Assembly (NCBI RefSeq): GCF_021513215.1 | Contig: NZ_CP090975.1 | Coordinates: 1,695,001 to 1,759,000, forward strand | Origin: Suttonella sp. R2A3 | Lineage (GTDB): Bacteria; Pseudomonadota; Gammaproteobacteria; Cardiobacteriales; Cardiobacteriaceae | Direction of reading: 5' to 3' | DNA length: 64,000 nucleotides | Shown: positions 1-64,000 of the stretch, piece after piece | Layout: each line of letters starts with the position of its first letter | Numbering within the stretch: position 1 is the stretch's first letter | Translations under genes and position numbers: made by a program | The notes under the pieces: model-generated | Seen by the model: only the letters and a program-made list of their open reading frames with translations | What the model was told of the DNA's origin: nothing | Database searches by the model: none

Positions 1-1799
<1,799 letters not shown>

Positions 1800-1853
1800 T
1801 ACAACGCTCAAGTTATCTTAAGACGATTTAGAAGAGATATTGAATGTTTCTTG

Positions 1854-1897
1854 AGTACTGGATGGGAAAACGGAGCTAAGGCTCTATATCCAGTACT
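1854..1897 (+). repeat. Inverted repeat in the 23S-5S spacer
   Basis: AGTACTGGAT (1854-1863) and ATCCAGTACT (1888-1897) are perfect reverse complements around a 24-nt centre. The RNA would form a 10-bp hairpin directly upstream of 5S. A role in rRNA processing is inferred from position; no specific nuclease site can be read. Confidence 0.6.
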
Positions 1898-1909
1898 GAC
1901 AACCGGTTT

Positions 1910-2026
1910 TCCTGATGGCCATAGAGCTGTGGTCCCACCTGAATCCATGCCGAACTCAGTAGTGAAACGCAGCATCGCCGATGGTAGTGTGGGGTCTCCC
2001 CATGTGAGAGTAGGTCACCATCAGGG
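1910..2026 (+). rRNA. rrf: 5S ribosomal RNA
   Basis: About 117 nt closely matching bacterial 5S rRNA. It contains ggtcccacctgaatccatgccgaactcag and the gatggtagtgtggggtctccccatg block; the ends cctgatgg/ccatcagg pair to form helix I. It lies about 110 nt after 23S, and no tRNA is seen in the spacer. Termini are accurate to 1-3 nt. Confidence 0.95.
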
Positions 2027-2035
2027 TTTAACACA

Positions 2036-2066
2036 AGCCCCTAGTAGCAATACTAGGGGCTTTTTT
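2036..2066 (+). terminator. Rho-independent terminator of the rRNA operon
   Basis: A perfect 11-bp stem (agcccctagta / tactaggggct) with a GCAA tetraloop is followed by six T. It begins 10 nt after the 5S end, which makes 5S the last gene of the operon. Confidence 0.93.
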
Positions 2067-2229
2067 AATGCCTGAGATAAAGATATTTACTGTGCCTTTT
2101 ACCGTGGTTTCGTAAGAATTGTTTAATAGGTGATACTTCAATCAGTAGCAATAATGGTTCGCTAAAATACTCTTTTCTTTAGCGAATTAATATTAAGGAT
2201 TGAGAGCGTTGTTTTCGTGCTTAAAAAGC

Positions 2230-2258
2230 TAGACAGGGCGGGCTAAAACACGTATGAT
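2230..2258 (+). promoter_or_regulatory. Sigma-70 promoter of tRNA-Ser with GC-rich discriminator
   Basis: TAGACA (2230-2235) and TATGAT (2253-2258) are separated by 17 bp. Initiation is predicted near 2265, about 10 nt before the tRNA. The acgcccc tract after the -10 is a GC-rich discriminator, typical of stable-RNA promoters repressed by ppGpp/DksA. Stringent control is inferred from that alone. Confidence 0.7.
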
Positions 2259-2275
2259 ACGCCCCTTCAATTCGC

Positions 2276-2365
2276 GGAGGGATGGCAGAGCGGTTGAATG
2301 CACCGGTCTTGAAAACCGGCAAGGGTTAACGCCCTTCCAGGGTTCGAATCCCTGTCCCTCCGCCA
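2276..2365 (+). tRNA. serT: tRNA-Ser (anticodon UGA)
   Basis: A 90-nt class II tRNA with encoded CCA (2363-2365). Acceptor ggaggga pairs with tccctcc. The anticodon loop cttgaaa gives TGA (codon UCA). A long variable arm (gcaagggttaacgcccttc) and the T-arm ggttcgaatcc are present. The long variable arm and anticodon identify serine. Confidence 0.96.
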
Positions 2366-2375
2366 CTTCTATTCG

Positions 2376-2398
2376 GCTGCTTTTAAGGCAGCTTTTTT
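2376..2398 (+). terminator. Likely terminator after tRNA-Ser
   Basis: GCTGC (2376-2380) and GCAGC (2388-2392) form a short stem with a 7-nt loop, followed by six T. The stem is only 5 bp, so this is a modest terminator. It separates the tRNA from dnaB. Confidence 0.55.
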
Positions 2399-2458
2399 AT
2401 TGCCTGCTGATCTGTGCGATTTTCTTAGATCGAAGATGATGTTCGTCGTTGATAACGA

Positions 2459-2464
2459 TATAAT
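2459..2464 (+). promoter_or_regulatory. Possible -10 element upstream of dnaB
   Basis: A consensus TATAAT lies 28 nt before the dnaB GTG. No good -35 is found at 16-18 bp upstream, so this is tentative. Confidence 0.35.
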
Positions 2465-2492
2465 GAGCCTTTGTATGATATTGAGGCGTTAA

Positions 2493-3869
2493 GTGGACGA
2501 ACAACGGGTTAAGGAATCGCCGAAATCGCGCGAGGCGGAACAAGCAGTTATTGGCGGCTTGCTGATCGATAATGAAGCTTGGGAACGGGTTGCTGATCGC
2601 GTACAAGCGAGCGATTTCTTCTATCAAAACCATCGTGTGATCTTTAAAGCGATGGTGTCTTTAGCCAATAAGGGGCAGCCATTTGATGTGGTGACGATTC
2701 CTGAGGCGTTGCGCATCCATGATGAGCTGGAAACCGCTGGTGGCCTTGAATATTTGCGCGAGCTGGGCATAGAGACTCCGAGTGCGATTAATGTGGTCGC
2801 TTATGCTGATATCGTGCGTGAGCGCGCGGTACTTCGACAATTAATTGCCACTTCAGGCGAGATTGCCAACAGTGCCTATTTCCCGGAGGGACGGGATGTT
2901 AAAACCTTGCTCGACAACGCTGAACAGCGTGTGTTCGCGATTGCCGATCAGTTTGAGAAAAACGATCGTGAGGGCTTCCAACCGATAAAAAATGTGGCCG
3001 CGGAAACGGTGACGTATGTTATGGAGCTTGCCAAGCGTGGCGGGAATCCGGTAACCGGGATTCCAACAGGCTTTACTGATTTAGACGAACAAACCGCGGG
3101 TTTGCAGCCGGGGGATTTGGTGATTGTTGCCGGACGCCCGTCGATGGGGAAAACCACCTTTGCGATGAATATTGCGGAAAACGTCGCGCTAGAAACCAAT
3201 AAGCCGGTCGCGATCTTTGCCCTTGAGATGCCGGCACGTTCATTGGTGCTGCGTATGATGGCCTCGTTAGGCAAGATTGAGTCATCGAAGCTGCGGGTGG
3301 GTAAAATGGATAGCCAGATGCTGGATAAGATGGCCTCGGTGGCTAGCCAAATCAGTCATGCACCGATTTTTATTGACGACAGCTCAAACTTATCGCCCAC
3401 AGAACTGCGCGCACGCTGCCGTCGTCTGCAGCGCGATGAAGGGCAGTTGGGACTGGTGGTAATCGATTATCTGCAGTTGATGCAGCTGCCGGATTCTTCA
3501 GAGAACCGGGCGACGCAAATTTCCGATATTTCGCGTGCTTTGAAGTTGCTCGCGAAAGAGCTTGATGTGCCGGTGATTGCTCTGTCTCAGCTTAACCGTT
3601 CACTCGAATCGCGCCCCAATAAGCGCCCGATTATGTCGGATATTCGTGAATCAGGGGCGATTGAGCAGGATGCGGATGTGATCATGTTTGTTTATCGTGA
3701 TGAAGTCTATGACGAAAACAGCAAACAACAGGGGATTGCAGAGATTATCATTGGTAAGCAGCGTAACGGGCCAATCGGTACAGTACACCTCGCCTTTATT
3801 GGGCAATACACCTGTTTTGATAACTTGTCGCCGGATTATCACCTTTATCAACATGATGATGGGGAATAG
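2493..3869 (+). CDS. dnaB: Replicative DNA helicase DnaB
   Basis: A 458-aa hexameric 5'-3' helicase that unwinds DNA ahead of the replisome. The N-terminal DnaB domain spans about residues 10-110. The RecA-type ATPase domain covers about 185-450, with Walker A GRPSMGKTT near 214-222 and Walker B-like VVIDYLQL. The GTG start at 2493 is chosen because GAGG (2483-2486) lies 6 nt upstream and the N-terminus MDEQ..SREAEQAVIGG fits the family. alr follows 5 nt after the stop, so the two are probably cotranscribed, as in many gammaproteobacteria. No intein interrupts it. Confidence 0.97.
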   Translation: MDEQRVKESPKSREAEQAVIGGLLIDNEAWERVADRVQASDFFYQNHRVIFKAMVSLANKGQPFDVVTIPEALRIHDELETAGGLEYLRELGIETPSAINVVAYADIVRERAVLRQLIATSGEIANSAYFPEGRDVKTLLDNAEQRVFAIADQFEKNDREGFQPIKNVAAETVTYVMELAKRGGNPVTGIPTGFTDLDEQTAGLQPGDLVIVAGRPSMGKTTFAMNIAENVALETNKPVAIFALEMPARSLVLRMMASLGKIESSKLRVGKMDSQMLDKMASVASQISHAPIFIDDSSNLSPTELRARCRRLQRDEGQLGLVVIDYLQLMQLPDSSENRATQISDISRALKLLAKELDVPVIALSQLNRSLESRPNKRPIMSDIRESGAIEQDADVIMFVYRDEVYDENSKQQGIAEIIIGKQRNGPIGTVHLAFIGQYTCFDNLSPDYHLYQHDDGE

Positions 3870-3874
3870 CGCGA

Positions 3875-4948
3875 ATGCGGCCTTTGGTTAAAGTTATTGA
3901 TCTAAGTGCGTTGCGCCATAATCTGGCACATTTACAAACAATCGCTGGCAATGCGCAGGTGATGGCGGTGATTAAAGCTAATGCCTATGGTCACGGTGTT
4001 GAGGCGGTGTTGCCAGCATTAAGTGAGGCCAAGCAATTTGGCGTGGCATGCATCGAAGAAGCCCTAGAGCTGCGCGCATTAGGGGTTAAACAGCCGATTA
4101 CCCTGCTTGAAGGGGTGTTTTCACCTGATGAGCTGGCTGTGTGCGTTCGCGAGGCGTTAACCGTGATCGTTCATAATCAAACCCAACTTGCTTGGTTGGC
4201 AGAGCAGCCACAATATCATCTTTCGGCGTGGTTGAAAATTGATAGCGGGATGAGCCGACTAGGGTTCCAAGCGCGTGAAGCAGCTGAAGCGATCGCTGCG
4301 GCACAGGCACTCAAACATATTGACTGGCTTGGGCTCGCCACACATTTTGCCTGTGCCGATGAACCCGATAATGATTATAGTGAGCAACAGTGGGCGCAAT
4401 TTAGTGCGATCGCGTTACCTTCTGGCTGGCAGCGTTGTGCAGCAAATTCCGCTGCTTTATTGCGTCTGCCGCACACCCATGCTGATGTGGTGCGTCCCGG
4501 TTTGGCGCTTTATGGTATGTCGCCGATGGCAGGCACTACTGCGGCAGACCATGGTCTGCGAGCGGTGATGACGTTGCGTAGCAAAATTCTCACAATCCGA
4601 ACGCTACAAGCAGGCGAATATGCCGGTTATGGTTGTGCGTTTCGTGCGAGCAAAACCGGGCGCTTAGCGACGATTGCTTTGGGCTATGGTGATGGATTTC
4701 CACGTAAGATCACCAGTGGTGCGGTGTTCGTGCGGATCAATGGGCAGCTTTATCCGCTGGTTGGACGGGTGACGATGGATATGGCGTTGGTCTGGCTGGG
4801 CGAAGATCAGGCGGCTGTGGGTGATGAGGTGGTGATTTTTGGTGATGGGCACGCGGTGGAAGCTGTCGCTGAACAAGCAGGCACTATCCCTTATACGATG
4901 ACGACGATGCTCACTTCACGCCCGCATACTGAGGTGGTCGATGGCTAA
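3875..4948 (+). CDS. alr: Alanine racemase
   Basis: A 357-aa PLP enzyme interconverting L- and D-alanine for peptidoglycan. The PLP lysine lies in VMAVIKANAYGHG (K34). The family signature RPGLALYG and the second catalytic tyrosine in YAGYG (about 249-252) are present. It starts 5 nt after dnaB, with GGGGA at 3861-3865 as the ribosome site, and overlaps radA by 8 nt. Length matches Alr/DadX. Since it sits beside dnaB rather than a D-amino-acid dehydrogenase, the biosynthetic Alr role is inferred. Confidence 0.96.
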   Translation: MRPLVKVIDLSALRHNLAHLQTIAGNAQVMAVIKANAYGHGVEAVLPALSEAKQFGVACIEEALELRALGVKQPITLLEGVFSPDELAVCVREALTVIVHNQTQLAWLAEQPQYHLSAWLKIDSGMSRLGFQAREAAEAIAAAQALKHIDWLGLATHFACADEPDNDYSEQQWAQFSAIALPSGWQRCAANSAALLRLPHTHADVVRPGLALYGMSPMAGTTAADHGLRAVMTLRSKILTIRTLQAGEYAGYGCAFRASKTGRLATIALGYGDGFPRKITSGAVFVRINGQLYPLVGRVTMDMALVWLGEDQAAVGDEVVIFGDGHAVEAVAEQAGTIPYTMTTMLTSRPHTEVVDG

Positions 4949-6308
4949 AGTTAAATCACGCTTTGTTTGCCAACAGTGCCAGGCGGTCTATCCCAAATGG
5001 CAGGGGCAATGCCATGAATGTGGGCAGTGGAACTGTATTGAAGAAGAGGCCGTACCGGTTGCCAGTGGCCCTGGCGCTAAAGGTGGTGGTTATGCTGGTG
5101 TGGCGGCAGGCAATGTGCAACGCTTGCATGAGGTGGATCTGGTTAGCGAAGCGGTGCATCCTTGTGGAATTAGCGAACTTGATCGTGTGTTAGGTGGTGG
5201 TTTAGTGCGTGGCAGCGTGGTGTTAATTGGTGGCGATCCTGGGATCGGTAAATCCACCTTGTTGCTGCAAATGGTGGCGCAAGTGGCGAAAACCCAGCAA
5301 TGCTTGTATGTCAGCGGTGAGGAATCACCGAGTCAAATTGGCCTACGCGCGGAACGCTTAGGCCTGCCACGCGAAGAGATTGTGCTCTATAGCGAAACCC
5401 AGGTGGAGAAAATTTTGGCCACCGCAGCGGCTGAAAAGCCCGATGTTTTGGTGGTTGACTCGATCCAAACGCTCTACAGCGAAGGCTTAAGCGCCGCGCC
5501 AGGTGCGGTGAGTCAGCTGCGTGAGAGTGCGGCGCAGTTGGTGCGTTATGCAAAAACCACCGGTACAACGATTTTTCTCATCGGACATGTGACCAAAGAA
5601 GGGGCGATTGCTGGTCCGCGTGTACTCGAGCATATGGTCGATACAGTGCTTTATTTTGAAAGTGAGGCCGGGAGTCGCTTCCGTATGTTGCGTGCGGTGA
5701 AAAACCGCTTTGGTCCGGTGAATGAGCTTGGCATGTTTGCGATGCTAGAGCAGGGGTTGAAGCCGGTGAATAATCCTTCGGCGATTTTTCTTGCCCGTCC
5801 TGAAGAACAGCAAAACGGCAGTGTGATTGTGCCGGTATGGGAAGGCAGTCGTGCGCTGCTCGTGGAAGTACAGGCATTAGTTGATGAGGCGACGAGCGGC
5901 TATGCGCGACGGGTTACGCTGGGTTTAGATAGTGGACGACTGGCGATGTTGCTCGCTGTGCTCAACCGTCACGCTGGCATTGCTACTGGCGATATGAATG
6001 TGTTTGCCAATATTGTTGGCGGTTTGAAAATTAGCGAAACGGCGACTGACCTTGCAGTGATTGCCGCGGTGTGTTCGAGTTTGCGTAATCGAGCGATTGC
6101 CCCAGATATGGTTGTTTTTGGCGAGGTGGGCTTGGCCGGAGAGCTGCGGCCGGTAGCAAATGGTGAGGCGCGGATCAAGGCAGCGGCCCAACATGGCTTT
6201 AAACGGGTGATCTTGCCGCAAGCCAATGCGCCTCGTGCTAAAATGCGCGGTTTAACTATTCAAGCGGCGAGCACTTTAAGCGACGCGCTCGATGCACTAT
6301 TTTCCTGA
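4941..6308 (+). CDS. radA: DNA repair protein RadA
   Basis: A 455-aa RecA-like branch-migration protein in recombinational repair. A C4 zinc finger is visible at C10, C13, C24 and C27. Walker A GGDPGIGKST lies at 97-106 and the RadA-specific KNRFG motif at 254-258. A Lon-protease-like C-terminal domain occupies about 270-455. The ATG at 4941 overlaps the end of alr by 8 nt, which suggests translational coupling in a dnaB-alr-radA unit. Confidence 0.97.
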   Translation: MAKVKSRFVCQQCQAVYPKWQGQCHECGQWNCIEEEAVPVASGPGAKGGGYAGVAAGNVQRLHEVDLVSEAVHPCGISELDRVLGGGLVRGSVVLIGGDPGIGKSTLLLQMVAQVAKTQQCLYVSGEESPSQIGLRAERLGLPREEIVLYSETQVEKILATAAAEKPDVLVVDSIQTLYSEGLSAAPGAVSQLRESAAQLVRYAKTTGTTIFLIGHVTKEGAIAGPRVLEHMVDTVLYFESEAGSRFRMLRAVKNRFGPVNELGMFAMLEQGLKPVNNPSAIFLARPEEQQNGSVIVPVWEGSRALLVEVQALVDEATSGYARRVTLGLDSGRLAMLLAVLNRHAGIATGDMNVFANIVGGLKISETATDLAVIAAVCSSLRNRAIAPDMVVFGEVGLAGELRPVANGEARIKAAAQHGFKRVILPQANAPRAKMRGLTIQAASTLSDALDALFS

Positions 6309-6325
6309 ATAAGGAGACGAGGAAG

Positions 6326-7198
6326 ATGACAGAAACGATTAATATTGCCGTTTTTCCGGTTGCCGGATTCGGTACGCGCTTTTTGCCGGTCACCAAAGCC
6401 AGCCCGAAAGAGATGCTGCCGGTGGTGGACAAGCCGCTGATTCAATATGCAGTTGAAGAGGCGTATGCGGCCGGGATTCGCACAATGGTTTTTGTCACCG
6501 GGCGTAATAAATGGTCGATTACCGAGCATTATGATGTCGCTTATGAACTGGAAAACGAACTCGAACAACGCGGTAAGGATGAGTTTCTCAAAATCGTTCG
6601 CGAGATTAAGCCTGGCGATATGCAAGTGGTGTATATCCGTCAGGAATTGGCGTTAGGTTTAGGCCACGCGGTGCTCTGTGCACGACCAATTGTGCGCGAT
6701 CGCCCGTTTGCGGTATTGCTTGCTGATGATTTGTTGTATAACGACGGTAAGCCGGTGATGCAGCAAATGGTTGAAGTGTATAACAAGCACCAGCAGGGCG
6801 TGCTCGGGGTGCAGGAAGTCCCACAGGAACACACCAAGCGCTATGGGATCATCACCGAAGGCGCGCGGATTAATGAACAAGTGTGCACGGTTGAGGCGAT
6901 CGTTGAGAAACCCGATCCGGCGGACGCACCATCGCGTGAGGCAGTGATTGGGCGCTATATTTTACCTGGACAAATTATGGGGATTCTAGCCGATACCAAG
7001 CCAGGTGCGGGTGGTGAGATCCAGCTAACCGATGCGATTGAAGCGTTGGTTAAAGAAAAAACGCTGCTTGCCTATCGCTATGAAGGCACGCGTTATGATT
7101 GTGGTGATAAACTTGGCTATTTACAGGCGAATGTTGAAATGGGCTTGCGCCATCCTGAGCTGGGAGAAGGCTTTGCTGAGTATTTAGCGCAGCGTTGA
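6326..7198 (+). CDS. galU: UTP-glucose-1-phosphate uridylyltransferase
   Basis: A 290-aa enzyme making UDP-glucose from UTP and glucose-1-phosphate, feeding envelope polysaccharides. The N-terminal nucleotidyltransferase signature FPVAGFGTRFLPVTKASPKE and the later VEKP motif fit bacterial GalU rather than RfbA. Two purine-rich ribosome sites (aaggag, gaggaag) precede the ATG. It lies 17 nt after radA and is followed by glmS, a second nucleotide-sugar gene. Confidence 0.96.
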   Translation: MTETINIAVFPVAGFGTRFLPVTKASPKEMLPVVDKPLIQYAVEEAYAAGIRTMVFVTGRNKWSITEHYDVAYELENELEQRGKDEFLKIVREIKPGDMQVVYIRQELALGLGHAVLCARPIVRDRPFAVLLADDLLYNDGKPVMQQMVEVYNKHQQGVLGVQEVPQEHTKRYGIITEGARINEQVCTVEAIVEKPDPADAPSREAVIGRYILPGQIMGILADTKPGAGGEIQLTDAIEALVKEKTLLAYRYEGTRYDCGDKLGYLQANVEMGLRHPELGEGFAEYLAQR

Positions 7199-7249
7199 TT
7201 AACCAAGCTGTGAATCGCTTAAATGTAATGATTTAGTCAAGGAATAACT

Positions 7250-9088
7250 ATGTGTGGCATTGTCGGCGCAATACGCGCGAAAAATAACGTCGTTGATTTT
7301 CTCACCGCTGGTTTGCAGCGTTTGGAGTATCGCGGCTACGATTCTTCCGGTATTGCAGTACTCAAAGCCGATAATGCGATTGACCGCGTGCGTCGTGTAG
7401 GGCGTGTCGCACAGATGGCAGAAGCCGCACGTGAGGCGAACACGCAAGGGCTACTTGGTATTGGTCATACACGCTGGGCAACCCATGGTGGGGTTAATGA
7501 GCCAAATGCCCACCCGCATGTTTCGGGTGAATTGATCGCTGTGGTACACAACGGTATCATCGAGAATTTTGAATCCGAGCGCGAGCGCCTAAGCGCTTTG
7601 GGTTATACCTTTGAATCGCAAACCGATACCGAAGTGATTGCGCATGCGATCCACGCAGAATACCAAAATAATCATGACTTAATGACGGCTGTGCGCGCAG
7701 CTTGCGCGCGTTTTCATGGCGCCTACGCGATTGGGGTGATTGCAGCGGACAAACCAAACGAGCTGGTTGCGGCACGGATGGGCTGTCCTTTGTTGGTGGC
7801 CTTAGGCGAAGAGGATACCTTTATCGCTTCTGATGTTTCAGCGGTGATCGCTGAAACGCGGCGAGTGATTTATCTTGAAGACGGGGATGTAGTACGCTTA
7901 ACCGCCTCTGGAGTTGCTGATTTATGCGATAGTGATGGTCAGCCGGTTAGTCGCGCTGAGCAGCGTTCGGCGCTGTCATTGGCTTCATTAGAGCTTGGCC
8001 CATACAGCCATTTTATGCAAAAAGAAATCCATGAGCAGCCAAGAGCGGTGGCTGATACGGCTGAAGCGCTGATTGATGATATGTTCTCACCAGCCATTTT
8101 TGGTGAGCAAGCAGAAGCAATTTTGCGCCGTACCAAGGGCATTAAAATACTTGCCTGCGGAACGTCTTATTACGCTGCGATGACCGCAAAATATTGGTTA
8201 GAAAGTATTGCTAAACTGCCTTGCGATGTCGAGATTGCCAGTGAATACCGCTACCGTCCGGTGATTGCTGATCCGGATGTGTTGGTGATCACGATCTCTC
8301 AATCTGGTGAAACGCTCGATACCATGGAAGCGCTCAAATACGCTAAAGCGCAGGGACACCGTTATAGTCTGTCGATTTGTAATGTGATGGAATCAGCATT
8401 ACCTCGAGCCAGCGATTTGGTATTTTATACCCGTGCTGGTGCAGAAATTGGCGTTGCATCAACCAAAGCGTTTACCACTCAATTGGTGGCGCTCTTTGGT
8501 TTGGCGGTGTGCTTGGGGAAATTACGCGGTTTGGTTGATGAAGAAGCAACCACGAATTATCTTGAAGCACTGCGCCACCTACCAGGCAGTGTGCAACACG
8601 CGCTCAATCTGGAACCGCAAATTACGGCGTGGGCGCAGGCATTTGCTAAGCGCGATCATGCCTTATTCTTAGGGCGTGGTATCCATTATCCGATTGCCTT
8701 AGAAGGCGCGTTAAAACTCAAAGAAATCACCTATATTCACGCTGAAGCGTATCCTGCTGGTGAGCTCAAGCATGGGCCGCTGGCGCTGGTCGATGAAAAT
8801 ATGCCGGTGGTGGTGATTGCGCCTAATGATGCCTTGCTCGATAAAGTGAAAGCGAATATGCAAGAAGTGGGGGCACGTGGCGGCAAGCTGTATGTGTTTA
8901 GCGATGATGATAGCGATATTACCGCCAGCGAAGGAATCAGCGTGATTCGCACACCACGTCATGTGGGGGTGCTCTCACCGATTGTCCACGTGGTGGCCGC
9001 TCAGTTGCTTGCCTATCATACCGCGCTGGCGCGTGGCACAGATGTCGATAAACCACGCAACCTCGCGAAAGCCGTCACAGTGGAATGA
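7250..9088 (+). CDS. glmS: Glutamine-fructose-6-phosphate aminotransferase (isomerizing)
   Basis: A 612-aa enzyme committing fructose-6-phosphate to UDP-GlcNAc synthesis. The start MCGIVGA exposes the N-terminal nucleophile Cys2 of the class II glutaminase domain (about 1-220). Two SIS isomerase domains follow (about 285-430 and 455-600); the C-terminus [11 protein letters not shown] is typical. No ribozyme or riboswitch is apparent in the 51-nt leader, as expected outside Firmicutes. Its stop overlaps the comF start as ATGA. Confidence 0.98.
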
Positions 9089-9753
9089 TTCAACATTTGT
9101 CCGCATATTTCCGGCGCCATTGTGTGGTGTGTCAGGATATCGCGGACGAACAATGGTTGTGTCGTTCCTGCGCGGCGCAATTGCGTCCTATTGGCTTGCA
9201 CTGCCCAACGTGCGCGAGTGCTGTGGCCGATCCCACAATCCCTTGTGGACGCTGCTTGGCCCATCCGCCACCATTTGATCAACTTTTTATTGGCTATCGC
9301 TACCAAGAGCCGGTGCGCTCAGTGTTGTTGGCGGCGAAATATGGCTTTCAGCGCGCAGCGTTAGCGCAATATGCTGAGTGGGCAAAAGCACTTTCCTGGT
9401 CCATTGAAGCGCTTGATTATGTGGTGCCGATGCCGATTGCTAAGCGGCGCTTGGTCCAACGCGGCTTTAACCAAACCCATTATTTAGGCTCAGCGATTGC
9501 CAAAGCCCATGGTGTGCCTTTATTAAAACAGGCGCTCATTAAAGCCAGCCGGCCACCACAATCAACGCTTGATAGCGACAGTGCGCGGCGGCGCAATATT
9601 GCGGGTGCGTTCCGTGCGAGACAGAAGCTGTCAGGACGTGTGCTCTTAGTTGACGATGTATTGACTTCAGGCGCTACAGCTAGCGCGGCTGCACGAGCGT
9701 TACGCGAAGGTGGCGCGGATTGGATTGGTGTGTTGGTGGTGGCAGCGCGATAA
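9085..9753 (+). CDS. comF: ComF family protein (phosphoribosyltransferase-like)
   Basis: A 222-aa protein of the ComF/GntX family, linked to natural transformation in some species; its biochemical substrate is not settled. N-terminal cysteine pairs (CVVC, CRSC, CPTC, CGRC; about 13-60) look like zinc binding. The PRPP-binding motif [13 protein letters not shown] lies near 190. It overlaps glmS by 4 nt and ends 33 nt from the convergent zapD, with no clear terminator between. Confidence 0.9.
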
Positions 9754-9786
9754 TTGGCGAGTTATCCCTATACCACGTTCATTCGC

Positions 9787-10560
9787 TTAAACCGCGCAAA
9801 TTTGCAGGTCAAACGTAACCGGGGTGTTGATTTGTTTGGCGCGCTGGTCAGGTTCATCTTGCTTCATAAAGCGAATTGAAAAGCGGTGTTTGTCGCCGCT
9901 GATTCTTGGGAATACACCCAACTCTTGGGGGATATGGATGCGGATCATTTGGTAGGTGCGGTGATGATCAAGAGTTTGTAAAAACATCGCATCTTCGCTC
10001 GATTGGTGAGTTTGCTCGCTGCCTGAGCGCACTAAATGCAAAATTAAATCTACCGATTTTTTAATCGGTAGAAAACGCTCATAACAATCAAGCAAAAAAG
10101 CGCTCTTGTCTGCTTCACTTTTGGCCAACCAATGCTGATAAGCCGGTACTTCAAACAAGCAATTGCCGCTTTTTAGAAAGCTGCGTTGGCGCAGGCTGTT
10201 AAAAAGTTCGTTTTCGCGTAATGCGCTGATAATATTTAAATTGATTTGGTGGGCAGATTGGATATTACTGGTGATTTCATCCAAAATCGTTTTTTCTGAA
10301 CAATCACAGGGGTGATAATCTTCGCATTCGCCACATTCGACCACATTTTTATAGCGGTGCAACTCTTTAATCAGCTCTGAGCGAATTTCGTAGCGGTGTA
10401 AGAAGTCCAGTACGTCAAATAAGGCATCAAGAAACAATTGAATCTCGTAATAGTCGGTGGCGCGGTGGAATTGCTCCATTTGTCTAAACATCGATTCTAA
10501 ACGCATACATAAACGAATACGTTCATTTAATGGCTGCTCAAAAATAGATAGTGCGGGCAT
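9787..10560 (-). CDS. zapD: Cell division protein ZapD, with an unusual cysteine cluster
   Basis: A 257-aa FtsZ-bundling protein of the Z ring. FEQPLNERIR near the N-terminus, RSELIKELHRY, and the C-terminal ISGDKHRFSIRFM match E. coli ZapD. The start at 10560 (MPALSI) is chosen because it leaves six residues before FEQPLNE, as in E. coli; an upstream in-frame ATG ends at 10596. Neither has a convincing ribosome site. C76, C79, C85 and C87 form CxxC-x5-CxC where I recall no cysteines in the E. coli protein. The usual neighbours coaE and yacG are not adjacent. Confidence 0.9.
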   Translation of the reverse strand: MPALSIFEQPLNERIRLCMRLESMFRQMEQFHRATDYYEIQLFLDALFDVLDFLHRYEIRSELIKELHRYKNVVECGECEDYHPCDCSEKTILDEITSNIQSAHQINLNIISALRENELFNSLRQRSFLKSGNCLFEVPAYQHWLAKSEADKSAFLLDCYERFLPIKKSVDLILHLVRSGSEQTHQSSEDAMFLQTLDHHRTYQMIRIHIPQELGVFPRISGDKHRFSIRFMKQDEPDQRAKQINTPVTFDLQICAV

Positions 10561-10637
10561 TAGAGAATTGGGTTGTCTGACATGGATTACTAGCATAACT
10601 GCTTATGCGTAACATGTCATTATCGACTATTTGCTGA

Positions 10638-10666
10638 TTGCAAGAACGTACCTAAATTGATATAGT
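10638..10666 (+). promoter_or_regulatory. Predicted promoter of the rne-tal gene
   Basis: TTGCAA (10638-10643), a 17-bp spacer, and TATAGT (10661-10666). Initiation near 10673 would leave a leader of about 180 nt before the ATG at 10855. A long leader is reminiscent of E. coli rne, whose 5' UTR mediates autoregulation. A small GTTCG/CGAAC hairpin (10751-10765) lies in this leader. Confidence 0.6.
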
Positions 10667-10682
10667 TAGCGCCTTAACTATA
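10661..10682. promoter_or_regulatory. Perfect palindrome over the rne-tal promoter -10 and start site
   Basis: TATAGTTA (10661-10668) and TAACTATA (10675-10682) are exact reverse complements with a 6-nt centre. The left arm contains the predicted -10 hexamer. This geometry suits a repressor operator, or a hairpin at the very 5' end of the transcript. No specific regulator can be named. Confidence 0.5.
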
Positions 10683-10854
10683 AAGGCTTTTGCCAAAGAT
10701 GATAAACGCATTATTTCGTTTCACCATCCCACTTTTTTCTTGCCGGTCGTGTTCGGTTATCGAACGCTGTCTGGTAATTTTTGTGTCTTTTTATCACGAT
10801 ACGTGCCCGGTTGGCGGATAGCCGATGCGGGCGTTTTACAAGGAAATTTTTATA

Positions 10855-13800
10855 ATGAAAAGAATGTTAATCAATGCCACGCAGCAAGAAGAGCTGCGCG
10901 TGGCGCTTGTCGACGGACAACAACTCTACGATCTCGATATCGAAACGCTGTACTCAACCCAGAAAAAAGCCAATATTTACAAAGGGAAAATTACGCGTAT
11001 CGAGCCATCTTTAGAGGCTGTTTTTGTCGACTACGGCTCACAACGCCATGGTTTTCTACCGTTTAAGGAAATCAGCAAGGAATATCTAACCGGTTCAACG
11101 AACGCCAGCGATCATCAGCCTAGCTTCAAAGATATGATTGAAGTGGGCCAGGAAGTGCTGGTGCAGATCGATAAAGAAGAGCGCGGCAGCAAAGGCGCTG
11201 CGTTAACCACTTATATTTCACTCGCTGGACGTTTTTTGGTGCTAATGCCAAACAATCCACGCGCCGGTGGTGTCTCACGCCGTATCCAAGGCGATGACCG
11301 TAAAGAACTGCGTGATACACTCGATCAACTTGATGTGCCGGACAATGTGGGTGTTATTGTGCGCACCGCTGGTGTCGGGCGTTCACAAGAAGAGCTGCAA
11401 TGGGATCTCGATTTCCTGTTGCAATTGTGGGACGCGATTTCTGAAGAATACGACAAAGCCACGCCACAACGCCTGATTTACCAAGAAAGCAATATTATCG
11501 TGCGCGCTTTGCGAGATTATCTGCGTCCGGATATCGGTCAAATTCTGATTGATGATGAGCGCGTCTATCAGCAGGCCGCTGATTTTATGAATCTGGTCAT
11601 GCCGAGCAATGTGCACAAGCTTAAGCTTTATCAAGACAGCATTCCTCTATTCACCCGCTATCAAATCGAAGGGCAAATCGAATCGGCGTATCAGCGTAAT
11701 GTGCAGTTGCCGAGCGGTGGCGAATTGGTGATTGACTACACCGAAGCGTTGGTGTCGATTGATATTAACTCATCGCGCTCAACCAAAGGTGGCGACATCG
11801 AGGAAACCGCGTACCAAACCAACCTTGAAGCGGCTGATGAGATTGCCCGACAAATGCGTTTGCGCGATTTGGGCGGCTTGTTGGTGATCGATTTTATCGA
11901 TATGAACGCCTCACGCAATCGTAAAGATGTGGAGCAGCGTTTGTATGACGCCACACAAATTGACCGTGCACGCGTGCAAATCGGGCGGATTTCGCGCTTT
12001 GGTTTGCTCGAACTATCACGTCAGCGCCTGCGTCCGTCAATTGATGAGGCGAGTCATCGCGTGTGCCCACGCTGTAAAGGCCAAGGCAGCATTCGTGGCA
12101 TTCAGTCGATGGCGCTGTCTTTGTTGCGTCTGATTGAAGAAGAGGCGATGAAAGACCGTACCCAACGTATTACCGGCGAATTGCCGGTGAGCATTGCTAC
12201 GTATTTGCTTAATGAAAAACGCGCCGCGGTGCGTCAGATCGAGCAGCGTAATAATGTCGAAGTGGTGTTAATGCCGAACGCCAATTTACACACGCCGGAC
12301 TACCATATCACGCGTTTACGCGATGATGAGGTGGGCGAAGATTTAGCGAATACGCCAAGCTATCGTCTGCCGGTACAAAAAGAAAGCGCCGAAGAAAGTG
12401 ATGCGCAAAATACGCAGCCAGTGCGTGAGCAGGCCGCTGTGCAAGGGGTGGTACCGAAAGTACCATTGCCTGTGGCGGCGCAAAGCAAACCAGATGCGAC
12501 GAGCAAAAAAGGCTTATCCGCGCTGTTTTCGAAAGTGGTGGCGTTATTCAAAGACGATGTGGTTTCAGATAAACAAGCGGCAGCGAAAGAACTCGCAGAC
12601 GAACAATCAAACAACCAAGAACGTCAATCGCGCAACAATAACCGTTCACGCAATGGTGGTCGTTCGCGCAATAATCGTCAGAAAAACCGCGACGATAACC
12701 GCCAGGACAACCGTCAAGATAATCGCCAGGATCAAGGCCGTCAGCAAAAATCACAAAACGACGATAAAGGCCAGAAAGACGCGCAGAAAAACGACAAATC
12801 GTCGAATAAACAGGCGCAGAATGGCAAAAACCGTGATGACCAACAAAATGGTCGCAATAAACAGCAGCAGCGCAAGCAAGACAATCAACAAGAGCGTCGA
12901 CAGAATCGCAAAGCTGCTGCCCAAGAAGCGGCCAAAGACGAAGTGAATCCAAGCATTGAAGAGCTCACGAATCCGCCGAGCGAAATCAACGGACGCGAAG
13001 TGCGTAAAGGGCGTCCTCGTGATATCCATGCGGTGCGTGGTCAAGGCAAAGCCGATTATCAGGCCGCGCCTGAGGATGGCTTAGGAAACGAGCAAGCTGC
13101 TGTAGAGCAGCAGCCAGCAAAGGCACAGAAGCAAGAAAAGCCACGCCCTGAACAGCCACCAGTGAAACAGGATGCGCCAGGAATGGTCGCGATGCTCAAT
13201 GATGCACCGAAGAAGGACGTAGCAGCAAAGGCCGAGGACAAACCTGCTGAAACCGCACAAGCCGAGAAGCCTAAAGCGCAAGCAGCAAAGGTTGAAAAAA
13301 CGGAAGCGCCAAAGGTGAATCAAAGCGCGGACACTCAATCAGAAGCTAAACCTGAGGCTAAGTTAGACGCCAAACCTGCGCCAGCGAGTGATAAACAACC
13401 CGCTAAAACAGTCACCGCTAAAGCTTCAGAAAACCCATTAACGGCGTTACCTGGCTTGGGACAAAGTATCTGGTTTGATAATATCCATCGCCGCATGCTG
13501 GCCGATGGTGAATTAACTGCGATGATCAAAGCAGACGATTTGCGCGGGGTCACTTCTAACCCGGCGATTTTCCAAAAAGCGATGAGCGATGGGGATGCCT
13601 ACGATGCCGGCTTAAAAGCCTGGTTGGCGGCTAATGAAGCGGATCCGCGTGAGGCGTTCTTTGCGCTCGCGATTGAGGATATTCAGCAAGCCTGTGATCA
13701 GATGAAACCGGTGTATGAGAAAACCGATGGTACCGATGGTATGGTTTCCTTGGAAGTTTCCCCAGATATCGCACACGATGCGGATAAGACCGTGGCCGAA

Positions 13801-14550
13801 GCGTTAGCGCTGCATAAGCGCGTGGCGCGTGAGAATGTGATGATTAAAGTGCCGGGGACTGAAGCAGGTTTGCAAGCAATTAGTGCACTCACCGCTGCTG
13901 GGCTGAACATCAACGTCACCTTGTTATTCTCGGTAGCGCGTTATCAGGCAGTGCTTGAGGCCTACATTGACGGCTTGAAGCAGCGTGTGGCTGATGGGAA
14001 GTCGATTGATATGGTGCGTTCGGTAGCAAGCTTCTTCGTTAGCCGTGTCGATAGCAAAGTCGATGATGCGTTAGGCGAGGAACACGCTGGCTTGCGTGGT
14101 CGCGCCGCGATCGCTAATGCACAATTGGCTTATGCGTATTATCTTGAGCGCATCAGCCATGATGATTGGTTGGTGCTTGCGCAGAAAGGCGCAGCAGTGC
14201 AGCGTTTGTTGTGGGCCTCTACCGGTACGAAAAACCCGAACTATTCGGATGTACGCTATGTCGACCAATTAATTGGCGCGGATACGGTCAATACCGTTCC
14301 ACCTGCCACTTACGCGGCATTTAAAGATCATGGTAAAGCAGCGAACACGCTATTGCGCGATATCGACAAAGCGCCTGAAGTCATGCAAGCGGTAGCCGAT
14401 GCTGGGGTTGATGTGGCGTTAATTACCGCTGATTTAGAACGCGAAGGTGTGGCGCAATTTGAAGCAGCATTTGCTGATTTGCTCGCCTCTTTGCAGAAAA
14501 AAATCGATTCATTGCAGCCGGTAGAAGAAACGGCAAATAACGATGAATAA
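10855..14550 (+). CDS. rne: Ribonuclease E fused to a complete transaldolase
   Basis: One uninterrupted 1231-aa frame. Residues 1-510 are the RNase E catalytic half: S1 domain about 36-125, 5'-sensor Arg-Thr at 170-171, catalytic D303 and D346, and zinc-link C404/C407, matching E. coli numbering. Residues 551-567 form an amphipathic helix like the membrane-targeting segment. About 570-860 is a disordered linker, first Asn/Arg/Gln-rich, then Lys/Ala/Glu/Pro-rich. Residues 862-1220 are a full-length transaldolase of the plant/mycobacterial-like type, with WFDN (D875), SNPAIF, SLEVSP (E967) and Schiff-base K998 in MIKVPGTEAG. The ATG at 10855 is preferred over the in-frame 10825 because AGGA lies 10 nt upstream and the protein then begins MKRMLINATQ like other RNase E. 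It overlaps ycaR by 8 nt. Confidence 0.95.
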   Translation: MKRMLINATQQEELRVALVDGQQLYDLDIETLYSTQKKANIYKGKITRIEPSLEAVFVDYGSQRHGFLPFKEISKEYLTGSTNASDHQPSFKDMIEVGQEVLVQIDKEERGSKGAALTTYISLAGRFLVLMPNNPRAGGVSRRIQGDDRKELRDTLDQLDVPDNVGVIVRTAGVGRSQEELQWDLDFLLQLWDAISEEYDKATPQRLIYQESNIIVRALRDYLRPDIGQILIDDERVYQQAADFMNLVMPSNVHKLKLYQDSIPLFTRYQIEGQIESAYQRNVQLPSGGELVIDYTEALVSIDINSSRSTKGGDIEETAYQTNLEAADEIARQMRLRDLGGLLVIDFIDMNASRNRKDVEQRLYDATQIDRARVQIGRISRFGLLELSRQRLRPSIDEASHRVCPRCKGQGSIRGIQSMALSLLRLIEEEAMKDRTQRITGELPVSIATYLLNEKRAAVRQIEQRNNVEVVLMPNANLHTPDYHITRLRDDEVGEDLANTPSYRLPVQKESAEESDAQNTQPVREQAAVQGVVPKVPLPVAAQSKPDATSKKGLSALFSKVVALFKDDVVSDKQAAAKELADEQSNNQERQSRNNNRSRNGGRSRNNRQKNRDDNRQDNRQDNRQDQGRQQKSQNDDKGQKDAQKNDKSSNKQAQNGKNRDDQQNGRNKQQQRKQDNQQERRQNRKAAAQEAAKDEVNPSIEELTNPPSEINGREVRKGRPRDIHAVRGQGKADYQAAPEDGLGNEQAAVEQQPAKAQKQEKPRPEQPPVKQDAPGMVAMLNDAPKKDVAAKAEDKPAETAQAEKPKAQAAKVEKTEAPKVNQSADTQSEAKPEAKLDAKPAPASDKQPAKTVTAKASENPLTALPGLGQSIWFDNIHRRMLADGELTAMIKADDLRGVTSNPAIFQKAMSDGDAYDAGLKAWLAANEADPREAFFALAIEDIQQACDQMKPVYEKTDGTDGMVSLEVSPDIAHDADKTVAEALALHKRVARENVMIKVPGTEAGLQAISALTAAGLNINVTLLFSVARYQAVLEAYIDGLKQRVADGKSIDMVRSVASFFVSRVDSKVDDALGEEHAGLRGRAAIANAQLAYAYYLERISHDDWLVLAQKGAAVQRLLWASTGTKNPNYSDVRYVDQLIGADTVNTVPPATYAAFKDHGKAANTLLRDIDKAPEVMQAVADAGVDVALITADLEREGVAQFEAAFADLLASLQKKIDSLQPVEETANNDE

Positions 14551-14722
14551 GCAACTCCTTGCCACCTTGCGCTGCCCAATCACTGGGCAGTCGCTGGTGC
14601 AACGCGATGCTGAGCCAGACTTCCTTTATACCGCTGATGGGGCGTATCGCTACCCGTTAGAAAACGGAATCGCACTGTTGCTCGCTGAATATGGCGAAGC
14701 GCTGTCGTCTCAGGAAAGTTAG
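14543..14722 (+). CDS. ycaR: Trm112-like small protein, YcaR/UPF0434 family
   Basis: A 59-aa reading frame beginning MNKQLLATLRCPITGQSL and ending just before kdsB. RCPITGQSL, YPLENGIALLL and the position before kdsB match YcaR, a Trm112-like family. Only one of the usual zinc cysteines (C11) is present, as in many gammaproteobacterial YcaR. It overlaps the rne-tal stop by 8 nt. In E. coli ycaR sits between lpxK and kdsB; here lpxK is absent and rne takes the upstream place. Confidence 0.85.
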   Translation: MNKQLLATLRCPITGQSLVQRDAEPDFLYTADGAYRYPLENGIALLLAEYGEALSSQES

Positions 14723-14724
14723 CT

Positions 14725-15480
14725 ATGGATAAGACGGACGCGGTGGTGGTCATTCCGGCGCGTTTTGCCGCCAGTCGCTTGCCGGGTAAGCCTTTACGCG
14801 AGATTGCTGGTGTGCCGATGATTCGTCGCACTGCCTTACAAGCGTTAAAAAGCGGTTTGCCGGTGTGGGTCGCTTATGACGATACACGGATTGCAGCAGC
14901 GCTCGATGGCGTGGACGTTAGCTTGGCAGCCACACGTGAAGATCACGACAATGGCAGCGAGCGCTTAAGCGAAGTGGTGACTAACGAAGCCTGGGATGAT
15001 GAGCAAATTGTCGTGAATGTGCAGGGCGATGAACCGTTGCTGCCGCCTGCGCTCATCGCGCGAGTGGCAGAAACATTAGCTGCTGCTCCATGGGCAGGCG
15101 TGGCAACGCTTGCCGCGCCATTTGACGCAGCGCATTCACCCGCTGCGGCGACCGCGGTTAAGGTGGTGTGTGATCGGCAAGGCCGCGCGCTGTATTTCAG
15201 TCGCAGCGCGATTCCGTATGTGCGTGATGCTGATGGGGTGAGCGGCGATTTTCCGTATTTACGCCATATTGGCATTTACGCGTATCGCGTGAGCGTGCTT
15301 AAGCGCTATCCCAGCCTGTGTAAAACCCCGTTAGAACAAGCAGAAAAACTCGAACAACTGCGTTTTATCGAACACGGTATCGATGTGGCTGTGGGTGTGG
15401 TTGATGAAGTGCCTCCGCCGGGTGTGGATTGCGAAGAAGATATCCAACGCGTTGAAGCGGTACTCGCCAGCGCACGTTAA
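14725..15480 (+). CDS. kdsB: 3-deoxy-manno-octulosonate cytidylyltransferase (CMP-KDO synthetase)
   Basis: A 251-aa enzyme activating KDO with CTP for lipopolysaccharide inner core. The N-terminal IPARFAASRLPGKPL is the cytidylyltransferase signature; NVQGDEPLLP and YFSRSAIPY are conserved KdsB motifs. AGGAA (14712-14716) sits 8 nt before the ATG, inside the end of ycaR. Its presence implies a Gram-negative outer membrane with KDO. Confidence 0.96.
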   Translation: MDKTDAVVVIPARFAASRLPGKPLREIAGVPMIRRTALQALKSGLPVWVAYDDTRIAAALDGVDVSLAATREDHDNGSERLSEVVTNEAWDDEQIVVNVQGDEPLLPPALIARVAETLAAAPWAGVATLAAPFDAAHSPAAATAVKVVCDRQGRALYFSRSAIPYVRDADGVSGDFPYLRHIGIYAYRVSVLKRYPSLCKTPLEQAEKLEQLRFIEHGIDVAVGVVDEVPPPGVDCEEDIQRVEAVLASAR

Positions 15481-15489
15481 GGTGCGCCG

Positions 15490-17316
15490 ATGAATAGCAA
15501 GCGTCGCTTTGATGCCAATGTTTTTTTAAGCCATGTCTCGACGCTGCCTGGTGTGTACCAGATGCGAGACGATGAGGGCAAAGTGCTTTATGTGGGTAAG
15601 GCGAAAAACCTGCGCAAACGCCTGTCGAGCTATTTTCGCAGCAGTGGTTTGTCGGTAAAAACCCAAGCGTTAATGGAACGCGTGGTCGATATTGATACCA
15701 CGATCACCCAAAGCGAAACCGAAGCGCTGATTCTCGAAGGCAATTTAATCAAAGCGCATCGTCCGCGGTTTAATATCTTGTTGCGTGATGATAAATCTTA
15801 TCCCTATATTCACCTCAGCGTACACCGTTTTCCACGCCTGTCTTTTCATCGCGGCGCACGCAAAGAAGGGGAATATTTTGGCCCGTATCCTAATGCGCAG
15901 GCGGCGCGTTATGCGATGGATGTGTTGCAAAAAGTGTTTCGCGTGCGCCAATGCGAGGATAGTTATTTTGCCAATCGTAGCCGACCGTGTTTGCAGTATC
16001 AGATTGAGCGCTGCTATGCGCCGTGTGTCGGCTATATCGATGATGAAGCGTATGCAGAAACGGTACGCCATACCCGTGAATTCTTAAACGGCCGTAGCGA
16101 ACGCTTGCTCGATGAGCTGACCCAGGCGATGAGCGAGGCATCTGAAGCGCAAGCCTATGAACAAGCTGCGATGTTGCGTGATCAGCTGGTGGAGCTGCGC
16201 AAAGTGACGATGAAGCAGCATATGGTCTCAGGTGAGGCGGATGTTGATGTGCTGGCGGTCGCGACCGCATATGGTGCGGCGTGTGTGCAAGTGATGTTTT
16301 ACCGCGACGGGCATAACGTCACCGCACAGGCGTACTTTCCGAAGCTCCCTGAAGCTTCAACCCCACAAGATATTCTCTCTGCCTTTATCACTCAGTTTTA
16401 TCATCAGCGCCGCGCGCCAAAGCAAGTGTTGATAAACACCAAGCTGCGCGAAGCGCCAGTGCTGGCCGAATTTTTGAGCGTGCAATCTGAGCATAAAGTC
16501 AGCTTAACCGATAAACCGCGGGATACACGGCGTAAATGGTTAGAGATGGCCGAAGATAACGCCAAGCAATCGCTAGCGCTGAAATTGGCCGCGAATATGG
16601 CGATGCAACAGCGCTTTGACGCGCTCGCTGAGGCGTTTGCCCTTGACCCGACGCCTGAGCGGATCGAATGCTTTGACATCAGCCACACCCAAGGCGCGCA
16701 AACCGTCGCTTCGTGTGTGGTGTTTGACCAGCGCGGTGCGCTAAAAAGCGATTACCGCCGCTATAACATCAAAGACATCACCCCCGGTGATGATTTTGCG
16801 GCGATGCGCCAAGTGGTCAGCCGTCGTTATAGCAAGATGCAAGCCACAGGGGACGCCGCGAAGCGCCCTGATGTGGTGTTGATTGATGGCGGCAAAGGTC
16901 AGCTGCGTCAGGCGATGGACGTGTTTAACGATTTAGGGATTAGCGATATTTTACTAATCGGCGTGGCAAAAGGGCAGGGGCGTAAAGCCGGTTTGGAGCA
17001 GTTTTGGTTCCCTGATGAGCCAAATCCGCGGATGTTACCGCCCGATAGTCAGGCGATGCAGCTGATTGTACAAATTCGCGACGAAGCGCACCGTTTTGCC
17101 ATCGGTGGGCATCGTCAGGCCAGAGCCAAACAAAGCCGCCGCTCAAGATTAGAGCAAATTCCGGGAATTGGTGCCAAAAGGCGGCAAGCGCTGTTAAAAT
17201 ACTTTGGGGGGCTGACAATGGTTGAGCAGGCAAGCGTTGATGATTTAGCGCGTGTGCCGGGGATTAGCGCAACCTTAGCCCAAGAGATTTACGACAGTTT
17301 ACACGATCAAGGATAA
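15490..17316 (+). CDS. uvrC: Excinuclease ABC subunit C
   Basis: A 608-aa nucleotide-excision-repair nuclease that makes both incisions with UvrB. The GIY-YIG 3'-incision domain is at about 15-100 (PGVYQM, VLYVGKAKNLRKR). The UVR motif is near 205-240. The RNase H-like 5'-incision domain has FDISHTQG and VLIDGGKGQL. Tandem helix-hairpin-helix motifs (IPGIGAKRRQALL) close the protein. It precedes pgsA by 4 nt, as in E. coli. Confidence 0.97.
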   Translation: MNSKRRFDANVFLSHVSTLPGVYQMRDDEGKVLYVGKAKNLRKRLSSYFRSSGLSVKTQALMERVVDIDTTITQSETEALILEGNLIKAHRPRFNILLRDDKSYPYIHLSVHRFPRLSFHRGARKEGEYFGPYPNAQAARYAMDVLQKVFRVRQCEDSYFANRSRPCLQYQIERCYAPCVGYIDDEAYAETVRHTREFLNGRSERLLDELTQAMSEASEAQAYEQAAMLRDQLVELRKVTMKQHMVSGEADVDVLAVATAYGAACVQVMFYRDGHNVTAQAYFPKLPEASTPQDILSAFITQFYHQRRAPKQVLINTKLREAPVLAEFLSVQSEHKVSLTDKPRDTRRKWLEMAEDNAKQSLALKLAANMAMQQRFDALAEAFALDPTPERIECFDISHTQGAQTVASCVVFDQRGALKSDYRRYNIKDITPGDDFAAMRQVVSRRYSKMQATGDAAKRPDVVLIDGGKGQLRQAMDVFNDLGISDILLIGVAKGQGRKAGLEQFWFPDEPNPRMLPPDSQAMQLIVQIRDEAHRFAIGGHRQARAKQSRRSRLEQIPGIGAKRRQALLKYFGGLTMVEQASVDDLARVPGISATLAQEIYDSLHDQG

Positions 17317-17320
17317 CACC

Positions 17321-17881
17321 ATGCTCACGATGCCCGGCCTCGCCATGAAGCTGACCAAAGCGCGAATAGTGATGATTCCGTTGTTTATTTTCCTGTTTTA
17401 TGTGCATCCGGATGTGCTGGGAAAATGGCCGGCGCTGATTGTTTATGCGTTGGCGTGTATCACTGATTATTTCGATGGCTACCTGGCGAGACGTAACAAA
17501 GAATCGAGCCCACTTGGGGCCTTTCTCGATCCGGTCGCAGATAAGCTGATGGTTGCCGCGGTGCTGATTGTCGTGCTTCAAAGTCGACCTGAATGGTGGC
17601 TGATGATCTGTACCCTGATTGTTATTGGTCGTGAAATCTGGATTTCTGCGCTACGCGAATGGATGGCAGCGCTCAATTTACGCAATATCGTTGCTGTATC
17701 GAACATCGGCAAATGGAAAACCACCGCGCAAATGTTCGCGCTCGGCTTTTTAATCTATCAAGACGATTTTCTCGGTTTCCCAATTTGGCAAATTGGCCAG
17801 GTGCTGATGCTGATTGCCGCCGTGCTTACCGTGCTGTCAATGTGGAAATACACCGCTGCTGCGCTGGCTTATTTGAAATAA
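17321..17881 (+). CDS. pgsA: CDP-diacylglycerol-glycerol-3-phosphate 3-phosphatidyltransferase
   Basis: A 186-aa integral membrane enzyme making phosphatidylglycerophosphate from CDP-diacylglycerol. The CDP-alcohol phosphotransferase motif D-x2-DG-x2-AR-x8-G-x3-D-x3-D is intact at about 49-75 (DYFDGYLARR ... GAFLDPVADK). Several hydrophobic helices follow. The ATG at 17321 has AAGG upstream; M4 or M9 are possible alternatives. In E. coli a tRNA cluster follows; here an AT-rich island does. Confidence 0.95.
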   Translation: MLTMPGLAMKLTKARIVMIPLFIFLFYVHPDVLGKWPALIVYALACITDYFDGYLARRNKESSPLGAFLDPVADKLMVAAVLIVVLQSRPEWWLMICTLIVIGREIWISALREWMAALNLRNIVAVSNIGKWKTTAQMFALGFLIYQDDFLGFPIWQIGQVLMLIAAVLTVLSMWKYTAAALAYLK

Positions 17882-18015
17882 TGCATGTATTGGCGAATAT
17901 AGCTGAGGAATCTGTGCTTGCCCATTTTCCCAGCTTGTGATAATTTCAACTTATTGGCATCCATACTTATAGAACTGATTAACAGTTATGTACTAGTTCA
18001 ATAAGGACAATTTGC

Positions 18016-18066
18016 ATGCTTATTCTTCTGGAAGTAAATAACATTCTTAAGGAAGGTTCAGAATGA
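18016..18066 (+). CDS. Possible 16-aa leader or remnant peptide
   Basis: ATG preceded by AAGGA with 9-nt spacing encodes MLILLEVNNILKEGSE and stops in an ATGA overlap with the next tiny frame. It may be a leader peptide, a fragment of a lost gene, or chance. No family is recognised. Confidence 0.2.
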   Translation: MLILLEVNNILKEGSE

Positions 18067-18116
18067 AATCTATAGATTGCATTTATAAGCTCAAAAATTT
18101 CTCACTAAGATATTAG
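18063..18116 (+). CDS. Possible 17-aa peptide coupled to the preceding micro-frame
   Basis: It starts at the ATGA overlap with GGAAGG 6-7 nt upstream and encodes MKSIDCIYKLKNFSLRY. It ends 24 nt before the protease start. No homology is recognised; chance is a real possibility. Confidence 0.18.
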   Translation: MKSIDCIYKLKNFSLRY

Positions 18117-18140
18117 TTATATGCGTGAATAAGCTATTAG

Positions 18141-19040
18141 ATGTTATCGAAAAAAAATAAGTTAATGATCACAAAAAAAACATTAGATAAATACGATGGA
18201 CATGTAATTCTGTACTATGGCGGAATTTCGAGAGAAGGATATCAGAAATTATCTGGCGCACTAGAACGTATTGAAGAAAAGAAAAAGAAAGTCTGTCTTG
18301 TATTGATTACATATGGTGGTGATCCTGATCCGGGTTATAGAATTGCAAGAGCGTTAAAACATCATTTTCACGAAGTTGAAATATTAATTCCTGATATATG
18401 TAAATCTGCGGGTACACTTATTTGCATCGGGGCAAATAAATTGATATTTGGTGATCGGGGTGAACTGGGTCCACTTGATATTCAACTATCAAAACCTGAT
18501 GAAATTTTTGAAAGTATGTCAGGGCTGGATATAATTCAAGCGCTGAATGCACTGGAAAATCAGGTTCTAGGAGCCTTTCGGCGCTATCTCATGGATATAC
18601 GAGACGGGAGTAGACTAAGAACAAAATTGGCGGCTGATATTGCAACTAAACTTGCTAGTGGCTTTATTTCACCAATGTCATCTAAAATAGACCCAGTAAC
18701 TCTAGGGGAGCATCAAAGGGCAATGCAAATTGCATATGACTATGGCGAAAGATTAAACAGCGTTACTAATTCATTAAAACCTGATTCACTTATCAAGTTG
18801 ATTAGTGGATATCCTTCTCACAGCTTTGTAATAGATCGGAAAGAAGCATCTACATTATTTAGCGAGGTTGAGGCACCTGATGAAAGTACCGTAGAACTGT
18901 ATGAGTGGGCATTGTGTTTATTACCAAATGTTCCATACCCACAATCTCCTATGGTGTTAAATTTGGTGGACTTTGTTGAAAATACTAATGCAGTTGAAGA
19001 ACAACAAGATATACAGAAAGGTGATATAAATGAAGATTGA
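18141..19040 (+). CDS. SDH-family Clp-fold serine protease (SppA/ClpP-like)
   Basis: A 299-aa soluble protein without signal peptide or membrane helix. YGGDPDPGYRIARAL (58-72) resembles the oxyanion-loop region of Clp-fold proteases. CKSAGTLICIGANKL (87-101) carries the likely nucleophile Ser89, and GELGPLDIQ (107-115) matches the LGPIDPQ motif of the serine dehydrogenase proteinase (SDH) family. The C-terminal part is less conserved. A, T and Lys/Ile-rich codon use differs sharply from pgsA and recG, suggesting transfer. An in-frame TAG lies immediately before the ATG, and no good ribosome site is visible; M9 at 18165 is an alternative start. The substrate is unknown. Confidence 0.75.
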   Translation: MLSKKNKLMITKKTLDKYDGHVILYYGGISREGYQKLSGALERIEEKKKKVCLVLITYGGDPDPGYRIARALKHHFHEVEILIPDICKSAGTLICIGANKLIFGDRGELGPLDIQLSKPDEIFESMSGLDIIQALNALENQVLGAFRRYLMDIRDGSRLRTKLAADIATKLASGFISPMSSKIDPVTLGEHQRAMQIAYDYGERLNSVTNSLKPDSLIKLISGYPSHSFVIDRKEASTLFSEVEAPDESTVELYEWALCLLPNVPYPQSPMVLNLVDFVENTNAVEEQQDIQKGDINED

Positions 19041-19224
19041 ACAGCTGATGAGTCAGGAATTACTGGAAAAAATGGAGGGATTGTTGAAATGTCAGAATAG
19101 TCGAGCCCAAGAGATGGCAATGCTAGTTCAGTCGCAAGCAGATAAACAGTTAACACGAAATATACAAAAATCTCGGACTCAATCCGTAGCGCACATAACA
19201 AGTCAAATCGCTCGGATGAGCTAA
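19030..19224 (+). CDS. Small protein encoded with the SDH-family protease
   Basis: A 64-aa protein, MKIEQLMSQELLEKMEGLL..., overlapping the protease end by 11 nt, with GGTGAT just upstream of its ATG. It is Gln/Met/Leu-rich and probably helical or coiled-coil. No cysteine pairs, signal peptide or known domain are seen. The tight overlap implies coexpression; an adaptor, inhibitor or substrate role for the protease is inference only. Confidence 0.5.
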   Translation: MKIEQLMSQELLEKMEGLLKCQNSRAQEMAMLVQSQADKQLTRNIQKSRTQSVAHITSQIARMS

Positions 19225-19591
19225 AGTATGCTGATGTGTTAGTGTTCAAAGCGAAGGACTTTCATCAATAATAAGTACAGGTGTTCCTACTAGGAATATC
19301 ATGGTCTTTTTTATACGTATTTATACACAACTATATTTTAAACAAAGTCAATTGTAAAAATAAAAGTTATTTTGGTGCTATTTTACTCGCGCCTACTGGA
19401 TTATCACTATTTCTACAGTGTTGTAGCGCCTTGAAAATTTATGGTTAAATCCGCCACTGACACACAGGCCTTTTCCCTAAAATCGCACTTCTTTTACACA
19501 GGAGTAAGGAATTTAAAAAGGCTAAGTGTATAACAGAAAACTAAATAGGGATGGATTTAGAAGGAGGTTGCTTGATTACAGTTAACAGGCT
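19225..19591. other. AT-rich intergenic stretch, no gene recognised
   Basis: 367 nt between the small protein gene and the end of recG. No frame longer than a few dozen codons resembles a protein, and no tRNA, clear terminator or IS end is visible. An aaggaggttgcttg segment near 19561 resembles a ribosome site, but no gene follows it. Confidence 0.5.
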
Positions 19592-21652
19592 TTAGGCGCG
19601 GAGGTATTGTTCGCGGCCAGATAACCAGCGGTTGAGGAGTTCATTGATGATTGGGTGTTGGGTCTGTTGCCAGCTGTCGCAGAGGCGGTGTACGCTGGGA
19701 AGCAGGTCTTGATCGCGTTCTAAATCGGCGATGCGAAACAGTGCGTCGCCAGTTTGGCGCACGCCGAGCAGTTCACCTGCGCCGCGGATGTTTAAATCTT
19801 CTTCAGCGATCACAAAACCATCGTTGCTTTCGCGCATGATGTTCAGGCGACGTTTGGCGATCTCACCGAGTGGTGCTTGATACATCAGCAAGCAAAAAGA
19901 TGCTAAATCGCTACGGCCAACGCGGCCGCGCAGCTGGTGCAGTTGTGCTAGGCCAAAGCGTTCGGCATTCTCGATGATCATCAGCGTCGCGTTGCCGACA
20001 TCGACGCCGACTTCAATCACAGTTGTCGCGACCAATAGCTGTACGTTACCCGCCACAAAGTCCGCCATCACCTCTTGGCGCTGTTGGCTATTCATTCGGC
20101 CATGTAGGAGCGCCACGCGGATATCGGGTAATTCAGCTTGTAGTTGTGCTGCGGTGGCTTCCGCGTTTTCGCATTCAATCACTTCAGATTCTTCAATCAG
20201 CGGACAGACCCAGTACGCTTGCTGTCCTTCACGACAGACTGCGCCCACCCGAGCAATCACATCACTACGCTTAGTGTTGCTAATCACTGCGGTGGTGATC
20301 GGTTTGCGCCCGGTAGGGAGGGCGTCAATGACTGAAACATCGAGTTCGCCGTATTGGCTCATTGCCAGCGTGCGCGGAATTGGGGTAGCAGTGAGCACTA
20401 GTTGGTGGGCGGCATGTTGTTCATGCGATTTTTGTTGCAGTGCTAAGCGCTGATGAACCCCAAAGCGGTGCTGTTCATCGATCACGAGTAACCCTAGTGC
20501 GTGGTAGCTGACTTGCTGTTGGAAAAGGGCGTGGGTGCCAACAATAATCTGCAATTCGCCGTTGGCAATCGCGGCTAAACGGGCTTTTTTCTCTGCAGCA
20601 GGGGTTTTGCTCACCAATAAGCCAACCGAAATCGGTAAGTCGCCGAGTAAGCGCGTCAGGTTGGTGGCGTGTTGTTCAGCAAGAAGCTCGGTGGGCGCCA
20701 TTAGCACCGCTTGATAGCCGGCTGTCACGCATTGTAGGCAGGCGAGTAAGGCAACTAAGGTTTTGCCGCTACCAACATCGCCTTGTACCAAACGCATCAT
20801 CGGTACATCGCGCGCTAAATCTGCGGCAATTTCTGCGCTCACGCGCTGCTGTGCGCTAGTCATCTTAAAAGGGAGTTGCTCGAGTAAGGTATTTTGCAAC
20901 CTGTCATCAGCAGGGAGTTTGGCTGCAACTTTGCTGCGTAACTGCGCGCGAGCGTGCAAAACCGATAAGCGGTGCGCGCAGAGCTCTTCGGTAATCAGGC
21001 GTTTGTGCGCGGGGTGGCGTGGGTCGCTTAAATCGGCTAAAGTCATCGTGACATCGGGTTGATGCAAGGCGGTTAATGCGCTCAATAAATCCGGCAAGCC
21101 TTGCTCGCTGAGTGCATCTTTACGCGGTAAGCATTGTTCGGCTAGAGTTAATGCTTTATCGATCAGGTTACGCCACTGTTTTTGACTAATGCCTTTGATG
21201 GTTGGGTAAATGGGGGTGTAGCCTTCGGGTAACACGGGCTGCTCACCCTCGGCTAACCATTGGATTTCCGGGTGGTGCAATTCGTAGCCATAATCGCTTG
21301 CTACGGCCTTGCCGTAAAAAATCCCACGCCGACCTTCGCTAAATTGGCGCAATTGATTGGGGTAAAAGCGGAAAAAACGCAGGCGACATAATGCGCCTGC
21401 CTCATCGCGTAACGTCACCACGAGCATACGTTTGCGTCGGGCGATGACTTCCGCGTTGACCACTTGGGCGACAGTTTGCACCGTGGCGCCATCGCTGAAT
21501 CCACTGATTGGGGTAATTTGCGCGCGGTTTTCATAGCGTCTTGGCAGATAAAACCACGCATGCGCTAGGGTTTCGACGCCGGCTTTAGCGAAATTCGCCG
21601 CCGCTTTATCGCTGATGCTGAGCGCTTCGCTTAGTGGCGTAGCCCCGTTCAT
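19592..21652 (-). CDS. recG: ATP-dependent DNA helicase RecG
   Basis: A 686-aa branched-DNA helicase remodelling stalled forks and Holliday junctions. An N-terminal wedge/OB domain spans about 50-160. The helicase core has Walker A GDVGSGKT, the DEQH box, TATPIPRTLA and the C-terminal QLRGRVGRS motif. Its start overlaps the ridA stop by 1 nt. It is the last gene of the rpoZ-spoT-ridA-recG set. Confidence 0.97.
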   Translation of the reverse strand: MNGATPLSEALSISDKAAANFAKAGVETLAHAWFYLPRRYENRAQITPISGFSDGATVQTVAQVVNAEVIARRKRMLVVTLRDEAGALCRLRFFRFYPNQLRQFSEGRRGIFYGKAVASDYGYELHHPEIQWLAEGEQPVLPEGYTPIYPTIKGISQKQWRNLIDKALTLAEQCLPRKDALSEQGLPDLLSALTALHQPDVTMTLADLSDPRHPAHKRLITEELCAHRLSVLHARAQLRSKVAAKLPADDRLQNTLLEQLPFKMTSAQQRVSAEIAADLARDVPMMRLVQGDVGSGKTLVALLACLQCVTAGYQAVLMAPTELLAEQHATNLTRLLGDLPISVGLLVSKTPAAEKKARLAAIANGELQIIVGTHALFQQQVSYHALGLLVIDEQHRFGVHQRLALQQKSHEQHAAHQLVLTATPIPRTLAMSQYGELDVSVIDALPTGRKPITTAVISNTKRSDVIARVGAVCREGQQAYWVCPLIEESEVIECENAEATAAQLQAELPDIRVALLHGRMNSQQRQEVMADFVAGNVQLLVATTVIEVGVDVGNATLMIIENAERFGLAQLHQLRGRVGRSDLASFCLLMYQAPLGEIAKRRLNIMRESNDGFVIAEEDLNIRGAGELLGVRQTGDALFRIADLERDQDLLPSVHRLCDSWQQTQHPIINELLNRWLSGREQYLRA

Positions 21653-22032
21653 TAGCCGAGCGCGACCACCGCTTCCATTTCTACAGCAGCACCTTTAGGT
21701 AGTGCCGATACTTCTACGGCAGCGCGTGCCGGGTAGGGCGCGCTAAAACGCTCGCTCATGATCTCATTAAGGGTCGCAAAATGGCTTAAATTAGTGAGAT
21801 AAATATTGAGCTTGATGATGTTGCTTAAATCGCCACCGGCTTCGCGGCAAATCGCTTCCAAATTATTAAAAACCTGACTGACTTGTGCGCTAAAGCCTTC
21901 AACCAGGTTCATGGTTTTAGGATCGAGCGGAATCTGTCCGGAGACAAAGAGTAAATCGCCCACTCGAACGGCTTGTGAATATGGGCCAATGGCTTCAGGG
22001 GCTTGATCGGTATGGATGATGGTTTTGCTCAT
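21652..22032 (-). CDS. ridA: RidA family enamine/imine deaminase
   Basis: A 126-aa YjgF/RidA protein hydrolysing reactive 2-aminoacrylate-type intermediates released by PLP enzymes. GPYSQAVRVGDLLFVSGQIPLDP and the C-terminal RAAVEVSALPKGAAVEMEAVA are diagnostic; the arginine binds the substrate carboxylate. The start MSKTII (22032) is preferred over an upstream in-frame ATG (22044) because GGAGG lies 7 nt before it. The window also encodes the PLP enzymes Alr, HemL and AvtA and a serine dehydratase. Confidence 0.95.
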   Translation of the reverse strand: MSKTIIHTDQAPEAIGPYSQAVRVGDLLFVSGQIPLDPKTMNLVEGFSAQVSQVFNNLEAICREAGGDLSNIIKLNIYLTNLSHFATLNEIMSERFSAPYPARAAVEVSALPKGAAVEMEAVVALG

Positions 22033-22050
22033 AGAGTCCTCCATTAAGCG

Positions 22051-24228
22051 TTATAAGCGTTTGATCGTTGTGATGCCATTAAGGAGGCGTAGCTGCTTGA
22101 TGATCACAGCCAGATGATCGCGGTCGCGAACTTCAATAAAGCATTTGATGAGCCGTTTATTTTTGTCGTGGTCGGCCATCTCAATATGGAAATCAATGAT
22201 GTTACTGCCCAAATCCCCCATGACCGCTGTGATGGCGGCGAGCATGCGCGGGCGATCTTCAAGCAAGATGCTCAATCCTGCAGCAAAAAGCCCTTTAGTT
22301 TCTTCCGCCCAGGCAACGCGAACCCAATCGTTGAGATCAGAATTTTGCGCTTGCACACAATCTCGGCGATGGATTTTGATGCCAAGCCCCGGCTTGAAAT
22401 GCCCTAAAATCGGCTCATGCGGTAGAGGATAACAGCAATCATCGAAATGAATGGCGCTATCGAGCGCGCTTTCGACTTTGAGTATTTGCTGCTGGTTGTC
22501 GGTGTTTAGCTGCTCACCCATCAGCGCAGAAGCAATGAGCACAGGTTGGCGGCGATCGTGGCCAATATCAGACAGCAAGGTTTCACGATCGGTTTGTTGG
22601 CTTTGTGCGTAGGCTTCAAGAGTACTATCCGGAAGTTGTTCGATAGAGCTGCCTAAGCGGCGCAGTGCGATATCGAGCAAGCGTTCACCTAAAGCATAAG
22701 CTTCTTGTTCGGCCAAATGGCGAATATGGTAGCGAATCGCTGCTCTTGCTTTAGCAGTGGCCACGAATCTCAGCCAGCCAGCCTGGGGTTTCGAACCTTC
22801 TTGACGAATAATTTTGACCGTTTGCGCGGGTTTTAATGGCTTAAACAGCGGCCAAGGCTTACCATTGACTTCAGCCGCGATACATTCATCGCCGAGTTTG
22901 GTGTGAACGGCGTAGGCAAAATCAACCGGTGTCGCGCCACGTGGCAAATCGTAGATCTTACCTTTCGGGCTGTAGGCGTAGATATCACTTTGCGAGAGTT
23001 CTTTCGTGATCGCGTCGTAGAATTCCATCGGATCGTGGGTGATGTTTTGCACGTCTTTAAGACGGAATAACCAATCACGCATATATTGCTCGGCCTGCAC
23101 ATTATGTGATTCTTCAACGATTGAGCGGTTCTTCATGTGCTGATGCCAAATAGCAATGATCCCGGTTTCGGCGAGCGCGTGCATGTCTTTGCTGCGAATT
23201 TGCACGTTGAGCATGTCGTTATTCGCCATCAATACGCTGATATGCAGCGAGCGATAGCCATTGCTCTTCGGCGCTGCGATGAAATCTTCAAATTTTTTGG
23301 TGACCGGGCGATAGACGCTGTGCAATTGTCCAAGGACACGGTAACAGCTGTCCTCGCTATCGGTAATCACACGGATGGGAATCGTTTGGCAGGCTTGTTT
23401 GAAGCTGTTGTTCTTGCGCAGCATGCGCTGATATAGCCCCCAAAGATGGCGTTGCCGTTTGCTGATTGACGCTTTGATGCCAATTTTTTTCAACAAAGGT
23501 TTTAGGTCGCTGCGTACCTGGTCAACCACGTCATTGCGGCTATAGCGCTCAAGATAATTCTTTTTCAGCACCGCGTAGCGCCAAGGATATAAATGAGAAA
23601 ACGCCAGATCTTCTAATTGAATGCGGAAATAAAACAACCCCAAGCGACCAGCGATCGAGGCATAGATATTAAGTGTTTCTTTCGCTTTGCGGATGCGTTT
23701 GTCGGGTCTTAACGCACCAAGGGTTTGCATATTGTGCAAGCGATCGGCGAGTTTGATGATGATGACGCGCGGATCGTTGGTGGTGGCGACAAACATTTTC
23801 TTGAAGCTCTCAGCTTGAACTTCCTTGGCGCCTTGGTCTTTTAAGCGCTCTAATTTGCTCACGCCATCGACCAAAGCAGTCACCTCATCGCCAAAAGCTT
23901 CTGCCATTTCTGGGGTGGTGACCGCTGTGTCCTCTAACACATCGTGTAATAACGCGCCTTGTAAAATCGGCATATCAAAGCGCTGCACCGCGAGAATGCG
24001 GCACACTTGGATAGGGTGAGTAAAATAAGGTTCGCCAGATTGACGGTTTTGCCCTTCATGCGCCCAAGCGCCATATTCAGCGCAGCGTTGTAATTCTTGT
24101 TGCTCTTTGGGCGATAAATAGCTGGCAGTTTCTGCCAGTTCTTGGTATGCCTCAATCAGCGCATCACGGCCATTTCGCTCGGTAAATAGCGAAGAGGAAT
24201 CAAAATCATGCTGCGCTGCCTTAGCCAC
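22051..24228 (-). CDS. spoT: (p)ppGpp synthetase/hydrolase SpoT
   Basis: A 725-aa RelA/SpoT-family enzyme controlling the alarmone. The HD hydrolase domain is complete (LLHDVLEDT near 93-101; KLADRLHNM). The synthetase domain has PKSNGYRSLH. TGS (about 395-455) and a C-terminal ACT domain follow. The charge-switch motif reads KFED, neither the RFKD of E. coli SpoT nor the EFDD of RelA. GTG start with AAGGA upstream. It lies 9 nt after rpoZ. Intact HD residues make hydrolase activity likely; synthetase strength is uncertain. Confidence 0.96.
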   Translation of the reverse strand: MAKAAQHDFDSSSLFTERNGRDALIEAYQELAETASYLSPKEQQELQRCAEYGAWAHEGQNRQSGEPYFTHPIQVCRILAVQRFDMPILQGALLHDVLEDTAVTTPEMAEAFGDEVTALVDGVSKLERLKDQGAKEVQAESFKKMFVATTNDPRVIIIKLADRLHNMQTLGALRPDKRIRKAKETLNIYASIAGRLGLFYFRIQLEDLAFSHLYPWRYAVLKKNYLERYSRNDVVDQVRSDLKPLLKKIGIKASISKRQRHLWGLYQRMLRKNNSFKQACQTIPIRVITDSEDSCYRVLGQLHSVYRPVTKKFEDFIAAPKSNGYRSLHISVLMANNDMLNVQIRSKDMHALAETGIIAIWHQHMKNRSIVEESHNVQAEQYMRDWLFRLKDVQNITHDPMEFYDAITKELSQSDIYAYSPKGKIYDLPRGATPVDFAYAVHTKLGDECIAAEVNGKPWPLFKPLKPAQTVKIIRQEGSKPQAGWLRFVATAKARAAIRYHIRHLAEQEAYALGERLLDIALRRLGSSIEQLPDSTLEAYAQSQQTDRETLLSDIGHDRRQPVLIASALMGEQLNTDNQQQILKVESALDSAIHFDDCCYPLPHEPILGHFKPGLGIKIHRRDCVQAQNSDLNDWVRVAWAEETKGLFAAGLSILLEDRPRMLAAITAVMGDLGSNIIDFHIEMADHDKNKRLIKCFIEVRDRDHLAVIIKQLRLLNGITTIKRL

Positions 24229-24237
24229 GAGACGTCC

Positions 24238-24465
24238 TTATAGTTCGGGCGCTGGTTGCTCTGTTTCGGCTTTGAGAATGGCGGCAATACTGGTTTTGCC
24301 TTCTTCAATTTCGCGTAGCGCGATAACGGTTGGTTTATCTTTGTCTTCTTCAACCATCGGCTGATGCCCTAAACTAATTTGGCGTGCGCGTTTTGACGCC
24401 GCCAGCACCAAACGAAAACGGTTGTTTTCTGCGGTTAAACAATCTTCTACGGTAACCCGTGCCAT
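24238..24465 (-). CDS. rpoZ: RNA polymerase omega subunit
   Basis: A 75-aa omega subunit that supports beta' assembly and forms part of a ppGpp site in proteobacteria. [26 protein letters not shown] and [10 protein letters not shown] are characteristic. The ribosome site GAGGTG precedes the ATG. gmk, often upstream, is not here. Confidence 0.95.
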
Positions 24466-24541
24466 AATTCACCTCAATAGTCAGTCGAACCGTTTATTTT
24501 AGCAAAAAATAGGCGGTGCGGCACGCGTTTTTCGCTAAGTT

Positions 24542-24940
24542 CTAGTCGCCTAAACCGAGATTTAACGTGATATTGCCTTTTTCTTGTCGGTTAACCGCGT
24601 AACATTGGCTTAACACCGTCTCTTCACCATTAATTAAGTCGAAAGACTGACCATCTTTGCTGATCCATTGCCACGGTGACCAATCGGCGATCACGCTGTT
24701 GCCGCTAAGTGTAATATCAAAGACTTTCTCGCCGCTTTCATCTGGGCTCAGCAGGGCGGTGTATTGGTTGTTGCGGTTGGCATATTCCACCGGCAAAGTG
24801 CCTTCTGTGCAATGATACATCCAGCGCTGTTGTTCGCCATGATCGAGTTCTGGGAGGCCGTCTAAGGCGACTTGAGGGGCGCAAGCAGTGAGTGTGATCA
24901 GCGTGCTGGCGCTGAGGATAAAAAGGGGTTTAGTGAACAT
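24542..24940 (-). CDS. MliC-like lipoprotein (putative C-type lysozyme inhibitor)
   Basis: A 132-aa lipoprotein. The signal peptide ends in the lipobox LTAC (C20), with A-P after the cysteine. The mature part contains YHCTEGTLPVEY, a run of short beta-strand-like segments, WQWISKDGQSFDL and a second cysteine near the end, resembling the MliC/PliC fold. Members bind lysozyme in the periplasm; the assignment rests on a weak motif match. It starts 11 nt inside the end of the MetF-like gene. Confidence 0.6.
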   Translation of the reverse strand: MFTKPLFILSASTLITLTACAPQVALDGLPELDHGEQQRWMYHCTEGTLPVEYANRNNQYTALLSPDESGEKVFDITLSGNSVIADWSPWQWISKDGQSFDLINGEETVLSQCYAVNRQEKGNITLNLGLGD

Positions 24941-25820
24941 AAAAACCTGTTTCTGTGAGTGTAAATTGTCCCTGCTCGATCGCTTTGATCCATTCTACAG
25001 TTTGTTGGAAGCCACCAAGCGGGTAAAAATGCAGTTGCTTAATTAATGAGGTTTCTGGATGCTCGCGATTGTACGCGGCGAGATCGTAGATGAGTTTATC
25101 TGGGGTCGAGATGCCCATTAAATGACGAATGCCGTGGCCACTTTTGATTAAAAACATCATCGAAGGACCGACGCCACACGCTTTTGCGTGTTTGATTAAG
25201 GTTTTAATCGTGGCGAGCCCCGGTACACCGACGTGCAGCGGAAAGACAATATTACGTTCATTTAAGCGCTCCTGCCAGGCAATTACCGGTTTGGCGTCAA
25301 AAACAAACTGCGAAACCAAATGATATTCGCGCGGATGATTGAGCGCATAAGCGCGTTTGATCGCTTCGGCATAATCGACTTCCGCCGGTGGAATATCCGG
25401 GCTGCCTTCAGGATGGCCGGCGAAGCCAATACTGCTAATTGGGTATTCGTTTAAGATATTGCTTTGTAAAACCTTTTGCACGCTGGTGTAGGGGCCTTTT
25501 GCATTACGTACCGCGCCAGCGATTAATAAGATGTTATCGACCTTCGCATCTGCTAAGCGGCCTAAAGCATAATGCAGTTGTGCCTCGCTTTCGATGCTGC
25601 GGACCGCAAGATGCGGTACAGGATTCATACCTTGGGCTTTTAATATGATGCTGGTTTCAAGCGTTGCATCTAAGGGGGAACTAGGCAAAAAAGTGACATA
25701 AACGCGGGTTTGCGGGGCAAGCCAATGGCCGAAATCACCCACATTTACCGCAGATTTCGGCGTTGTTTCAATGGAAAAATCGCGAACTAACGCTTGAATA
25801 TCAGATTTTTCCACGCTCAT
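24930..25820 (-). CDS. Methylenetetrahydrofolate reductase-like protein
   Basis: A 296-aa MetF/MTHFR-superfamily protein with TIM-barrel features: VYVTFLPSSPLDATLETS, PVPHLAVRSIESEAQLHYAL and FPLHVGVPGLATIKTL. The usual substrate is 5,10-methylene-THF, reduced with FAD, but this divergent branch differs from E. coli MetF and may have another one-carbon role. GAGGG precedes the ATG. It sits between pdxH and the lipoprotein gene, away from methionine genes. Confidence 0.75.
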   Translation of the reverse strand: MSVEKSDIQALVRDFSIETTPKSAVNVGDFGHWLAPQTRVYVTFLPSSPLDATLETSIILKAQGMNPVPHLAVRSIESEAQLHYALGRLADAKVDNILLIAGAVRNAKGPYTSVQKVLQSNILNEYPISSIGFAGHPEGSPDIPPAEVDYAEAIKRAYALNHPREYHLVSQFVFDAKPVIAWQERLNERNIVFPLHVGVPGLATIKTLIKHAKACGVGPSMMFLIKSGHGIRHLMGISTPDKLIYDLAAYNREHPETSLIKQLHFYPLGGFQQTVEWIKAIEQGQFTLTETGFYVH

Positions 25821-25832
25821 AATGATTCCCTC

Positions 25833-26477
25833 TTATGGTGCCAGGCGTTCAATCAGCCAGTCGGTTTGCGCTTGATCACGACGGTAGAGAAAACGGTCGT
25901 GCAGGCGGCTTGGTTGACCTTGCCAAAATTCTATCGCGTGTGGCTCGATTCGGTAACCACCCCAAAAATCGGGCAGCGGTACTTCGCCATCACGGAATTT
26001 TTCTTTCATTTTAGCCCATTGTTGGCGCAAAAGTTGGCGCGAATTAATCACACTGCTTTGTCGTGATGCCCAAGCGCCAAGCTGACTGTCTTTCGGACGA
26101 CTGAGAAAATAGCGCAAGGTTTGCTCACGGCTGATTGGCTCAATATGGCCCTCAATTTTTACTTGCCGCTGCAAGCCATACCAAGGAAAAAGCATCGATA
26201 CTTGCGGATTGGCGGCAATCTCTTTGGCTTTACGGCTTTCGGTGTTGGTGTAAAACACAAAACCTTGAGGGTCGTAATATTTTAACAAGACCGTACGTTG
26301 TGACGACTGCCCTTGGGCGGTGGCAGTTGCCAGCACAAAGGCATTCGCTTCAGGCATAGCGCTGGCAAGCGCTTCATCAAACCAGCGCGTGAATTGATCG
26401 AAAGGATCGTCAGCGATTGCCTCACGCGTGAGTGGCGCGTGATCGGCAAAATCTTTACGGATATGACCAATATCCAT
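25833..26477 (-). CDS. pdxH: Pyridoxamine 5'-phosphate oxidase
   Basis: A 214-aa FMN enzyme making pyridoxal 5'-phosphate, the last step of the salvage/DXP pathway. RTVLLKYYDPQGFVFYTN, SQLGAWASRQSSVI and the C-terminal WQGQPSRLHDRFLY-RR signature are present. The start overlaps the hemL stop by 1 nt, so a vitamin B6 oxidase is translationally linked to a PLP enzyme. Confidence 0.96.
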   Translation of the reverse strand: MDIGHIRKDFADHAPLTREAIADDPFDQFTRWFDEALASAMPEANAFVLATATAQGQSSQRTVLLKYYDPQGFVFYTNTESRKAKEIAANPQVSMLFPWYGLQRQVKIEGHIEPISREQTLRYFLSRPKDSQLGAWASRQSSVINSRQLLRQQWAKMKEKFRDGEVPLPDFWGGYRIEPHAIEFWQGQPSRLHDRFLYRRDQAQTDWLIERLAP

Positions 26478-27763
26478 TAGGCCGCTAGGCTCGCTAAGGC
26501 TTTATCAAACGCGCTTAAGGTTAGCGCGATTTCTGCATCACCGTGTGCTGAGGAAACAAACAGCGTCTCAAAAGCCGAAGGTGCAAGATACACGCCTTCA
26601 TCGAGCATCGCATGGAAAAATTGTGCGTAGCGCTCGGTATCACACGCTTGTACCGCAGCAAAATTGCTCACTTCTTCGGCGTCGGTGAAGAAAAAGCCGA
26701 GCATCCCACACACCTGATTAACCACTAACGGGATGTTGTGTTTTTTAGCCGCTTGGGCAATGCCCTCAGCAAGGGTTTGGGTGGTTTGTGCGAGCTGGCT
26801 GTAAAATGCATGATCGTCGGTGAGCTGCAGGTTGGCGATCCCAGCCGCCATCGCTACTGGGTTACCGGATAACGTTCCGGCTTGATACACGCCGCCAAGT
26901 GGGGCGAGTTTATCCATAATCTCAGCTTTGCCACCAAAAGCGCCAACTGGCATGCCGCCGCCGATCACTTTACCAAAGGTGGTTAAATCCGGGGTGATAC
27001 CGTAAAGCTCTTGTGCGCCGCTGCGTGCGACGCGAAAACCGGTCATCACTTCGTCGAAAATCAACACCACGCCATAATCATCACACAGGCGGCGTAGGGC
27101 GTCCAAGTAAGCTTTTGTTGGGGGAACACAGTTCATATTGCCGGCAATCGGTTCAACAATCACCGCAGCCAGGCGCTCACCGTGCTCACGAAATGCGTGC
27201 TCTAGCGCGTTCATATCGTTGTAGGCCGCGGTGAGGGTATGCTGCGCATAAGCTTTGGGTACGCCCGGTGAGTTAGGTACGCCAAGGGTGAGCGCGCCTG
27301 AGCCCGCAGCGACTAATAAACCGTCGGAATGGCCATGATAGCAGCCGGCAAATTTTAAAATATCATCACGGCCGGTAAACGCGCGCGCCAAGCGGATCGC
27401 GCTCATCGTGGCCTCTGTGCCCGAGTTACACATCCGGACCTTCTCAACCGATGGCACGCGCTTGACGATTTGTTCAGCAAGCACCGTTTCTGCTTCGGTC
27501 GGTGCACCAAAACTTAAGCCGTGGGATGCTGCGTCAATCACCGCTTGGCGAATCGCTGGGTGGTTGTGCCCACAAATCATCGGGCCAAATGAGCCGACAT
27601 AATCGACATAACGCCGCCCATCAACGTCGGTAATATAAGCGCCTTCTGCGTGGGCGATAAAGCGGGGTGTGCCGCCGACTGAGGCAAATGCACGAACCGG
27701 TGAGTTCACACCGCCGGGAATGAACTGTTGCGCTTGCGCGAATGCGCGTTCAGAAATTGTCAT
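26477..27763 (-). CDS. hemL: Glutamate-1-semialdehyde 2,1-aminomutase
   Basis: A 428-aa PLP enzyme of the C5 pathway forming 5-aminolevulinate for haem. The PLP lysine is K265 in TFGKVIGGG, the same number as in E. coli. [13 protein letters not shown] and [13 protein letters not shown]-type motifs are conserved. GAGG precedes the ATG. It runs away from rpsT; the roughly 200-nt divergent region holds the rpsT promoter. Confidence 0.97.
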
Positions 27764-27852
27764 AATCGAACCTCAGGGGGTAATTAGTTATAAATGTTTT
27801 CATTCTAATATAAAATAGTTTAGCGTATAAAGGGGTTAATCGTAAGAAAACA

Positions 27853-27881
27853 TTGACAAACGCAAGGTTTTCGTGCATTAT
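27853..27881 (+). promoter_or_regulatory. Strong sigma-70 promoter of rpsT
   Basis: Perfect TTGACA (27853-27858), 17-bp spacer, CATTAT (27876-27881), then a GC-rich discriminator (ccgcgccc). The discriminator suggests stringent control, as for E. coli rpsT promoters. The leader to the TTG start is about 80 nt. Confidence 0.8.
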
Positions 27882-27969
27882 CCGCGCCCTTGAATAACCA
27901 CGGCGATGAGACAAGCGATGCGCTTATCGTCTTTAATCCCTTAAGAATTGATTGAAACAGGAGTCCATT

Positions 27970-28233
27970 TTGGCCAATACCGTACAAGCTAGAAAGCGCG
28001 TCAAACAAGCGGAAAAAGCCCGCGCGCGTAACGCCAGCCAGCGTTCAAGCATGCGTACCGCTGTAAAAAAAGTGTTGCGTGCTGTTGAAGCAAACGATAA
28101 AGACAGCGCACAAAGCGCATTTAATTACGCGAGCAGCTTACTTGACCGCGCAGCGCAAAAAAACCTTATTCATAAGAATAAAGCCGCGCGTTTAAAAAGC
28201 CGCATCAGCGCTAAAATTAAAGCAATGGCCTAA
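27970..28233 (+). CDS. rpsT: 30S ribosomal protein S20
   Basis: An 87-aa protein binding 16S rRNA early in 30S assembly. The start is the TTG at 27970 (MANTVQARKR), with CAGGAG ending 6 nt upstream. An in-frame TTG at 27952 lacks a site. E. coli rpsT also uses UUG, which is linked to S20 autoregulation, so the rare start is probably functional. Basic throughout; a terminator follows. Confidence 0.95.
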   Translation: MANTVQARKRVKQAEKARARNASQRSSMRTAVKKVLRAVEANDKDSAQSAFNYASSLLDRAAQKNLIHKNKAARLKSRISAKIKAMA

Positions 28234-28253
28234 TACTCGCTGATTGCTTGACC

Positions 28254-28277
28254 AACCCGCCGCTCGGCGGGTTTTTT
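28254..28277 (+). terminator. Rho-independent terminator of rpsT
   Basis: The 8-bp stem aacccgcc/ggcgggtt with a gctc loop is followed by a T-run. It starts 20 nt after the rpsT stop. Confidence 0.92.
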
Positions 28278-28345
28278 ATTGCCCGAATGGTTATTTTTTG
28301 TCATGATGCTAGATTCATGTACAAGATTTAAGGGGCGCTTCGCTT

Positions 28346-29173
28346 ATGAACTATATCCTCGCAGCACTTGATAATTCTGCTCAGCAAGCCCCTGTCACTG
28401 CAGCCGCGATTTGGGCGGCAGGGCGCCGAAAAGAAGGCATTCGCTTTATTCATGCGTTAGAAGAATCGGCCCCAAAAAAGCCAAACAAATCGCGTAAAAA
28501 TGATATAGAAGCGCAGCTTGCAGCGCTCGATGCCAAGCGTTATCGCCTCTCGTATGAACACGGCTTATTGCTGCTCAAAGATGCCGCACAAACCGCATTA
28601 GAAGCTGGGATTGAAGAGGTTGATATTCAACAGCGCCATGCCGCGTTGTTGCCAGCATTGATGGATTTCTCTCATGATGCGTCGTTGATTATTTTAGGCC
28701 GTCATGAAAACAAACGAAGCCAGGCTGATACGCTGGGCTCGCACGTTGAAAGCGTCTCAAGACGTGTGACATTGCCTATTTTGCTCACCACCGGCGCTTT
28801 TCACCCACCAAAGTCTGTGATGATTGCCTACGATGGTCGTGAAACCGCGCTGAACCTGATTAAAAAAATCAGCGAAGGGCCGATTTTGCATGGTCTGGAT
28901 ATGCATCTGGTGATGGTCGGCGATGATAGCGAGGCGCGCCAGGATGTGTTGCGTGAAGCGGCCGATATTTTGGCCAATACCGGTGGCAAGATTCATACCG
29001 CGCTGCTGCAGGGTAATGCCTGTCAGGTGTTAAACGACTATCAGCAACAGCATAACATCGACATGATGGTGATCGGCGCGTTCGCCCATAGCACCATGCG
29101 ACGGTTTTTCTTAGGCAGCAAAACGCTGACGATGATTGCTACCAGTCAGGTGCCTTTGCTGATTATGCATTAA
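28346..29173 (+). CDS. Universal stress protein with two UspA domains
   Basis: A 275-aa cytoplasmic protein of two tandem UspA folds: about 1-148 (starting YILAALDNS) and 152-275 (MIAYDGRETAL ... MVIGAFAHSTMRRFFLGSKT). The second repeat has the G-x2-G-x9-GS-type ATP-binding pattern in degenerate form. Such proteins support stress survival; the ligand here is unknown. lhgO starts 36 nt downstream. Confidence 0.85.
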   Translation: MNYILAALDNSAQQAPVTAAAIWAAGRRKEGIRFIHALEESAPKKPNKSRKNDIEAQLAALDAKRYRLSYEHGLLLLKDAAQTALEAGIEEVDIQQRHAALLPALMDFSHDASLIILGRHENKRSQADTLGSHVESVSRRVTLPILLTTGAFHPPKSVMIAYDGRETALNLIKKISEGPILHGLDMHLVMVGDDSEARQDVLREAADILANTGGKIHTALLQGNACQVLNDYQQQHNIDMMVIGAFAHSTMRRFFLGSKTLTMIATSQVPLLIMH

Positions 29174-29209
29174 AGGTCACCCCGATGCGACACAGACCAG
29201 AGCGAGCTA

Positions 29210-30415
29210 ATGAACGTTGATTTGGTGATTATTGGCGCTGGAATTGTCGGCATGGCGACGGCGCTCGCGGCACAGCGCCGCTTTCCAGATCGGCGGATTG
29301 TTGTGCTCGATAAAGCCGCGCATGCTGCGGCGCATCAAACCGGACACAACAGTGGGGTGATTCACGCCGGCGTTTATTATCCACCCGGGAGTCTGAAAGC
29401 TGAGCTGTGTCGCGCCGGTAATGCGGCGACCAAAGCGTTTTGTGATGCGCACGCTATTGATTATAGCGTGTGTGGAAAGCTGTTAGTGGCGAGTAACGAA
29501 GCGGAAGTTGCGCGCATGGAAGGGTTATACGAACGCTGCGCGGAAAATGGCTTAGAGCGTAGCTGGTGGTCCGCTGATGAATTACGCGAACGCGAGCCTA
29601 ATATTGTAGGACTTGCAGCCGTTCATGTGCCGTCAACCGGTATTGTTTCTTATGCGGCGATTACCGAAGAGATGGTCGAGGTGTTTTGTGCGGGCGGCGG
29701 TGAGGTGTTCTTTAATAGCGAAGTGATCGCGATTAATGAGCGCAAAGATGGGGTTGGCGTGCAGACAGAGGCACGTGAGATCAACGCACAATTTATGATT
29801 GCTTGTGCGGGCTTGCAGGCTGATCGCGTTCTGGCGATGATGGGGCAAAAGCCGGATTTTGTCATTTGTCCGTTTCGTGGTGAATACTATCAGCTACCCG
29901 CCAAACACAACGATATTGTTCACCATCTGATCTATCCGATTCCTGAGCCGGGGGTGCCATTTTTAGGGGTGCATTTAACGCGGATGATCGATGGATCGGT
30001 CACGGTTGGACCGAATGCTGTGCTGGCGATGGCGCGAGAAGGGTATCGAAAACGTGATATCGATTTAGGGGATTTATGGCAGATGATCACCCACCGTGGG
30101 ATTCGCCGTGTGTTAGCGAAAAACTGGCGCCATGGTTTGAAAGAGCAAGGCGATTCGTGGTTTCGTGCTCGTTATTTGCGCGCGGTGCAGAAATACTGCC
30201 CAAGCATTGGACTAGAGGATTTACAACCTTACCCATCAGGGGTTCGCGCGCAGGCTGTATCGGATGCCGGCGAGCTGATTGAAGATTTTCTTTGGCGTCA
30301 CACCCCGCGCAGTTTGCATGTCTGCAATGCGCCATCACCAGCAGCGACCTCAGCGATGCCGATTGCCGAGCGCATAATCGCCACGCTGGACAAAACACAA
30401 AAACATTATCTATAA
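29210..30415 (+). CDS. lhgO: L-2-hydroxyglutarate dehydrogenase/oxidase
   Basis: A 401-aa FAD enzyme oxidising L-2-hydroxyglutarate to 2-oxoglutarate, passing electrons toward the quinone pool. The N-terminal Rossmann motif DLVIIGAGIVGMATAL and VLDKA are seen. HQTGHNSGVIHAGVYYPPGSLKA is the LhgO-family signature. Its usual glutarate-pathway partner csiD is absent, so a metabolite-repair role for the side product of other dehydrogenases is likely. Confidence 0.92.
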   Translation: MNVDLVIIGAGIVGMATALAAQRRFPDRRIVVLDKAAHAAAHQTGHNSGVIHAGVYYPPGSLKAELCRAGNAATKAFCDAHAIDYSVCGKLLVASNEAEVARMEGLYERCAENGLERSWWSADELREREPNIVGLAAVHVPSTGIVSYAAITEEMVEVFCAGGGEVFFNSEVIAINERKDGVGVQTEAREINAQFMIACAGLQADRVLAMMGQKPDFVICPFRGEYYQLPAKHNDIVHHLIYPIPEPGVPFLGVHLTRMIDGSVTVGPNAVLAMAREGYRKRDIDLGDLWQMITHRGIRRVLAKNWRHGLKEQGDSWFRARYLRAVQKYCPSIGLEDLQPYPSGVRAQAVSDAGELIEDFLWRHTPRSLHVCNAPSPAATSAMPIAERIIATLDKTQKHYL

Positions 30416-30464
30416 TTAATGAAAGCTTGGTAACGTCCAAGTTTTACCACCAACGGAGAGAACG

Positions 30465-31466
30465 ATGAAAAAATCCCTATTAACCCTTGCCGCTGCAGCG
30501 GTGATGAGCATGAGTGCGGCCCAGGCTGAAGACCATGAATACATTTTGGCAACGGCATCGACTGGTGGCACGTATTACCCAGTTGGGGTTGCGCTGTCGA
30601 CGCTGACTAAGGTTAAATTGCAGCCGGAACATGGCTTGAGTGTTTCAGCAATCAGCTCAGCTGGCTCGGATGAAAATATCCGCCTGCTGGCCAACGATGA
30701 AGCGCAGTTTGCAATTCTTCAAGGTCTGTACGGCTACTACGCCTGGCAAGGCGAAGGCCCAATGGCGGAGGCGGGTAAGCAGGAAAAGCTGCGTTCGGTG
30801 TCGATGCTTTGGCAAAACGTGGAACATTTCTTGATTGACGGCAGCAAAGTTGATAGTGGCACGGTCAGTGATTATGAGGCGGTGAAAGGTGAGCGTATGG
30901 CGCTCGGCAAACGCAACTCGGGCACGATCGGTTCCAATGAGGTGCTTTTTGCAGGCCTAGGTATCGACATCAATAAAGATTTTGAATTGATGTATGGCGG
31001 TTATGGCCCAAGCGCAGATGCGTTGCAAAACGGTCAAGTCGCTGGCGCTTCGATTCCTGCGGGGGCACCAGCTGGTGCTGTAACCAAGCTGTTTGCAGCG
31101 GTTGGCGATAAAGCGGCTATTTTGGATGTTACCGATGAACAAATCGCCGCGATGGATGATGGGCGCGATCTGTGGACCCGTTATGTGATCCCTAAGGGTA
31201 CGTATGTTTCGGTTGATCGTGATGTGCAAACCATTGCCCAGCCAAACTTGCTCGCGACCTCGGTTGATGTATCTGAGGAAGATGTCTATCTGATTACCAA
31301 AGCGATTTATGAAAATTTGCCGTTCTTACAGGGTATCCATTCAGCAACCAAAGCGATGGCGCTAGAAAAAGCGATTGCTGGTTTGCCGTTGCCATTGCAT
31401 CCTGGCGCTGCCCGCTATTATCAAGAACAAGGCATCGAGATCCCAGAACGCTTGTTGGTTGATTAA
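30465..31466 (+). CDS. TAXI-type TRAP transporter solute-binding protein
   Basis: A 333-aa periplasmic protein with a signal peptide (MKKSLLTLAAAAVMSMSAAQA, cleavage near 21-22). ILATASTGGTYYPVGVALS is typical of the TAXI family. It captures the substrate for the downstream permease. Related systems carry dicarboxylates or glutamate-like acids, but the ligand cannot be read from the sequence. CGGAGA precedes the ATG. Confidence 0.92.
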   Translation: MKKSLLTLAAAAVMSMSAAQAEDHEYILATASTGGTYYPVGVALSTLTKVKLQPEHGLSVSAISSAGSDENIRLLANDEAQFAILQGLYGYYAWQGEGPMAEAGKQEKLRSVSMLWQNVEHFLIDGSKVDSGTVSDYEAVKGERMALGKRNSGTIGSNEVLFAGLGIDINKDFELMYGGYGPSADALQNGQVAGASIPAGAPAGAVTKLFAAVGDKAAILDVTDEQIAAMDDGRDLWTRYVIPKGTYVSVDRDVQTIAQPNLLATSVDVSEEDVYLITKAIYENLPFLQGIHSATKAMALEKAIAGLPLPLHPGAARYYQEQGIEIPERLLVD

Positions 31467-31540
31467 TTAACTTCCTATTGGTTTGAAAGGTTACGTTCAT
31501 CTTTTGGTGAAGAGACCGATAGACACCATTCACTATTAAC

Positions 31541-31562
31541 CTCCCTCTTTAACGAGAGGGAG
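31541..31562 (+). repeat. Intercistronic hairpin between binding protein and permease
   Basis: CTCCCTCT (31541-31548) and AGAGGGAG (31555-31562) form a perfect 8-bp stem with a 6-nt loop and no T-run. It probably stabilises the upstream mRNA or attenuates the permease, which would give more binding protein than permease. That effect is inferred. Confidence 0.6.
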
Positions 31563-31658
31563 CGATAACCCACTTTTTCCTTAATCAAGACATTTTTCGC
31601 TGTTTTTCAATGAGGAATGTCAGCAAATGCTCCCGCTTAGACTGACTCTGGACACCTT

Positions 31659-33776
31659 ATGACCTCCAATGCGACCAACCCGTTTTTGATTGCCGATAGC
31701 GGTAATCACCATCTTTCGCGTGTACTGCTAATCGCGTTTAACACCATAGCGCTAATCTTGGCGATTTTTAGCATCACCAATGCGTTTTATCCGCTGGTTT
31801 CTGAGCTGCAGCGCAATATCATTCATTTCATCGGCTTTGCCGCACTTGCGGTGATGTATTACCCACTGCATGTGGTGAATTATCGTTGGCGTAGTCAATG
31901 GCTGGATTTGATGCTCGGTTTGGGTATGGTTGTTGCGGCTGCCTGGTTTATGGGGATTGAAGATCAGGTGTATGTGCGCCAAAGTGCGCAAGAAGCGATG
32001 TTTTCAACCCTTGATTGGGTGTTTGCGGTGATTTTACTGCTCGGCACCCTCGAGCTGACCCGACGCACTACCGGTTGGGTGATCCCGATATTGATTGTGC
32101 TATCGGTGTCTTATATCAGTTGGTTGGGTGAGCTTTTACCCGGCGTGTTTCGTTTTGCCGGTCTTTCACCAGAAACGGTGTTGTTCCGCTCGATTTATGG
32201 TGATGATGCGCTCTTTGGCTCGATTGCCTCAATTTCCAGCACCTATGTATTCCTGTTTATCATCTTTGGCGCTTTTTTACTGCGCTCTGGTGCGGGCGAT
32301 TTTGTCGTGGATTTGGCGCGCGGTATCGCAGGGCGCTTTATTGGTGGACCTGGCTGGGTGGCAGTAATCGCCTCAGGTCTGACCGGGACAATTTCCGGTT
32401 CAGCAGTGGCTAATACTGCCTCAACCGGGGTGATTACGATTCCCTTGATGCAGCGCGCGGGTTTTCCGTCGAAATTCGCTGCTGGTGTGGAGGCGTCTGC
32501 GTCTACCGGTGGACAAATCATGCCGCCGATTATGGGCGCTGGCGCGTTTGTCATGGCGAGCTATACGCTGATTCCTTATGAACACATTGTCGCAGTCGCG
32601 TTCTTACCCGCCATCTTGTATTTTCTGTCGGTGGCGATGTTTGTGCGCATTGAGGCGAAAAAACAAGGGTTGAAACCGGTGAGTGAAGCGAATGTCAAAC
32701 CGCTCTCACAAACCTTAAAAGACCAAGGGGCGAGCTTTATTATCCCGATTGTGGTGCTGATTACGCTGTTAATTAAAGGCTATACGCCAACCTATGCGGC
32801 AGTCATCGGTATTATGACGATTATCGCAGCGAGCTGGTTAACCAAAACCAAGATGGGGCTGTCGGCGTGTCTTGAAGCGCTGATCAATGGCAGTAAAAAT
32901 ATGGTGATGATGGGCGTGTTGCTGTGCGCAGTGGGTTTAATCGTTAATGTGATCTCCACCACCGGGATTGGTAATACGTTTTCCCTGATGATCAGCAGTT
33001 GGGCTGATGGGAATTTATTGGTCGCGATTGTGTTGGTTGCGCTGGCGTCATTGATTTTAGGAATGGGGCTTCCGGTTACTGCCGCTTATATTGTGCTCGC
33101 GACCTTATCAGCGCCAGCGCTGACTGCGATGATGCTTGATAGTCAATTGGTGCAGATGATTGCTGATGGGGCGCTGCCAGAAAGCGTTGCGCCTTTATTA
33201 ATGCTCGCTGATCCTTCGATAGCGAGCGCCATTAGTGCGCCGATGCCGATCGCTGAAGCGCAGACGCTTTTTGATAGTGTGCCCGAAGAACTGCGTTTTA
33301 TGCTGCGTGATCAGGCTGTTGATCCGACAGTGGCGCAAACGGCGCTACTTTCTGCGCATATGATTGTCTTTTGGCTATCGCAAGATTCCAATGTGACACC
33401 ACCAGTGTGTTTGGCGTCATTTACCGCAGCGACGATTGCGAAAACGCCGCCGATGGCCACTGGTTTTGAAAGCTGGAAATTGGCTAAGGGGATGTACATC
33501 ATGCCGGTGCTTTTTGCCTATACCCCATTTTTGTCAGGCGATTGGGTGGCGAGTTTGTTGATCTTTACCTTCGGTTGTTTTGGTGTTTATGCCTTGGCTG
33601 CTGCGATGCAAGGGGCAATGGAGCGCCGCATTGGCTGGATTTATCGCGCACTACTTGCTGCTTGTGGGGTGGCGATGCTTTGGCCGAATGATATTGCGCG
33701 GATTGTCGGTTTAGCCGCTTTTGTGGTGCTGTTTATTTTGCAGTTTCGCCTAGGACAAAAACCCTCATTAACTTAG
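31659..33776 (+). CDS. TRAP transporter fused permease (4TM-12TM), TAXI type
   Basis: A 705-aa polytopic inner-membrane protein combining the small (DctQ-like) and large (DctM-like) TRAP subunits, as is usual for TAXI systems. GSAVANTASTGVITIPLM-type and EASASTGGQIMPPIMGAGAF motifs are hallmarks of the fused family. It pairs with the binding protein 193 nt upstream and uses an ion gradient, Na+ by family precedent. Confidence 0.93.
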   Translation: MTSNATNPFLIADSGNHHLSRVLLIAFNTIALILAIFSITNAFYPLVSELQRNIIHFIGFAALAVMYYPLHVVNYRWRSQWLDLMLGLGMVVAAAWFMGIEDQVYVRQSAQEAMFSTLDWVFAVILLLGTLELTRRTTGWVIPILIVLSVSYISWLGELLPGVFRFAGLSPETVLFRSIYGDDALFGSIASISSTYVFLFIIFGAFLLRSGAGDFVVDLARGIAGRFIGGPGWVAVIASGLTGTISGSAVANTASTGVITIPLMQRAGFPSKFAAGVEASASTGGQIMPPIMGAGAFVMASYTLIPYEHIVAVAFLPAILYFLSVAMFVRIEAKKQGLKPVSEANVKPLSQTLKDQGASFIIPIVVLITLLIKGYTPTYAAVIGIMTIIAASWLTKTKMGLSACLEALINGSKNMVMMGVLLCAVGLIVNVISTTGIGNTFSLMISSWADGNLLVAIVLVALASLILGMGLPVTAAYIVLATLSAPALTAMMLDSQLVQMIADGALPESVAPLLMLADPSIASAISAPMPIAEAQTLFDSVPEELRFMLRDQAVDPTVAQTALLSAHMIVFWLSQDSNVTPPVCLASFTAATIAKTPPMATGFESWKLAKGMYIMPVLFAYTPFLSGDWVASLLIFTFGCFGVYALAAAMQGAMERRIGWIYRALLAACGVAMLWPNDIARIVGLAAFVVLFILQFRLGQKPSLT

Positions 33777-33867
33777 GTGGTTTTTTCGCCGATACGATGG
33801 TTGGTTTGCTACACTAAGCGTTTGCTGTGTGTAGCACACAACGGGTAGAGAAAGAGACAGGTAGTGC

Positions 33868-35652
33868 ATGACCGTAGACCAGGGGATTGTTTTTCTTATT
33901 ATTTTAGCGTCGCTGGCGATGTTCGTTTGGGGGCGTTTGCGCTATGATTTTGTCGCCTTGTTGGCGCTGCTAATTGGTGCGGCAACGGGCGTTGTTCCAG
34001 CCGGAGAAGTCTTTTCAGGTTTTGGTCATCCGGCGGTGATTACTGTGGCAGCGGTGTTGGTGCTCTCTTATGCGGCGAGTAGCGCTGGTGTGGTGGATGT
34101 TTTAGCACGCTTGGTGACTAAAGTAGGGGATAATTTGCTGGTGCAGATTTTTACTCTGACATCTTTGGTTGCCGTCTGTTCGGCTTTTATGAATAACGTC
34201 GGCGCTTTGGCGCTGATCATGCCGGTCGCGATCTGGTTAGCGCGCAAATCGGAGCGTTCGCCGAGTCTGCTGTTGATGCCGATTGCTTTTGGTTCCTTGC
34301 TTGGTGGTATGCAGACGATGATTGGTACGCCGCCGAATATTATTATTACCGGCTTTATGCAGCAAGCAACCGGTGAACCGTTTGCGATGTTCGATTTTAC
34401 GCCAGTGGGTGTGGCGGCAACCGTTGTCGGGGTGGTGTTTATTTCGCTGATTGGCTGGCGGCTGATTCCGCAACGTAGTGAAGTGAGCAGCGAAGAAGAC
34501 TTATTTAAGATCGAGAGCTATTTAACTGAGGTTGTGTTGCCGGAGGGGTGTGATTACGACGACCGCACGCTGCACGATCTGATTAAAGCGGTTGAAGATG
34601 AAGCCGATATCAGCGTGGTGGCGCTGATTCGTGGCAATATTCGCCGTCCTTTGCCGTCAACGTTTGAAGTCTTGCACGAAGGCGATATTTTGATGGTTGA
34701 GGCGAGCCCGGAGAGTTTAAATACGCTAATCACCGTAACCGGTGTGGTGCTTGCTGAACAAGTGCCGCATGAAGAAGATGAGGCGGCAAAACGTGCTCAA
34801 GTGAAAATGGCGGAAGTGATTGTCACGCCGGATTCGTTGCTCGTTGGCAGCTCACTCACGCGGCTGGGCGTGCGCGAAGTTTATGGCATGAATGTGCTCG
34901 CGGTCGCGCGCCGTGGTCAGCGCCTGCGTCAACGCTTGAGCCGTATTCGCTTTATTCAAGGCGATATATTATTGGTGCAAGGTCGCGCCAATCGCCTGCC
35001 AAATACGCTGCGTGAACTCGGCTGTTTGCCTTTAGCTTCACGCAGCATCAGTATTGGTAAGCCACAAAAAGTGGCGCTCGCCAGCGCGATCTTTTTTATT
35101 GCGTTAGCATTAACCACTTTTGGTGTACTTTCAGCAGCAGTGGCTTTGTCGGCCGCCGCAGTGACGATGGTGCTCACGCGCATTATTCAGCCAGGTGAGT
35201 TTTATAAAAGTATTGATATGCCGGTGATTGTTTTATTGGCAGCGATGCTGCCGGTTGGGATGGCGTTGCAAAGTACGGGCGGTTCGGATTTGATCGCCCA
35301 GGGGATTTTATCCGTAGCTGGTCATTTATCACCAGCTATGATGCTGGTGGTGCTGATGAGCGCGATCATGCTGCTAACCAATGTGATCAATAATGCGGCG
35401 GCAGTAATTTTAGCTGCACCGATTGCGCTTAAACTCGCTGAAGGGATGAATTACCAACCAGAGGCGTTATTGATGGGAGTTGCTGTAGCGTCATCTTCAG
35501 CATTTTTAACCCCGATTGGCCATCAATCGAACACCTTAGTGATGTCGCCCGGCGGTTACCAATTCGGTGATTATTGGCGGATGGGGTTGCCGCTGTCGTT
35601 GTTGGTGATGCTGGTGACCATTCCTGTGATTTTGTGGCAATTTCCTGTTTAA
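33868..35652 (+). CDS. SLC13-family permease with two RCK_C (TrkA-C) domains
   Basis: A 594-aa inner-membrane transporter. The N-terminal half has membrane helices with MNNVGALALIMPVA and GTPPNIIITGF. A cytosolic insert of about 200-400 carries two TrkA-C domains (EGDILMVEA and QGDILLVQG). The second membrane half has TNVINNAAAVILAAPIA and LTPIGHQSNTLVMSPGGY. This YfbS-like architecture is annotated for sulfate, citrate or other anions; the substrate is unknown. The RCK_C domains suggest ligand gating. Confidence 0.88.
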   Translation: MTVDQGIVFLIILASLAMFVWGRLRYDFVALLALLIGAATGVVPAGEVFSGFGHPAVITVAAVLVLSYAASSAGVVDVLARLVTKVGDNLLVQIFTLTSLVAVCSAFMNNVGALALIMPVAIWLARKSERSPSLLLMPIAFGSLLGGMQTMIGTPPNIIITGFMQQATGEPFAMFDFTPVGVAATVVGVVFISLIGWRLIPQRSEVSSEEDLFKIESYLTEVVLPEGCDYDDRTLHDLIKAVEDEADISVVALIRGNIRRPLPSTFEVLHEGDILMVEASPESLNTLITVTGVVLAEQVPHEEDEAAKRAQVKMAEVIVTPDSLLVGSSLTRLGVREVYGMNVLAVARRGQRLRQRLSRIRFIQGDILLVQGRANRLPNTLRELGCLPLASRSISIGKPQKVALASAIFFIALALTTFGVLSAAVALSAAAVTMVLTRIIQPGEFYKSIDMPVIVLLAAMLPVGMALQSTGGSDLIAQGILSVAGHLSPAMMLVVLMSAIMLLTNVINNAAAVILAAPIALKLAEGMNYQPEALLMGVAVASSSAFLTPIGHQSNTLVMSPGGYQFGDYWRMGLPLSLLVMLVTIPVILWQFPV

Positions 35653-35667
35653 TCTAAGGAGGGAGCG

Positions 35668-36051
35668 ATGATTTTTGCTGATTGGTGTGTGTTAGTGGCG
35701 CTATTCTTGCCCTGGTTGTGTGCTGGTTATGGCAAATGGCAGGGTGGGTTTAGTGCGCGTGATAACCGCGATACACGCGGCTTTTTTGCTCGAGCTGAAG
35801 GGGTAGCGGCGCGGGCAAATGCGGCGCAGCAAAACAGTTTTGAGATTCTGCCAGCGTTTATCTTTGTCGTTTTACTGGCGCAATTCTCCGGTAATGCGGC
35901 AACCGCAACGATTAACCTGTTTGCCGCGCTGTTTGTGCTTAGTCGCGCGATTTATATTTGGTGTTACATCACCGATCGAGCAAAATGGCGCTCGCTCAGC
36001 TGGGGCTTGGGTTTGCTCTTTATTTTGATCCTGTTTGGCGCAGCGATCTAA
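35668..36051 (+). CDS. MAPEG family membrane protein
   Basis: A 127-aa protein with about four hydrophobic helices and the MAPEG-like segment RANAAQQNSFEILPAFIFVV (about 50-69). It resembles bacterial MAPEG proteins (glutathione-S-transferase-like superfamily) of unknown substrate. A strong AAGGAGGGAG ribosome site and 15-nt spacing tie it to the upstream permease gene. Confidence 0.8.
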   Translation: MIFADWCVLVALFLPWLCAGYGKWQGGFSARDNRDTRGFFARAEGVAARANAAQQNSFEILPAFIFVVLLAQFSGNAATATINLFAALFVLSRAIYIWCYITDRAKWRSLSWGLGLLFILILFGAAI

Positions 36052-36174
36052 AATACCGCGTGTGTGACACTTTGATCATCAGCGTTGGTGGTTTCTGCTG
36101 CGTTATCAGCTTATACTAAGGCAAGGCAAGTAAAAGCCGCTATTCCTATAAAGATAACAGCGTGAGAGGCAGAG

Positions 36175-37533
36175 ATGATCAGCATATACGATATGTTTAA
36201 AATTGGGGTTGGGCCATCGAGCTCGCATACCGTTGGGCCGATGAGAGCCGGCAAAGCATTCCAAGATTTGTTGCGCGAAAAAGGGCTGCTTTATGACATC
36301 ACACGGTTTCGTGCGCATGTCTATGGCTCGCTTTCCTACACCGGGCGGGGTCATGGTACGGATGGGGCGATTATCGCTGGGCTGGCCGGGTGTGAGCCGA
36401 ATACCGTTGATACCGATGCGATGCCGGAGATGATTGAACGGATCAAACAAGAAAAACGCATCGCGGTTGATAGCACGCTGAGTGTGGATTTTGATTACGA
36501 ACAGGATTTTACATTCCATAAAGAAAACCTGCCGCTACACGAAAATGGTTTACGCCTTGAAGCGTATGCCGATGATAAGCTCATACTGAGCGAAGTGTAT
36601 TATTCGATTGGTGGCGGTTTTATCGTTGACGAAGCGCATTTTGGCCACGAACCGGAAGCGGGCGAAACCCATGTGCCGTATCCTTATCAGTATGCTGATG
36701 ATCTACTTGCGCATTGTGACGAGCATCATATCCGCTTATCGACCTTGATGCTGCGCAATGAATGTGCGCTGCATAGTGAATACGATATTCGTGCGTACAG
36801 TAATGAGATTTGGTCAGTGATGCAGGGGTGTATTGAACGTGGGCTGAATCATGAAGGGGTGTTGCCGGGTAAGCTGCGCCTGCCGCGGCGCGCGCCACAG
36901 CTAAAACAGCGCTTACAATCTAACGAACAGACCAACGACCCGATGAAGCTTATTGATTGGGTGAATATGATCGCTTTTGCGGTCAATGAAGAAAATGCGG
37001 CCGGGGGACGGGTGGTGACCGCGCCAACCAACGGGGCGTGCGGTATCGTTCCGGCGGTGCTTTCTTACTACAATAAATATATTCAGCCGCTGGATGAGGA
37101 CACCACGCTGCGTTATTTCCTCGCCTGCAGCGCGATTGGCAGCTTGTATAAAATGAACGCCTCGATTTCCGGGGCGGAAGTGGGTTGCCAAGGTGAAGTC
37201 GGCGTGGCGTGTTCGATGGCAGCCGGCGGGCTGACCGATATTATGGGCGGCACGGCGGTACAAGTATGTGTGGCGGCAGAAATCGCTATGGAACACCATT
37301 TGGGGTTGACCTGTGATCCATTGAGTGGTTTGGTGCAGGTGCCGTGTATTGAGCGCAACGCGGTATCCTCGATTAAGGCGATTAATGCCTCGCGGATGGC
37401 GATGCTGCGCAGCTCAAAATCAGCTGTTTCCCTTGATGAAGTGATTAAAACGATGTACGAAACCGGCAAAGACATGCATGTGAAATACCGCGAAACCTCG
37501 ACGGGTGGCTTAGCAAAACATGTGCCGTGTTAA
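36175..37533 (+). CDS. sdaA: L-serine dehydratase, single-chain iron-sulfur type
   Basis: A 452-aa enzyme deaminating serine to pyruvate with an oxygen-sensitive [4Fe-4S] cluster. The N-terminal MISIYDMFKIGVGPSSSHTVGPM is diagnostic. Cluster cysteines occur in GCQGEVGVACSM, GLTCDPLSGLV and VPCIERN. GAGAGGCAGAG precedes the ATG. avtA, which uses pyruvate and alanine, lies 54 nt downstream. Released aminoacrylate fits a need for RidA. Confidence 0.96.
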   Translation: MISIYDMFKIGVGPSSSHTVGPMRAGKAFQDLLREKGLLYDITRFRAHVYGSLSYTGRGHGTDGAIIAGLAGCEPNTVDTDAMPEMIERIKQEKRIAVDSTLSVDFDYEQDFTFHKENLPLHENGLRLEAYADDKLILSEVYYSIGGGFIVDEAHFGHEPEAGETHVPYPYQYADDLLAHCDEHHIRLSTLMLRNECALHSEYDIRAYSNEIWSVMQGCIERGLNHEGVLPGKLRLPRRAPQLKQRLQSNEQTNDPMKLIDWVNMIAFAVNEENAAGGRVVTAPTNGACGIVPAVLSYYNKYIQPLDEDTTLRYFLACSAIGSLYKMNASISGAEVGCQGEVGVACSMAAGGLTDIMGGTAVQVCVAAEIAMEHHLGLTCDPLSGLVQVPCIERNAVSSIKAINASRMAMLRSSKSAVSLDEVIKTMYETGKDMHVKYRETSTGGLAKHVPC

Positions 37534-37587
37534 TCGCGCGATTTATCGGTAACATAGCGCATAAGTGTTTATTAGAAGGCAAGTGTG

Positions 37588-38877
37588 ATGGAGTTTTCCC
37601 AGTTTGGTGATCGCTTTACGCAAAAAAGCGGTATTTTGCAGTTAATGGATGATTTAGGCGATGCGTTAAAAAGCGCAGAACCAGTTAATATGCTTGGTGG
37701 CGGTAATCCGGCTTCCATTGAGGCAGTTAATGACGCTTTTTTATCTGGCTACGAGCGTCTTGGTGCTTCCGCGCTGGAGAATATGGGGAATTATTCTAAC
37801 CCTCAAGGTGATGCTCGGTTTATTGACGCGTTAGTGGCGTTTTTTAACCGTCATTACGGCTGGGGCATCACGCGTAAGAATATTGCGTTAACCAATGGTT
37901 CGCAAAATGCCTTTTTCTATTTATTCAATCTCTTTGCTGGTGAGTATCAAGACGGCGCGCGGAAAAATATTCTACTACCGCTCGCCCCGGAATATATCGG
38001 CTATAGCGATGTGCAGGTGGGTGGGGCGCATTTTAGTGCGGTCAAGCCGCGTATTGAAGAAGTCACCCATCAGGGTGAAGGCGGTTTTTTCAAATACCGC
38101 GTCGATTTTTCAGCGTTAGAAAATCATCCGGATTTGCTTGCCGGACGGATTGGCGCGATTTGCTGCTCACGGCCAACTAACCCTACCGGTAATGTGCTCA
38201 CTGATGAAGAAATGGCGCATTTACGCCGTATTGCTGAGGCTTATGATGTGCCGCTAATTGTCGATAACGCCTACGGCATGCCGTTTCCGAATATCATTTT
38301 TAGCGAGGCGACGTTACGTTGGGACGCACAAACCATTTTGTGTTTGAGTTTGTCGAAAATTGGCCTGCCGGGTGTGCGATGTGGGATTGTGCTTGCTGAT
38401 GAGAAAGTGATTTCAGCGATTAGCGCGCTCAATGCGATCATTAATTTGGCGCCAACCCGCTTTGGGGCGGCGATTGCTACGCCGCTTCTTGAAGACGATC
38501 GCTTGCTGGAGCTCTCTGAGCAAAGTATTCGTCCGTTTTATCAACGCAAAGCGGATTTGGCGGTGCGCCTGCTCAAAGAAGCATTTGGCGATACGCCGTT
38601 GCGTATTCATAAACCTGAAGGGGCGATTTTCCTCTGGCTGTGGTTTCCTGATTTACCGGTTAACACGATGACCCTTTATCAGCGGCTTAAAGCGAACAAT
38701 ACGGTGATTATCCCCGGCGAATACTTCTTCCCCGGCATCGATACCGATGATTATGCGCACGCGCACCAATGTATTCGTATGAGTATTGCTCAGCCCGATG
38801 AAGTACTCACTAGCGGCATCGCGGCGATTGCTGAAGCAGTGCGTGAAGCCTATGCAGAAGGGGCAGGGGCTGCCTGA
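37588..38877 (+). CDS. avtA: Valine-pyruvate aminotransferase AvtA
   Basis: A 429-aa class I PLP aminotransferase converting valine and pyruvate to 2-oxoisovalerate and alanine, or the reverse. FSQFGDRFTQKSGI, NIALTNGSQNAFFYLFNLFAG, SRPTNPTGNV and the PLP region LSLSKIGLPGVRCG match E. coli AvtA closely. ATG 37588 is chosen over the adjacent GTG 37585 because GAAGG lies 8 nt away and MEFS matches MTFS of E. coli. It converges on cbpM with no spacer. Confidence 0.93.
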   Translation: MEFSQFGDRFTQKSGILQLMDDLGDALKSAEPVNMLGGGNPASIEAVNDAFLSGYERLGASALENMGNYSNPQGDARFIDALVAFFNRHYGWGITRKNIALTNGSQNAFFYLFNLFAGEYQDGARKNILLPLAPEYIGYSDVQVGGAHFSAVKPRIEEVTHQGEGGFFKYRVDFSALENHPDLLAGRIGAICCSRPTNPTGNVLTDEEMAHLRRIAEAYDVPLIVDNAYGMPFPNIIFSEATLRWDAQTILCLSLSKIGLPGVRCGIVLADEKVISAISALNAIINLAPTRFGAAIATPLLEDDRLLELSEQSIRPFYQRKADLAVRLLKEAFGDTPLRIHKPEGAIFLWLWFPDLPVNTMTLYQRLKANNTVIIPGEYFFPGIDTDDYAHAHQCIRMSIAQPDEVLTSGIAAIAEAVREAYAEGAGAA

Positions 38878-39138
38878 TTATTGGTTTTTACGACGCAGGG
38901 CTTCTAACTCGTCGAGCAATTCTAAAATCAGTGCGGTGGCCGGTGCGCTGGCATCAAAATCGCGGCGGATGCGCTGTGCGCGGCGTAGCAAGGTGAGTTG
39001 CGCGCCGCTATAGGTCGCGTTTTGTGGCTCGCCATCAACAATAATCACCGATTCTTCAATCAAACTCAACACCCATTCTGCTTCACAGTCGGTGGCGTTG
39101 AGTATTTCGCTAAAATTCAGATAAATATCTTGGTTCAT
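38878..39138 (-). CDS. cbpM: Chaperone modulator CbpM
   Basis: An 86-aa MerR-fold-like protein that binds the J domain of CbpA and inhibits it. RRAQRIRRDFDASAPATALILELLDELEALR is typical. A strong AAGGAGGG precedes the ATG. It is 9 nt downstream of cbpA, the standard cbpAM pair. Its stop codon abuts that of the convergent avtA. Confidence 0.88.
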   Translation of the reverse strand: MNQDIYLNFSEILNATDCEAEWVLSLIEESVIIVDGEPQNATYSGAQLTLLRRAQRIRRDFDASAPATALILELLDELEALRRKNQ

Positions 39139-39147
39139 GTTCCCTCC

Positions 39148-40107
39148 TTACGCGCCGTAATGTTCAGCAAGACGCTGCCAAGCGGCTTTGTCCGCATCGT
39201 TTTGCACCGGCGGCATAGTGATATGAATATGGATATAAAGATCACCTGGAATTTTTGCCGGAATCCCTTTGCCTTTTAAACGGATTTTCTGCCCTTGCTG
39301 ACTGGCATTGGGTAGCGTAACCGCTAACTTGCCGGCCGGTGTGTCTATGGTGACCTTCTCACCGAGTGCTGCTTGCCAGGGTCGGGCGTCAAAACGCATG
39401 TGTACGTCTTTTGCGTTATCGACATAGAGATGGTCGTGGGTATGAAAACGGATTTTTAGGAATAAATCGCCATTTTTGCCACCACCCATACCGGGTAATC
39501 CTTGGCCGGCCAGGCGGATTTGCTGACCTTCGCTAATCCCTTTGGGGATGGTGACGTTTAAGGTTTTCTGCGTTTGGCTGAGCCGCCCTTGCGCATCGAT
39601 GGTGGGTACATTAAGGGTCAAGCTGCGTTTTGCGCCATGATAGGCGGCATCGATATCGACAGAAAGCTCAGCGTGCTGGTCTTCACCGCGCATCGATCCA
39701 TGGCTTTGTTGGCGCGCGCCAGCACGACCAAAGGCTGAAAAAATATCGTCAAAGCGGAAATCGCCACTACCAAAAGGCGCACCATCGCCAAAGTCTTCGC
39801 GGCGGAATTGATAACCACCAGCACCACCAAACTGACTAAAATCTGCTTCGTCAAACCCATGCTGTTGACCAGTCGCGCGACCACCGGTAAATGGGTTGTT
39901 GAGCTGCTCGTCGTACTCTGCACGCCGTTCTTTATTTTTAAGTACGTTATACGCCTGGTTGATTTTGCTGGTCATCTCGTCGGCGTCAGCTTCTTTGCTG
40001 ACATCGGGATGATATTTGCGCACCAGCTTGCGGTAGGCTTTTTTGATCTCGGTGTCATCGGCATTTTTGCTCACCCCGAGTATGTCATAATACGTTTCTT
40101 GCGCCAT
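39148..40107 (-). CDS. cbpA: DnaJ-class co-chaperone CbpA
   Basis: A 319-aa nucleoid-associated DnaJ homologue that stimulates DnaK. The J domain is at about 4-70 with the HPD motif in KYHPDVSK. A Gly/Phe-rich linker follows, then two DnaJ C-terminal beta domains without a zinc finger, which distinguishes it from DnaJ. The start MAQETYYD (40107) is favoured over the in-frame ATG at 40137, because GAGG and AGGA lie just upstream. Confidence 0.93.
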   Translation of the reverse strand: MAQETYYDILGVSKNADDTEIKKAYRKLVRKYHPDVSKEADADEMTSKINQAYNVLKNKERRAEYDEQLNNPFTGGRATGQQHGFDEADFSQFGGAGGYQFRREDFGDGAPFGSGDFRFDDIFSAFGRAGARQQSHGSMRGEDQHAELSVDIDAAYHGAKRSLTLNVPTIDAQGRLSQTQKTLNVTIPKGISEGQQIRLAGQGLPGMGGGKNGDLFLKIRFHTHDHLYVDNAKDVHMRFDARPWQAALGEKVTIDTPAGKLAVTLPNASQQGQKIRLKGKGIPAKIPGDLYIHIHITMPPVQNDADKAAWQRLAEHYGA

Positions 40108-40288
40108 AAACCTCGTCCTTTTTTTACTTAGGTTCATTAGAGAACTATCGTAGCACTTCGCCAGTCAGAGAATACTTTCTGCTGATTACATTTATGTGAG
40201 TTTTGATCAGCTTTGTATCGATAAAATTGAGCCTGTTCAATCGTCATGGACAGTTGCGATTCGTGCAAAAAGCGCGATAATACCGCGC

Positions 40289-43200
40289 ATGAATCCAGAT
40301 TTAGACACTGTTTTATCCACTGATCGCCACGGCTTAGCCTCGTTAAGCGACCGTATTGCTCAGCGCCAACAGCGCGGGCAGCCCGTTGATCGTATGCAAG
40401 CAAAATTTGACGCGCTCTATGAGCGCTCACACGCTACATATCAAAAAAGACTAAACACCTTACCTAAACCATCACTCGATGCAGATTTACCGGTGTTGGC
40501 TGAAAAAGACACGCTTAAACGGTTAATCGCTGACAATCAGGTGGTGATTATCAGCGGCGAAACCGGCTCGGGTAAAACCACGCAGCTTCCGCAGCTGTGT
40601 CTTGATTTGGGCCTGGGCGCACGTGGATTGATTGGTCATACTCAGCCACGACAGATCGCTGCACGCTCAGTGGCTGCGCGCATTGCTGAAGAGTTGAGTG
40701 TTCCGCTCGGTGGTGTGGTCGGTTATCAAGTACGTTTTGATGAAAAAACCAGCGACGATACGGTCATTAAGCTGATGACCGATGGGATGCTACTTGCCGA
40801 AACGCTGAGTGATCCGTTTTTATCGCGTTATGAAGTGATTATCGTTGATGAGGCGCATGAGCGCAGTTTGAATATCGATTTTTTACTCGGTTATTTGCAT
40901 CAACTGCTCACCAAGCGCCCTGATCTTAAACTCATCATCACCTCGGCGACGATCGATGCTGATAAATTTGCCACCCATTTTAATCATGCGCCACAAATTA
41001 ATGTGTCAGGGCGCACGTATCCGGTGAGTATTCGTTATCGCGAACCAGAGCCAGATAGCGACATGAGTCGCGCGATTGTCGATGCAGTCGATGAATTAGA
41101 TAGCGAAGGGCGTGGCGATGTGTTGGTGTTCTTACCCACCGAACGCGATATTCGTGAAACGGCCAAAGCGCTTAATCAGGCGGAGCTGCGCGATAGCGAT
41201 ATCTTGCCGCTATTCGGCCGTTTGTCGCTTGCCGACCAACAAGCGGTATTTCACCCCAAAGCACGACGGCGGATTGTGTTGGCGACCAATGTGGCAGAAA
41301 CCTCGCTCACTGTGCCGCGGATTAAATATGTGATTGATACAGGAACCGCGCGCATCAGCCGCTATTCGCTGCGCACGAAAACCCAGCGCCTGCCGATTGA
41401 GGCGATTTCACAAGCCAGCGCCAACCAACGGGCTGGGCGCTGTGGGCGGGTGAGCGCTGGGGTGTGTATTCGTCTCTACACAGAAGAAGACTTTAACGCA
41501 CGCCCTGAATTTACCGAGCCAGAAATTTTACGCACCAACCTCGCGGCGGTGATCTTGCAAATGCTGACCTTGCGATTGGGCGAGGTGGCAGATTTTCCGT
41601 TTGTTGACCCACCAGACCAGCGACAAATCAACGATGGCTATCGGCTGTTGTTTGAACTCAAAGCGGTGGACGAAGGGAATCGACTCACGCCGTTGGGCAA
41701 GCGGATGGCGCAATTGCCGATTGACCCGAGATTTGCACGGATGGTCTTTGCCGCGGAAACTAATGGTTGCCTCCACGAAGCGCTGATTGTCTTAGCAGCG
41801 CTGTCGATTCAAGACCCGCGTGAGCGCCCCTTTGGGCAGGAGGCGCAAGCCGATATGCGCCAGGCGGTGTTTGTCGATAAAAAAAGCGATTTTCAAAGCC
41901 TGCTCAACCTGTTTGCTGCTTATCAACGCGCACGCCGTAAACTGTCGAACAACAAGCTGCGCGGTTGGTGCAAAAGCTACTTTCTTAATGCGTTACGCAT
42001 GCGTGAATGGCGTGAGCTGGTGAATCAATTATTGCGCGAGGTTCACCAACAAAAACTGCGCGTGAACGAACTCAAACCGCCGCAACCGCGTAACGCACTC
42101 ACAGAAATTGCTGAAGGCACTAAAGGCAGCCTTGGCTATGATAATCCGCATTTAGAGACCTTGCACCGCAGTCTGTTGAGCGGTTTGCTCGATCAAGTCG
42201 GGCTGTGGGATGAGCAAAATAGCGATTATAGCGGGCCGCGCGGGCGTAAATTTGTGATATTCCCCGGTAGTGTGTTGGCAAAAAACAAACCCCAAGCAGT
42301 GATGGCCGCCAATATCGTTGAAATCAATCGTACCTTTGCACGCACGTGCGCGCCGATTGAGTTGCATGAATTAGAAACGCTCGCTGCACACCTCACCAAA
42401 ACCCAATACGCCAACCCCCATTGGTCGAAAAAGGCCGGGAATGTGATGGCGCATGAATCGGTGTTGCTTTACGGGTTGCCGATTGTTGCGGAACGTCAAA
42501 AGCCTTTTGCCGGTCAAGACGCCGCATTGGCGCATGAGATTTTTGTCCAAGAAGCGTTGGTCACCGGTGAGATCCGTACCCGTGTTAAAGCGATTGAGGC
42601 GAATCGAGCGTTACTCGCAGAGCTGGAAGTTAGGGAGGAAAAAACGCGTAGCCGAGGCATTATTATCGATGAGCAGGCGATGGCGGATTTTTATTTTCAG
42701 CGCCTGCCGGAGTCGGTGCATAGTGTGGTCAGTTTTGAGCAGTGGGTGAAGAAAAACGGCGAGTCGTCTCTGCGCATGCAAGACAGCGATTTATTGCTCG
42801 ACGATTCAGCGTTAAGCAAGCAAGATTACCCGGAATACCTGCACGTGCATGGTCATAAATTGGCGCTCGAATATGCCTTTGATCCGGGTGGGCACGCTGA
42901 TGGGATCACCGTGTTGGTGCCGATTACGGCATTAAACGCGCTTGATGAGCGCACTTTTGAACGCCTTGTGCCAGCGATGCTTGAAGAAAAGATTGCCGCT
43001 TTGATGCGGCGCCTGCCAAAACTGTGGCGGCGACAGTTGGTGCCAATACCTGATTTTGCCCGTGCTGTGCATGAGCGGTTAAACGAAGATCAGGGTGATG
43101 AAGGGCTGGTAGAGGCGATACGTCGTCATATTGCGCAGATCAAAGGGGTTAATATCCCGGATGACGCGTTTGATGAGGCGAAAATTGACGCCCATTACCG

Positions 43201-44188
43201 GATGAATTATCGCGTGATTGACGCCAATAAGCGTTCGTTAGGAGAAGGGCGTGATTTAGCGTTACTGCAAGAAGAACTAGGTGAACGGGCAGCGCAGCAG
43301 TTTAATCGCCGCAGCCGTAGCACTTTGGCTGATAGCGACACAGAGATTCATGAATGGCAATGGGATAAGTTGCCGACTCAAGAACGGATGAAAGGCGGTA
43401 TCATCGGTTATCCGGCACTAAGCGTTGACGGTGAGTCGGTGTATCTGCGCTTACATGACGATCCTGAACGTGCTGAGGTAGCACACCGCGAAGGCGTGCG
43501 TGCATTACTCAAACAAAAGCTCCACAGTCAGATTAAGTATTTAAAGAAAAATTTACCGCAGTTCACCACCATGAGCCTGCACTACCGCAAAATCAGCAAC
43601 GACACCCACTTACTCGATGATATTATTCAAGCGCTCATTGAGCGAGTGTGTTTGCCTGGTGAGGCGCCACGCAGCAAACAAGCTTTTGCCAAAGTATTGG
43701 CTGATGGTGAGCAACATTTAGTGCGTAGTGCTAACGAATTAGCGCGCCAACTCGCTGATTTGCTGGCTGAGTACAGTCGGATTAACGAGCGCCTGCGTCG
43801 TGTGAAGCATAAAAGCGCCAAAACCGATATTCAGTCGCAGCTTGAGCGCCTGGTTTTCCCTGGGTTTATTCGCCAAACACCAGCTGCGCGACTACCGGAT
43901 GTGGCGCGCTATCTCAAAGCCATCAACGTGCGCTTGGATAAACTCGAACGTGAACCGCTTAAAGACGCCAGTCGCCAACAGAGTATCTCGCCGTGGGATG
44001 ATAAGCTGAACGCCTGGCTGACGTCACTTAATATCGATCGCCCTCATGAGTCGTGCAAGCAGGCCAAGCAACAAATCGCGCTGATTGGCTATTTTTACAC
44101 GCTAGAAGAATACCGCATCCAAACCTTCGCTCAGGAAATCGGCACAAAAGGCAAAGTTTCCGAGAAAGCGCTCGCTGCTTTTTTTTGA
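40289..44188 (+). CDS. hrpA: ATP-dependent RNA helicase HrpA
   Basis: A 1299-aa DEAH-box helicase, almost the E. coli length (1300). SGETGSGKTTQ (Walker A, near 88-98), IVDEAHERSLN (near 185-195), SATID, and QRAGRCGRV are conserved. HA2, OB and the long HrpA C-terminal region follow. In E. coli it acts on mRNA processing and ribosome collisions. The ATG at 40289 is chosen for length and family fit; an in-frame GTG at 40196 would add 31 residues lacking conservation. The ribosome site is weak. Confidence 0.95.
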   Translation: MNPDLDTVLSTDRHGLASLSDRIAQRQQRGQPVDRMQAKFDALYERSHATYQKRLNTLPKPSLDADLPVLAEKDTLKRLIADNQVVIISGETGSGKTTQLPQLCLDLGLGARGLIGHTQPRQIAARSVAARIAEELSVPLGGVVGYQVRFDEKTSDDTVIKLMTDGMLLAETLSDPFLSRYEVIIVDEAHERSLNIDFLLGYLHQLLTKRPDLKLIITSATIDADKFATHFNHAPQINVSGRTYPVSIRYREPEPDSDMSRAIVDAVDELDSEGRGDVLVFLPTERDIRETAKALNQAELRDSDILPLFGRLSLADQQAVFHPKARRRIVLATNVAETSLTVPRIKYVIDTGTARISRYSLRTKTQRLPIEAISQASANQRAGRCGRVSAGVCIRLYTEEDFNARPEFTEPEILRTNLAAVILQMLTLRLGEVADFPFVDPPDQRQINDGYRLLFELKAVDEGNRLTPLGKRMAQLPIDPRFARMVFAAETNGCLHEALIVLAALSIQDPRERPFGQEAQADMRQAVFVDKKSDFQSLLNLFAAYQRARRKLSNNKLRGWCKSYFLNALRMREWRELVNQLLREVHQQKLRVNELKPPQPRNALTEIAEGTKGSLGYDNPHLETLHRSLLSGLLDQVGLWDEQNSDYSGPRGRKFVIFPGSVLAKNKPQAVMAANIVEINRTFARTCAPIELHELETLAAHLTKTQYANPHWSKKAGNVMAHESVLLYGLPIVAERQKPFAGQDAALAHEIFVQEALVTGEIRTRVKAIEANRALLAELEVREEKTRSRGIIIDEQAMADFYFQRLPESVHSVVSFEQWVKKNGESSLRMQDSDLLLDDSALSKQDYPEYLHVHGHKLALEYAFDPGGHADGITVLVPITALNALDERTFERLVPAMLEEKIAALMRRLPKLWRRQLVPIPDFARAVHERLNEDQGDEGLVEAIRRHIAQIKGVNIPDDAFDEAKIDAHYRMNYRVIDANKRSLGEGRDLALLQEELGERAAQQFNRRSRSTLADSDTEIHEWQWDKLPTQERMKGGIIGYPALSVDGESVYLRLHDDPERAEVAHREGVRALLKQKLHSQIKYLKKNLPQFTTMSLHYRKISNDTHLLDDIIQALIERVCLPGEAPRSKQAFAKVLADGEQHLVRSANELARQLADLLAEYSRINERLRRVKHKSAKTDIQSQLERLVFPGFIRQTPAARLPDVARYLKAINVRLDKLEREPLKDASRQQSISPWDDKLNAWLTSLNIDRPHESCKQAKQQIALIGYFYTLEEYRIQTFAQEIGTKGKVSEKALAAFF

Positions 44189-44206
44189 TGAAAATGGGAG
44201 TTAACT

Positions 44207-44658
44207 ATGACAAACCATACATTGCAACAACTCCTAAGTGAAAGAAAATCGTGGGGTTTTTACTTGTGGAGATTATCTTTAAGTCTTTTGATCTTTGGTT
44301 CGTTGCTCCAGTCTGTTATCGTTTTTGGCTCTATCGCTAAGGACGGTTTTTTTATGATGTTGGCGAATAGTTGGAGTATTCCTTATGTAGGCATCATCGT
44401 GTTTTTAGGGTTTATCCTGCTTTACTTCTTGCTTCATTCATCAGGTGGCTATGCTATCGCCATAAGATCCTCGCGTTTCTACTCAATCTAGTGATATTTA
44501 GTGTTTATTTTCTCATCACTATTGGGGCAAGAGTATTCGATGGATCATCTTCTGCAATTGAACCTTATATTATGATGTTCTTTTGTACATCCGCTGTGTT
44601 GCTGATTAATGAATTTTTTATTTATAGAGCAAAAAAGCATGCTCGCTCGCCGTTGTAA
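44207..44658 (+). pseudogene. Frameshifted small integral membrane protein gene
   Basis: The first frame (44207-44491, from MTNHTLQQLLSERKS) gives two to three membrane helices, then runs out of phase after HSSGGYAIAI. The next frame continues with HKILAFLLNLVIFSVYFLI, IEPYIMMFFCTSAVLLINEFFIY and a basic tail ending at 44658. Joined near 44455-44470 they would make a four-helix protein of about 150 aa. A one-base change is the simplest cause; it may be a real mutation or a sequencing error. No family is recognised. Confidence 0.55.
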
Positions 44659-44987
44659 GTTGATCTCGCTGAAGGTGTGTCTACTGCTTGACTGCCATAG
44701 CCTGGATTGAGCCGCCTCAGGAACTTTACCAACACTCTATACACTGAGGGTGTATTCCATTTTCTAAAAACATCACCGCCAAATTTTCGCTCTAAGAAGG
44801 GTGGTGAGCAAAAACCAGAAAATTTAAGGATCGATTCTTGGCTGAGGTCATCTAAAACCCCCATCTTTTATATAGTCATTGTGCGGTTAGTCTCTGTAAT
44901 ATCGCTAATTCCTGTCAGTGTTTCAATTTTTCAAGCGGGCGTTTATAATAAAATCAAGGTCAAACGATAATAAGGATAGATTATTAA
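44659..44987. other. Region without a recognised gene before the fatty-acid operon
   Basis: About 330 nt. Both strands carry overlapping open frames (44707-44970 on +, 44622-44864 on -), neither resembling a known protein nor having a good ribosome site. It could be a decayed gene or a fragment of a repeat element. Confidence 0.4.
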
Positions 44988-45016
44988 TTGACCAAGCACT
45001 AAATTAAACGTATGAT
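44988..45016 (+). promoter_or_regulatory. Promoter of the tetR-fadE operon
   Basis: TTGACC (44988-44993), 17-bp spacer, TATGAT (45011-45016). Initiation near 45023 falls on the upstream candidate ATG, so translation from 45035 is more likely. The site is close enough for autorepression, but no clear operator palindrome is seen. Confidence 0.65.
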
Positions 45017-45034
45017 TGAAATATGAGGAAGAGC

Positions 45035-45682
45035 ATGACCAACGAATCACAATCCACGCAGACAATGAACCGTATTTTTGCAAGTGCGGAAAAATTGTTT
45101 GTCGAACATGGTTTTGAAAGCACATCGCTGCGTAACATCACCACTGATGCGAACGTGAATCTGGCGGCGATTAACTATCACTTTGGTGGGAAAGAAGCGC
45201 TGATTAAAGCGGTTTTTGTCCGTCGGTTTGCACCGTATTTACATGAGTGTACGCGTGAAGTGGAAACGTTGCAGACGCTAAATAGTCGCTATGGTGTTGA
45301 GGATGTGGTGCGTGTGTTGTTGAAACCTGCGCTCAGTCTGGCCAATCAACCCGACAAACAAGGGCTCATTTTTGTGCGTTTGATTTCGCGGATGCTGGTC
45401 GACAATCATCGTTTGGTACGCGACACGATGACTAGCGAATCGGAAAGCCTGATTGGTAGTTTGCTTGCCGCGTTAAAGCCATTGTTGCCTGATTATAGTG
45501 ATCAAACCTTGCAATGGCGGATTCATTTTATGTTCAGCCTCATTTTTCATGCTTTTGCCGGTAACGATATTTTTAAATTGATGTTGCCTGGTGAGGCTGG
45601 CTCTGCTCGAGATCCGGAATTGATTGCCCGTCAATTAATGCCATTTCTTACAGGTGCCGTTTCGGCGCCTAATCCTGTTTAA
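45035..45682 (+). CDS. TetR-family regulator, probable fatty-acid-degradation repressor (PsrA-like)
   Basis: A 215-aa regulator. The N-terminal helix-turn-helix includes TSLRNITTDANVNLAAINYHFGGKEALI. The C-terminal ligand domain is typical of acyl-CoA- or fatty-acid-sensing TetR proteins. ATG 45035 (MTNESQ) is chosen because AGGA is 5 nt upstream and the predicted transcript begins near 45023. It is 26 nt upstream of fadE in the same direction; control of the fad genes is inferred from context and similarity to PsrA. Confidence 0.85.
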   Translation: MTNESQSTQTMNRIFASAEKLFVEHGFESTSLRNITTDANVNLAAINYHFGGKEALIKAVFVRRFAPYLHECTREVETLQTLNSRYGVEDVVRVLLKPALSLANQPDKQGLIFVRLISRMLVDNHRLVRDTMTSESESLIGSLLAALKPLLPDYSDQTLQWRIHFMFSLIFHAFAGNDIFKLMLPGEAGSARDPELIARQLMPFLTGAVSAPNPV

Positions 45683-45708
45683 TGTTATCAATTTAAGGAG
45701 AACTTCTT

Positions 45709-48177
45709 ATGTCCTGGATCATTGGTATTGTATGCTTTCTAGTCATTGTCGGCGCGTTAGCATATTTTAGTGCGCCTGTATGGCTGTGGGCGGTTGGCGT
45801 TGCTTTAGCGCTAGCGCTTGTTCATGCCCATTGGCTGGTGTTTTTGCTGGCGTTTGCTGTGTGTGCGATTGCCGGCATCCCTTCGCTACGTAAAAACATT
45901 GTCAGTAAGCCTGCGCTGGCTTTTTTCAAAAAAGTACTACCAGAGCTTTCAGAAACTGAGCGTGAAGCGATTGACGCGGGTACCGTTTGGTGGGACGCAG
46001 AAGTTTATTCTGGCAAACCCGATTGGGAAAAATTAAGTAATTTTGCTGATCCTAAATTAAGCGAAGAAGAACAAGCGTTTTTAGATGGTCCGGTTGAAGA
46101 GCTTTGTGAGATGCTTGATGATTGGGATATCGTGCATAAACGCCGTGATTTACCACCAGAAGTTTGGCAATTTATTCGTGAAAATGGCTTTTTCGCGATG
46201 ATCATCAAAAAGAAATTTGGTGGGCTTGAATTCTCTAACTATGCGCACGCGAAAGTAGTTGGTAAAGTGGCGAGTCGTTGTGGTACAGCCGCAGTCACTG
46301 TTATGGTGCCAAACTCATTAGGCCCAGGCGAATTGCTGCAACATTATGGTACCAAAGAGCAGCAAGATTATTATTTACCGCGTTTGGCGAAAGGCGAAGA
46401 CATTCCTTGCTTTGCATTGACCAGCCCATATGCAGGTTCTGATGCGGGTGCGATCCCGGATTTTGGTGTGGTAGAGCGCGGTAGCTATACCGATCCTCGC
46501 ACCGGTGAAAAACATGAAGATGTACTCGGTATTCGCGTATCGTTTGAAAAACGCTGGATGACTTTAGGGCCATTGGCAACTGTCTTTGGTTTGGCGTTTA
46601 AACTCAAAGATCCAAACAAACTGTTAGGCGATAAAGAAGATATCGGTATCACCTGTGCGCTGTTGCCTAAAGGTACAGAAGGGCTGTTGCACGAACGTCG
46701 CCACTATCCAAACAACTCACCATTTATGAATGGCCCGGTGTGGGGTAAAGACGTTTTCTTCCCAGTCGAGTGGATCATTGGCGGTCAAGAGTTCGCTGGT
46801 CAAGGCTGGCGGATGCTGATGGAATGTCTATCAGTAGGCCGTTGTATTTCATTGCCAGCACTGTCTGTCGCTGCAGGTAAAGCATGTAGCTATACCACGG
46901 CTGCTTATTCTGGCGTGCGTCACCAGTTCGGTTTGCCAATTGGTAAATTTGAAGGGGTTGACGAGGCGTTAGCGCGCATTGGCGGCTATACCTACCAAAT
47001 GGAATCAGCGCAGGATTTAGCGATGGTTGGCTTGGATAGCGGTGAGAAGCCGTCAGTCATCTCTGCCATCCTGAAATACCACAACACCGAGCGGATGCGT
47101 TATTGCATCAACGACGCGATGGATATCCACGGCGGTCGTGCGGTAGTAACCGGTCCGCGGAATTATTTGGCTTCGGCGTATAACGCGATTCCTGTGGCGA
47201 TCACGGTTGAAGGCGCGAATATCCTTACCCGTTCGATGATGATCTTTGGCCAAGGGGCATTCCGTTGTCACCGTTATGTACTCGAAGAAATTTATGCAGT
47301 TGGTGAGAACGATCTTGACCGCTTTGACAAAGCACTTGCTGGACACATCAAGCAAGTTGGACGTAATAAAGTGCGTAGTCTTGTGCTCGGGGTGACCAAT
47401 GGTGCGTTTACCAGTGCGCCATCACATGCGGGCAAAATGGCGAAATATTATCGCCAGATCAACCGTCTGTCAGCTGCGTTTGCCTTTACCGGTGAGATCG
47501 CGATGGTTAGCCTGGGTGGCTCACTGAAATTCCGTGAGAAACTCTCGGCGCGTTTGGGCGATGCCTTTTCTAACCTCTATATTGCCTCAGCAGTACTCAA
47601 GCGCTTCCAGCGCGATGGTTCGCCAGACAGTGATTTGCCATTTGCGCAGTGGGCAGTAGAAAAAGCGCTGTTTGACGCTGAAGATGCGCTTGCTGGCTTT
47701 ATTGATAACTTACCCGCACGTCCGTTCGCATGGGTGCTCAAAGTAGTGGTGTTCCCATTAGGTCGCCGTTGTAAAGAACCTTCTGATCGCCTAGGCACTA
47801 AAGTGACGCGGACGATGATGGAATTTGGCCCAGCGATGGAGCGTTTGACGCGTTATGTGTACGTTTCAAAAGCCGACCCGCGTAACATCAATGAGCCAAC
47901 AGCGGCGTTGATGCCAGCGTTAAAAGCGATCCGCGCGACCGAAGAAACGGAAAAAACCATCCGTAAAGCAGAGCGTAACGGTGAGCTAACCTCTTACTAT
48001 CCGGATGTTCGTTTGGATGAGGCCGTGGAGAAAGGCTTGATCAGCGCTGAAGAGCGTGATGCAGCGCGCGAGGCGCGTGAGCTGATGCGTTTGAATATCG
48101 TGGTCGATGATTTCGACATGCAGCTTGAAGATTACGACAAAGAATTATTTGACCGCGTGGTCTTCCTCTCTCGTTAA
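45709..48177 (+). CDS. fadE: Acyl-CoA dehydrogenase FadE
   Basis: An 822-aa FAD enzyme for the first step of beta-oxidation, of the large FadE type (E. coli 814 aa). N-terminal hydrophobic segments (about 1-65) anchor it at the inner membrane. The acyl-CoA dehydrogenase core includes CFALTSPYAGSDAGAIPD and ITVEGANILTRSMMIFGQGA, followed by the FadE-specific C-terminal domain. A strong AAGGAG ribosome site precedes the ATG. Confidence 0.96.
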   Translation: MSWIIGIVCFLVIVGALAYFSAPVWLWAVGVALALALVHAHWLVFLLAFAVCAIAGIPSLRKNIVSKPALAFFKKVLPELSETEREAIDAGTVWWDAEVYSGKPDWEKLSNFADPKLSEEEQAFLDGPVEELCEMLDDWDIVHKRRDLPPEVWQFIRENGFFAMIIKKKFGGLEFSNYAHAKVVGKVASRCGTAAVTVMVPNSLGPGELLQHYGTKEQQDYYLPRLAKGEDIPCFALTSPYAGSDAGAIPDFGVVERGSYTDPRTGEKHEDVLGIRVSFEKRWMTLGPLATVFGLAFKLKDPNKLLGDKEDIGITCALLPKGTEGLLHERRHYPNNSPFMNGPVWGKDVFFPVEWIIGGQEFAGQGWRMLMECLSVGRCISLPALSVAAGKACSYTTAAYSGVRHQFGLPIGKFEGVDEALARIGGYTYQMESAQDLAMVGLDSGEKPSVISAILKYHNTERMRYCINDAMDIHGGRAVVTGPRNYLASAYNAIPVAITVEGANILTRSMMIFGQGAFRCHRYVLEEIYAVGENDLDRFDKALAGHIKQVGRNKVRSLVLGVTNGAFTSAPSHAGKMAKYYRQINRLSAAFAFTGEIAMVSLGGSLKFREKLSARLGDAFSNLYIASAVLKRFQRDGSPDSDLPFAQWAVEKALFDAEDALAGFIDNLPARPFAWVLKVVVFPLGRRCKEPSDRLGTKVTRTMMEFGPAMERLTRYVYVSKADPRNINEPTAALMPALKAIRATEETEKTIRKAERNGELTSYYPDVRLDEAVEKGLISAEERDAAREARELMRLNIVVDDFDMQLEDYDKELFDRVVFLSR

Positions 48178-48188
48178 TCGTTTCAATC

Positions 48189-48211
48189 ATGGCCCGCGCT
48201 CTGCGGGCCAT
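48189..48211 (+). repeat. Intercistronic hairpin between fadE and the fadN-type gene
   Basis: ATGGCCCGC and GCGGGCCAT form a perfect 9-bp stem with a 5-nt loop, followed by tcttct rather than a T-run. It may attenuate transcription or protect the fadE mRNA. It lies 11 nt after the fadE stop. Confidence 0.6.
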
Positions 48212-48228
48212 CTTCTAAGGAGTTTATT

Positions 48229-50604
48229 ATGAGTCATAAACCGATTCGCACGGTTGCTGTATTAGGCGCGGGTGTGATGGGCGCACAAATTGCCGCACAT
48301 TTTGCGAATGCGCACTACCCGGTTAAATTATTCGATTTGGTCGCTAAAGAAGGCGATGATCGTAACGCGATTGTTAATAAAGCACTCAAGCGTTTGAGTA
48401 AGCTCAAACCCGCACCATTTGCCGAAGCTGGCGTTGAAGGGCTAATCACCGCGTGTAACTACGAAGATGATTTAGAGCAGCTAAAAGACTGTGATTTAGT
48501 GATCGAAGCGATTGCTGAAAAGCTCGAGTGGAAGCGCGATTTATACGAGCGTATTGCCCCAGCTTTACGTGATGATGCGATTTTAGCGACCAACACATCT
48601 GGTCTGTCGATTCAAGAGCTGGCCGAAGCGGTTCCTAAAAGTGCGCGTCCGCGTTTTTGCGGGGTGCATTTCTTTAACCCACCGCGCTACATGCATTTAG
48701 TCGAGCTGATTCCTTGTAAAGGAACACAAGCAGAGGTGCTCGATCGCCTGGAAACATTTTTGGTTTCTCGCTTAGGTAAAGGCGTGGTTCGCGCGCGCAA
48801 TACGCCAAACTTTATCGCCAACCGCGTGGGTGTGTTTGCCATGCTGGCCGCTGTAAAACACGCGCAAGCCTTCGGATTAGGTTTTGATGTGGTCGATCAG
48901 CTCACTGGTCGCCTGTTGGGTCGCCCGAAATCAGCGACCTTCCGTACTGCTGATGTGGTCGGTCTGGACACCATGGCGCATGTGGTGAACACTAAGAAAG
49001 AGCGTTTGCAAGACGATCCGTGGCACGCCCATTATGTGATGCCTGACTATTTGCAAAAATTGATTGATAACGGCGCTCTAGGTCAGAAATCCGGCGCGGG
49101 CTTCTACAAGAAGGAAGGCAAAAAAATCAGCCAATTTAACCCTGAAAGCGGCGAGTATGTGCCAGCAGATGGCAAGGCTGACGCAGATGTGGTGGCTATT
49201 CTGAAAAATAAAGATGCTGGTGCGCGTTTGGCGGCATTACGCGCCAGTGATCATCCGCAGGCGCAATTTATTTGGGCGTGTCTGCGTGATACCTTCCATT
49301 ACGCGGCGTATCATCTCGCTGATATTGCCCACTGTGCACGCGATATCGATTTGGCGTTACGTTGGGGCTTTGGCTGGGACGAAGGTCCGTTTGAGACCTG
49401 GCAAAAAGCAGGTTGGTCACAAGTTGCCTCTTGGATCAGCGAAGATATTGCTGACGGTAAAGCGCTTGCTGATGCCGCTCTTCCAGCTTGGGTAGAAAAA
49501 ATCGACGGCGTTCATAGCCCGAAAGGCTCTTATGACGCGGCAAATGATCGCTTCTTGCCACGTAGTGATTTGCCCGTTTATGCACGACAAATTGTGCCAG
49601 CGCTGGTTTATGGTGAAGCACAAGGTGGGCTCGGCCATACGGTCACTGAAACCGACACTTTGCGCACCTTTACCTTAGATCATGCCGCCGCTGAGGGCTT
49701 ATTGGTTGCGTCATTTAAAACCAAAATGCGTACCTGTAGTCACACACTGCTCAAAGATTTGATGGCAGCGATTGATTTGGCAGAGGCTGAGTATGATGGC
49801 TTGGTGATCTGGCAAGGCGCTGAAGGGCCATTCTCAGCCGGGGCGGATTTGGCTTCAGTACAAGAAGACGTGCTTTCCGGCAACTTAAGTGCAGCAACCC
49901 AGTTTGCTAAAGACTTCCAGCGCACCTCGATGCGTATCCGTAACAGTGGTGTACCGGTGGTTGCTGCTGCCCAAGGCTTAGCGCTTGGTGGCGGCTGTGA
50001 ATTCTTGATGCATTCAGATCGTGTGGTCGCAGCTCTTGAGAGCTACATTGGTTTGGTGGAAGTCGGTGTGGGCTTATTGCCAGGTGGTGCGGGTACGAAA
50101 GAGTTCGCCATGCGCGCAGCAAAGCATGCGCATGGTAACTACGCAGCCGCTTTACGCGATCGCTTCATGACGATTGCCACTGCGAAAGTCAGCACCAGCG
50201 CGGTTAATGCCCAAGAGCTGGGTTATCTGAAAGACAGCGATGTGGTGGTGTTTAACGGCTACGAGCTGCTTTATGTTGCGCTCAAACAAGCCGGTGCGTT
50301 GGCAAGCGCCTATCGTCCGCCAGTAAGTAAACCGTTTAAAGTCGGCGGACGCAGCACAGCAGCTACCTTCAAAGGTCAGCTGACCAATATGCTTGCTGGG
50401 CACATGATCAGTGAATACGACTACGAAATCGCCAGCACTATTGCCGGGATTATGACCGGTGGTGATGTTGATGAGGGCACAAAAGTTAATGAAGATTGGC
50501 TATTGCGCATTGAACACGAGGGCTTTATGAAGTTAGTCGCTAACTCGAAAACCCACGAGCGTATTCAGCACATGCTGAAAACCGGTAAACCGTTGCGCAA
50601 CTAA
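48229..50604 (+). CDS. 3-hydroxyacyl-CoA dehydrogenase/enoyl-CoA hydratase, FadN-type domain order
   Basis: A 791-aa bifunctional beta-oxidation enzyme. The NAD-binding dehydrogenase is N-terminal (VAVLGAGVMGAQIAAHFAN, near 9-27; FFNPPRYMHLVELIP). The C-terminal dehydrogenase segment follows, then enoyl-CoA hydratase at the C-terminus (GPFSAGADLASV, GLALGGGCEFLMHSD). This order is opposite to E. coli FadB/FadJ and matches B. subtilis FadN and many proteobacterial homologues. It partners the thiolase 13 nt downstream. Confidence 0.93.
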   Translation: MSHKPIRTVAVLGAGVMGAQIAAHFANAHYPVKLFDLVAKEGDDRNAIVNKALKRLSKLKPAPFAEAGVEGLITACNYEDDLEQLKDCDLVIEAIAEKLEWKRDLYERIAPALRDDAILATNTSGLSIQELAEAVPKSARPRFCGVHFFNPPRYMHLVELIPCKGTQAEVLDRLETFLVSRLGKGVVRARNTPNFIANRVGVFAMLAAVKHAQAFGLGFDVVDQLTGRLLGRPKSATFRTADVVGLDTMAHVVNTKKERLQDDPWHAHYVMPDYLQKLIDNGALGQKSGAGFYKKEGKKISQFNPESGEYVPADGKADADVVAILKNKDAGARLAALRASDHPQAQFIWACLRDTFHYAAYHLADIAHCARDIDLALRWGFGWDEGPFETWQKAGWSQVASWISEDIADGKALADAALPAWVEKIDGVHSPKGSYDAANDRFLPRSDLPVYARQIVPALVYGEAQGGLGHTVTETDTLRTFTLDHAAAEGLLVASFKTKMRTCSHTLLKDLMAAIDLAEAEYDGLVIWQGAEGPFSAGADLASVQEDVLSGNLSAATQFAKDFQRTSMRIRNSGVPVVAAAQGLALGGGCEFLMHSDRVVAALESYIGLVEVGVGLLPGGAGTKEFAMRAAKHAHGNYAAALRDRFMTIATAKVSTSAVNAQELGYLKDSDVVVFNGYELLYVALKQAGALASAYRPPVSKPFKVGGRSTAATFKGQLTNMLAGHMISEYDYEIASTIAGIMTGGDVDEGTKVNEDWLLRIEHEGFMKLVANSKTHERIQHMLKTGKPLRN

Positions 50605-50617
50605 TCGGAGAAAAAGT

Positions 50618-51808
50618 ATGAGTCAAAATGTTTATATTGTTGCTGCTACGCGTACCCCAGTCGGTAAAGCGCCACGCGGCATGTTTAAAAATGTCCGTCC
50701 TGATGATTTATTGGTGCATGTGATCCAGTCTGTGCTTGCCCAAGCACCAAGTATTGATCCGGCGCAGATTAGCGATGTGATCACCGGTTGTGCGTTTCCT
50801 GAAGCCGAGCAAGGGCTGAATATCGCACGTTACGGCGCACAGCTCGCGGGGTTGCCTGATAGTGTGCCTGGCCTTACCGTGAACCGCTGGTGTGCTTCTG
50901 GGTTGAATGCGGTACAGATTGCTGCTGACCGCATTCGCTTAGGTGAAGCCGATGTGATGATCGCCTCAGGGGCAGAATCGATGTCGATGGTGCCGATGAT
51001 GGGTAATAAAGTCTCGCTGAATCCGAGTATTTTTGATGACGATCATGTGGCGCTCGCCTACGGGATGGGCACAACCGCAGAAAACGTTGCTAAAGAGTGG
51101 CAGGTGTCACGCGAAGATCAAGATGCTTTTTCCGTAGAATCACACCGTCGTGCGTTACAGGCGCAAGAAGAAAACCGCTTTGCCGATGAAATCAGCCCGA
51201 TTGAGGTGACTTATCGTCAGCCTGATTTGGCCAGCGGTGAAGTGCGTACGGTACGTAAAACACTCAGTGTTGATGAGGGTCCACGTTCTGGCACGACTAT
51301 GGATGTGCTTTCTGGGTTGCGTCCAGTGTTTGATGTTAAAGGTTCAGTGACTGCCGGTAATAGCTCACAAATGTCTGATGGGGCGGGTGCGGTATTATTG
51401 GTTTCAGAAAAAGTGCTTAAAGAGCTCAATCTGACGCCACTGGCGCGTTATTGCACTTTTGCTGTTAAAGGGGTGCGTCCGGCAGTGATGGGGATCGGTC
51501 CAAAAGAAGCGATTCCTGCAGCGTGTCGACAAGCCGGGATTGCGCAGAATGATCTTCAATGGATTGAGCTCAACGAAGCCTTCGCTGCGCAGTCGGTTGC
51601 GGTGATGCGTGATCTGGATTTGGATCCAGCGCGGGTCAATCCAAACGGTGGCGCGATTGCCTTAGGACATCCACTGGGGGCAACCGGTGCGATTCGCACC
51701 GCGAGTCTCATTCATGGTATGCGCCAACAAGGCCAATCTGGCTACGGCATGGTGACTATGTGTATCGGTAGCGGTATGGGCGCTGCCGGTGTGTTTGAGG
51801 TCTTTTAA
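50618..51808 (+). CDS. fadA: Acetyl-CoA acyltransferase (3-ketoacyl-CoA thiolase)
   Basis: A 396-aa thiolase cleaving 3-ketoacyl-CoA to acetyl-CoA. The nucleophile is C92 in [23 protein letters not shown] and the second catalytic cysteine in [13 protein letters not shown] are intact. It is last in tetR-fadE-fadN-fadA and is followed by a terminator. CGGAGA precedes the ATG. Confidence 0.95.
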
Positions 51809-51827
51809 CCCTCGTTCGAACACAGGC

Positions 51828-51861
51828 AAAGCCTCACCTTTTGGTGGGGCTTTGTTGTTTT
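51828..51861 (+). terminator. Terminator of the fatty-acid oxidation operon
   Basis: The 11-bp stem aaagcctcacc/ggtggggcttt (one G-T pair) with a TTTT loop is followed by gttgtttt. It starts 19 nt after fadA. Confidence 0.8.
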
Positions 51862-52000
51862 GGGCGAGCGTTGCTGGGTATGTGTTTTGCTGTTGTGGTA
51901 TTGAGAAATGCTGAAGGTGATTTTCTCGACTATTAAATACTGAGATGGTATAAAAGTGGTTTGGGTTTGATTGGCGAAGATTCGCTAACAGGAGATGAAG

Positions 52001-52747
52001 ATGGATGTAGCAAAGTATGTCGATTATCTGGTCGATTGGCTGGAGCGTGAGCGGCGTGATTTTTACAAAATGGATGGCTATGTGCTCGGCGTTAGTGGGG
52101 GCGTCGATTCGGCGGTGGTTGCGCACTTATTAGCGAAAACCGGCGCACCAGTAACGACGTTAATGCTGCCTAGCTCGGTCAGTAGCGATGCTGATGAAGA
52201 TTATGCGCGCTCAGTGCTTGATCATGCCGGCTTGAGTGGTGATGTGGTTTCGATTGCCCCGATGTATGAGGCGGTGATGGCCTCAGTCGCGCCCTTGCTC
52301 GGTGATGAAGAAAAGCGGGTGAATGTCTTGCGTGGGAACCTACAGGCTAGACTGCGTATGATTACCTTATATACCGTGGCGCAAAGCCGCCGCGCAGTAG
52401 TGGTCGGTACGGATAACGCGGCAGAGTGGTACACCGGTTATTTCACCAAATACGGCGACGGCGCGGCGGATGTTGTGCCGATGACGCATTTACGCAAAGA
52501 ACAGGTGTATGAATTGGCGCGCTATCTTGGTGTACCAGAAGGCGTTATCAATAAACCGCCGAGTGCTGGACTATGGCAAGGTCAGACTGACGAAGGTGAA
52601 ATGGGCGTGACTTACCAAGATTTGGATGCGTTTTTACGCGGTGAATCGGTGAGTGAGGCTGCCGAAGAACGTATCGCATTTTGGCATGACCGTTCCTATC
52701 ATAAGCGCGAAATGCCACGCACGCCGTTGTCGCCCGATGAGTATTAA
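52001..52747 (+). CDS. nadE: Ammonia-dependent NAD+ synthetase
   Basis: A 248-aa enzyme amidating nicotinate adenine dinucleotide with ATP. The P-loop SGGVDSAVV (near 29-37) and the NAAEWYTGYFTKYGDGAAD substrate loop are present. No glutaminase domain is attached, so it uses ammonia. AGGAG (51990-51994) is 6 nt before ATG 52001, preferred over the overlapping ATG 51995. It overlaps the next gene by 11 nt. Confidence 0.95.
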   Translation: MDVAKYVDYLVDWLERERRDFYKMDGYVLGVSGGVDSAVVAHLLAKTGAPVTTLMLPSSVSSDADEDYARSVLDHAGLSGDVVSIAPMYEAVMASVAPLLGDEEKRVNVLRGNLQARLRMITLYTVAQSRRAVVVGTDNAAEWYTGYFTKYGDGAADVVPMTHLRKEQVYELARYLGVPEGVINKPPSAGLWQGQTDEGEMGVTYQDLDAFLRGESVSEAAEERIAFWHDRSYHKREMPRTPLSPDEY

Positions 52748-53282
52748 GTGCTATCGAGACTATCGGCCGCAGCTTGCGCCGTCGGCTTGGGTGGATGTGC
52801 AGGCGTTAGTGGTTGGCCAGGTGAGCCTCGCTGAATCAGTCAGTGTGTGGCCAATGGCGGTTTTGCGTGGCGATGTGGGTAAAATCAGCGTCGGCGCGCG
52901 TACGAATATTCAAGATGGTGCGGTGGTGCATGTGACGCACGCCAGTGAGTACATCCCACAAGGTCGCGATACACAGATTGGCGAAGATGTGACAGTAGGC
53001 CACAGCGCAGTAATTCACGCGTGCACGATTGGGGACTGTGTGTTGGTCGGGATGAACGCGACCGTGCTTGATGGTGCGGTGGTTGAAGATGAGGTGTTGA
53101 TTGCTGCGGGCAGTTTGGTTCCACCCGGTAAGCGATTAGCTTCAGGCTGGTTGTATGCGGGTAACCCGGCTAAGCCAATGCGCGAATTAAGCGATGAAGA
53201 ACGTGAATTTTTGCGCTACAGCGCGGCGCATTACGTGACGCTGGCCGAAGATTATCAGCGTTACAGCGAAGATTGCGCTTAA
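52737..53282 (+). CDS. yrdA: Gamma-carbonic-anhydrase-like hexapeptide protein
   Basis: A 181-aa left-handed beta-helix protein of the YrdA/CaiE/PaaY family. VWPMAVLRGDVGKISVGARTNIQDGAVVHV is typical; metal-ligand histidines occur in VHVTH and GHSAVIHAC. ATG 52737 begins inside the nadE end and gives the family N-terminus MSIKCYRDYRPQ. Family members bind zinc or iron; true carbonic anhydrase activity is often weak, so function is provisional. Confidence 0.88.
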   Translation: MSIKCYRDYRPQLAPSAWVDVQALVVGQVSLAESVSVWPMAVLRGDVGKISVGARTNIQDGAVVHVTHASEYIPQGRDTQIGEDVTVGHSAVIHACTIGDCVLVGMNATVLDGAVVEDEVLIAAGSLVPPGKRLASGWLYAGNPAKPMRELSDEEREFLRYSAAHYVTLAEDYQRYSEDCA

Positions 53283-53361
53283 GTGATGATCAGGTGGTCA
53301 GTATTTAAGATAAACAGACGATCACTAACGCTTATCAGACAGGATTTTTGATTTTTATGCG

Positions 53362-53382
53362 AGGTTTTTTGTGCAAAAACCT
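53362..53382. repeat. Inverted repeat upstream of the rpsU promoter
   Basis: AGGTTTTT (53362-53369) and AAAAACCT (53375-53382) form a perfect 8-bp stem with a 5-nt loop, 10 bp upstream of the predicted -35. It may end yrdA transcription or be a regulatory site; the lack of an immediate T-run argues against a classic terminator. Confidence 0.45.
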
Positions 53383-53391
53383 TGTAAAAGT

Positions 53392-53419
53392 TTGCTTTTT
53401 TTTTGTGGGTGATTAAAAT
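53392..53419 (+). promoter_or_regulatory. Predicted promoter of the rpsU-yqeY-dnaG-rpoD operon
   Basis: TTGCTT (53392-53397), 16-bp spacer with a T-tract, TAAAAT (53414-53419), then the GC-rich acgccgc. This is the classic location for the macromolecular synthesis operon promoter; the GC discriminator suggests growth-rate or stringent control. Confidence 0.6.
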
Positions 53420-53461
53420 ACGCCGCTTTCCAACCCCTTTTCATTATTTAGAGGATATTGA

Positions 53462-53677
53462 ATGCCAAGTGTAAAAGTACGCGATAACGAACCTTTTGAT
53501 ATTGCCCTGCGCCGTTTTAAGCGCTCTTGCGAGAAAGCTGGTGTATTGGCAGAAGTACGTAGCCGCGAATTCTATGAAAAGCCGACCCAAGAACGTAAGC
53601 GTAAATTGGCTGCAGCAGTTAAGCGTAATGCTCGTCGCTTGAAGAAAGAACGCGGTCGTTTCGAGCGTTTGTACTAA
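53462..53677 (+). CDS. rpsU: 30S ribosomal protein S21
   Basis: A 71-aa very basic protein that helps expose the anti-Shine-Dalgarno region of 16S r[23 protein letters not shown] and a Lys/Arg-rich C-terminus are diagnostic. AGAGGA precedes the ATG. It heads the rpsU-dnaG-rpoD set that links translation, primer synthesis and transcription. Confidence 0.97.
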
Positions 53678-53682
53678 TCGCC

Positions 53683-54132
53683 ATGGCTATTCGTGACGAC
53701 CTCAACGCGGCGATTAAGACCACGATGCGTGATAAAAATCGCGACGAATTAAAAACGCTGCGTATGTTGAACGCGGCGTTTAAGCAAATTGAGGTCGATC
53801 AGCGGATTACCGTTGACGATGAAATTGCCACACGCGAATGTGTACGCCAGGTTAAGCAGCGCCAAGACGCTGCCAAGCAGTATCATGATGCGGGTCGTGA
53901 AGACTTAGCAAGCATTGAAGAGGCAGAAATTGTCGTTATCCAGCGCTTTTTGCCTGAGGCAATGAGCGAGGAAGCGATGCACGCAGCAGTGGATAAAGCA
54001 TTAGCTGATTCAGGTTTGCCACAGGCAATGTCATCGATGGGGCCGCTAATGGCTACCTTAAAACCGCAGCTTGAAGGTCGGGCGGATATGGCACAAGTTA
54101 GCCAATATCTGCGCTCTAAACTGCAAAGCTAG
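53683..54132 (+). CDS. yqeY: GatB/YqeY domain protein
   Basis: A 149-aa protein resembling the tRNA-binding C-terminal YqeY domain of the amidotransferase subunit GatB. LKTLRMLNAAFKQIEVDQ and KQRQDAAKQYHDAGREDLA are characteristic. Stand-alone YqeY is common between rpsU and dnaG; its role is unproven, possibly tRNA-related. It lies 5 nt after rpsU. Confidence 0.9.
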   Translation: MAIRDDLNAAIKTTMRDKNRDELKTLRMLNAAFKQIEVDQRITVDDEIATRECVRQVKQRQDAAKQYHDAGREDLASIEEAEIVVIQRFLPEAMSEEAMHAAVDKALADSGLPQAMSSMGPLMATLKPQLEGRADMAQVSQYLRSKLQS

Positions 54133-54158
54133 CGAGTTTGGACAACTGAATACGACAG

Positions 54159-54182
54159 ACGCTGCCTTTGGGCGGCGTTTTT
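54159..54182 (+). terminator. Attenuator-type terminator between yqeY and dnaG
   Basis: The 8-bp stem acgctgcc/ggcggcgt (one G-T pair), tttg loop and a T-run lie just before dnaG. In E. coli a terminator between rpsU and dnaG keeps primase low; the same logic fits here. Confidence 0.75.
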
Positions 54183-54207
54183 GGGTTTGTGCGAAACACG
54201 GAGAGAA

Positions 54208-55905
54208 ATGAGTCAATCTATTGCAGCGTCGTTTATTCGAGAACTCAGCGCACGCACCGACTTGGTGGCTTTGATAGGGACTCGTCTCGATTTCCGTAGT
54301 CGATCTGGCAAAAACCATTTTGCCAGTTGCCCATTTCATGACGATAAAACGCCGTCTTTCTCAGTGAATGAGGCCGAATCGTTTTATCATTGTTTTAGCT
54401 GCAAAAGAAGCGGTGATGCCATCCGTTTTCTCATGGATCACGACCAGTTAACCTTCGTTGAGGCGGTTGAAACGCTGGCACAGTTTAACGGCATGGAAGT
54501 GGTTTATGAGCAACACTCGCATAGCCAGCATCCTCCTCGTGATCACGCGCGCCATGATTTAGGGTTGAGTGCCTTGGCCGCTGCTGCTGAATTTTTTCAT
54601 CAAGCGTTATTCAACGATGAGGCGAGCGCTGCCAGAGCATATTTGCGCGATCGGAATTTGACTAAGTCTATCCTTACGCGCTTTCAAATCGGCTACGCAC
54701 CATCGGGTAATGCGTTGCTTGCGGCTTTGGGTGGACGTTTTAGTCATGAGGTGTTGCAAGCGACCGGCCTGATTGGTGAGAAAGACGGACGACATTATGA
54801 CTGGTTTCGTGACCGGATTATTTTCCCGATCCGTAATCCGCGTGGACAAGTGATTGCCTTTGGTGCACGGGCGATGGGCGATGCACAACCTAAATACTTA
54901 AACTCATCGGAAAGCGAATGGTTTAATAAGCGTCATGAGCTTTACGGGCTTTATGAGGCGCTGCAACATGGACAACGCGATGTACCGCTGATGGTGACTG
55001 AAGGCTATATGGATGTGGTCAAGCTCTCGCAACATGGCATGGAGCAAGCGGTCGCCGCACTAGGCACTGCGATTGGCGATTCGCATATCCAGCAGCTAAA
55101 AAAACGCAGTAAAAAGGTGTATTTCTCTTTTGATGGCGACAGCGCCGGGCAAAAAGCGGCAGAAAAAGCGTTAGAGGCGGTGCTGCGTTTACACGATGAA
55201 AAGCATCAATGGCGGTTTGTGTTTATGCCGGATGGTGAAGATCCGGATTCGTTGATTGAACGAGATGGGGTTGCTGCGGTGCAGGCGTTGCTCGATAGCA
55301 GTTTGACGCCGTCGCAGTTTTTAATTCGTTTGCTTGAGGCGCAAAAGGGTGAGCGCTCAACCGTTGAGGCGGGTGCGGAAGTGGCGGCGTTAGCCAAGCA
55401 GTGGTTGGGGTATTTACCTGGCGGGGCGTATCGCGAATTATTAGCTGATGAGTTGGGTAAGCATTTTCAGCTTTCGAGCCGTGCGCTGAATGAAGCTGAT
55501 GAGGCGAGAACAACAACATTCAGCGCGAAGCCACGACGTCATGCGGAATATGTTAGGGCGAGTGCGCCGCAGCCGATGGATCAGCGTCTTGCTGCGTTGT
55601 TATTTGCTTATCCTCAGTGGGCGCTGGAAGTGCGGTTAGCGGATTATTCAGCGCAATTGGCCGCTAGCTTACCGCTAACGATTAAGGCATGTTATAGCGT
55701 ACAGGCAACAACGCAAGATCAGGCGCAAGAAACGCTTGAGCAATTATTTATTCGTGAAGGTGTGCTGGAGGAGATGCGCGCGCAATGCGATGCTTTAGCG
55801 CGTCTGCCGGCAGATACTTTGCACGTGGAATGGCAGGATAGTCTGCGCATGATGAGTCAACGAATGATTGATCAACAGGCAAGACTTGAAAAATTTGGTG
55901 GCTAA
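54208..55905 (+). CDS. dnaG: DNA primase DnaG
   Basis: A 565-aa primase laying RNA primers at the fork with DnaB. The CHC2 zinc site is C41, H44, C62, C65 (one off from E. coli). The TOPRIM core includes VTEGYMDVVKLSQHG and FSFDGDSAG. A C-terminal DnaB-interacting domain follows. Start MSQSIAAS (54208) is preferred over 54181 because GGAGAG is directly upstream and MSQSI fits the family. Confidence 0.96.
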   Translation: MSQSIAASFIRELSARTDLVALIGTRLDFRSRSGKNHFASCPFHDDKTPSFSVNEAESFYHCFSCKRSGDAIRFLMDHDQLTFVEAVETLAQFNGMEVVYEQHSHSQHPPRDHARHDLGLSALAAAAEFFHQALFNDEASAARAYLRDRNLTKSILTRFQIGYAPSGNALLAALGGRFSHEVLQATGLIGEKDGRHYDWFRDRIIFPIRNPRGQVIAFGARAMGDAQPKYLNSSESEWFNKRHELYGLYEALQHGQRDVPLMVTEGYMDVVKLSQHGMEQAVAALGTAIGDSHIQQLKKRSKKVYFSFDGDSAGQKAAEKALEAVLRLHDEKHQWRFVFMPDGEDPDSLIERDGVAAVQALLDSSLTPSQFLIRLLEAQKGERSTVEAGAEVAALAKQWLGYLPGGAYRELLADELGKHFQLSSRALNEADEARTTTFSAKPRRHAEYVRASAPQPMDQRLAALLFAYPQWALEVRLADYSAQLAASLPLTIKACYSVQATTQDQAQETLEQLFIREGVLEEMRAQCDALARLPADTLHVEWQDSLRMMSQRMIDQQARLEKFGG

Positions 55906-55956
55906 CCGCATATCAGTATGTATAGCCGATGTGTGTTTTGAAATAAAGGATGAACC

Positions 55957-57798
55957 ATGAGCGATTATGATCGTGTACCCGATGAAGAAGATGATGTACA
56001 AGAAGAAATAAAGGAACTCATTGAGCGCGGTCGCGAGCAGGGTTTTTTGACCTACGAAGACATCAGCGAAGCGCTGCCAGAGCATGTGCTTGAAGGTGAG
56101 AAGCTTGAGGAATTAACCCACTTATTTGGTGAGATGGGGATTGATGTTCTCGATAGCGCGCCGGAAGAAGGCGATGATGTGGTCAGCAGCGAAGATGAAG
56201 AAGACGTCCCGGCAAACGTTTTTCTCAATGAAAGCGAAATTGGCCGTACCACTGATCCTGTGCGGATGTATATGCGCGAAATGGGTGCGGTCGATTTGCT
56301 CACCCGTGAAGGTGAGATTGCGATCGCCAAGCGCATTGAAGCAGGGCTCAACACCGTACAAATGACTTTGGCAGAATTTCCGCCAGCGATTGCTGCGTTG
56401 GTTGATGAATTCGCGAAAATTGAAGCGGGCGAAGGTAAGTTGGCTGATTTGGTCAATGGTTATGGTGACCCGTACGCTGAGCAAGACAATCAACACGACG
56501 ATAGCAGCGACGATGAGGATGCAGACGTTGATGCTGATGACGACGATGATGATAACAATGCACCACCAGCGCCGAACAGCGCCGAAGAAGCGTTAGCCGA
56601 AGCACAAGTGAAAATGGTGGAGCTTTCTAGCATCTTTAAGAAGCTGCAATCCGCACTGAAAAAAGGACAAAAGCTCGATAGCAAAAAGAACAAAGGATTG
56701 CATGATGAAATTCGTGTGCACATGGAAGCTTTTTCGTTCCCACAGCGCACGATTGATCTCATGGAAGAGCGCCTCGAAGATCCGATTGAAGAAATCAAAG
56801 GGATTGAGCGCCGCTTAATGCGCTGGGTGATTGATCGTGCAGGCATGCCGCGGAAAAGCTTTATTCGCGATTTCCCGGGTCAGGAGACCGATTTGGATTG
56901 GGTGGTCAAGCAGAGCAAGATGCGTCGTAAATACGCTGAGCGTTTGAAGACGATGATTGTTGAAGTGCAAGCCGAGCAGGAAAAACTGCAAGAGGTTGAA
57001 GAGCGTTTCGGTATGACCATCAGCCAGCTCAAAGAAATTTACCGTCAGCTGACCATCGGTAAGATGCAGGCAAAACGTGCTAAAGAAGAAATGGTCGAGG
57101 CGAACCTGCGTTTGGTGATCTCGATTGCGAAAAAATACACCAACCGTGGTTTGCAGTTCTTGGATTTGATTCAAGAAGGTAATATCGGCTTGATGAAAGC
57201 GGTTGATAAATTTGAATACCGCCGTGGTTTTAAGTTTTCAACATATGCGACTTGGTGGATTCGTCAGGCGATTACGCGTTCGATTGCTGATCAGGCGCGG
57301 ACTATTCGTATTCCAGTACATATGATTGAAACGATCAATAAGCTGAACCGTATTTCGCGCAGTCTGGTGCAAAAAAATGGCCGTGATCCAAGTCCGGAAG
57401 AGCTGGCCGAAGCAATGGAAATGCCGGAAGATAAAATCCGTAAGGTGTTGAAGATTGCTAAAGAGCCGATTTCGATGGAAACACCAATCGGTGATGATGA
57501 AGATTCGCATCTTGGTGATTTCATCGAGGACGCCAACGTGATGTCGCCACTTGATGCCGCGACCACACGTGGCTTGAGCGAAGCGACTAACGATGTGCTG
57601 GCCTCATTAACCCCGCGTGAAGAGCGTGTGCTGCGTATGCGTTTTGGTATCGATATGAATACTGACCATACCTTGGAAGAAGTTGGGCGTCAGTTTGATG
57701 TGACCCGTGAACGTATTCGACAGATTGAGGCGAAAGCATTGCGTAAATTGCGCCATCCAAACCGCTCAGAGCTGTTGAAGAGCTTTTTAACCGATTAA
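55957..57798 (+). CDS. rpoD: RNA polymerase sigma-70 factor RpoD
   Basis: The 613-aa housekeeping sigma factor. Region 1.1 is at about 10-80. Region 1.2 contains [11 protein letters not shown]. An acidic non-conserved insert ([16 protein letters not shown]) is near 185-205. Regions 2.1-2.4 contain [25 protein letters not shown] and [17 protein letters not shown]. Region 4.2 ends with [26 protein letters not shown] precedes the ATG. It agrees with the sigma-70-type promoters seen throughout the window. Confidence 0.98.
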
Positions 57799-57879
57799 TG
57801 GTTGCTAACAGAATTTGCTCGCTTGGGTAAAATTTCTGTTAAGCTTAATCAGGGATAGATTAACCAAAGGAGTGATGCT

Positions 57880-58344
57880 ATGGGTATGTTTGATTTTTTG
57901 AAAGACGCTGGCGAAAACGTCATCGAAAAGAAACAACAGCAGATTGCTGAGCAAGATCCGTCACAAAAAGCGGCGAATGCGATTTGTGAGTATATCGAAG
58001 AGAAAAATTTAGGCATTGAGAACTTAAAAGTCGCCTTTTCAGCGCAAGATGCTGTGGTGACGCTTAATGGCGATGCACCGAATCAAGACGCCTGTGAAAA
58101 AGCAGCGTTAGCAGCAGGCAATATTAAAGGTGTTGCTGGCGTTGAGAACGAATTGAGTGTTGCCGGACAAGCGGCGCAAGCGGCGCGTTTTCATGATGTA
58201 CAAAGTGGTGAAACGCTTTCTGCGATCGCAAAAAACTACTATGGTAGCTCTAATCAGTACATGAAAATTTTTGAAGCGAATAAGCCGATGTTAAATAGTC
58301 CGGATCGCATTTATCCGGGGCAGAAGCTGCGCATTCCAGTATAA
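57880..58344 (+). CDS. kbp: BON-LysM protein, potassium-binding Kbp (YgaU)
   Basis: A 154-aa protein with a BON domain (about 30-100) and a C-terminal LysM (about 104-152). MGMFDFLKDAGE, FEANKPMLNSPDRIYPGQKLRIP closely match E. coli Kbp, a cytoplasmic K+ sensor that stabilises cells at high external K+. No signal peptide. AAGGAG precedes the ATG. A bidirectional terminator follows. Confidence 0.92.
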   Translation: MGMFDFLKDAGENVIEKKQQQIAEQDPSQKAANAICEYIEEKNLGIENLKVAFSAQDAVVTLNGDAPNQDACEKAALAAGNIKGVAGVENELSVAGQAAQAARFHDVQSGETLSAIAKNYYGSSNQYMKIFEANKPMLNSPDRIYPGQKLRIPV

Positions 58345-58364
58345 GCAACTTATGCATCTGAACT

Positions 58365-58395
58365 AAAAAACGCTGCCTTGGCAGCGTTTTTTTTT
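58365..58395. terminator. Bidirectional terminator between kbp and the 34-aa membrane gene
   Basis: A 7-bp GC-rich stem cgctgcc/ggcagcg with a 2-nt tt apex is extended by an A-run on the left and a T-run on the right. It can therefore stop transcripts from both directions; it sits between convergent genes. Confidence 0.9.
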
Positions 58396-58414
58396 ATGCG
58401 CTCATAGATGGGCG

Positions 58415-58519
58415 TTACCAGAATAAAAATGGTAGCGCGAGAAAGATCGGCATAAATAATGCCAAGATCACCATGAAGATTTTCACATTCTTCGGAATGG
58501 GTTGTTGGTTTTGAGTCAT
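58415..58519 (-). CDS. 34-aa single-pass membrane microprotein
   Basis: Encodes MTQNQQPIPKNVKIFM followed by a hydrophobic stretch VILALFMPIFLALPFLFW that ends the protein. AGAGG lies 6 nt upstream of the ATG, and a good terminator stands 20 nt downstream, so this is a well-formed gene despite its size. Short polar N-terminus (basic residues only K10 and K13) and a C-terminal helix suggest a tail-anchored inner-membrane peptide. No family is recognised. Confidence 0.6.
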   Translation of the reverse strand: MTQNQQPIPKNVKIFMVILALFMPIFLALPFLFW

Positions 58520-58618
58520 AGCTCGCCTCTAAGTATAAGATGCCATGAAATATCCGCAGCGAGACCGGCTTACGGACTGAACTCATTATACCCATTTATT
58601 TTATTGATAACAATTTTA

Positions 58619-59737
58619 TTATGATTCGATATTTATTTGTTCTAATGTGCTCTTAAATTTTTCAACACACGAAGCGACATTTTGCCATTTGTCGAGTCCA
58701 AACAAACCAATACGGAAGGTTTTAAATCCTTCGGGTTCGTTACAGGCCAGTGGTACACCGCCGGCGATTTGCATGCCCTGGTTCTTAAATGCGCTGCCAT
58801 TGTGAAAATCATCACGTGTGGTATGACAGACGATCACGCCATTAGCTTGCCAGCCGTCTGCTGCGACGCAAGGATAGCCAGCCTCAACCAAGGTGTTGCG
58901 GATTTGTGTGCCTAGCTCAATTTGTGCTTCAGATAGCTTGTTTAGGCCATAATCAACCGCTGCCTGCATTTCATCACGACATTGCGCTAAGGCATTGGTT
59001 GGCATGGTTGCGTGGTAAGCATGGCCGCCATCGAGGTAGGCGCGCATGATCGTGCGCCATTGTTTGAGGTCGTTGCTGAAAGAATCACTTTCGCTGTTAT
59101 CGATGGCTTGATTGCCACGCTCGCTGAGCATAACAAAACCGGCGCATGGCGGTGCGCTCCAGCCTTTTTGTGGCGCAGAGATCAAAATATCCACCCCGGT
59201 TTGTTGCATATTGACCCAGTTCGCACCCGAGGCAATACAATCGAGTACGAATAAGCCATTATTATCATGCGCTGCTTTAGCTACAGCGCGGATATATTCT
59301 TCAGGCAAGCGAATGCCAGAGGAGGTTTCGATATGTGGGGCAAAAATAAGATCAGGTTTATGCTCGCTGATATAGCTGAGCACATCTTCTAAAGGGTGGG
59401 GTTGCCACGTAGATTGTAGGTTGGCTGGATCTTCGGGATAAGCGGTGAGGACATCGATATCGTGACTGATCGCGCCACGCTCGAGGATTTGAGTCCAGCG
59501 ATAGCTAAACCAGCCGTTGCGCAAAATAAGGATTTTTTTATCACGTGCTATTTGCCTTGCCACCGATTCCATCGCGTAACTGCCGCCGCCAGGGATAATC
59601 ACCGCTTGTTCGGCTTGATAGGTGGCGGTTAAAATCTGGTTCAGGTCGCACATGACTTGTTGGAAAGCAACCGACATATGGTTTAAGCCGCGCTCGGTAT
59701 ACACAACCGAATATTCAGCAAGATGATTTGATGGCAT
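58619..59737 (-). CDS. Class V aminotransferase
   Basis: A 372-aa PLP enzyme of the alanine-glyoxylate/serine-pyruvate/phosphonate aminotransferase group. VIIPGGGSYAMESVA binds the cofactor phosphate; FVLDCIASGANW carries the PLP aspartate; the Schiff-base lysine is K191 in SAPQKGWSAPP. AAGGA lies 8 nt before the ATG. No phosphonate or glyoxylate genes are nearby, so the amino donor is unknown. Confidence 0.82.
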   Translation of the reverse strand: MPSNHLAEYSVVYTERGLNHMSVAFQQVMCDLNQILTATYQAEQAVIIPGGGSYAMESVARQIARDKKILILRNGWFSYRWTQILERGAISHDIDVLTAYPEDPANLQSTWQPHPLEDVLSYISEHKPDLIFAPHIETSSGIRLPEEYIRAVAKAAHDNNGLFVLDCIASGANWVNMQQTGVDILISAPQKGWSAPPCAGFVMLSERGNQAIDNSESDSFSNDLKQWRTIMRAYLDGGHAYHATMPTNALAQCRDEMQAAVDYGLNKLSEAQIELGTQIRNTLVEAGYPCVAADGWQANGVIVCHTTRDDFHNGSAFKNQGMQIAGGVPLACNEPEGFKTFRIGLFGLDKWQNVASCVEKFKSTLEQINIES

Positions 59738-59926
59738 GGTAAGTCCTTACATTAGCTAATGATTGACTCATCATAACCATGGGCGCAAAGATGAACAAGC
59801 CTTATTCATTCATTGCTTTCAAGAAGTTGCCAGATTAGGTATGATTAGATGCTAAGCTTTAGCAGAAGTTGTATTAAAGCGCTTAAGTAAGGTATTCACT
59901 AGATGGCGTTTTCGTCAAAATATGCC
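59738..59926. other. Divergent intergenic region upstream of rplU
   Basis: Roughly 190 nt of AT-rich DNA with no gene recognised. It presumably carries the promoter of the minus-strand aminotransferase gene, which I could not place confidently. Confidence 0.4.
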
Positions 59927-59955
59927 TTGCATTTATCACGTAATCGCTGTATGAT
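59927..59955 (+). promoter_or_regulatory. Promoter of the rplU-rpmA operon
   Basis: TTGCAT (59927-59932), 17-bp spacer, TATGAT (59950-59955), followed by tcgccctc. Initiation near 59962 leaves about 48 nt of leader. Confidence 0.75.
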
Positions 59956-60009
59956 TCGCCCTCTTTTATGAGTCTGGGCGCGCGATGCGTCTGTTTTTTG
60001 GAGAAAATC

Positions 60010-60330
60010 ATGTTTGCAGTTATCGAAACCGGCGGTAAACAATATAAAGTAAAGCCAGGGCAACGTTTGCGCGTGGAAACTCTCAAAGGTGAGGCTGGCG
60101 ACAGCATTTCTTTTGATAAGGTATTGTTGATCGCAGCAGGGGAAAACGAAGTTAGCGTTGGTGCGCCTTATTTAGAAGGTAAAGCCGTGAGCGCGACCAT
60201 TACCGAGCACGGTCGTGGGGAAAAAGTCAAAATCATTAAATTCCGTCGTCGTAAACATTCTATGAAGCGACAAGGTCACCGTCAGAACTACACTGAAGTA
60301 GTGATTGATGCGATCGACGGTCAAAAGTAA
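60010..60330 (+). CDS. rplU: 50S ribosomal protein L21
   Basis: A 106-aa protein. [32 protein letters not shown] and the basic [16 protein letters not shown]-terminus are diagnostic. The start is ATG 60010 with GGAGA upstream; a longer in-frame start at 59968 overlaps the leader and lacks family support. rpmA follows 15 nt later, as in nearly all bacteria. Confidence 0.97.
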
Positions 60331-60345
60331 TTAAGGAGACGAGTC

Positions 60346-60609
60346 ATGGCACATAAGAAAGCTGGGGGTTCCAGTCGTAACGGTCGCGATTCACAGTCCA
60401 AGCGTTTGGGCGTTAAGTGTTTCGGCGGCGAACAAGTCAGCGCAGGCAGCATCCTCGTACGCCAACGTGGCACCCCATTTAACGCGGGTGACAACGTCGG
60501 TTTAGGACGCGATCACACCTTGTTTGCTAAGAAAGATGGCAAAGTGGTGTTTTCAACCCGCGGACCAAAAAACCGTACCTTTGTCAGCATCGAGCCAGTA
60601 GAAGCTTAA
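60346..60609 (+). CDS. rpmA: 50S ribosomal protein L27
   Basis: An 87-aa protein near the peptidyl-transferase centre. [20 protein letters not shown] is characteristic; no N-terminal cleavage extension of the Firmicutes type is present. AAGGAG precedes the ATG. A terminator lies downstream, before obgE. Confidence 0.97.
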
Positions 60610-60631
60610 GCTTCGGCGGCGATGCGATAAG

Positions 60632-60657
60632 AACCCCGCCTGCGAGCGGGGTTTTTG
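60632..60657 (+). terminator. Terminator after rpmA
   Basis: The 8-bp stem aaccccgc/gcggggtt with a 6-nt loop is followed by a T-run. It separates the ribosomal operon from obgE, although some read-through is likely. Confidence 0.9.
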
Positions 60658-60767
60658 TTTTTGGGGTGCAAGCGCTTTTGCCTTAACGAACGCGCAATAC
60701 GTTGCCCGAAACAATCCCTATAAAATACAATACACACACTAACGCCAAGAGAGACTACTGGCGATGA

Positions 60768-62915
<2,148 letters not shown>

Positions 62916-62919
<4 letters not shown>

Positions 62920-63905
62920 AGCAATATGCAGAAGGATTGATTTTAGTTAGCGTCTTAGCGATTGGTTCGATGATTGCTGCGCCGATTATTGGTCATTCAC
63001 TCAGTCCACTATTGCTGGCGATTGTTGTGGGTATGGTGTTAGGTAATACCTTCTATCCACGTTATGCCACGCGCTGTGAGGCTGGGGTGACGCTGGCCAA
63101 ATCGCGTATTTTGCGCTTGGCAATCATCCTCTATGGGTTTCGCCTGACCTTTGCTGAGGTGGCGCATTTAGGCGCGGCGGTCTTATTGCTTGATGTAATC
63201 ATGGTCTTTTCAACGTTTATGTTAGCGCTGTGGTTGGGACGTCGGCTGTTTGGTTTGGACCGCGATAGTGCGATGTTGATCGGTGCTGGGGCGTCGATTT
63301 GTGGCGCTGCAGCGGTACTTGCGGTTGAACCACTGCTTAAATCGCCCGCATATAAGGTATCTGTCGCGGTGGCGACTGTGGTGCTGTTTGGCACGATTGC
63401 GATGTTGGTGTATCCGCTGATGTATTCGCTGGGTTGGTTGCCGTTTTCAGCCGATGTGTTTGGTGTGTATATCGGGGCGTCGGTGCATGAGGTGGCGCAA
63501 GTCGTCGCTGCAGGCGGTGTGGTTTCACCGGAAGTTGCTGATACGGCAGTGTTAACCAAAATGACGCGCGTGATGTTGCTGGCGCCATTTTTACTGTTTT
63601 TATCGTGGATGCTAGCACGCGCTGATGGACATGACGCCAAAAAGCGCCATATTGCGGTGCCGTGGTTTGCGCTGTGGTTTTTAGTAATGATAGGGGTGCA
63701 TTCACTAGGCATTCTACCGCAGTGGTTGGTCGATGCTCTGGTGTGGATAGACACGCTCTTACTGACTATGGCTATGGCCGCACTCGGTTTGACCACGCGC
63801 TTTAAAGAAATGGCTGGTGTGGGCGCTGCACCCTTTGCCTTAGCGCTGAGTTTGTTTGCGTGGCTGGTCATTGGTGGGGGATTACTGACTTGGCTACTGG
63901 TCTAG
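62916..63905 (+). CDS. yeiH: YeiH family membrane protein (UPF0324)
   Basis: A 329-aa protein with about ten hydrophobic helices. RILRLAIILYGFRLTFAEV, GAGASICGAAAVLAVEP, and VYIGASVHEVAQVVAAG are YeiH signatures. The family is annotated as a putative sulfate exporter without firm proof. It overlaps proB as ATGA. Confidence 0.87.
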
Positions 63906-64000
63906 AAGCATTCTGGCTGGCGTTAGGGGTATCAGCGAATATCCTGACGCCCATTCTCGGGCTGATCGCTTTTGGCTGGTGGTTAAAACGACGCGGTGAG
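63890..64000 (+). CDS. AEC-family transporter, N-terminal fragment (runs off the window)
   Basis: Only 37 codons are visible, from TTG 63890 with GGTGGGGG 9 nt upstream, overlapping the yeiH end. ANILTPILGLIAFGWWLKRRG resembles the first helix of auxin-efflux-carrier-type permeases. The family is tentative because so little is present. Confidence 0.5.
   Translation, partial: MATGLEAFWLALGVSANILTPILGLIAFGWWLKRRGE

Follow-up and report, generated by a model that had tools for sequence, protein, structure and literature searches.

A conserved fusion of RNase E and transaldolase in Suttonella sp. R2A3 and related Cardiobacteriales

A single gene of Suttonella sp. R2A3, here named rne::tal, encodes the catalytic half of RNase E followed by a complete transaldolase, and the same arrangement recurs across the family Cardiobacteriaceae. 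The gene lies on the forward strand of the window, the 64,000-nucleotide stretch of the genome that was analyzed, and its product is probably bifunctional, holding transaldolase in the RNA degradosome at all times as a covalent counterpart of the enolase docked on other RNase E proteins, with a benefit arising from the co-location. An earlier note, made from the letters alone, had described a 1231-aa frame joining an RNase E catalytic half to a full-length transaldolase; the frame, the Pfam matches and the relatives confirm it, and residues D303, D346, C404, C407 and K998 fall exactly where that note had placed them. The features are as follows.

10840..10844, + strand: Shine-Dalgarno-like AAGGA ahead of ATG 10855 (read from the sequence)
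10855..14550, + strand: rne::tal fusion gene of 1231 codons and a stop, product 136.5 kDa (ORF, profile matches)
10960..11208, + strand: S1 RNA-binding domain (Pfam PF00575, 8.6e-10)
11218..12027, + strand: RNase E/G catalytic domain (RNase_E_G) with D303 and D346 (Pfam PF10150, 1.3e-97)
12061..12315, + strand: RNase_E_G_Thio domain (Pfam PF20833, 1.1e-31)
12352..13431, + strand: tail or linker of about 360 aa, low-complexity, largely disordered (alignment; model pLDDT)
12427..12471, + strand: short conserved motif EQAAVQGVVPKVPLP (alignment of relatives)
12511..12558, + strand: amphipathic GLSALFSKVVALFKDD, resembling a membrane-targeting sequence (alignment; helical in the predicted structure, with low to moderate confidence)
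12622..12705, + strand: R/N/Q-rich, AR1-like putative RNA-binding region (alignment)
12943..13053, + strand: strongly conserved tail block VNPSIEELTNPPSEINGREVRKGRPRDIHAVRGQGKA (alignment)
13174..13203, + strand: short conserved motif APGMVAMLND (alignment)
13432..14550, + strand: complete transaldolase domain with Schiff-base K998 (Pfam, NCBIfam, alignment, model)

The frame runs uninterrupted to the stop at 14550. Its start at ATG 10855 gives the N-terminus MKRMLINA, as in most of the fused relatives, and an in-frame ATG upstream at 10825 could also serve, yielding 1241 aa. A promoter scan of 10400-14900, a weak method, returned one promoter-like site on the + strand, at 10638, ahead of rne, and the only in-frame starts from 80 codons before the junction to 20 after it are GTG 13315 and TTG 13456; neither scan nor start codons thus hint at tal being made as a protein of its own. 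No Rfam match was obtained between 9700 and 15000.

The N-terminal half is of the RNase E rather than the RNase G class. It comprises the S1, RNase_E_G and Zn-link portions with D303, D346 and the two Zn-link cysteines, C404 and C407, which lie at or immediately before the start of RNase_E_G_Thio, and it is followed by the long disordered C-terminal scaffold typical of RNase E, with a predicted membrane helix and an arginine-rich region, as judged from sequence features and prediction. A second RNase_E_G frame elsewhere in the genome is RNase G-sized (494 aa). The subfamily model TIGR00757 was passed (526.3 vs. 325.95 bits), and the cut-off of the NCBIfam equivalog PRK10811 was narrowly missed (891 vs. 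908 bits needed), apparently because the tail differs, as only positions 1-713 of the 1068 in that profile match.

The tail between the two domains has low pLDDT over most of its length in the predicted structure, and the conserved blocks listed above stand out within it. The KGRPR-like core of the VNPSIEELTNPPSEINGREVRKGRPRDIHAVRGQGKA block is found again in several RNase E tails of a second family of the order (f2). By analogy with E. coli and Pseudomonas RNase E, the AR1-like stretch may bind RNA, and the predicted helix makes a membrane placement of the fusion plausible: the best amphipathic 14-mer falls within the helix region in eight of 12 aligned rows and elsewhere in G005, G007, G013 and G010, the last being a truncated row that lacks the region. 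The tail varies in length and evolves fast (dN/dS 0.22-0.32 in the three computable pairs), which suits a flexible tether better than a tuned coupling element.

The C-terminal domain matches the Pfam family TAL_FSA over profile positions 1-284 of 285 (1.8e-79) and belongs to the transaldolase type of PRK03343, whose model it matches at full length (481.8 vs. a cut-off of 367 bits); it also passes TIGR00876 (tal_mycobact; 318.7 vs. 233.75 bits). K998 stands within MIKVP at 13840-13854 and, together with D875, N902, E967, N1020, S1059 and R1064, is invariant across the 12 aligned fused domains, including those of four genomes with a second transaldolase (G001, G003, G004, and G009); the roles of the seven residues are presumably those of their E. 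coli TalB equivalents. Purifying selection acts on both catalytic domains. For transaldolase dN/dS was 0.028-0.112 in four pairs, the highest value being that of G004/G009, when counted over the domain only, and 0.05-0.20 when C-terminal extensions were included; dS was near saturation in G000/G001, and G000/G007 was left out for linker and transaldolase. The model of the domain superposes on the Neisseria gonorrhoeae transaldolase with a TM score of 0.96, normalized by target length, and an rmsd of 1.5. Taken together, the invariant residues, the low dN/dS and the superposition suggest that the domain is a working enzyme.

The distribution of the fusion was followed in 32 genomes of the order Cardiobacteriales, namely 12 of the Cardiobacteriaceae (f1, seven genera), 18 of f2 and one each of f3 and f4. 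Both domains share one frame in the single f3 genome and in 10 of the 12 from f1, whereas tal is free-standing or absent in all f2 and f4 genomes. The remaining f1 genomes, the drafts G010 and G011, have one gene split at contig ends and one with a frameshift inside tal. Conservation in relatives, on which the earlier note had made its claim depend, is thus found in family f1 and in one genome from another family of the order, and because the architecture recurs, chance or assembly error is very unlikely. That note had also raised the possibility of a stand-alone tal: none was found in the Suttonella sp. R2A3 genome, the fused copy being the only transaldolase found there, but five of the 12 f1 genomes do carry one, of TalA/B type, so that the fused enzyme is not always the sole supply. 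In the other seven f1 genomes, as in that of f3, no transaldolase match besides the fused one was obtained. Among the 11 other f1 genomes zapD precedes the gene in nine, kdsB follows it in eight, and uvrC and pgsA follow it in six, while glmS/comF lie beside it in none of the stretches examined.

Both domain trees are compatible with a single origin of the fusion. In the RNase E tree f1 and f3 fall on one side of a branch (100/99), as they do in the tal tree (92/94, not starred), where the fused f1 rows group together (99/93); the long branch of G013 in both trees means that a single origin is not firmly shown. The f4 and f2 tal sequences do not group with the fused ones, f2 itself being weakly joined (72/63). 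An operon origin, with tal already beside rne in the outgroups, was not seen in the stretches covered: of ten f2 rne stretches, seven of them 16 kb long and the others shorter, none contains a tal match, four f2 tal stretches contain no rne match, and in the f4 genome (G014) there was no rne in 15 kb on the tal side, its rne contig ending inside the tail.

Outside the order the search covered samples of genomes and was no census. In a class sample of 369 genomes the general transaldolase family matched 177, and PRK03343 at 1e-60 matched 108, with every match listed. Fifteen of the latter frames exceeded 850 aa; four of these are Cardiobacteriales fusions (G000, G001, G005, and G013), and an RNase E match was found in none of ten others, the partial match in G199 (a "frame" of 24281 aa) being left out. 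A phosphoglucose isomerase match was computed in the long transaldolase frames of G093, G149, G179, G264, G290, and G360, and that half was recognized by eye in G329 and in G226, whose own C-terminal half served as the query; G340 and G372 presumably have the same partner, judging from frame length only. In a phylum sample of 398 genomes, 274 had a transaldolase match, and the three longest frames among the matches listed (983, 753, and 611 aa) had no RNase E match. A scan of named genomes gave RNase E in one of the 80 loci listed, L071, which is the same DNA as G007 and hence another name rather than a new case.

Covalent fusions of the same transaldolase type do exist in nature, as the bifunctional transaldolase-phosphoglucose isomerase (PRK09533) exemplifies, but there the partner is an enzyme of neighboring sugar metabolism and here it is an RNase; rne::tal lacks the C-terminal isomerase half, scoring 477.8 bits against that model's cut-off of 712 and matching only profile positions 2-374 of 949. 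The gonococcal transaldolase (3clm, 7bbx, 7bbw) is of the same type and shares the fold, the structural match giving 45% identity; in contrast to the fused domain, it is free-standing. It is known for a lysine-cysteine redox bridge. Its Lys8 and Cys38 (variants K8A, C38S) align with P866 and R897 of the fusion, so that this bridge cannot form, and a redox switch of the gonococcal type was ruled out.

A close parallel is E. coli RNase E with its docked enolase, which shares the catalytic half, the disordered tail, the membrane helix (predicted in the fusion), the arginine-rich region and a nearby enzyme of central carbon metabolism; the enzyme differs, and it is docked there and covalent here. 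Aconitase associates with RNase E in Caulobacter. Two articles describe aconitase with RNase E, and enolase and phosphofructokinase in the degradosome-like network of B. subtilis (PMC3991390, PMC8152036), likewise metabolic enzymes in an RNA-decay machine, although other enzymes and non-covalently bound. A survey of RNase E in Gammaproteobacteria gives the enolase-binding site, in the passages covered, for no orders other than Vibrionales, Pasteurellales and Enterobacteriales, and its main text mentions neither Cardiobacter nor Dichelobacter nor transaldolase (PMC4435900). The earlier note knew of no description of an RNase E-transaldolase protein, and none was found in the titles and abstract openings covered, most subscription journals lying outside this coverage.

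Regarding sugar metabolism, glucose-6-phosphate dehydrogenase was not found in the Suttonella sp. R2A3 genome and occurs in six of the 32 genomes of the order (G004, G005, G006, G009, and G011 of f1, and the f4 genome); the lack of the oxidative branch therefore does not track the fusion. Transketolase was found in all 32 genomes, and an enolase match in all 12 f1 genomes, the copy of G006 containing internal stops.

Under the reading we favor, tal would have been placed behind rne in an ancestor of f1 and the f3 genome, with the disordered tail of RNase E coming to link the two. The N-terminal half would cut RNA as RNase E and the C-terminal domain would work as a transaldolase, while the tail would anchor both at the inner membrane and bind RNA and partners. 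A bifunctional, tail-anchored protein would therefore make transaldolase a stoichiometric and permanent member of the degradosome, and co-location may bring a selective benefit, for instance by bringing the exchange between glycolytic and pentose phosphates next to RNA turnover. The earlier note had suggested a possible link of sugar-phosphate status to mRNA decay; none of the computed results demonstrates such coupling. It is unlikely, in our judgment, that the domain goes further and acts as a built-in metabolic sensor coupling mRNA decay to pentose phosphate pool sizes, in which case fructose-6-phosphate or sedoheptulose-7-phosphate in the Schiff-base site would alter the activity, clustering or substrate choice of RNase E.

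The main competitor, which we consider possible if somewhat doubtful, is that tal landed behind rne, the stop was lost, and selection has since maintained each activity and not their joining. The fast, length-variable linker between two conserved catalytic domains fits such a harmless fusion, and so does the second transaldolase of five f1 genomes; yet even alongside a free copy the fused tal is retained, and neither the 12 f1 genomes nor f3 offer a clear return to separate genes, the two broken f1 cases fitting draft assemblies, although fission may simply be rare. Long disordered tails are prone to proteolysis, and cleavage there, after synthesis of the whole protein, could set a cytosolic transaldolase free. 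E. coli RNase E undergoes proteolysis when detached from the membrane, according to the title of PMC6850036, but a conserved candidate cleavage site immediately preceding tal is not apparent in the alignment, whose conserved blocks lie further upstream, and we hold this course to be improbable. Less credible still is a transaldolase domain that has lost its metabolic role and now serves as an RNA-binding, oligomerizing or partner-docking module: the free second copies speak for it, as does the top dN/dS of the pair G004/G009, both of which have one, and against it stand the seven invariant active-site residues, dN/dS values no higher than 0.112 and the seven f1 genomes in which the fused domain is the sole match. 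A genomic SELEX enzyme set included E. coli TalA and TalB, of another subfamily, and these are not among the seven enzymes that its accessible text names with unique RNA clusters (PMC10380284). An assembly or sequencing artefact, to which the gene in pieces in G010 and G011 might point, has a negligible probability and was rejected, the fusion being conserved in 10 f1 genomes and f3 and the Suttonella sp. R2A3 genome being a single contig.

Metabolic enzymes such as enolase, aconitase and phosphofructokinase occur in RNA-decay complexes of unrelated bacteria. In rne::tal the association has been made covalent and has been retained within a family, several of whose members have the fused copy as the only transaldolase found. 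Since a single gene is involved, splitting it or knocking out its active sites can test the part that co-location and metabolite binding play in RNA decay, and rne::tal thus offers an uncommon natural setting in which to ask why RNA-decay machines include metabolic enzymes.

The rne::tal fusion occupies a single unbroken frame that ends at the stop at 14550 and opens at 10855 or, alternatively, at 10825. The former is the favoured start, because AAGGA at 10840-10844 precedes it and because it yields the MKRMLINA-type N-terminus common to relatives and to solved RNase E.

10855-14550, plus strand: rne::tal fusion, 1231 aa (RNase E half, tail, transaldolase)

Pfam domains follow one another as S1, RNase_E_G, RNase_E_G_Thio and TAL_FSA, every one almost full length, and the residues that the earlier note had named for the RNase E half (D303, D346, C404, C407) and for the transaldolase (K998) agree in position with this protein. 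The solved RNase E 2vrt aligns over the length of the N-terminal half (E 2.7e-206), while the C-terminal domain clears the PRK03343 and TIGR00876 models and has as closest solved structures the transaldolases 7bbw/3clm (Neisseria gonorrhoeae) and 3r5e (Corynebacterium glutamicum). About 10 residues extend past the aligned transaldolase domain; the fused proteins of G004, G009, G002 and G008 (loci L036, L041, L034 and L040, respectively) have ~70-130 additional low-complexity residues at this end.

The own genome, assembled in one contig, holds a single transaldolase-family match, namely the fusion; RNase_E_G matches there both the fusion and one other frame, whose 494 aa correspond in length to an RNase G. 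The order search covered 32 genomes of four families (f1, n = 12; f2, n = 18; f3 and f4, n = 1 each), where f1 is taken as Cardiobacteriaceae since the DNA of its member G007 is identical to that of Cardiobacteriaceae bacterium S15M_Sa_46 (L071). RNase E and transaldolase share a frame of 1242-1352 aa in 10 of the 12 f1 genomes (G000-G009), and one of 1226 aa in the sole f3 genome, G013. The fused frame of G006 lacks the first part of RNase E, which, together with stop codons within the enolase match and a transketolase spread over two frames, suggests a poor draft assembly or gene decay. In G010 RNase E and tal lie on different contigs, each frame extending to its contig's end; in G011 tal is split across two overlapping frames. 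A free tal was found in the f4 genome (370-aa frame) and in 15/18 f2 genomes (362-399 aa), the remaining three (G022, G029, and G030) giving no transaldolase match, though transketolase was found there. Outside the order, PRK03343 matched 108 of the 369 genomes of a class sample, with 15 match rows in frames >850 aa; four were the fusions of G000, G001, G005, and G013, and the ten examined of the other eleven (all but G199) gave no RNase E match; these ten are mostly, perhaps all, fusions of transaldolase to phosphoglucose isomerase. The matches listed for a phylum sample contribute little on the fusion's spread. The tal-bearing frame at L106:5944-8943 (Deltaproteobacteria SJ588; 1000 aa stop to stop) is also a transaldolase-phosphoglucose isomerase fusion, and a separate overlapping 1530-aa frame there does not contain tal.

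Fused f1 rows form one group in both the tal and the RNase E trees, and f1 and f3 fall together on the same side of a branch supported at 100/99 in the RNase E tree and, unstarred, at 92/94 in the tal tree, the placement of G013 being less sure because of its long branch in both. A single origin of the fusion would be the simplest reading. In the tal tree the free genes of f4 and f2 do not group with the fused tal and so point to no source for it, and rne and tal were not adjacent in the f2 stretches examined. Upstream of the fusion, glmS (TIGR01135) and a comF-like gene lie at 7250-9753, neither of which was found in the stretches examined from other f1 genomes; zapD and kdsB mostly were.

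Purifying selection acts on both enzyme domains of the fused protein, with pairwise dN/dS of 0.02-0.05 for RNase E (four pairs), 0.22-0.32 for the linker (three pairs) and, for the transaldolase domain, 0.045 in G000/G001 (dS = 2.0, near saturation), 0.112 in G004/G009, 0.028 in G002/G008 and 0.048 in G007/G010. The highest value may hint at slight relaxation of the fused transaldolase in G004 and G009, both of which have a second one. Invariant columns of 12 fused domains (G011 left out) include D875, N902, E967, K998, N1020, S1059, and R1064, whose catalytic roles we assume from E. coli TalB. AlphaFold2 used L071 as its single fused relative, alongside 23 further transaldolases, and modelled this domain with confidence >90 across most of its length, matching 7bbx with a TM of 0.96 (normalised to target) and an rmsd of 1.5. 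The Lys/Cys pair that forms the redox bridge of the gonococcal enzyme corresponds to P866 and R897. Most likely, both enzymes are active and permanently joined.

The linker comprises about 360 low-complexity residues, with four blocks conserved in the f1 alignment and kept only partially in the f3 protein:

Tail block 1: EQAAVQG..P..P.P
Tail block 2: amphipathic stretch GLSALFSKVVALFK
Tail block 3: VNPSIEELxNPPxEINGREVRKGRPRDxHAVRGQGKA
Tail block 4: APGMVALL

Several transaldolase-free RNase E tails of f2 also contain a KGRPR-like core, and part of block 3 therefore probably predates the fusion. The position of block 2 matches that of the membrane-targeting sequence of RNase E, an element reported for almost all Gammaproteobacteria (PMC4435900). 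The hydrophobic moment of block 2 in the window (mean hydrophobicity >0.3) was reached in 1 of 500 linker shuffles; the best amphipathic segment lies at the conserved position in 8/12 rows and elsewhere in four, and AlphaFold2 renders parts of the tail helical with low to middling confidence. On the most likely reading, the tail would anchor the fusion protein.

A second transaldolase-family match, in each case one that passes the TalA/B model TIGR00874, was found in G001, G003, G004, G009, and G011, and in none of the other seven f1 genomes nor in G013; G004, G009, and G011 have an additional short match (226-256 aa). Transketolase is present in 32/32 genomes of the order, glucose-6-phosphate dehydrogenase in six (G004, G005, G006, G009, G011, and G014), and the latter was not found in the own genome nor in G013. 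With transketolase present, this dehydrogenase not found and the fused transaldolase the sole match, exchange between glycolytic and pentose phosphates in the own organism probably runs through the non-oxidative branch, its transaldolase being held by RNase E. The occurrence of the dehydrogenase does not follow that of the fusion, which weakens an account resting on metabolic setting alone.

The main alternative is that joining RNase E to transaldolase is itself neutral. Clear fission was seen in none of the 12 f1 genomes, from seven genera, which counts against pure neutrality, although fission may be a rare event in any case. We infer, rather, that the fusion brings some benefit. Enolase, aconitase and phosphofructokinase are among the metabolic enzymes known to bind RNase E or its counterparts (PMC3991390; PMC8152036), and the literature searched, with most subscription journals outside its coverage, gave no description of a covalent RNase E-transaldolase. 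A degradosome with a metabolic enzyme is thus already known; new here, as far as that search goes, are the covalent linkage and the enzyme involved, by which transaldolase would become a stoichiometric component of the degradosome.

Follow-up and report, generated by a model that had tools for sequence, protein, structure and literature searches.

Results and discussion

An AT-rich acquired segment in the pgsA-recG interval

Why does a protease gene with a small overlapping frame lie in an AT-rich segment between pgsA and recG, is the small frame a genuine gene, and what might the two proteins do together? We addressed these questions in the window, i.e., the whole stretch of 64,000 nt that was analysed, and in homologous loci from other genomes, plasmids and viral contigs. 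The features are listed in Table 1.

The GC content of the segment was 0.360 versus 0.501 for the whole window, and no other 1710-nt stretch, sampled in 100-nt steps, was lower. GC3 was 0.25 in the protease gene compared with 0.54-0.57 in the flanking genes, which agreed with the foreign-composition island proposed in a preliminary description of this DNA. The segment contained a 299-aa ORF, a 64-aa ORF and non-coding ends. No second copy was present in its own genome, no direct repeats of note that might mark integration bounded it, and no convincing promoter was found upstream of the protease gene in the window. We also observed a 55-aa hydrophobic frame (19281-19448) downstream of the pair, inside the segment, which had no relatives among the fetched loci.

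The preliminary description had placed the island at a tRNA cluster serving as an integration point, but no tRNA was found between pgsA and recG, and the sole tRNA of the window was located at 2276-2365. It had also called pgsA and recG conserved, which was true of each gene but not of their adjacency. In a genome of the same genus (G001 contig 3, 206514-217083), the two genes were on the same strand approximately 8 kb apart; the two genomes thus differ in gene order at the acquired segment or close to it. In six other genomes of the family, 3-6 kb of sequence next to pgsA was examined and did not include recG. With the two genes separated in relatives, an empty site in a sister strain is not definable.

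Table 1. Features of the acquired segment (positions are those of the window).
Feature	Position	Strand	Basis
AT-rich acquired segment, pgsA-recG interval	17882..19591	.	GC lowest in window; single copy; close protease family only here among relatives searched
SDH-type Clp-fold serine protease, 299 aa	18141..19040	+	PF01972, phrog_21683, invariant Ser/Asp/His, AlphaFold2 model
Codon of invariant Ser89, motif CKSAGT	18405..18407	+	Invariant in 54 homologues; nucleophile by analogy to Clp-fold proteases
Shine-Dalgarno-like AAAGGTGA	19016..19023 (approximate limits)	+	6-nt match to SD consensus, 5-nt spacing before small-gene ATG
64-aa basic helical partner protein	19030..19224	+	Homology to L004/L049 partners, family-wide +1 constraint, helix model

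The protease belongs to a divergent phage clade of SDH-type proteinases

The protease matched PF01972 (ClpP-like SDH-type serine proteinase) with 35.4 bits, above the cut-off of 31.3, and a far stronger match (E 1.6e-102) was to phrog_21683, a phage family without an assigned function. Its score of 44 bits against the NCBIfam Clp_like_SDH equivalog was below the cut-off of 250, and the protease therefore represents a divergent clade. Compared with the SDH-type ClpP-like proteinases, with which it shares the Clp fold and the Ser-Asp-His order of invariant residues, it differs in belonging to this distinct phage clade and in carrying an overlapping partner gene. Ser89, Asp113 and His227 were invariant across the 54 homologues. 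By analogy to Clp-fold proteases, Ser89 is the putative nucleophile of the predicted active site, and the motif GELGPLDIQ was also present, in agreement with the SDH-family protease with Ser89 and LGPLDIQ given in the preliminary description. DNA similarity to the closest homologues began at an internal ATG (18165), which may be the true start of the protease.

The AlphaFold2 model of the protease was of good confidence (pLDDT 89.7, pTM 0.83). A search of the PDB with this model revealed ClpP, SppA and the 1510-N/NfeD protease as matches, with E-values of 6e-5 to 3e-4 and modest TM-scores of 0.26-0.40 by query, and giant-virus SDH proteinases were matched in a viral structure library. As judged from the model, the predicted fold is of the Clp/crotonase type.

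A conserved small gene overlaps the 3' end of the protease gene

The 64-aa frame was found as previously described, overlapping the protease gene by 11 nt, and it lies in the +1 frame with the Shine-Dalgarno-like AAAGGTGA upstream. Its lack of conservation had been named as one finding that would refute the proposed module. Comparison with the partner at locus L004 revealed 26/62 identical residues and a score of 119, whereas the shuffle maximum was 61; the partner at L049 was identical in 19/57 residues with a score of 106 (shuffle maximum 56). All three proteins begin with M-K/R-x-x-Q-L-M-S-Q-E. A profile of distant small proteins missed the window partner, whereas near relatives recovered it, marginally above shuffles. 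The window partner was predicted to form a single long helix (pLDDT 88.7) and has a pI of 9.5. The small-protein family as a whole was likewise basic (median pI 9.7), and no membrane segment was found in it, the highest 19-residue hydropathy being 1.4.

The small protein also recurred beside the protease homologues: in essentially every complete homologue, the +1 frame over the protease 3' end encoded a similar basic helical protein of approximately 60 aa. In most members, the start of the small gene precedes the protease stop by approximately 100-180 nt and its end is a short way past that stop; the small gene is thus embedded, entirely or for the most part, in the protease gene, an arrangement that the preliminary description overlooked. 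The window partner is almost free-standing, with an overlap of only 11 nt, because the window protease has lost its disordered tail. Some distant members (e.g., L126 and L123) had no clear partner motif. L084, considered as a member without the +1 frame, proved to be an artefact of ORF choice.

To examine selection in the overlap, 14 independent (disjoint) homologue pairs were aligned at the nucleotide level in a frame-neutral manner. Divergence at main-frame positions 1, 2 and 3 was 0.095, 0.031 and 0.466 upstream and 0.244, 0.141 and 0.123 in the overlap, respectively. Divergence at the main-frame wobble position thus fell from 0.47 to 0.12, and the highest value in the overlap was found at main-frame position 1, the small-frame wobble position, which exceeded position 3 in all 12 of the 12 untied pairs (P = 0.0005). 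This switch set in approximately 170 nt ahead of the protease stop, where the small gene typically starts, and alignments guided by either protein agreed with the frame-neutral pattern. Shine-Dalgarno-like sites preceded +1-frame ATGs in the tail at a frequency of 0.41, compared with 0.16 for upstream control ATGs.

Alternatively, the frame might be no gene at all and arise from the composition of a protease tail that is acidic and of low complexity. The openness of the +1 frame had a P of 2e-5 under codon permutation and of 0.54 under synonymous recoding, nearly what recoding alone predicts; it is only weakly unusual because acidic tails give few +1 stops, and the case for the small gene therefore rests on the substitution pattern and on homology. 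Both point away from a purely compositional origin, since the codon-position pattern is inverted in the overlap and conservation of the window partner continues past the protease stop, and we rejected this explanation as very improbable. Because wobble divergence falls in the overlap and peaks at the small-frame wobble position, comparative sequence analysis establishes the small gene as a real and conserved gene overlapping the protease gene. The substitution pattern and the Shine-Dalgarno-like sites further indicate that the overlap is governed by the small protein, the protease tail being largely a passenger.

Distribution of the close protease family

The close protease family (phrog_21683) was found in no other genome when 57 relatives and 369 genomes of the class were searched; the other class genomes contained distant SDH proteases only. 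The pair was therefore not common to all relatives with native composition, the finding that the preliminary description had named as fatal to its view: it was absent from the relatives searched, and its composition was foreign. Its homologues, 40-76% identical, were carried by prophages, filamentous-phage-like plasmids and viral contigs. In particular, the family occurred on at least 118 IMG/VR contigs (the best 80 were retained), in 48 of 5,426 complete E. coli genomes, in Proteus, in a Klebsiella phage, and on a filamentous-phage-like plasmid where it was flanked by a zot-type gene and an integrase. These locations indicate that the close family is mobile and mainly phage-borne, as expected from the earlier suggestion of a phage-derived module. 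They support the view that the window segment is foreign and phage-derived and carries a protease with a genuine small partner. Since the pair is found both on a filamentous-phage-like plasmid and by itself as an island in the window, it does not serve the virion of one phage. No published work on this protease family was found in the open-access literature.

The prophage slot and its neighbours

In E. coli lambdoid prophages, the protease gene was located directly behind a LexA/CI-type repressor gene on the same strand. A Peptidase_S24 repressor was the upstream same-strand neighbour in 11 of the 20 upstream neighbours scanned in viral contigs, which had been selected partly by size. Lambdoid phages commonly carry moron genes such as rexAB between the repressor and N, and bstA lies there as well (PMC7067206); in another host, rexAB-type defence genes are found just downstream of CI-type repressors (PMC12894663). 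The protease of the prophage homologues, though not of the window copy, thus shares its slot behind a CI-type repressor with lambda RexAB, RexAB-type systems (PMC12894663) and BstA (PMC7067206, PMC8585504). A two-gene module is common to Rex and the protease-partner pair. However, RexAB consists of a DNA-binding RexA-like and a membrane RexB-like protein, whereas the present pair has neither and comprises a protease and a soluble helix encoded by overlapping genes; moreover, defence is a proposed role for this pair.

In E. coli, the same slot behind a LexA-type repressor was filled by a distant SDH protease accompanied by a 56-aa small protein of its own. In these IncI2 and prophage loci (L018 and L132), the order of repressor, protease and small gene was the same, with the small gene immediately after the protease gene, but unlike in the phrog_21683 family the genes did not overlap and the small protein was not significantly similar (P 0.33). 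Homology to the partner was likewise not significant for the small gene beside the distant protease at L016.

Several further arrangements were observed. The 56-aa companion stood alone behind a LexA-type repressor, with the distant SDH protease gone, at L133:4014-4184 (E. coli NZ_CP046539.1) and also in NZ_AP045172.1. At L016:4842-5837, on an E. coli phage-plasmid (NZ_CP081794.1), a distant SDH protease gene lay on the opposite strand between antiterminator Q and the holin, another typical moron site, and a 59-aa +1 frame overlapped its end. A distant SDH-like protease was also the largest gene of the 4.15-kb ColE-type Klebsiella plasmid pHNLW22-3 (L017:154-1209). Neighbours of the pair at L101:7046-7909, L122:5354-5890 and L114:7127-8158 included a GmrSD-type restriction domain and SNase-domain proteins, which is suggestive of cargo or defence clusters in these viral contigs.

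Possible functions of the pair

Sequence comparison establishes to which family the protease belongs, that the overlapping gene is real and conserved, and that the pair occurs on mobile elements and in prophages; function was considered against this background. We propose that the pair is a two-gene accessory module of temperate phages and other mobile elements, stranded or captured in the chromosome here, in which gene 1 encodes the SDH-type Clp-fold serine protease and gene 2 the basic helical partner of approximately 60 aa. Embedding in the +1 frame would provide both proteins from one mRNA and ensure their joint inheritance. The pair would be expressed in lysogens, jointly with the CI-type repressor or next to it, and its proteolytic activity would shield the host against superinfecting phages, through either superinfection exclusion or abortive infection. 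The small protein might bind and control the protease, either as an inhibitor released on infection or as an adaptor.

Defence is suggested by the prophage location of the pair, its mobility and its persistence outside prophages. That the pair is a prophage-spread module expressed in lysogeny, most likely anti-phage in action and with the small protein as regulator, is in our judgement about an even proposition. The more specific reading, an undescribed anti-phage system composed of a Clp-fold serine protease and a small helical regulator in overlapping frames of one gene, is plausible but falls somewhat short of that. Against defence, neither protein matched any PADLOC 2.0 profile of a known defence system, and proximity to the repressor also fits control of lysis and lysogeny.

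Such control and a toxin-antitoxin function are the serious rivals to defence. In a lysogeny-control module, the protease would act by cleaving the phage repressor beside it or some other regulator, with the small protein serving as adaptor or inhibitor of the protease; ImmA acting on ImmR and CIII inhibiting FtsH are comparable cases. The Peptidase_S24 repressor nearest upstream in many prophages fits this reading, as do the XRE and ImmA/IrrE genes adjoining the protease in the Klebsiella phage. However, no S24 repressor is adjacent on the filamentous-phage-like plasmid, the window pair stands alone with no phage gene beside it, and adjacent repressors vary in size while the pair itself stays the same, so that we consider lysogeny control unlikely. 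Alternatively, the protease could be a toxin for the host, with the small protein encoded inside its gene as antidote, the two stabilising the element as an addiction pair. An embedded partner is unlikely to be lost while the protease stays intact, none of the close members whose protease was complete clearly lacked the +1 frame, and two E. coli prophages of the distant SDH type keep the small gene with the protease gone; the last point is weakened in that the small protein of this type is not demonstrably homologous to the partner. We regard an addiction pair as slightly less probable still, although this reading is compatible with defence and does not exclude it.

A role in the virion was also considered. 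Lambda C is a Clp/SppA-fold protease with a 3' scaffold gene, Nu3, nested in frame, and a capsid maturation protease with a nested scaffold would share this general architecture; head-maturation protease models indeed gave weak matches. Nevertheless, the model of the ClpP-related head maturation protease (NF045542) scored only 24.8 against a cut-off of 120, the nested gene is in the +1 frame here, and the protease gene is located in immunity regions instead of head modules and is also carried by a filamentous-phage-like plasmid, for which a capsid is unnecessary. A capsid function is therefore highly improbable.

Implications for annotation and phage biology

In the gene tables read, those of E. 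coli prophages and the Klebsiella phage, only the protease was listed and the overlapping gene was missing. Any test of the annotated protease gene has therefore unknowingly carried or truncated a second protein. The two proteins probably form a protection system carried by phages, of which current annotation records one half. To our knowledge, long same-strand overlapping genes have rarely been demonstrated in bacteria and their prophages; the overlapping gene described here is found repeatedly in a broad family and bears a clear signature of selection. The almost free-standing window partner makes separate expression and testing of the two proteins easy. If the pair defends against phages, it would add a proteolytic system to the rexAB slot, and the overlap would enforce co-inheritance such that a dangerous enzyme is never acquired without its controller, the very component that annotation pipelines have missed. 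If it is not defensive, the pair would still be a new phage regulatory pair.
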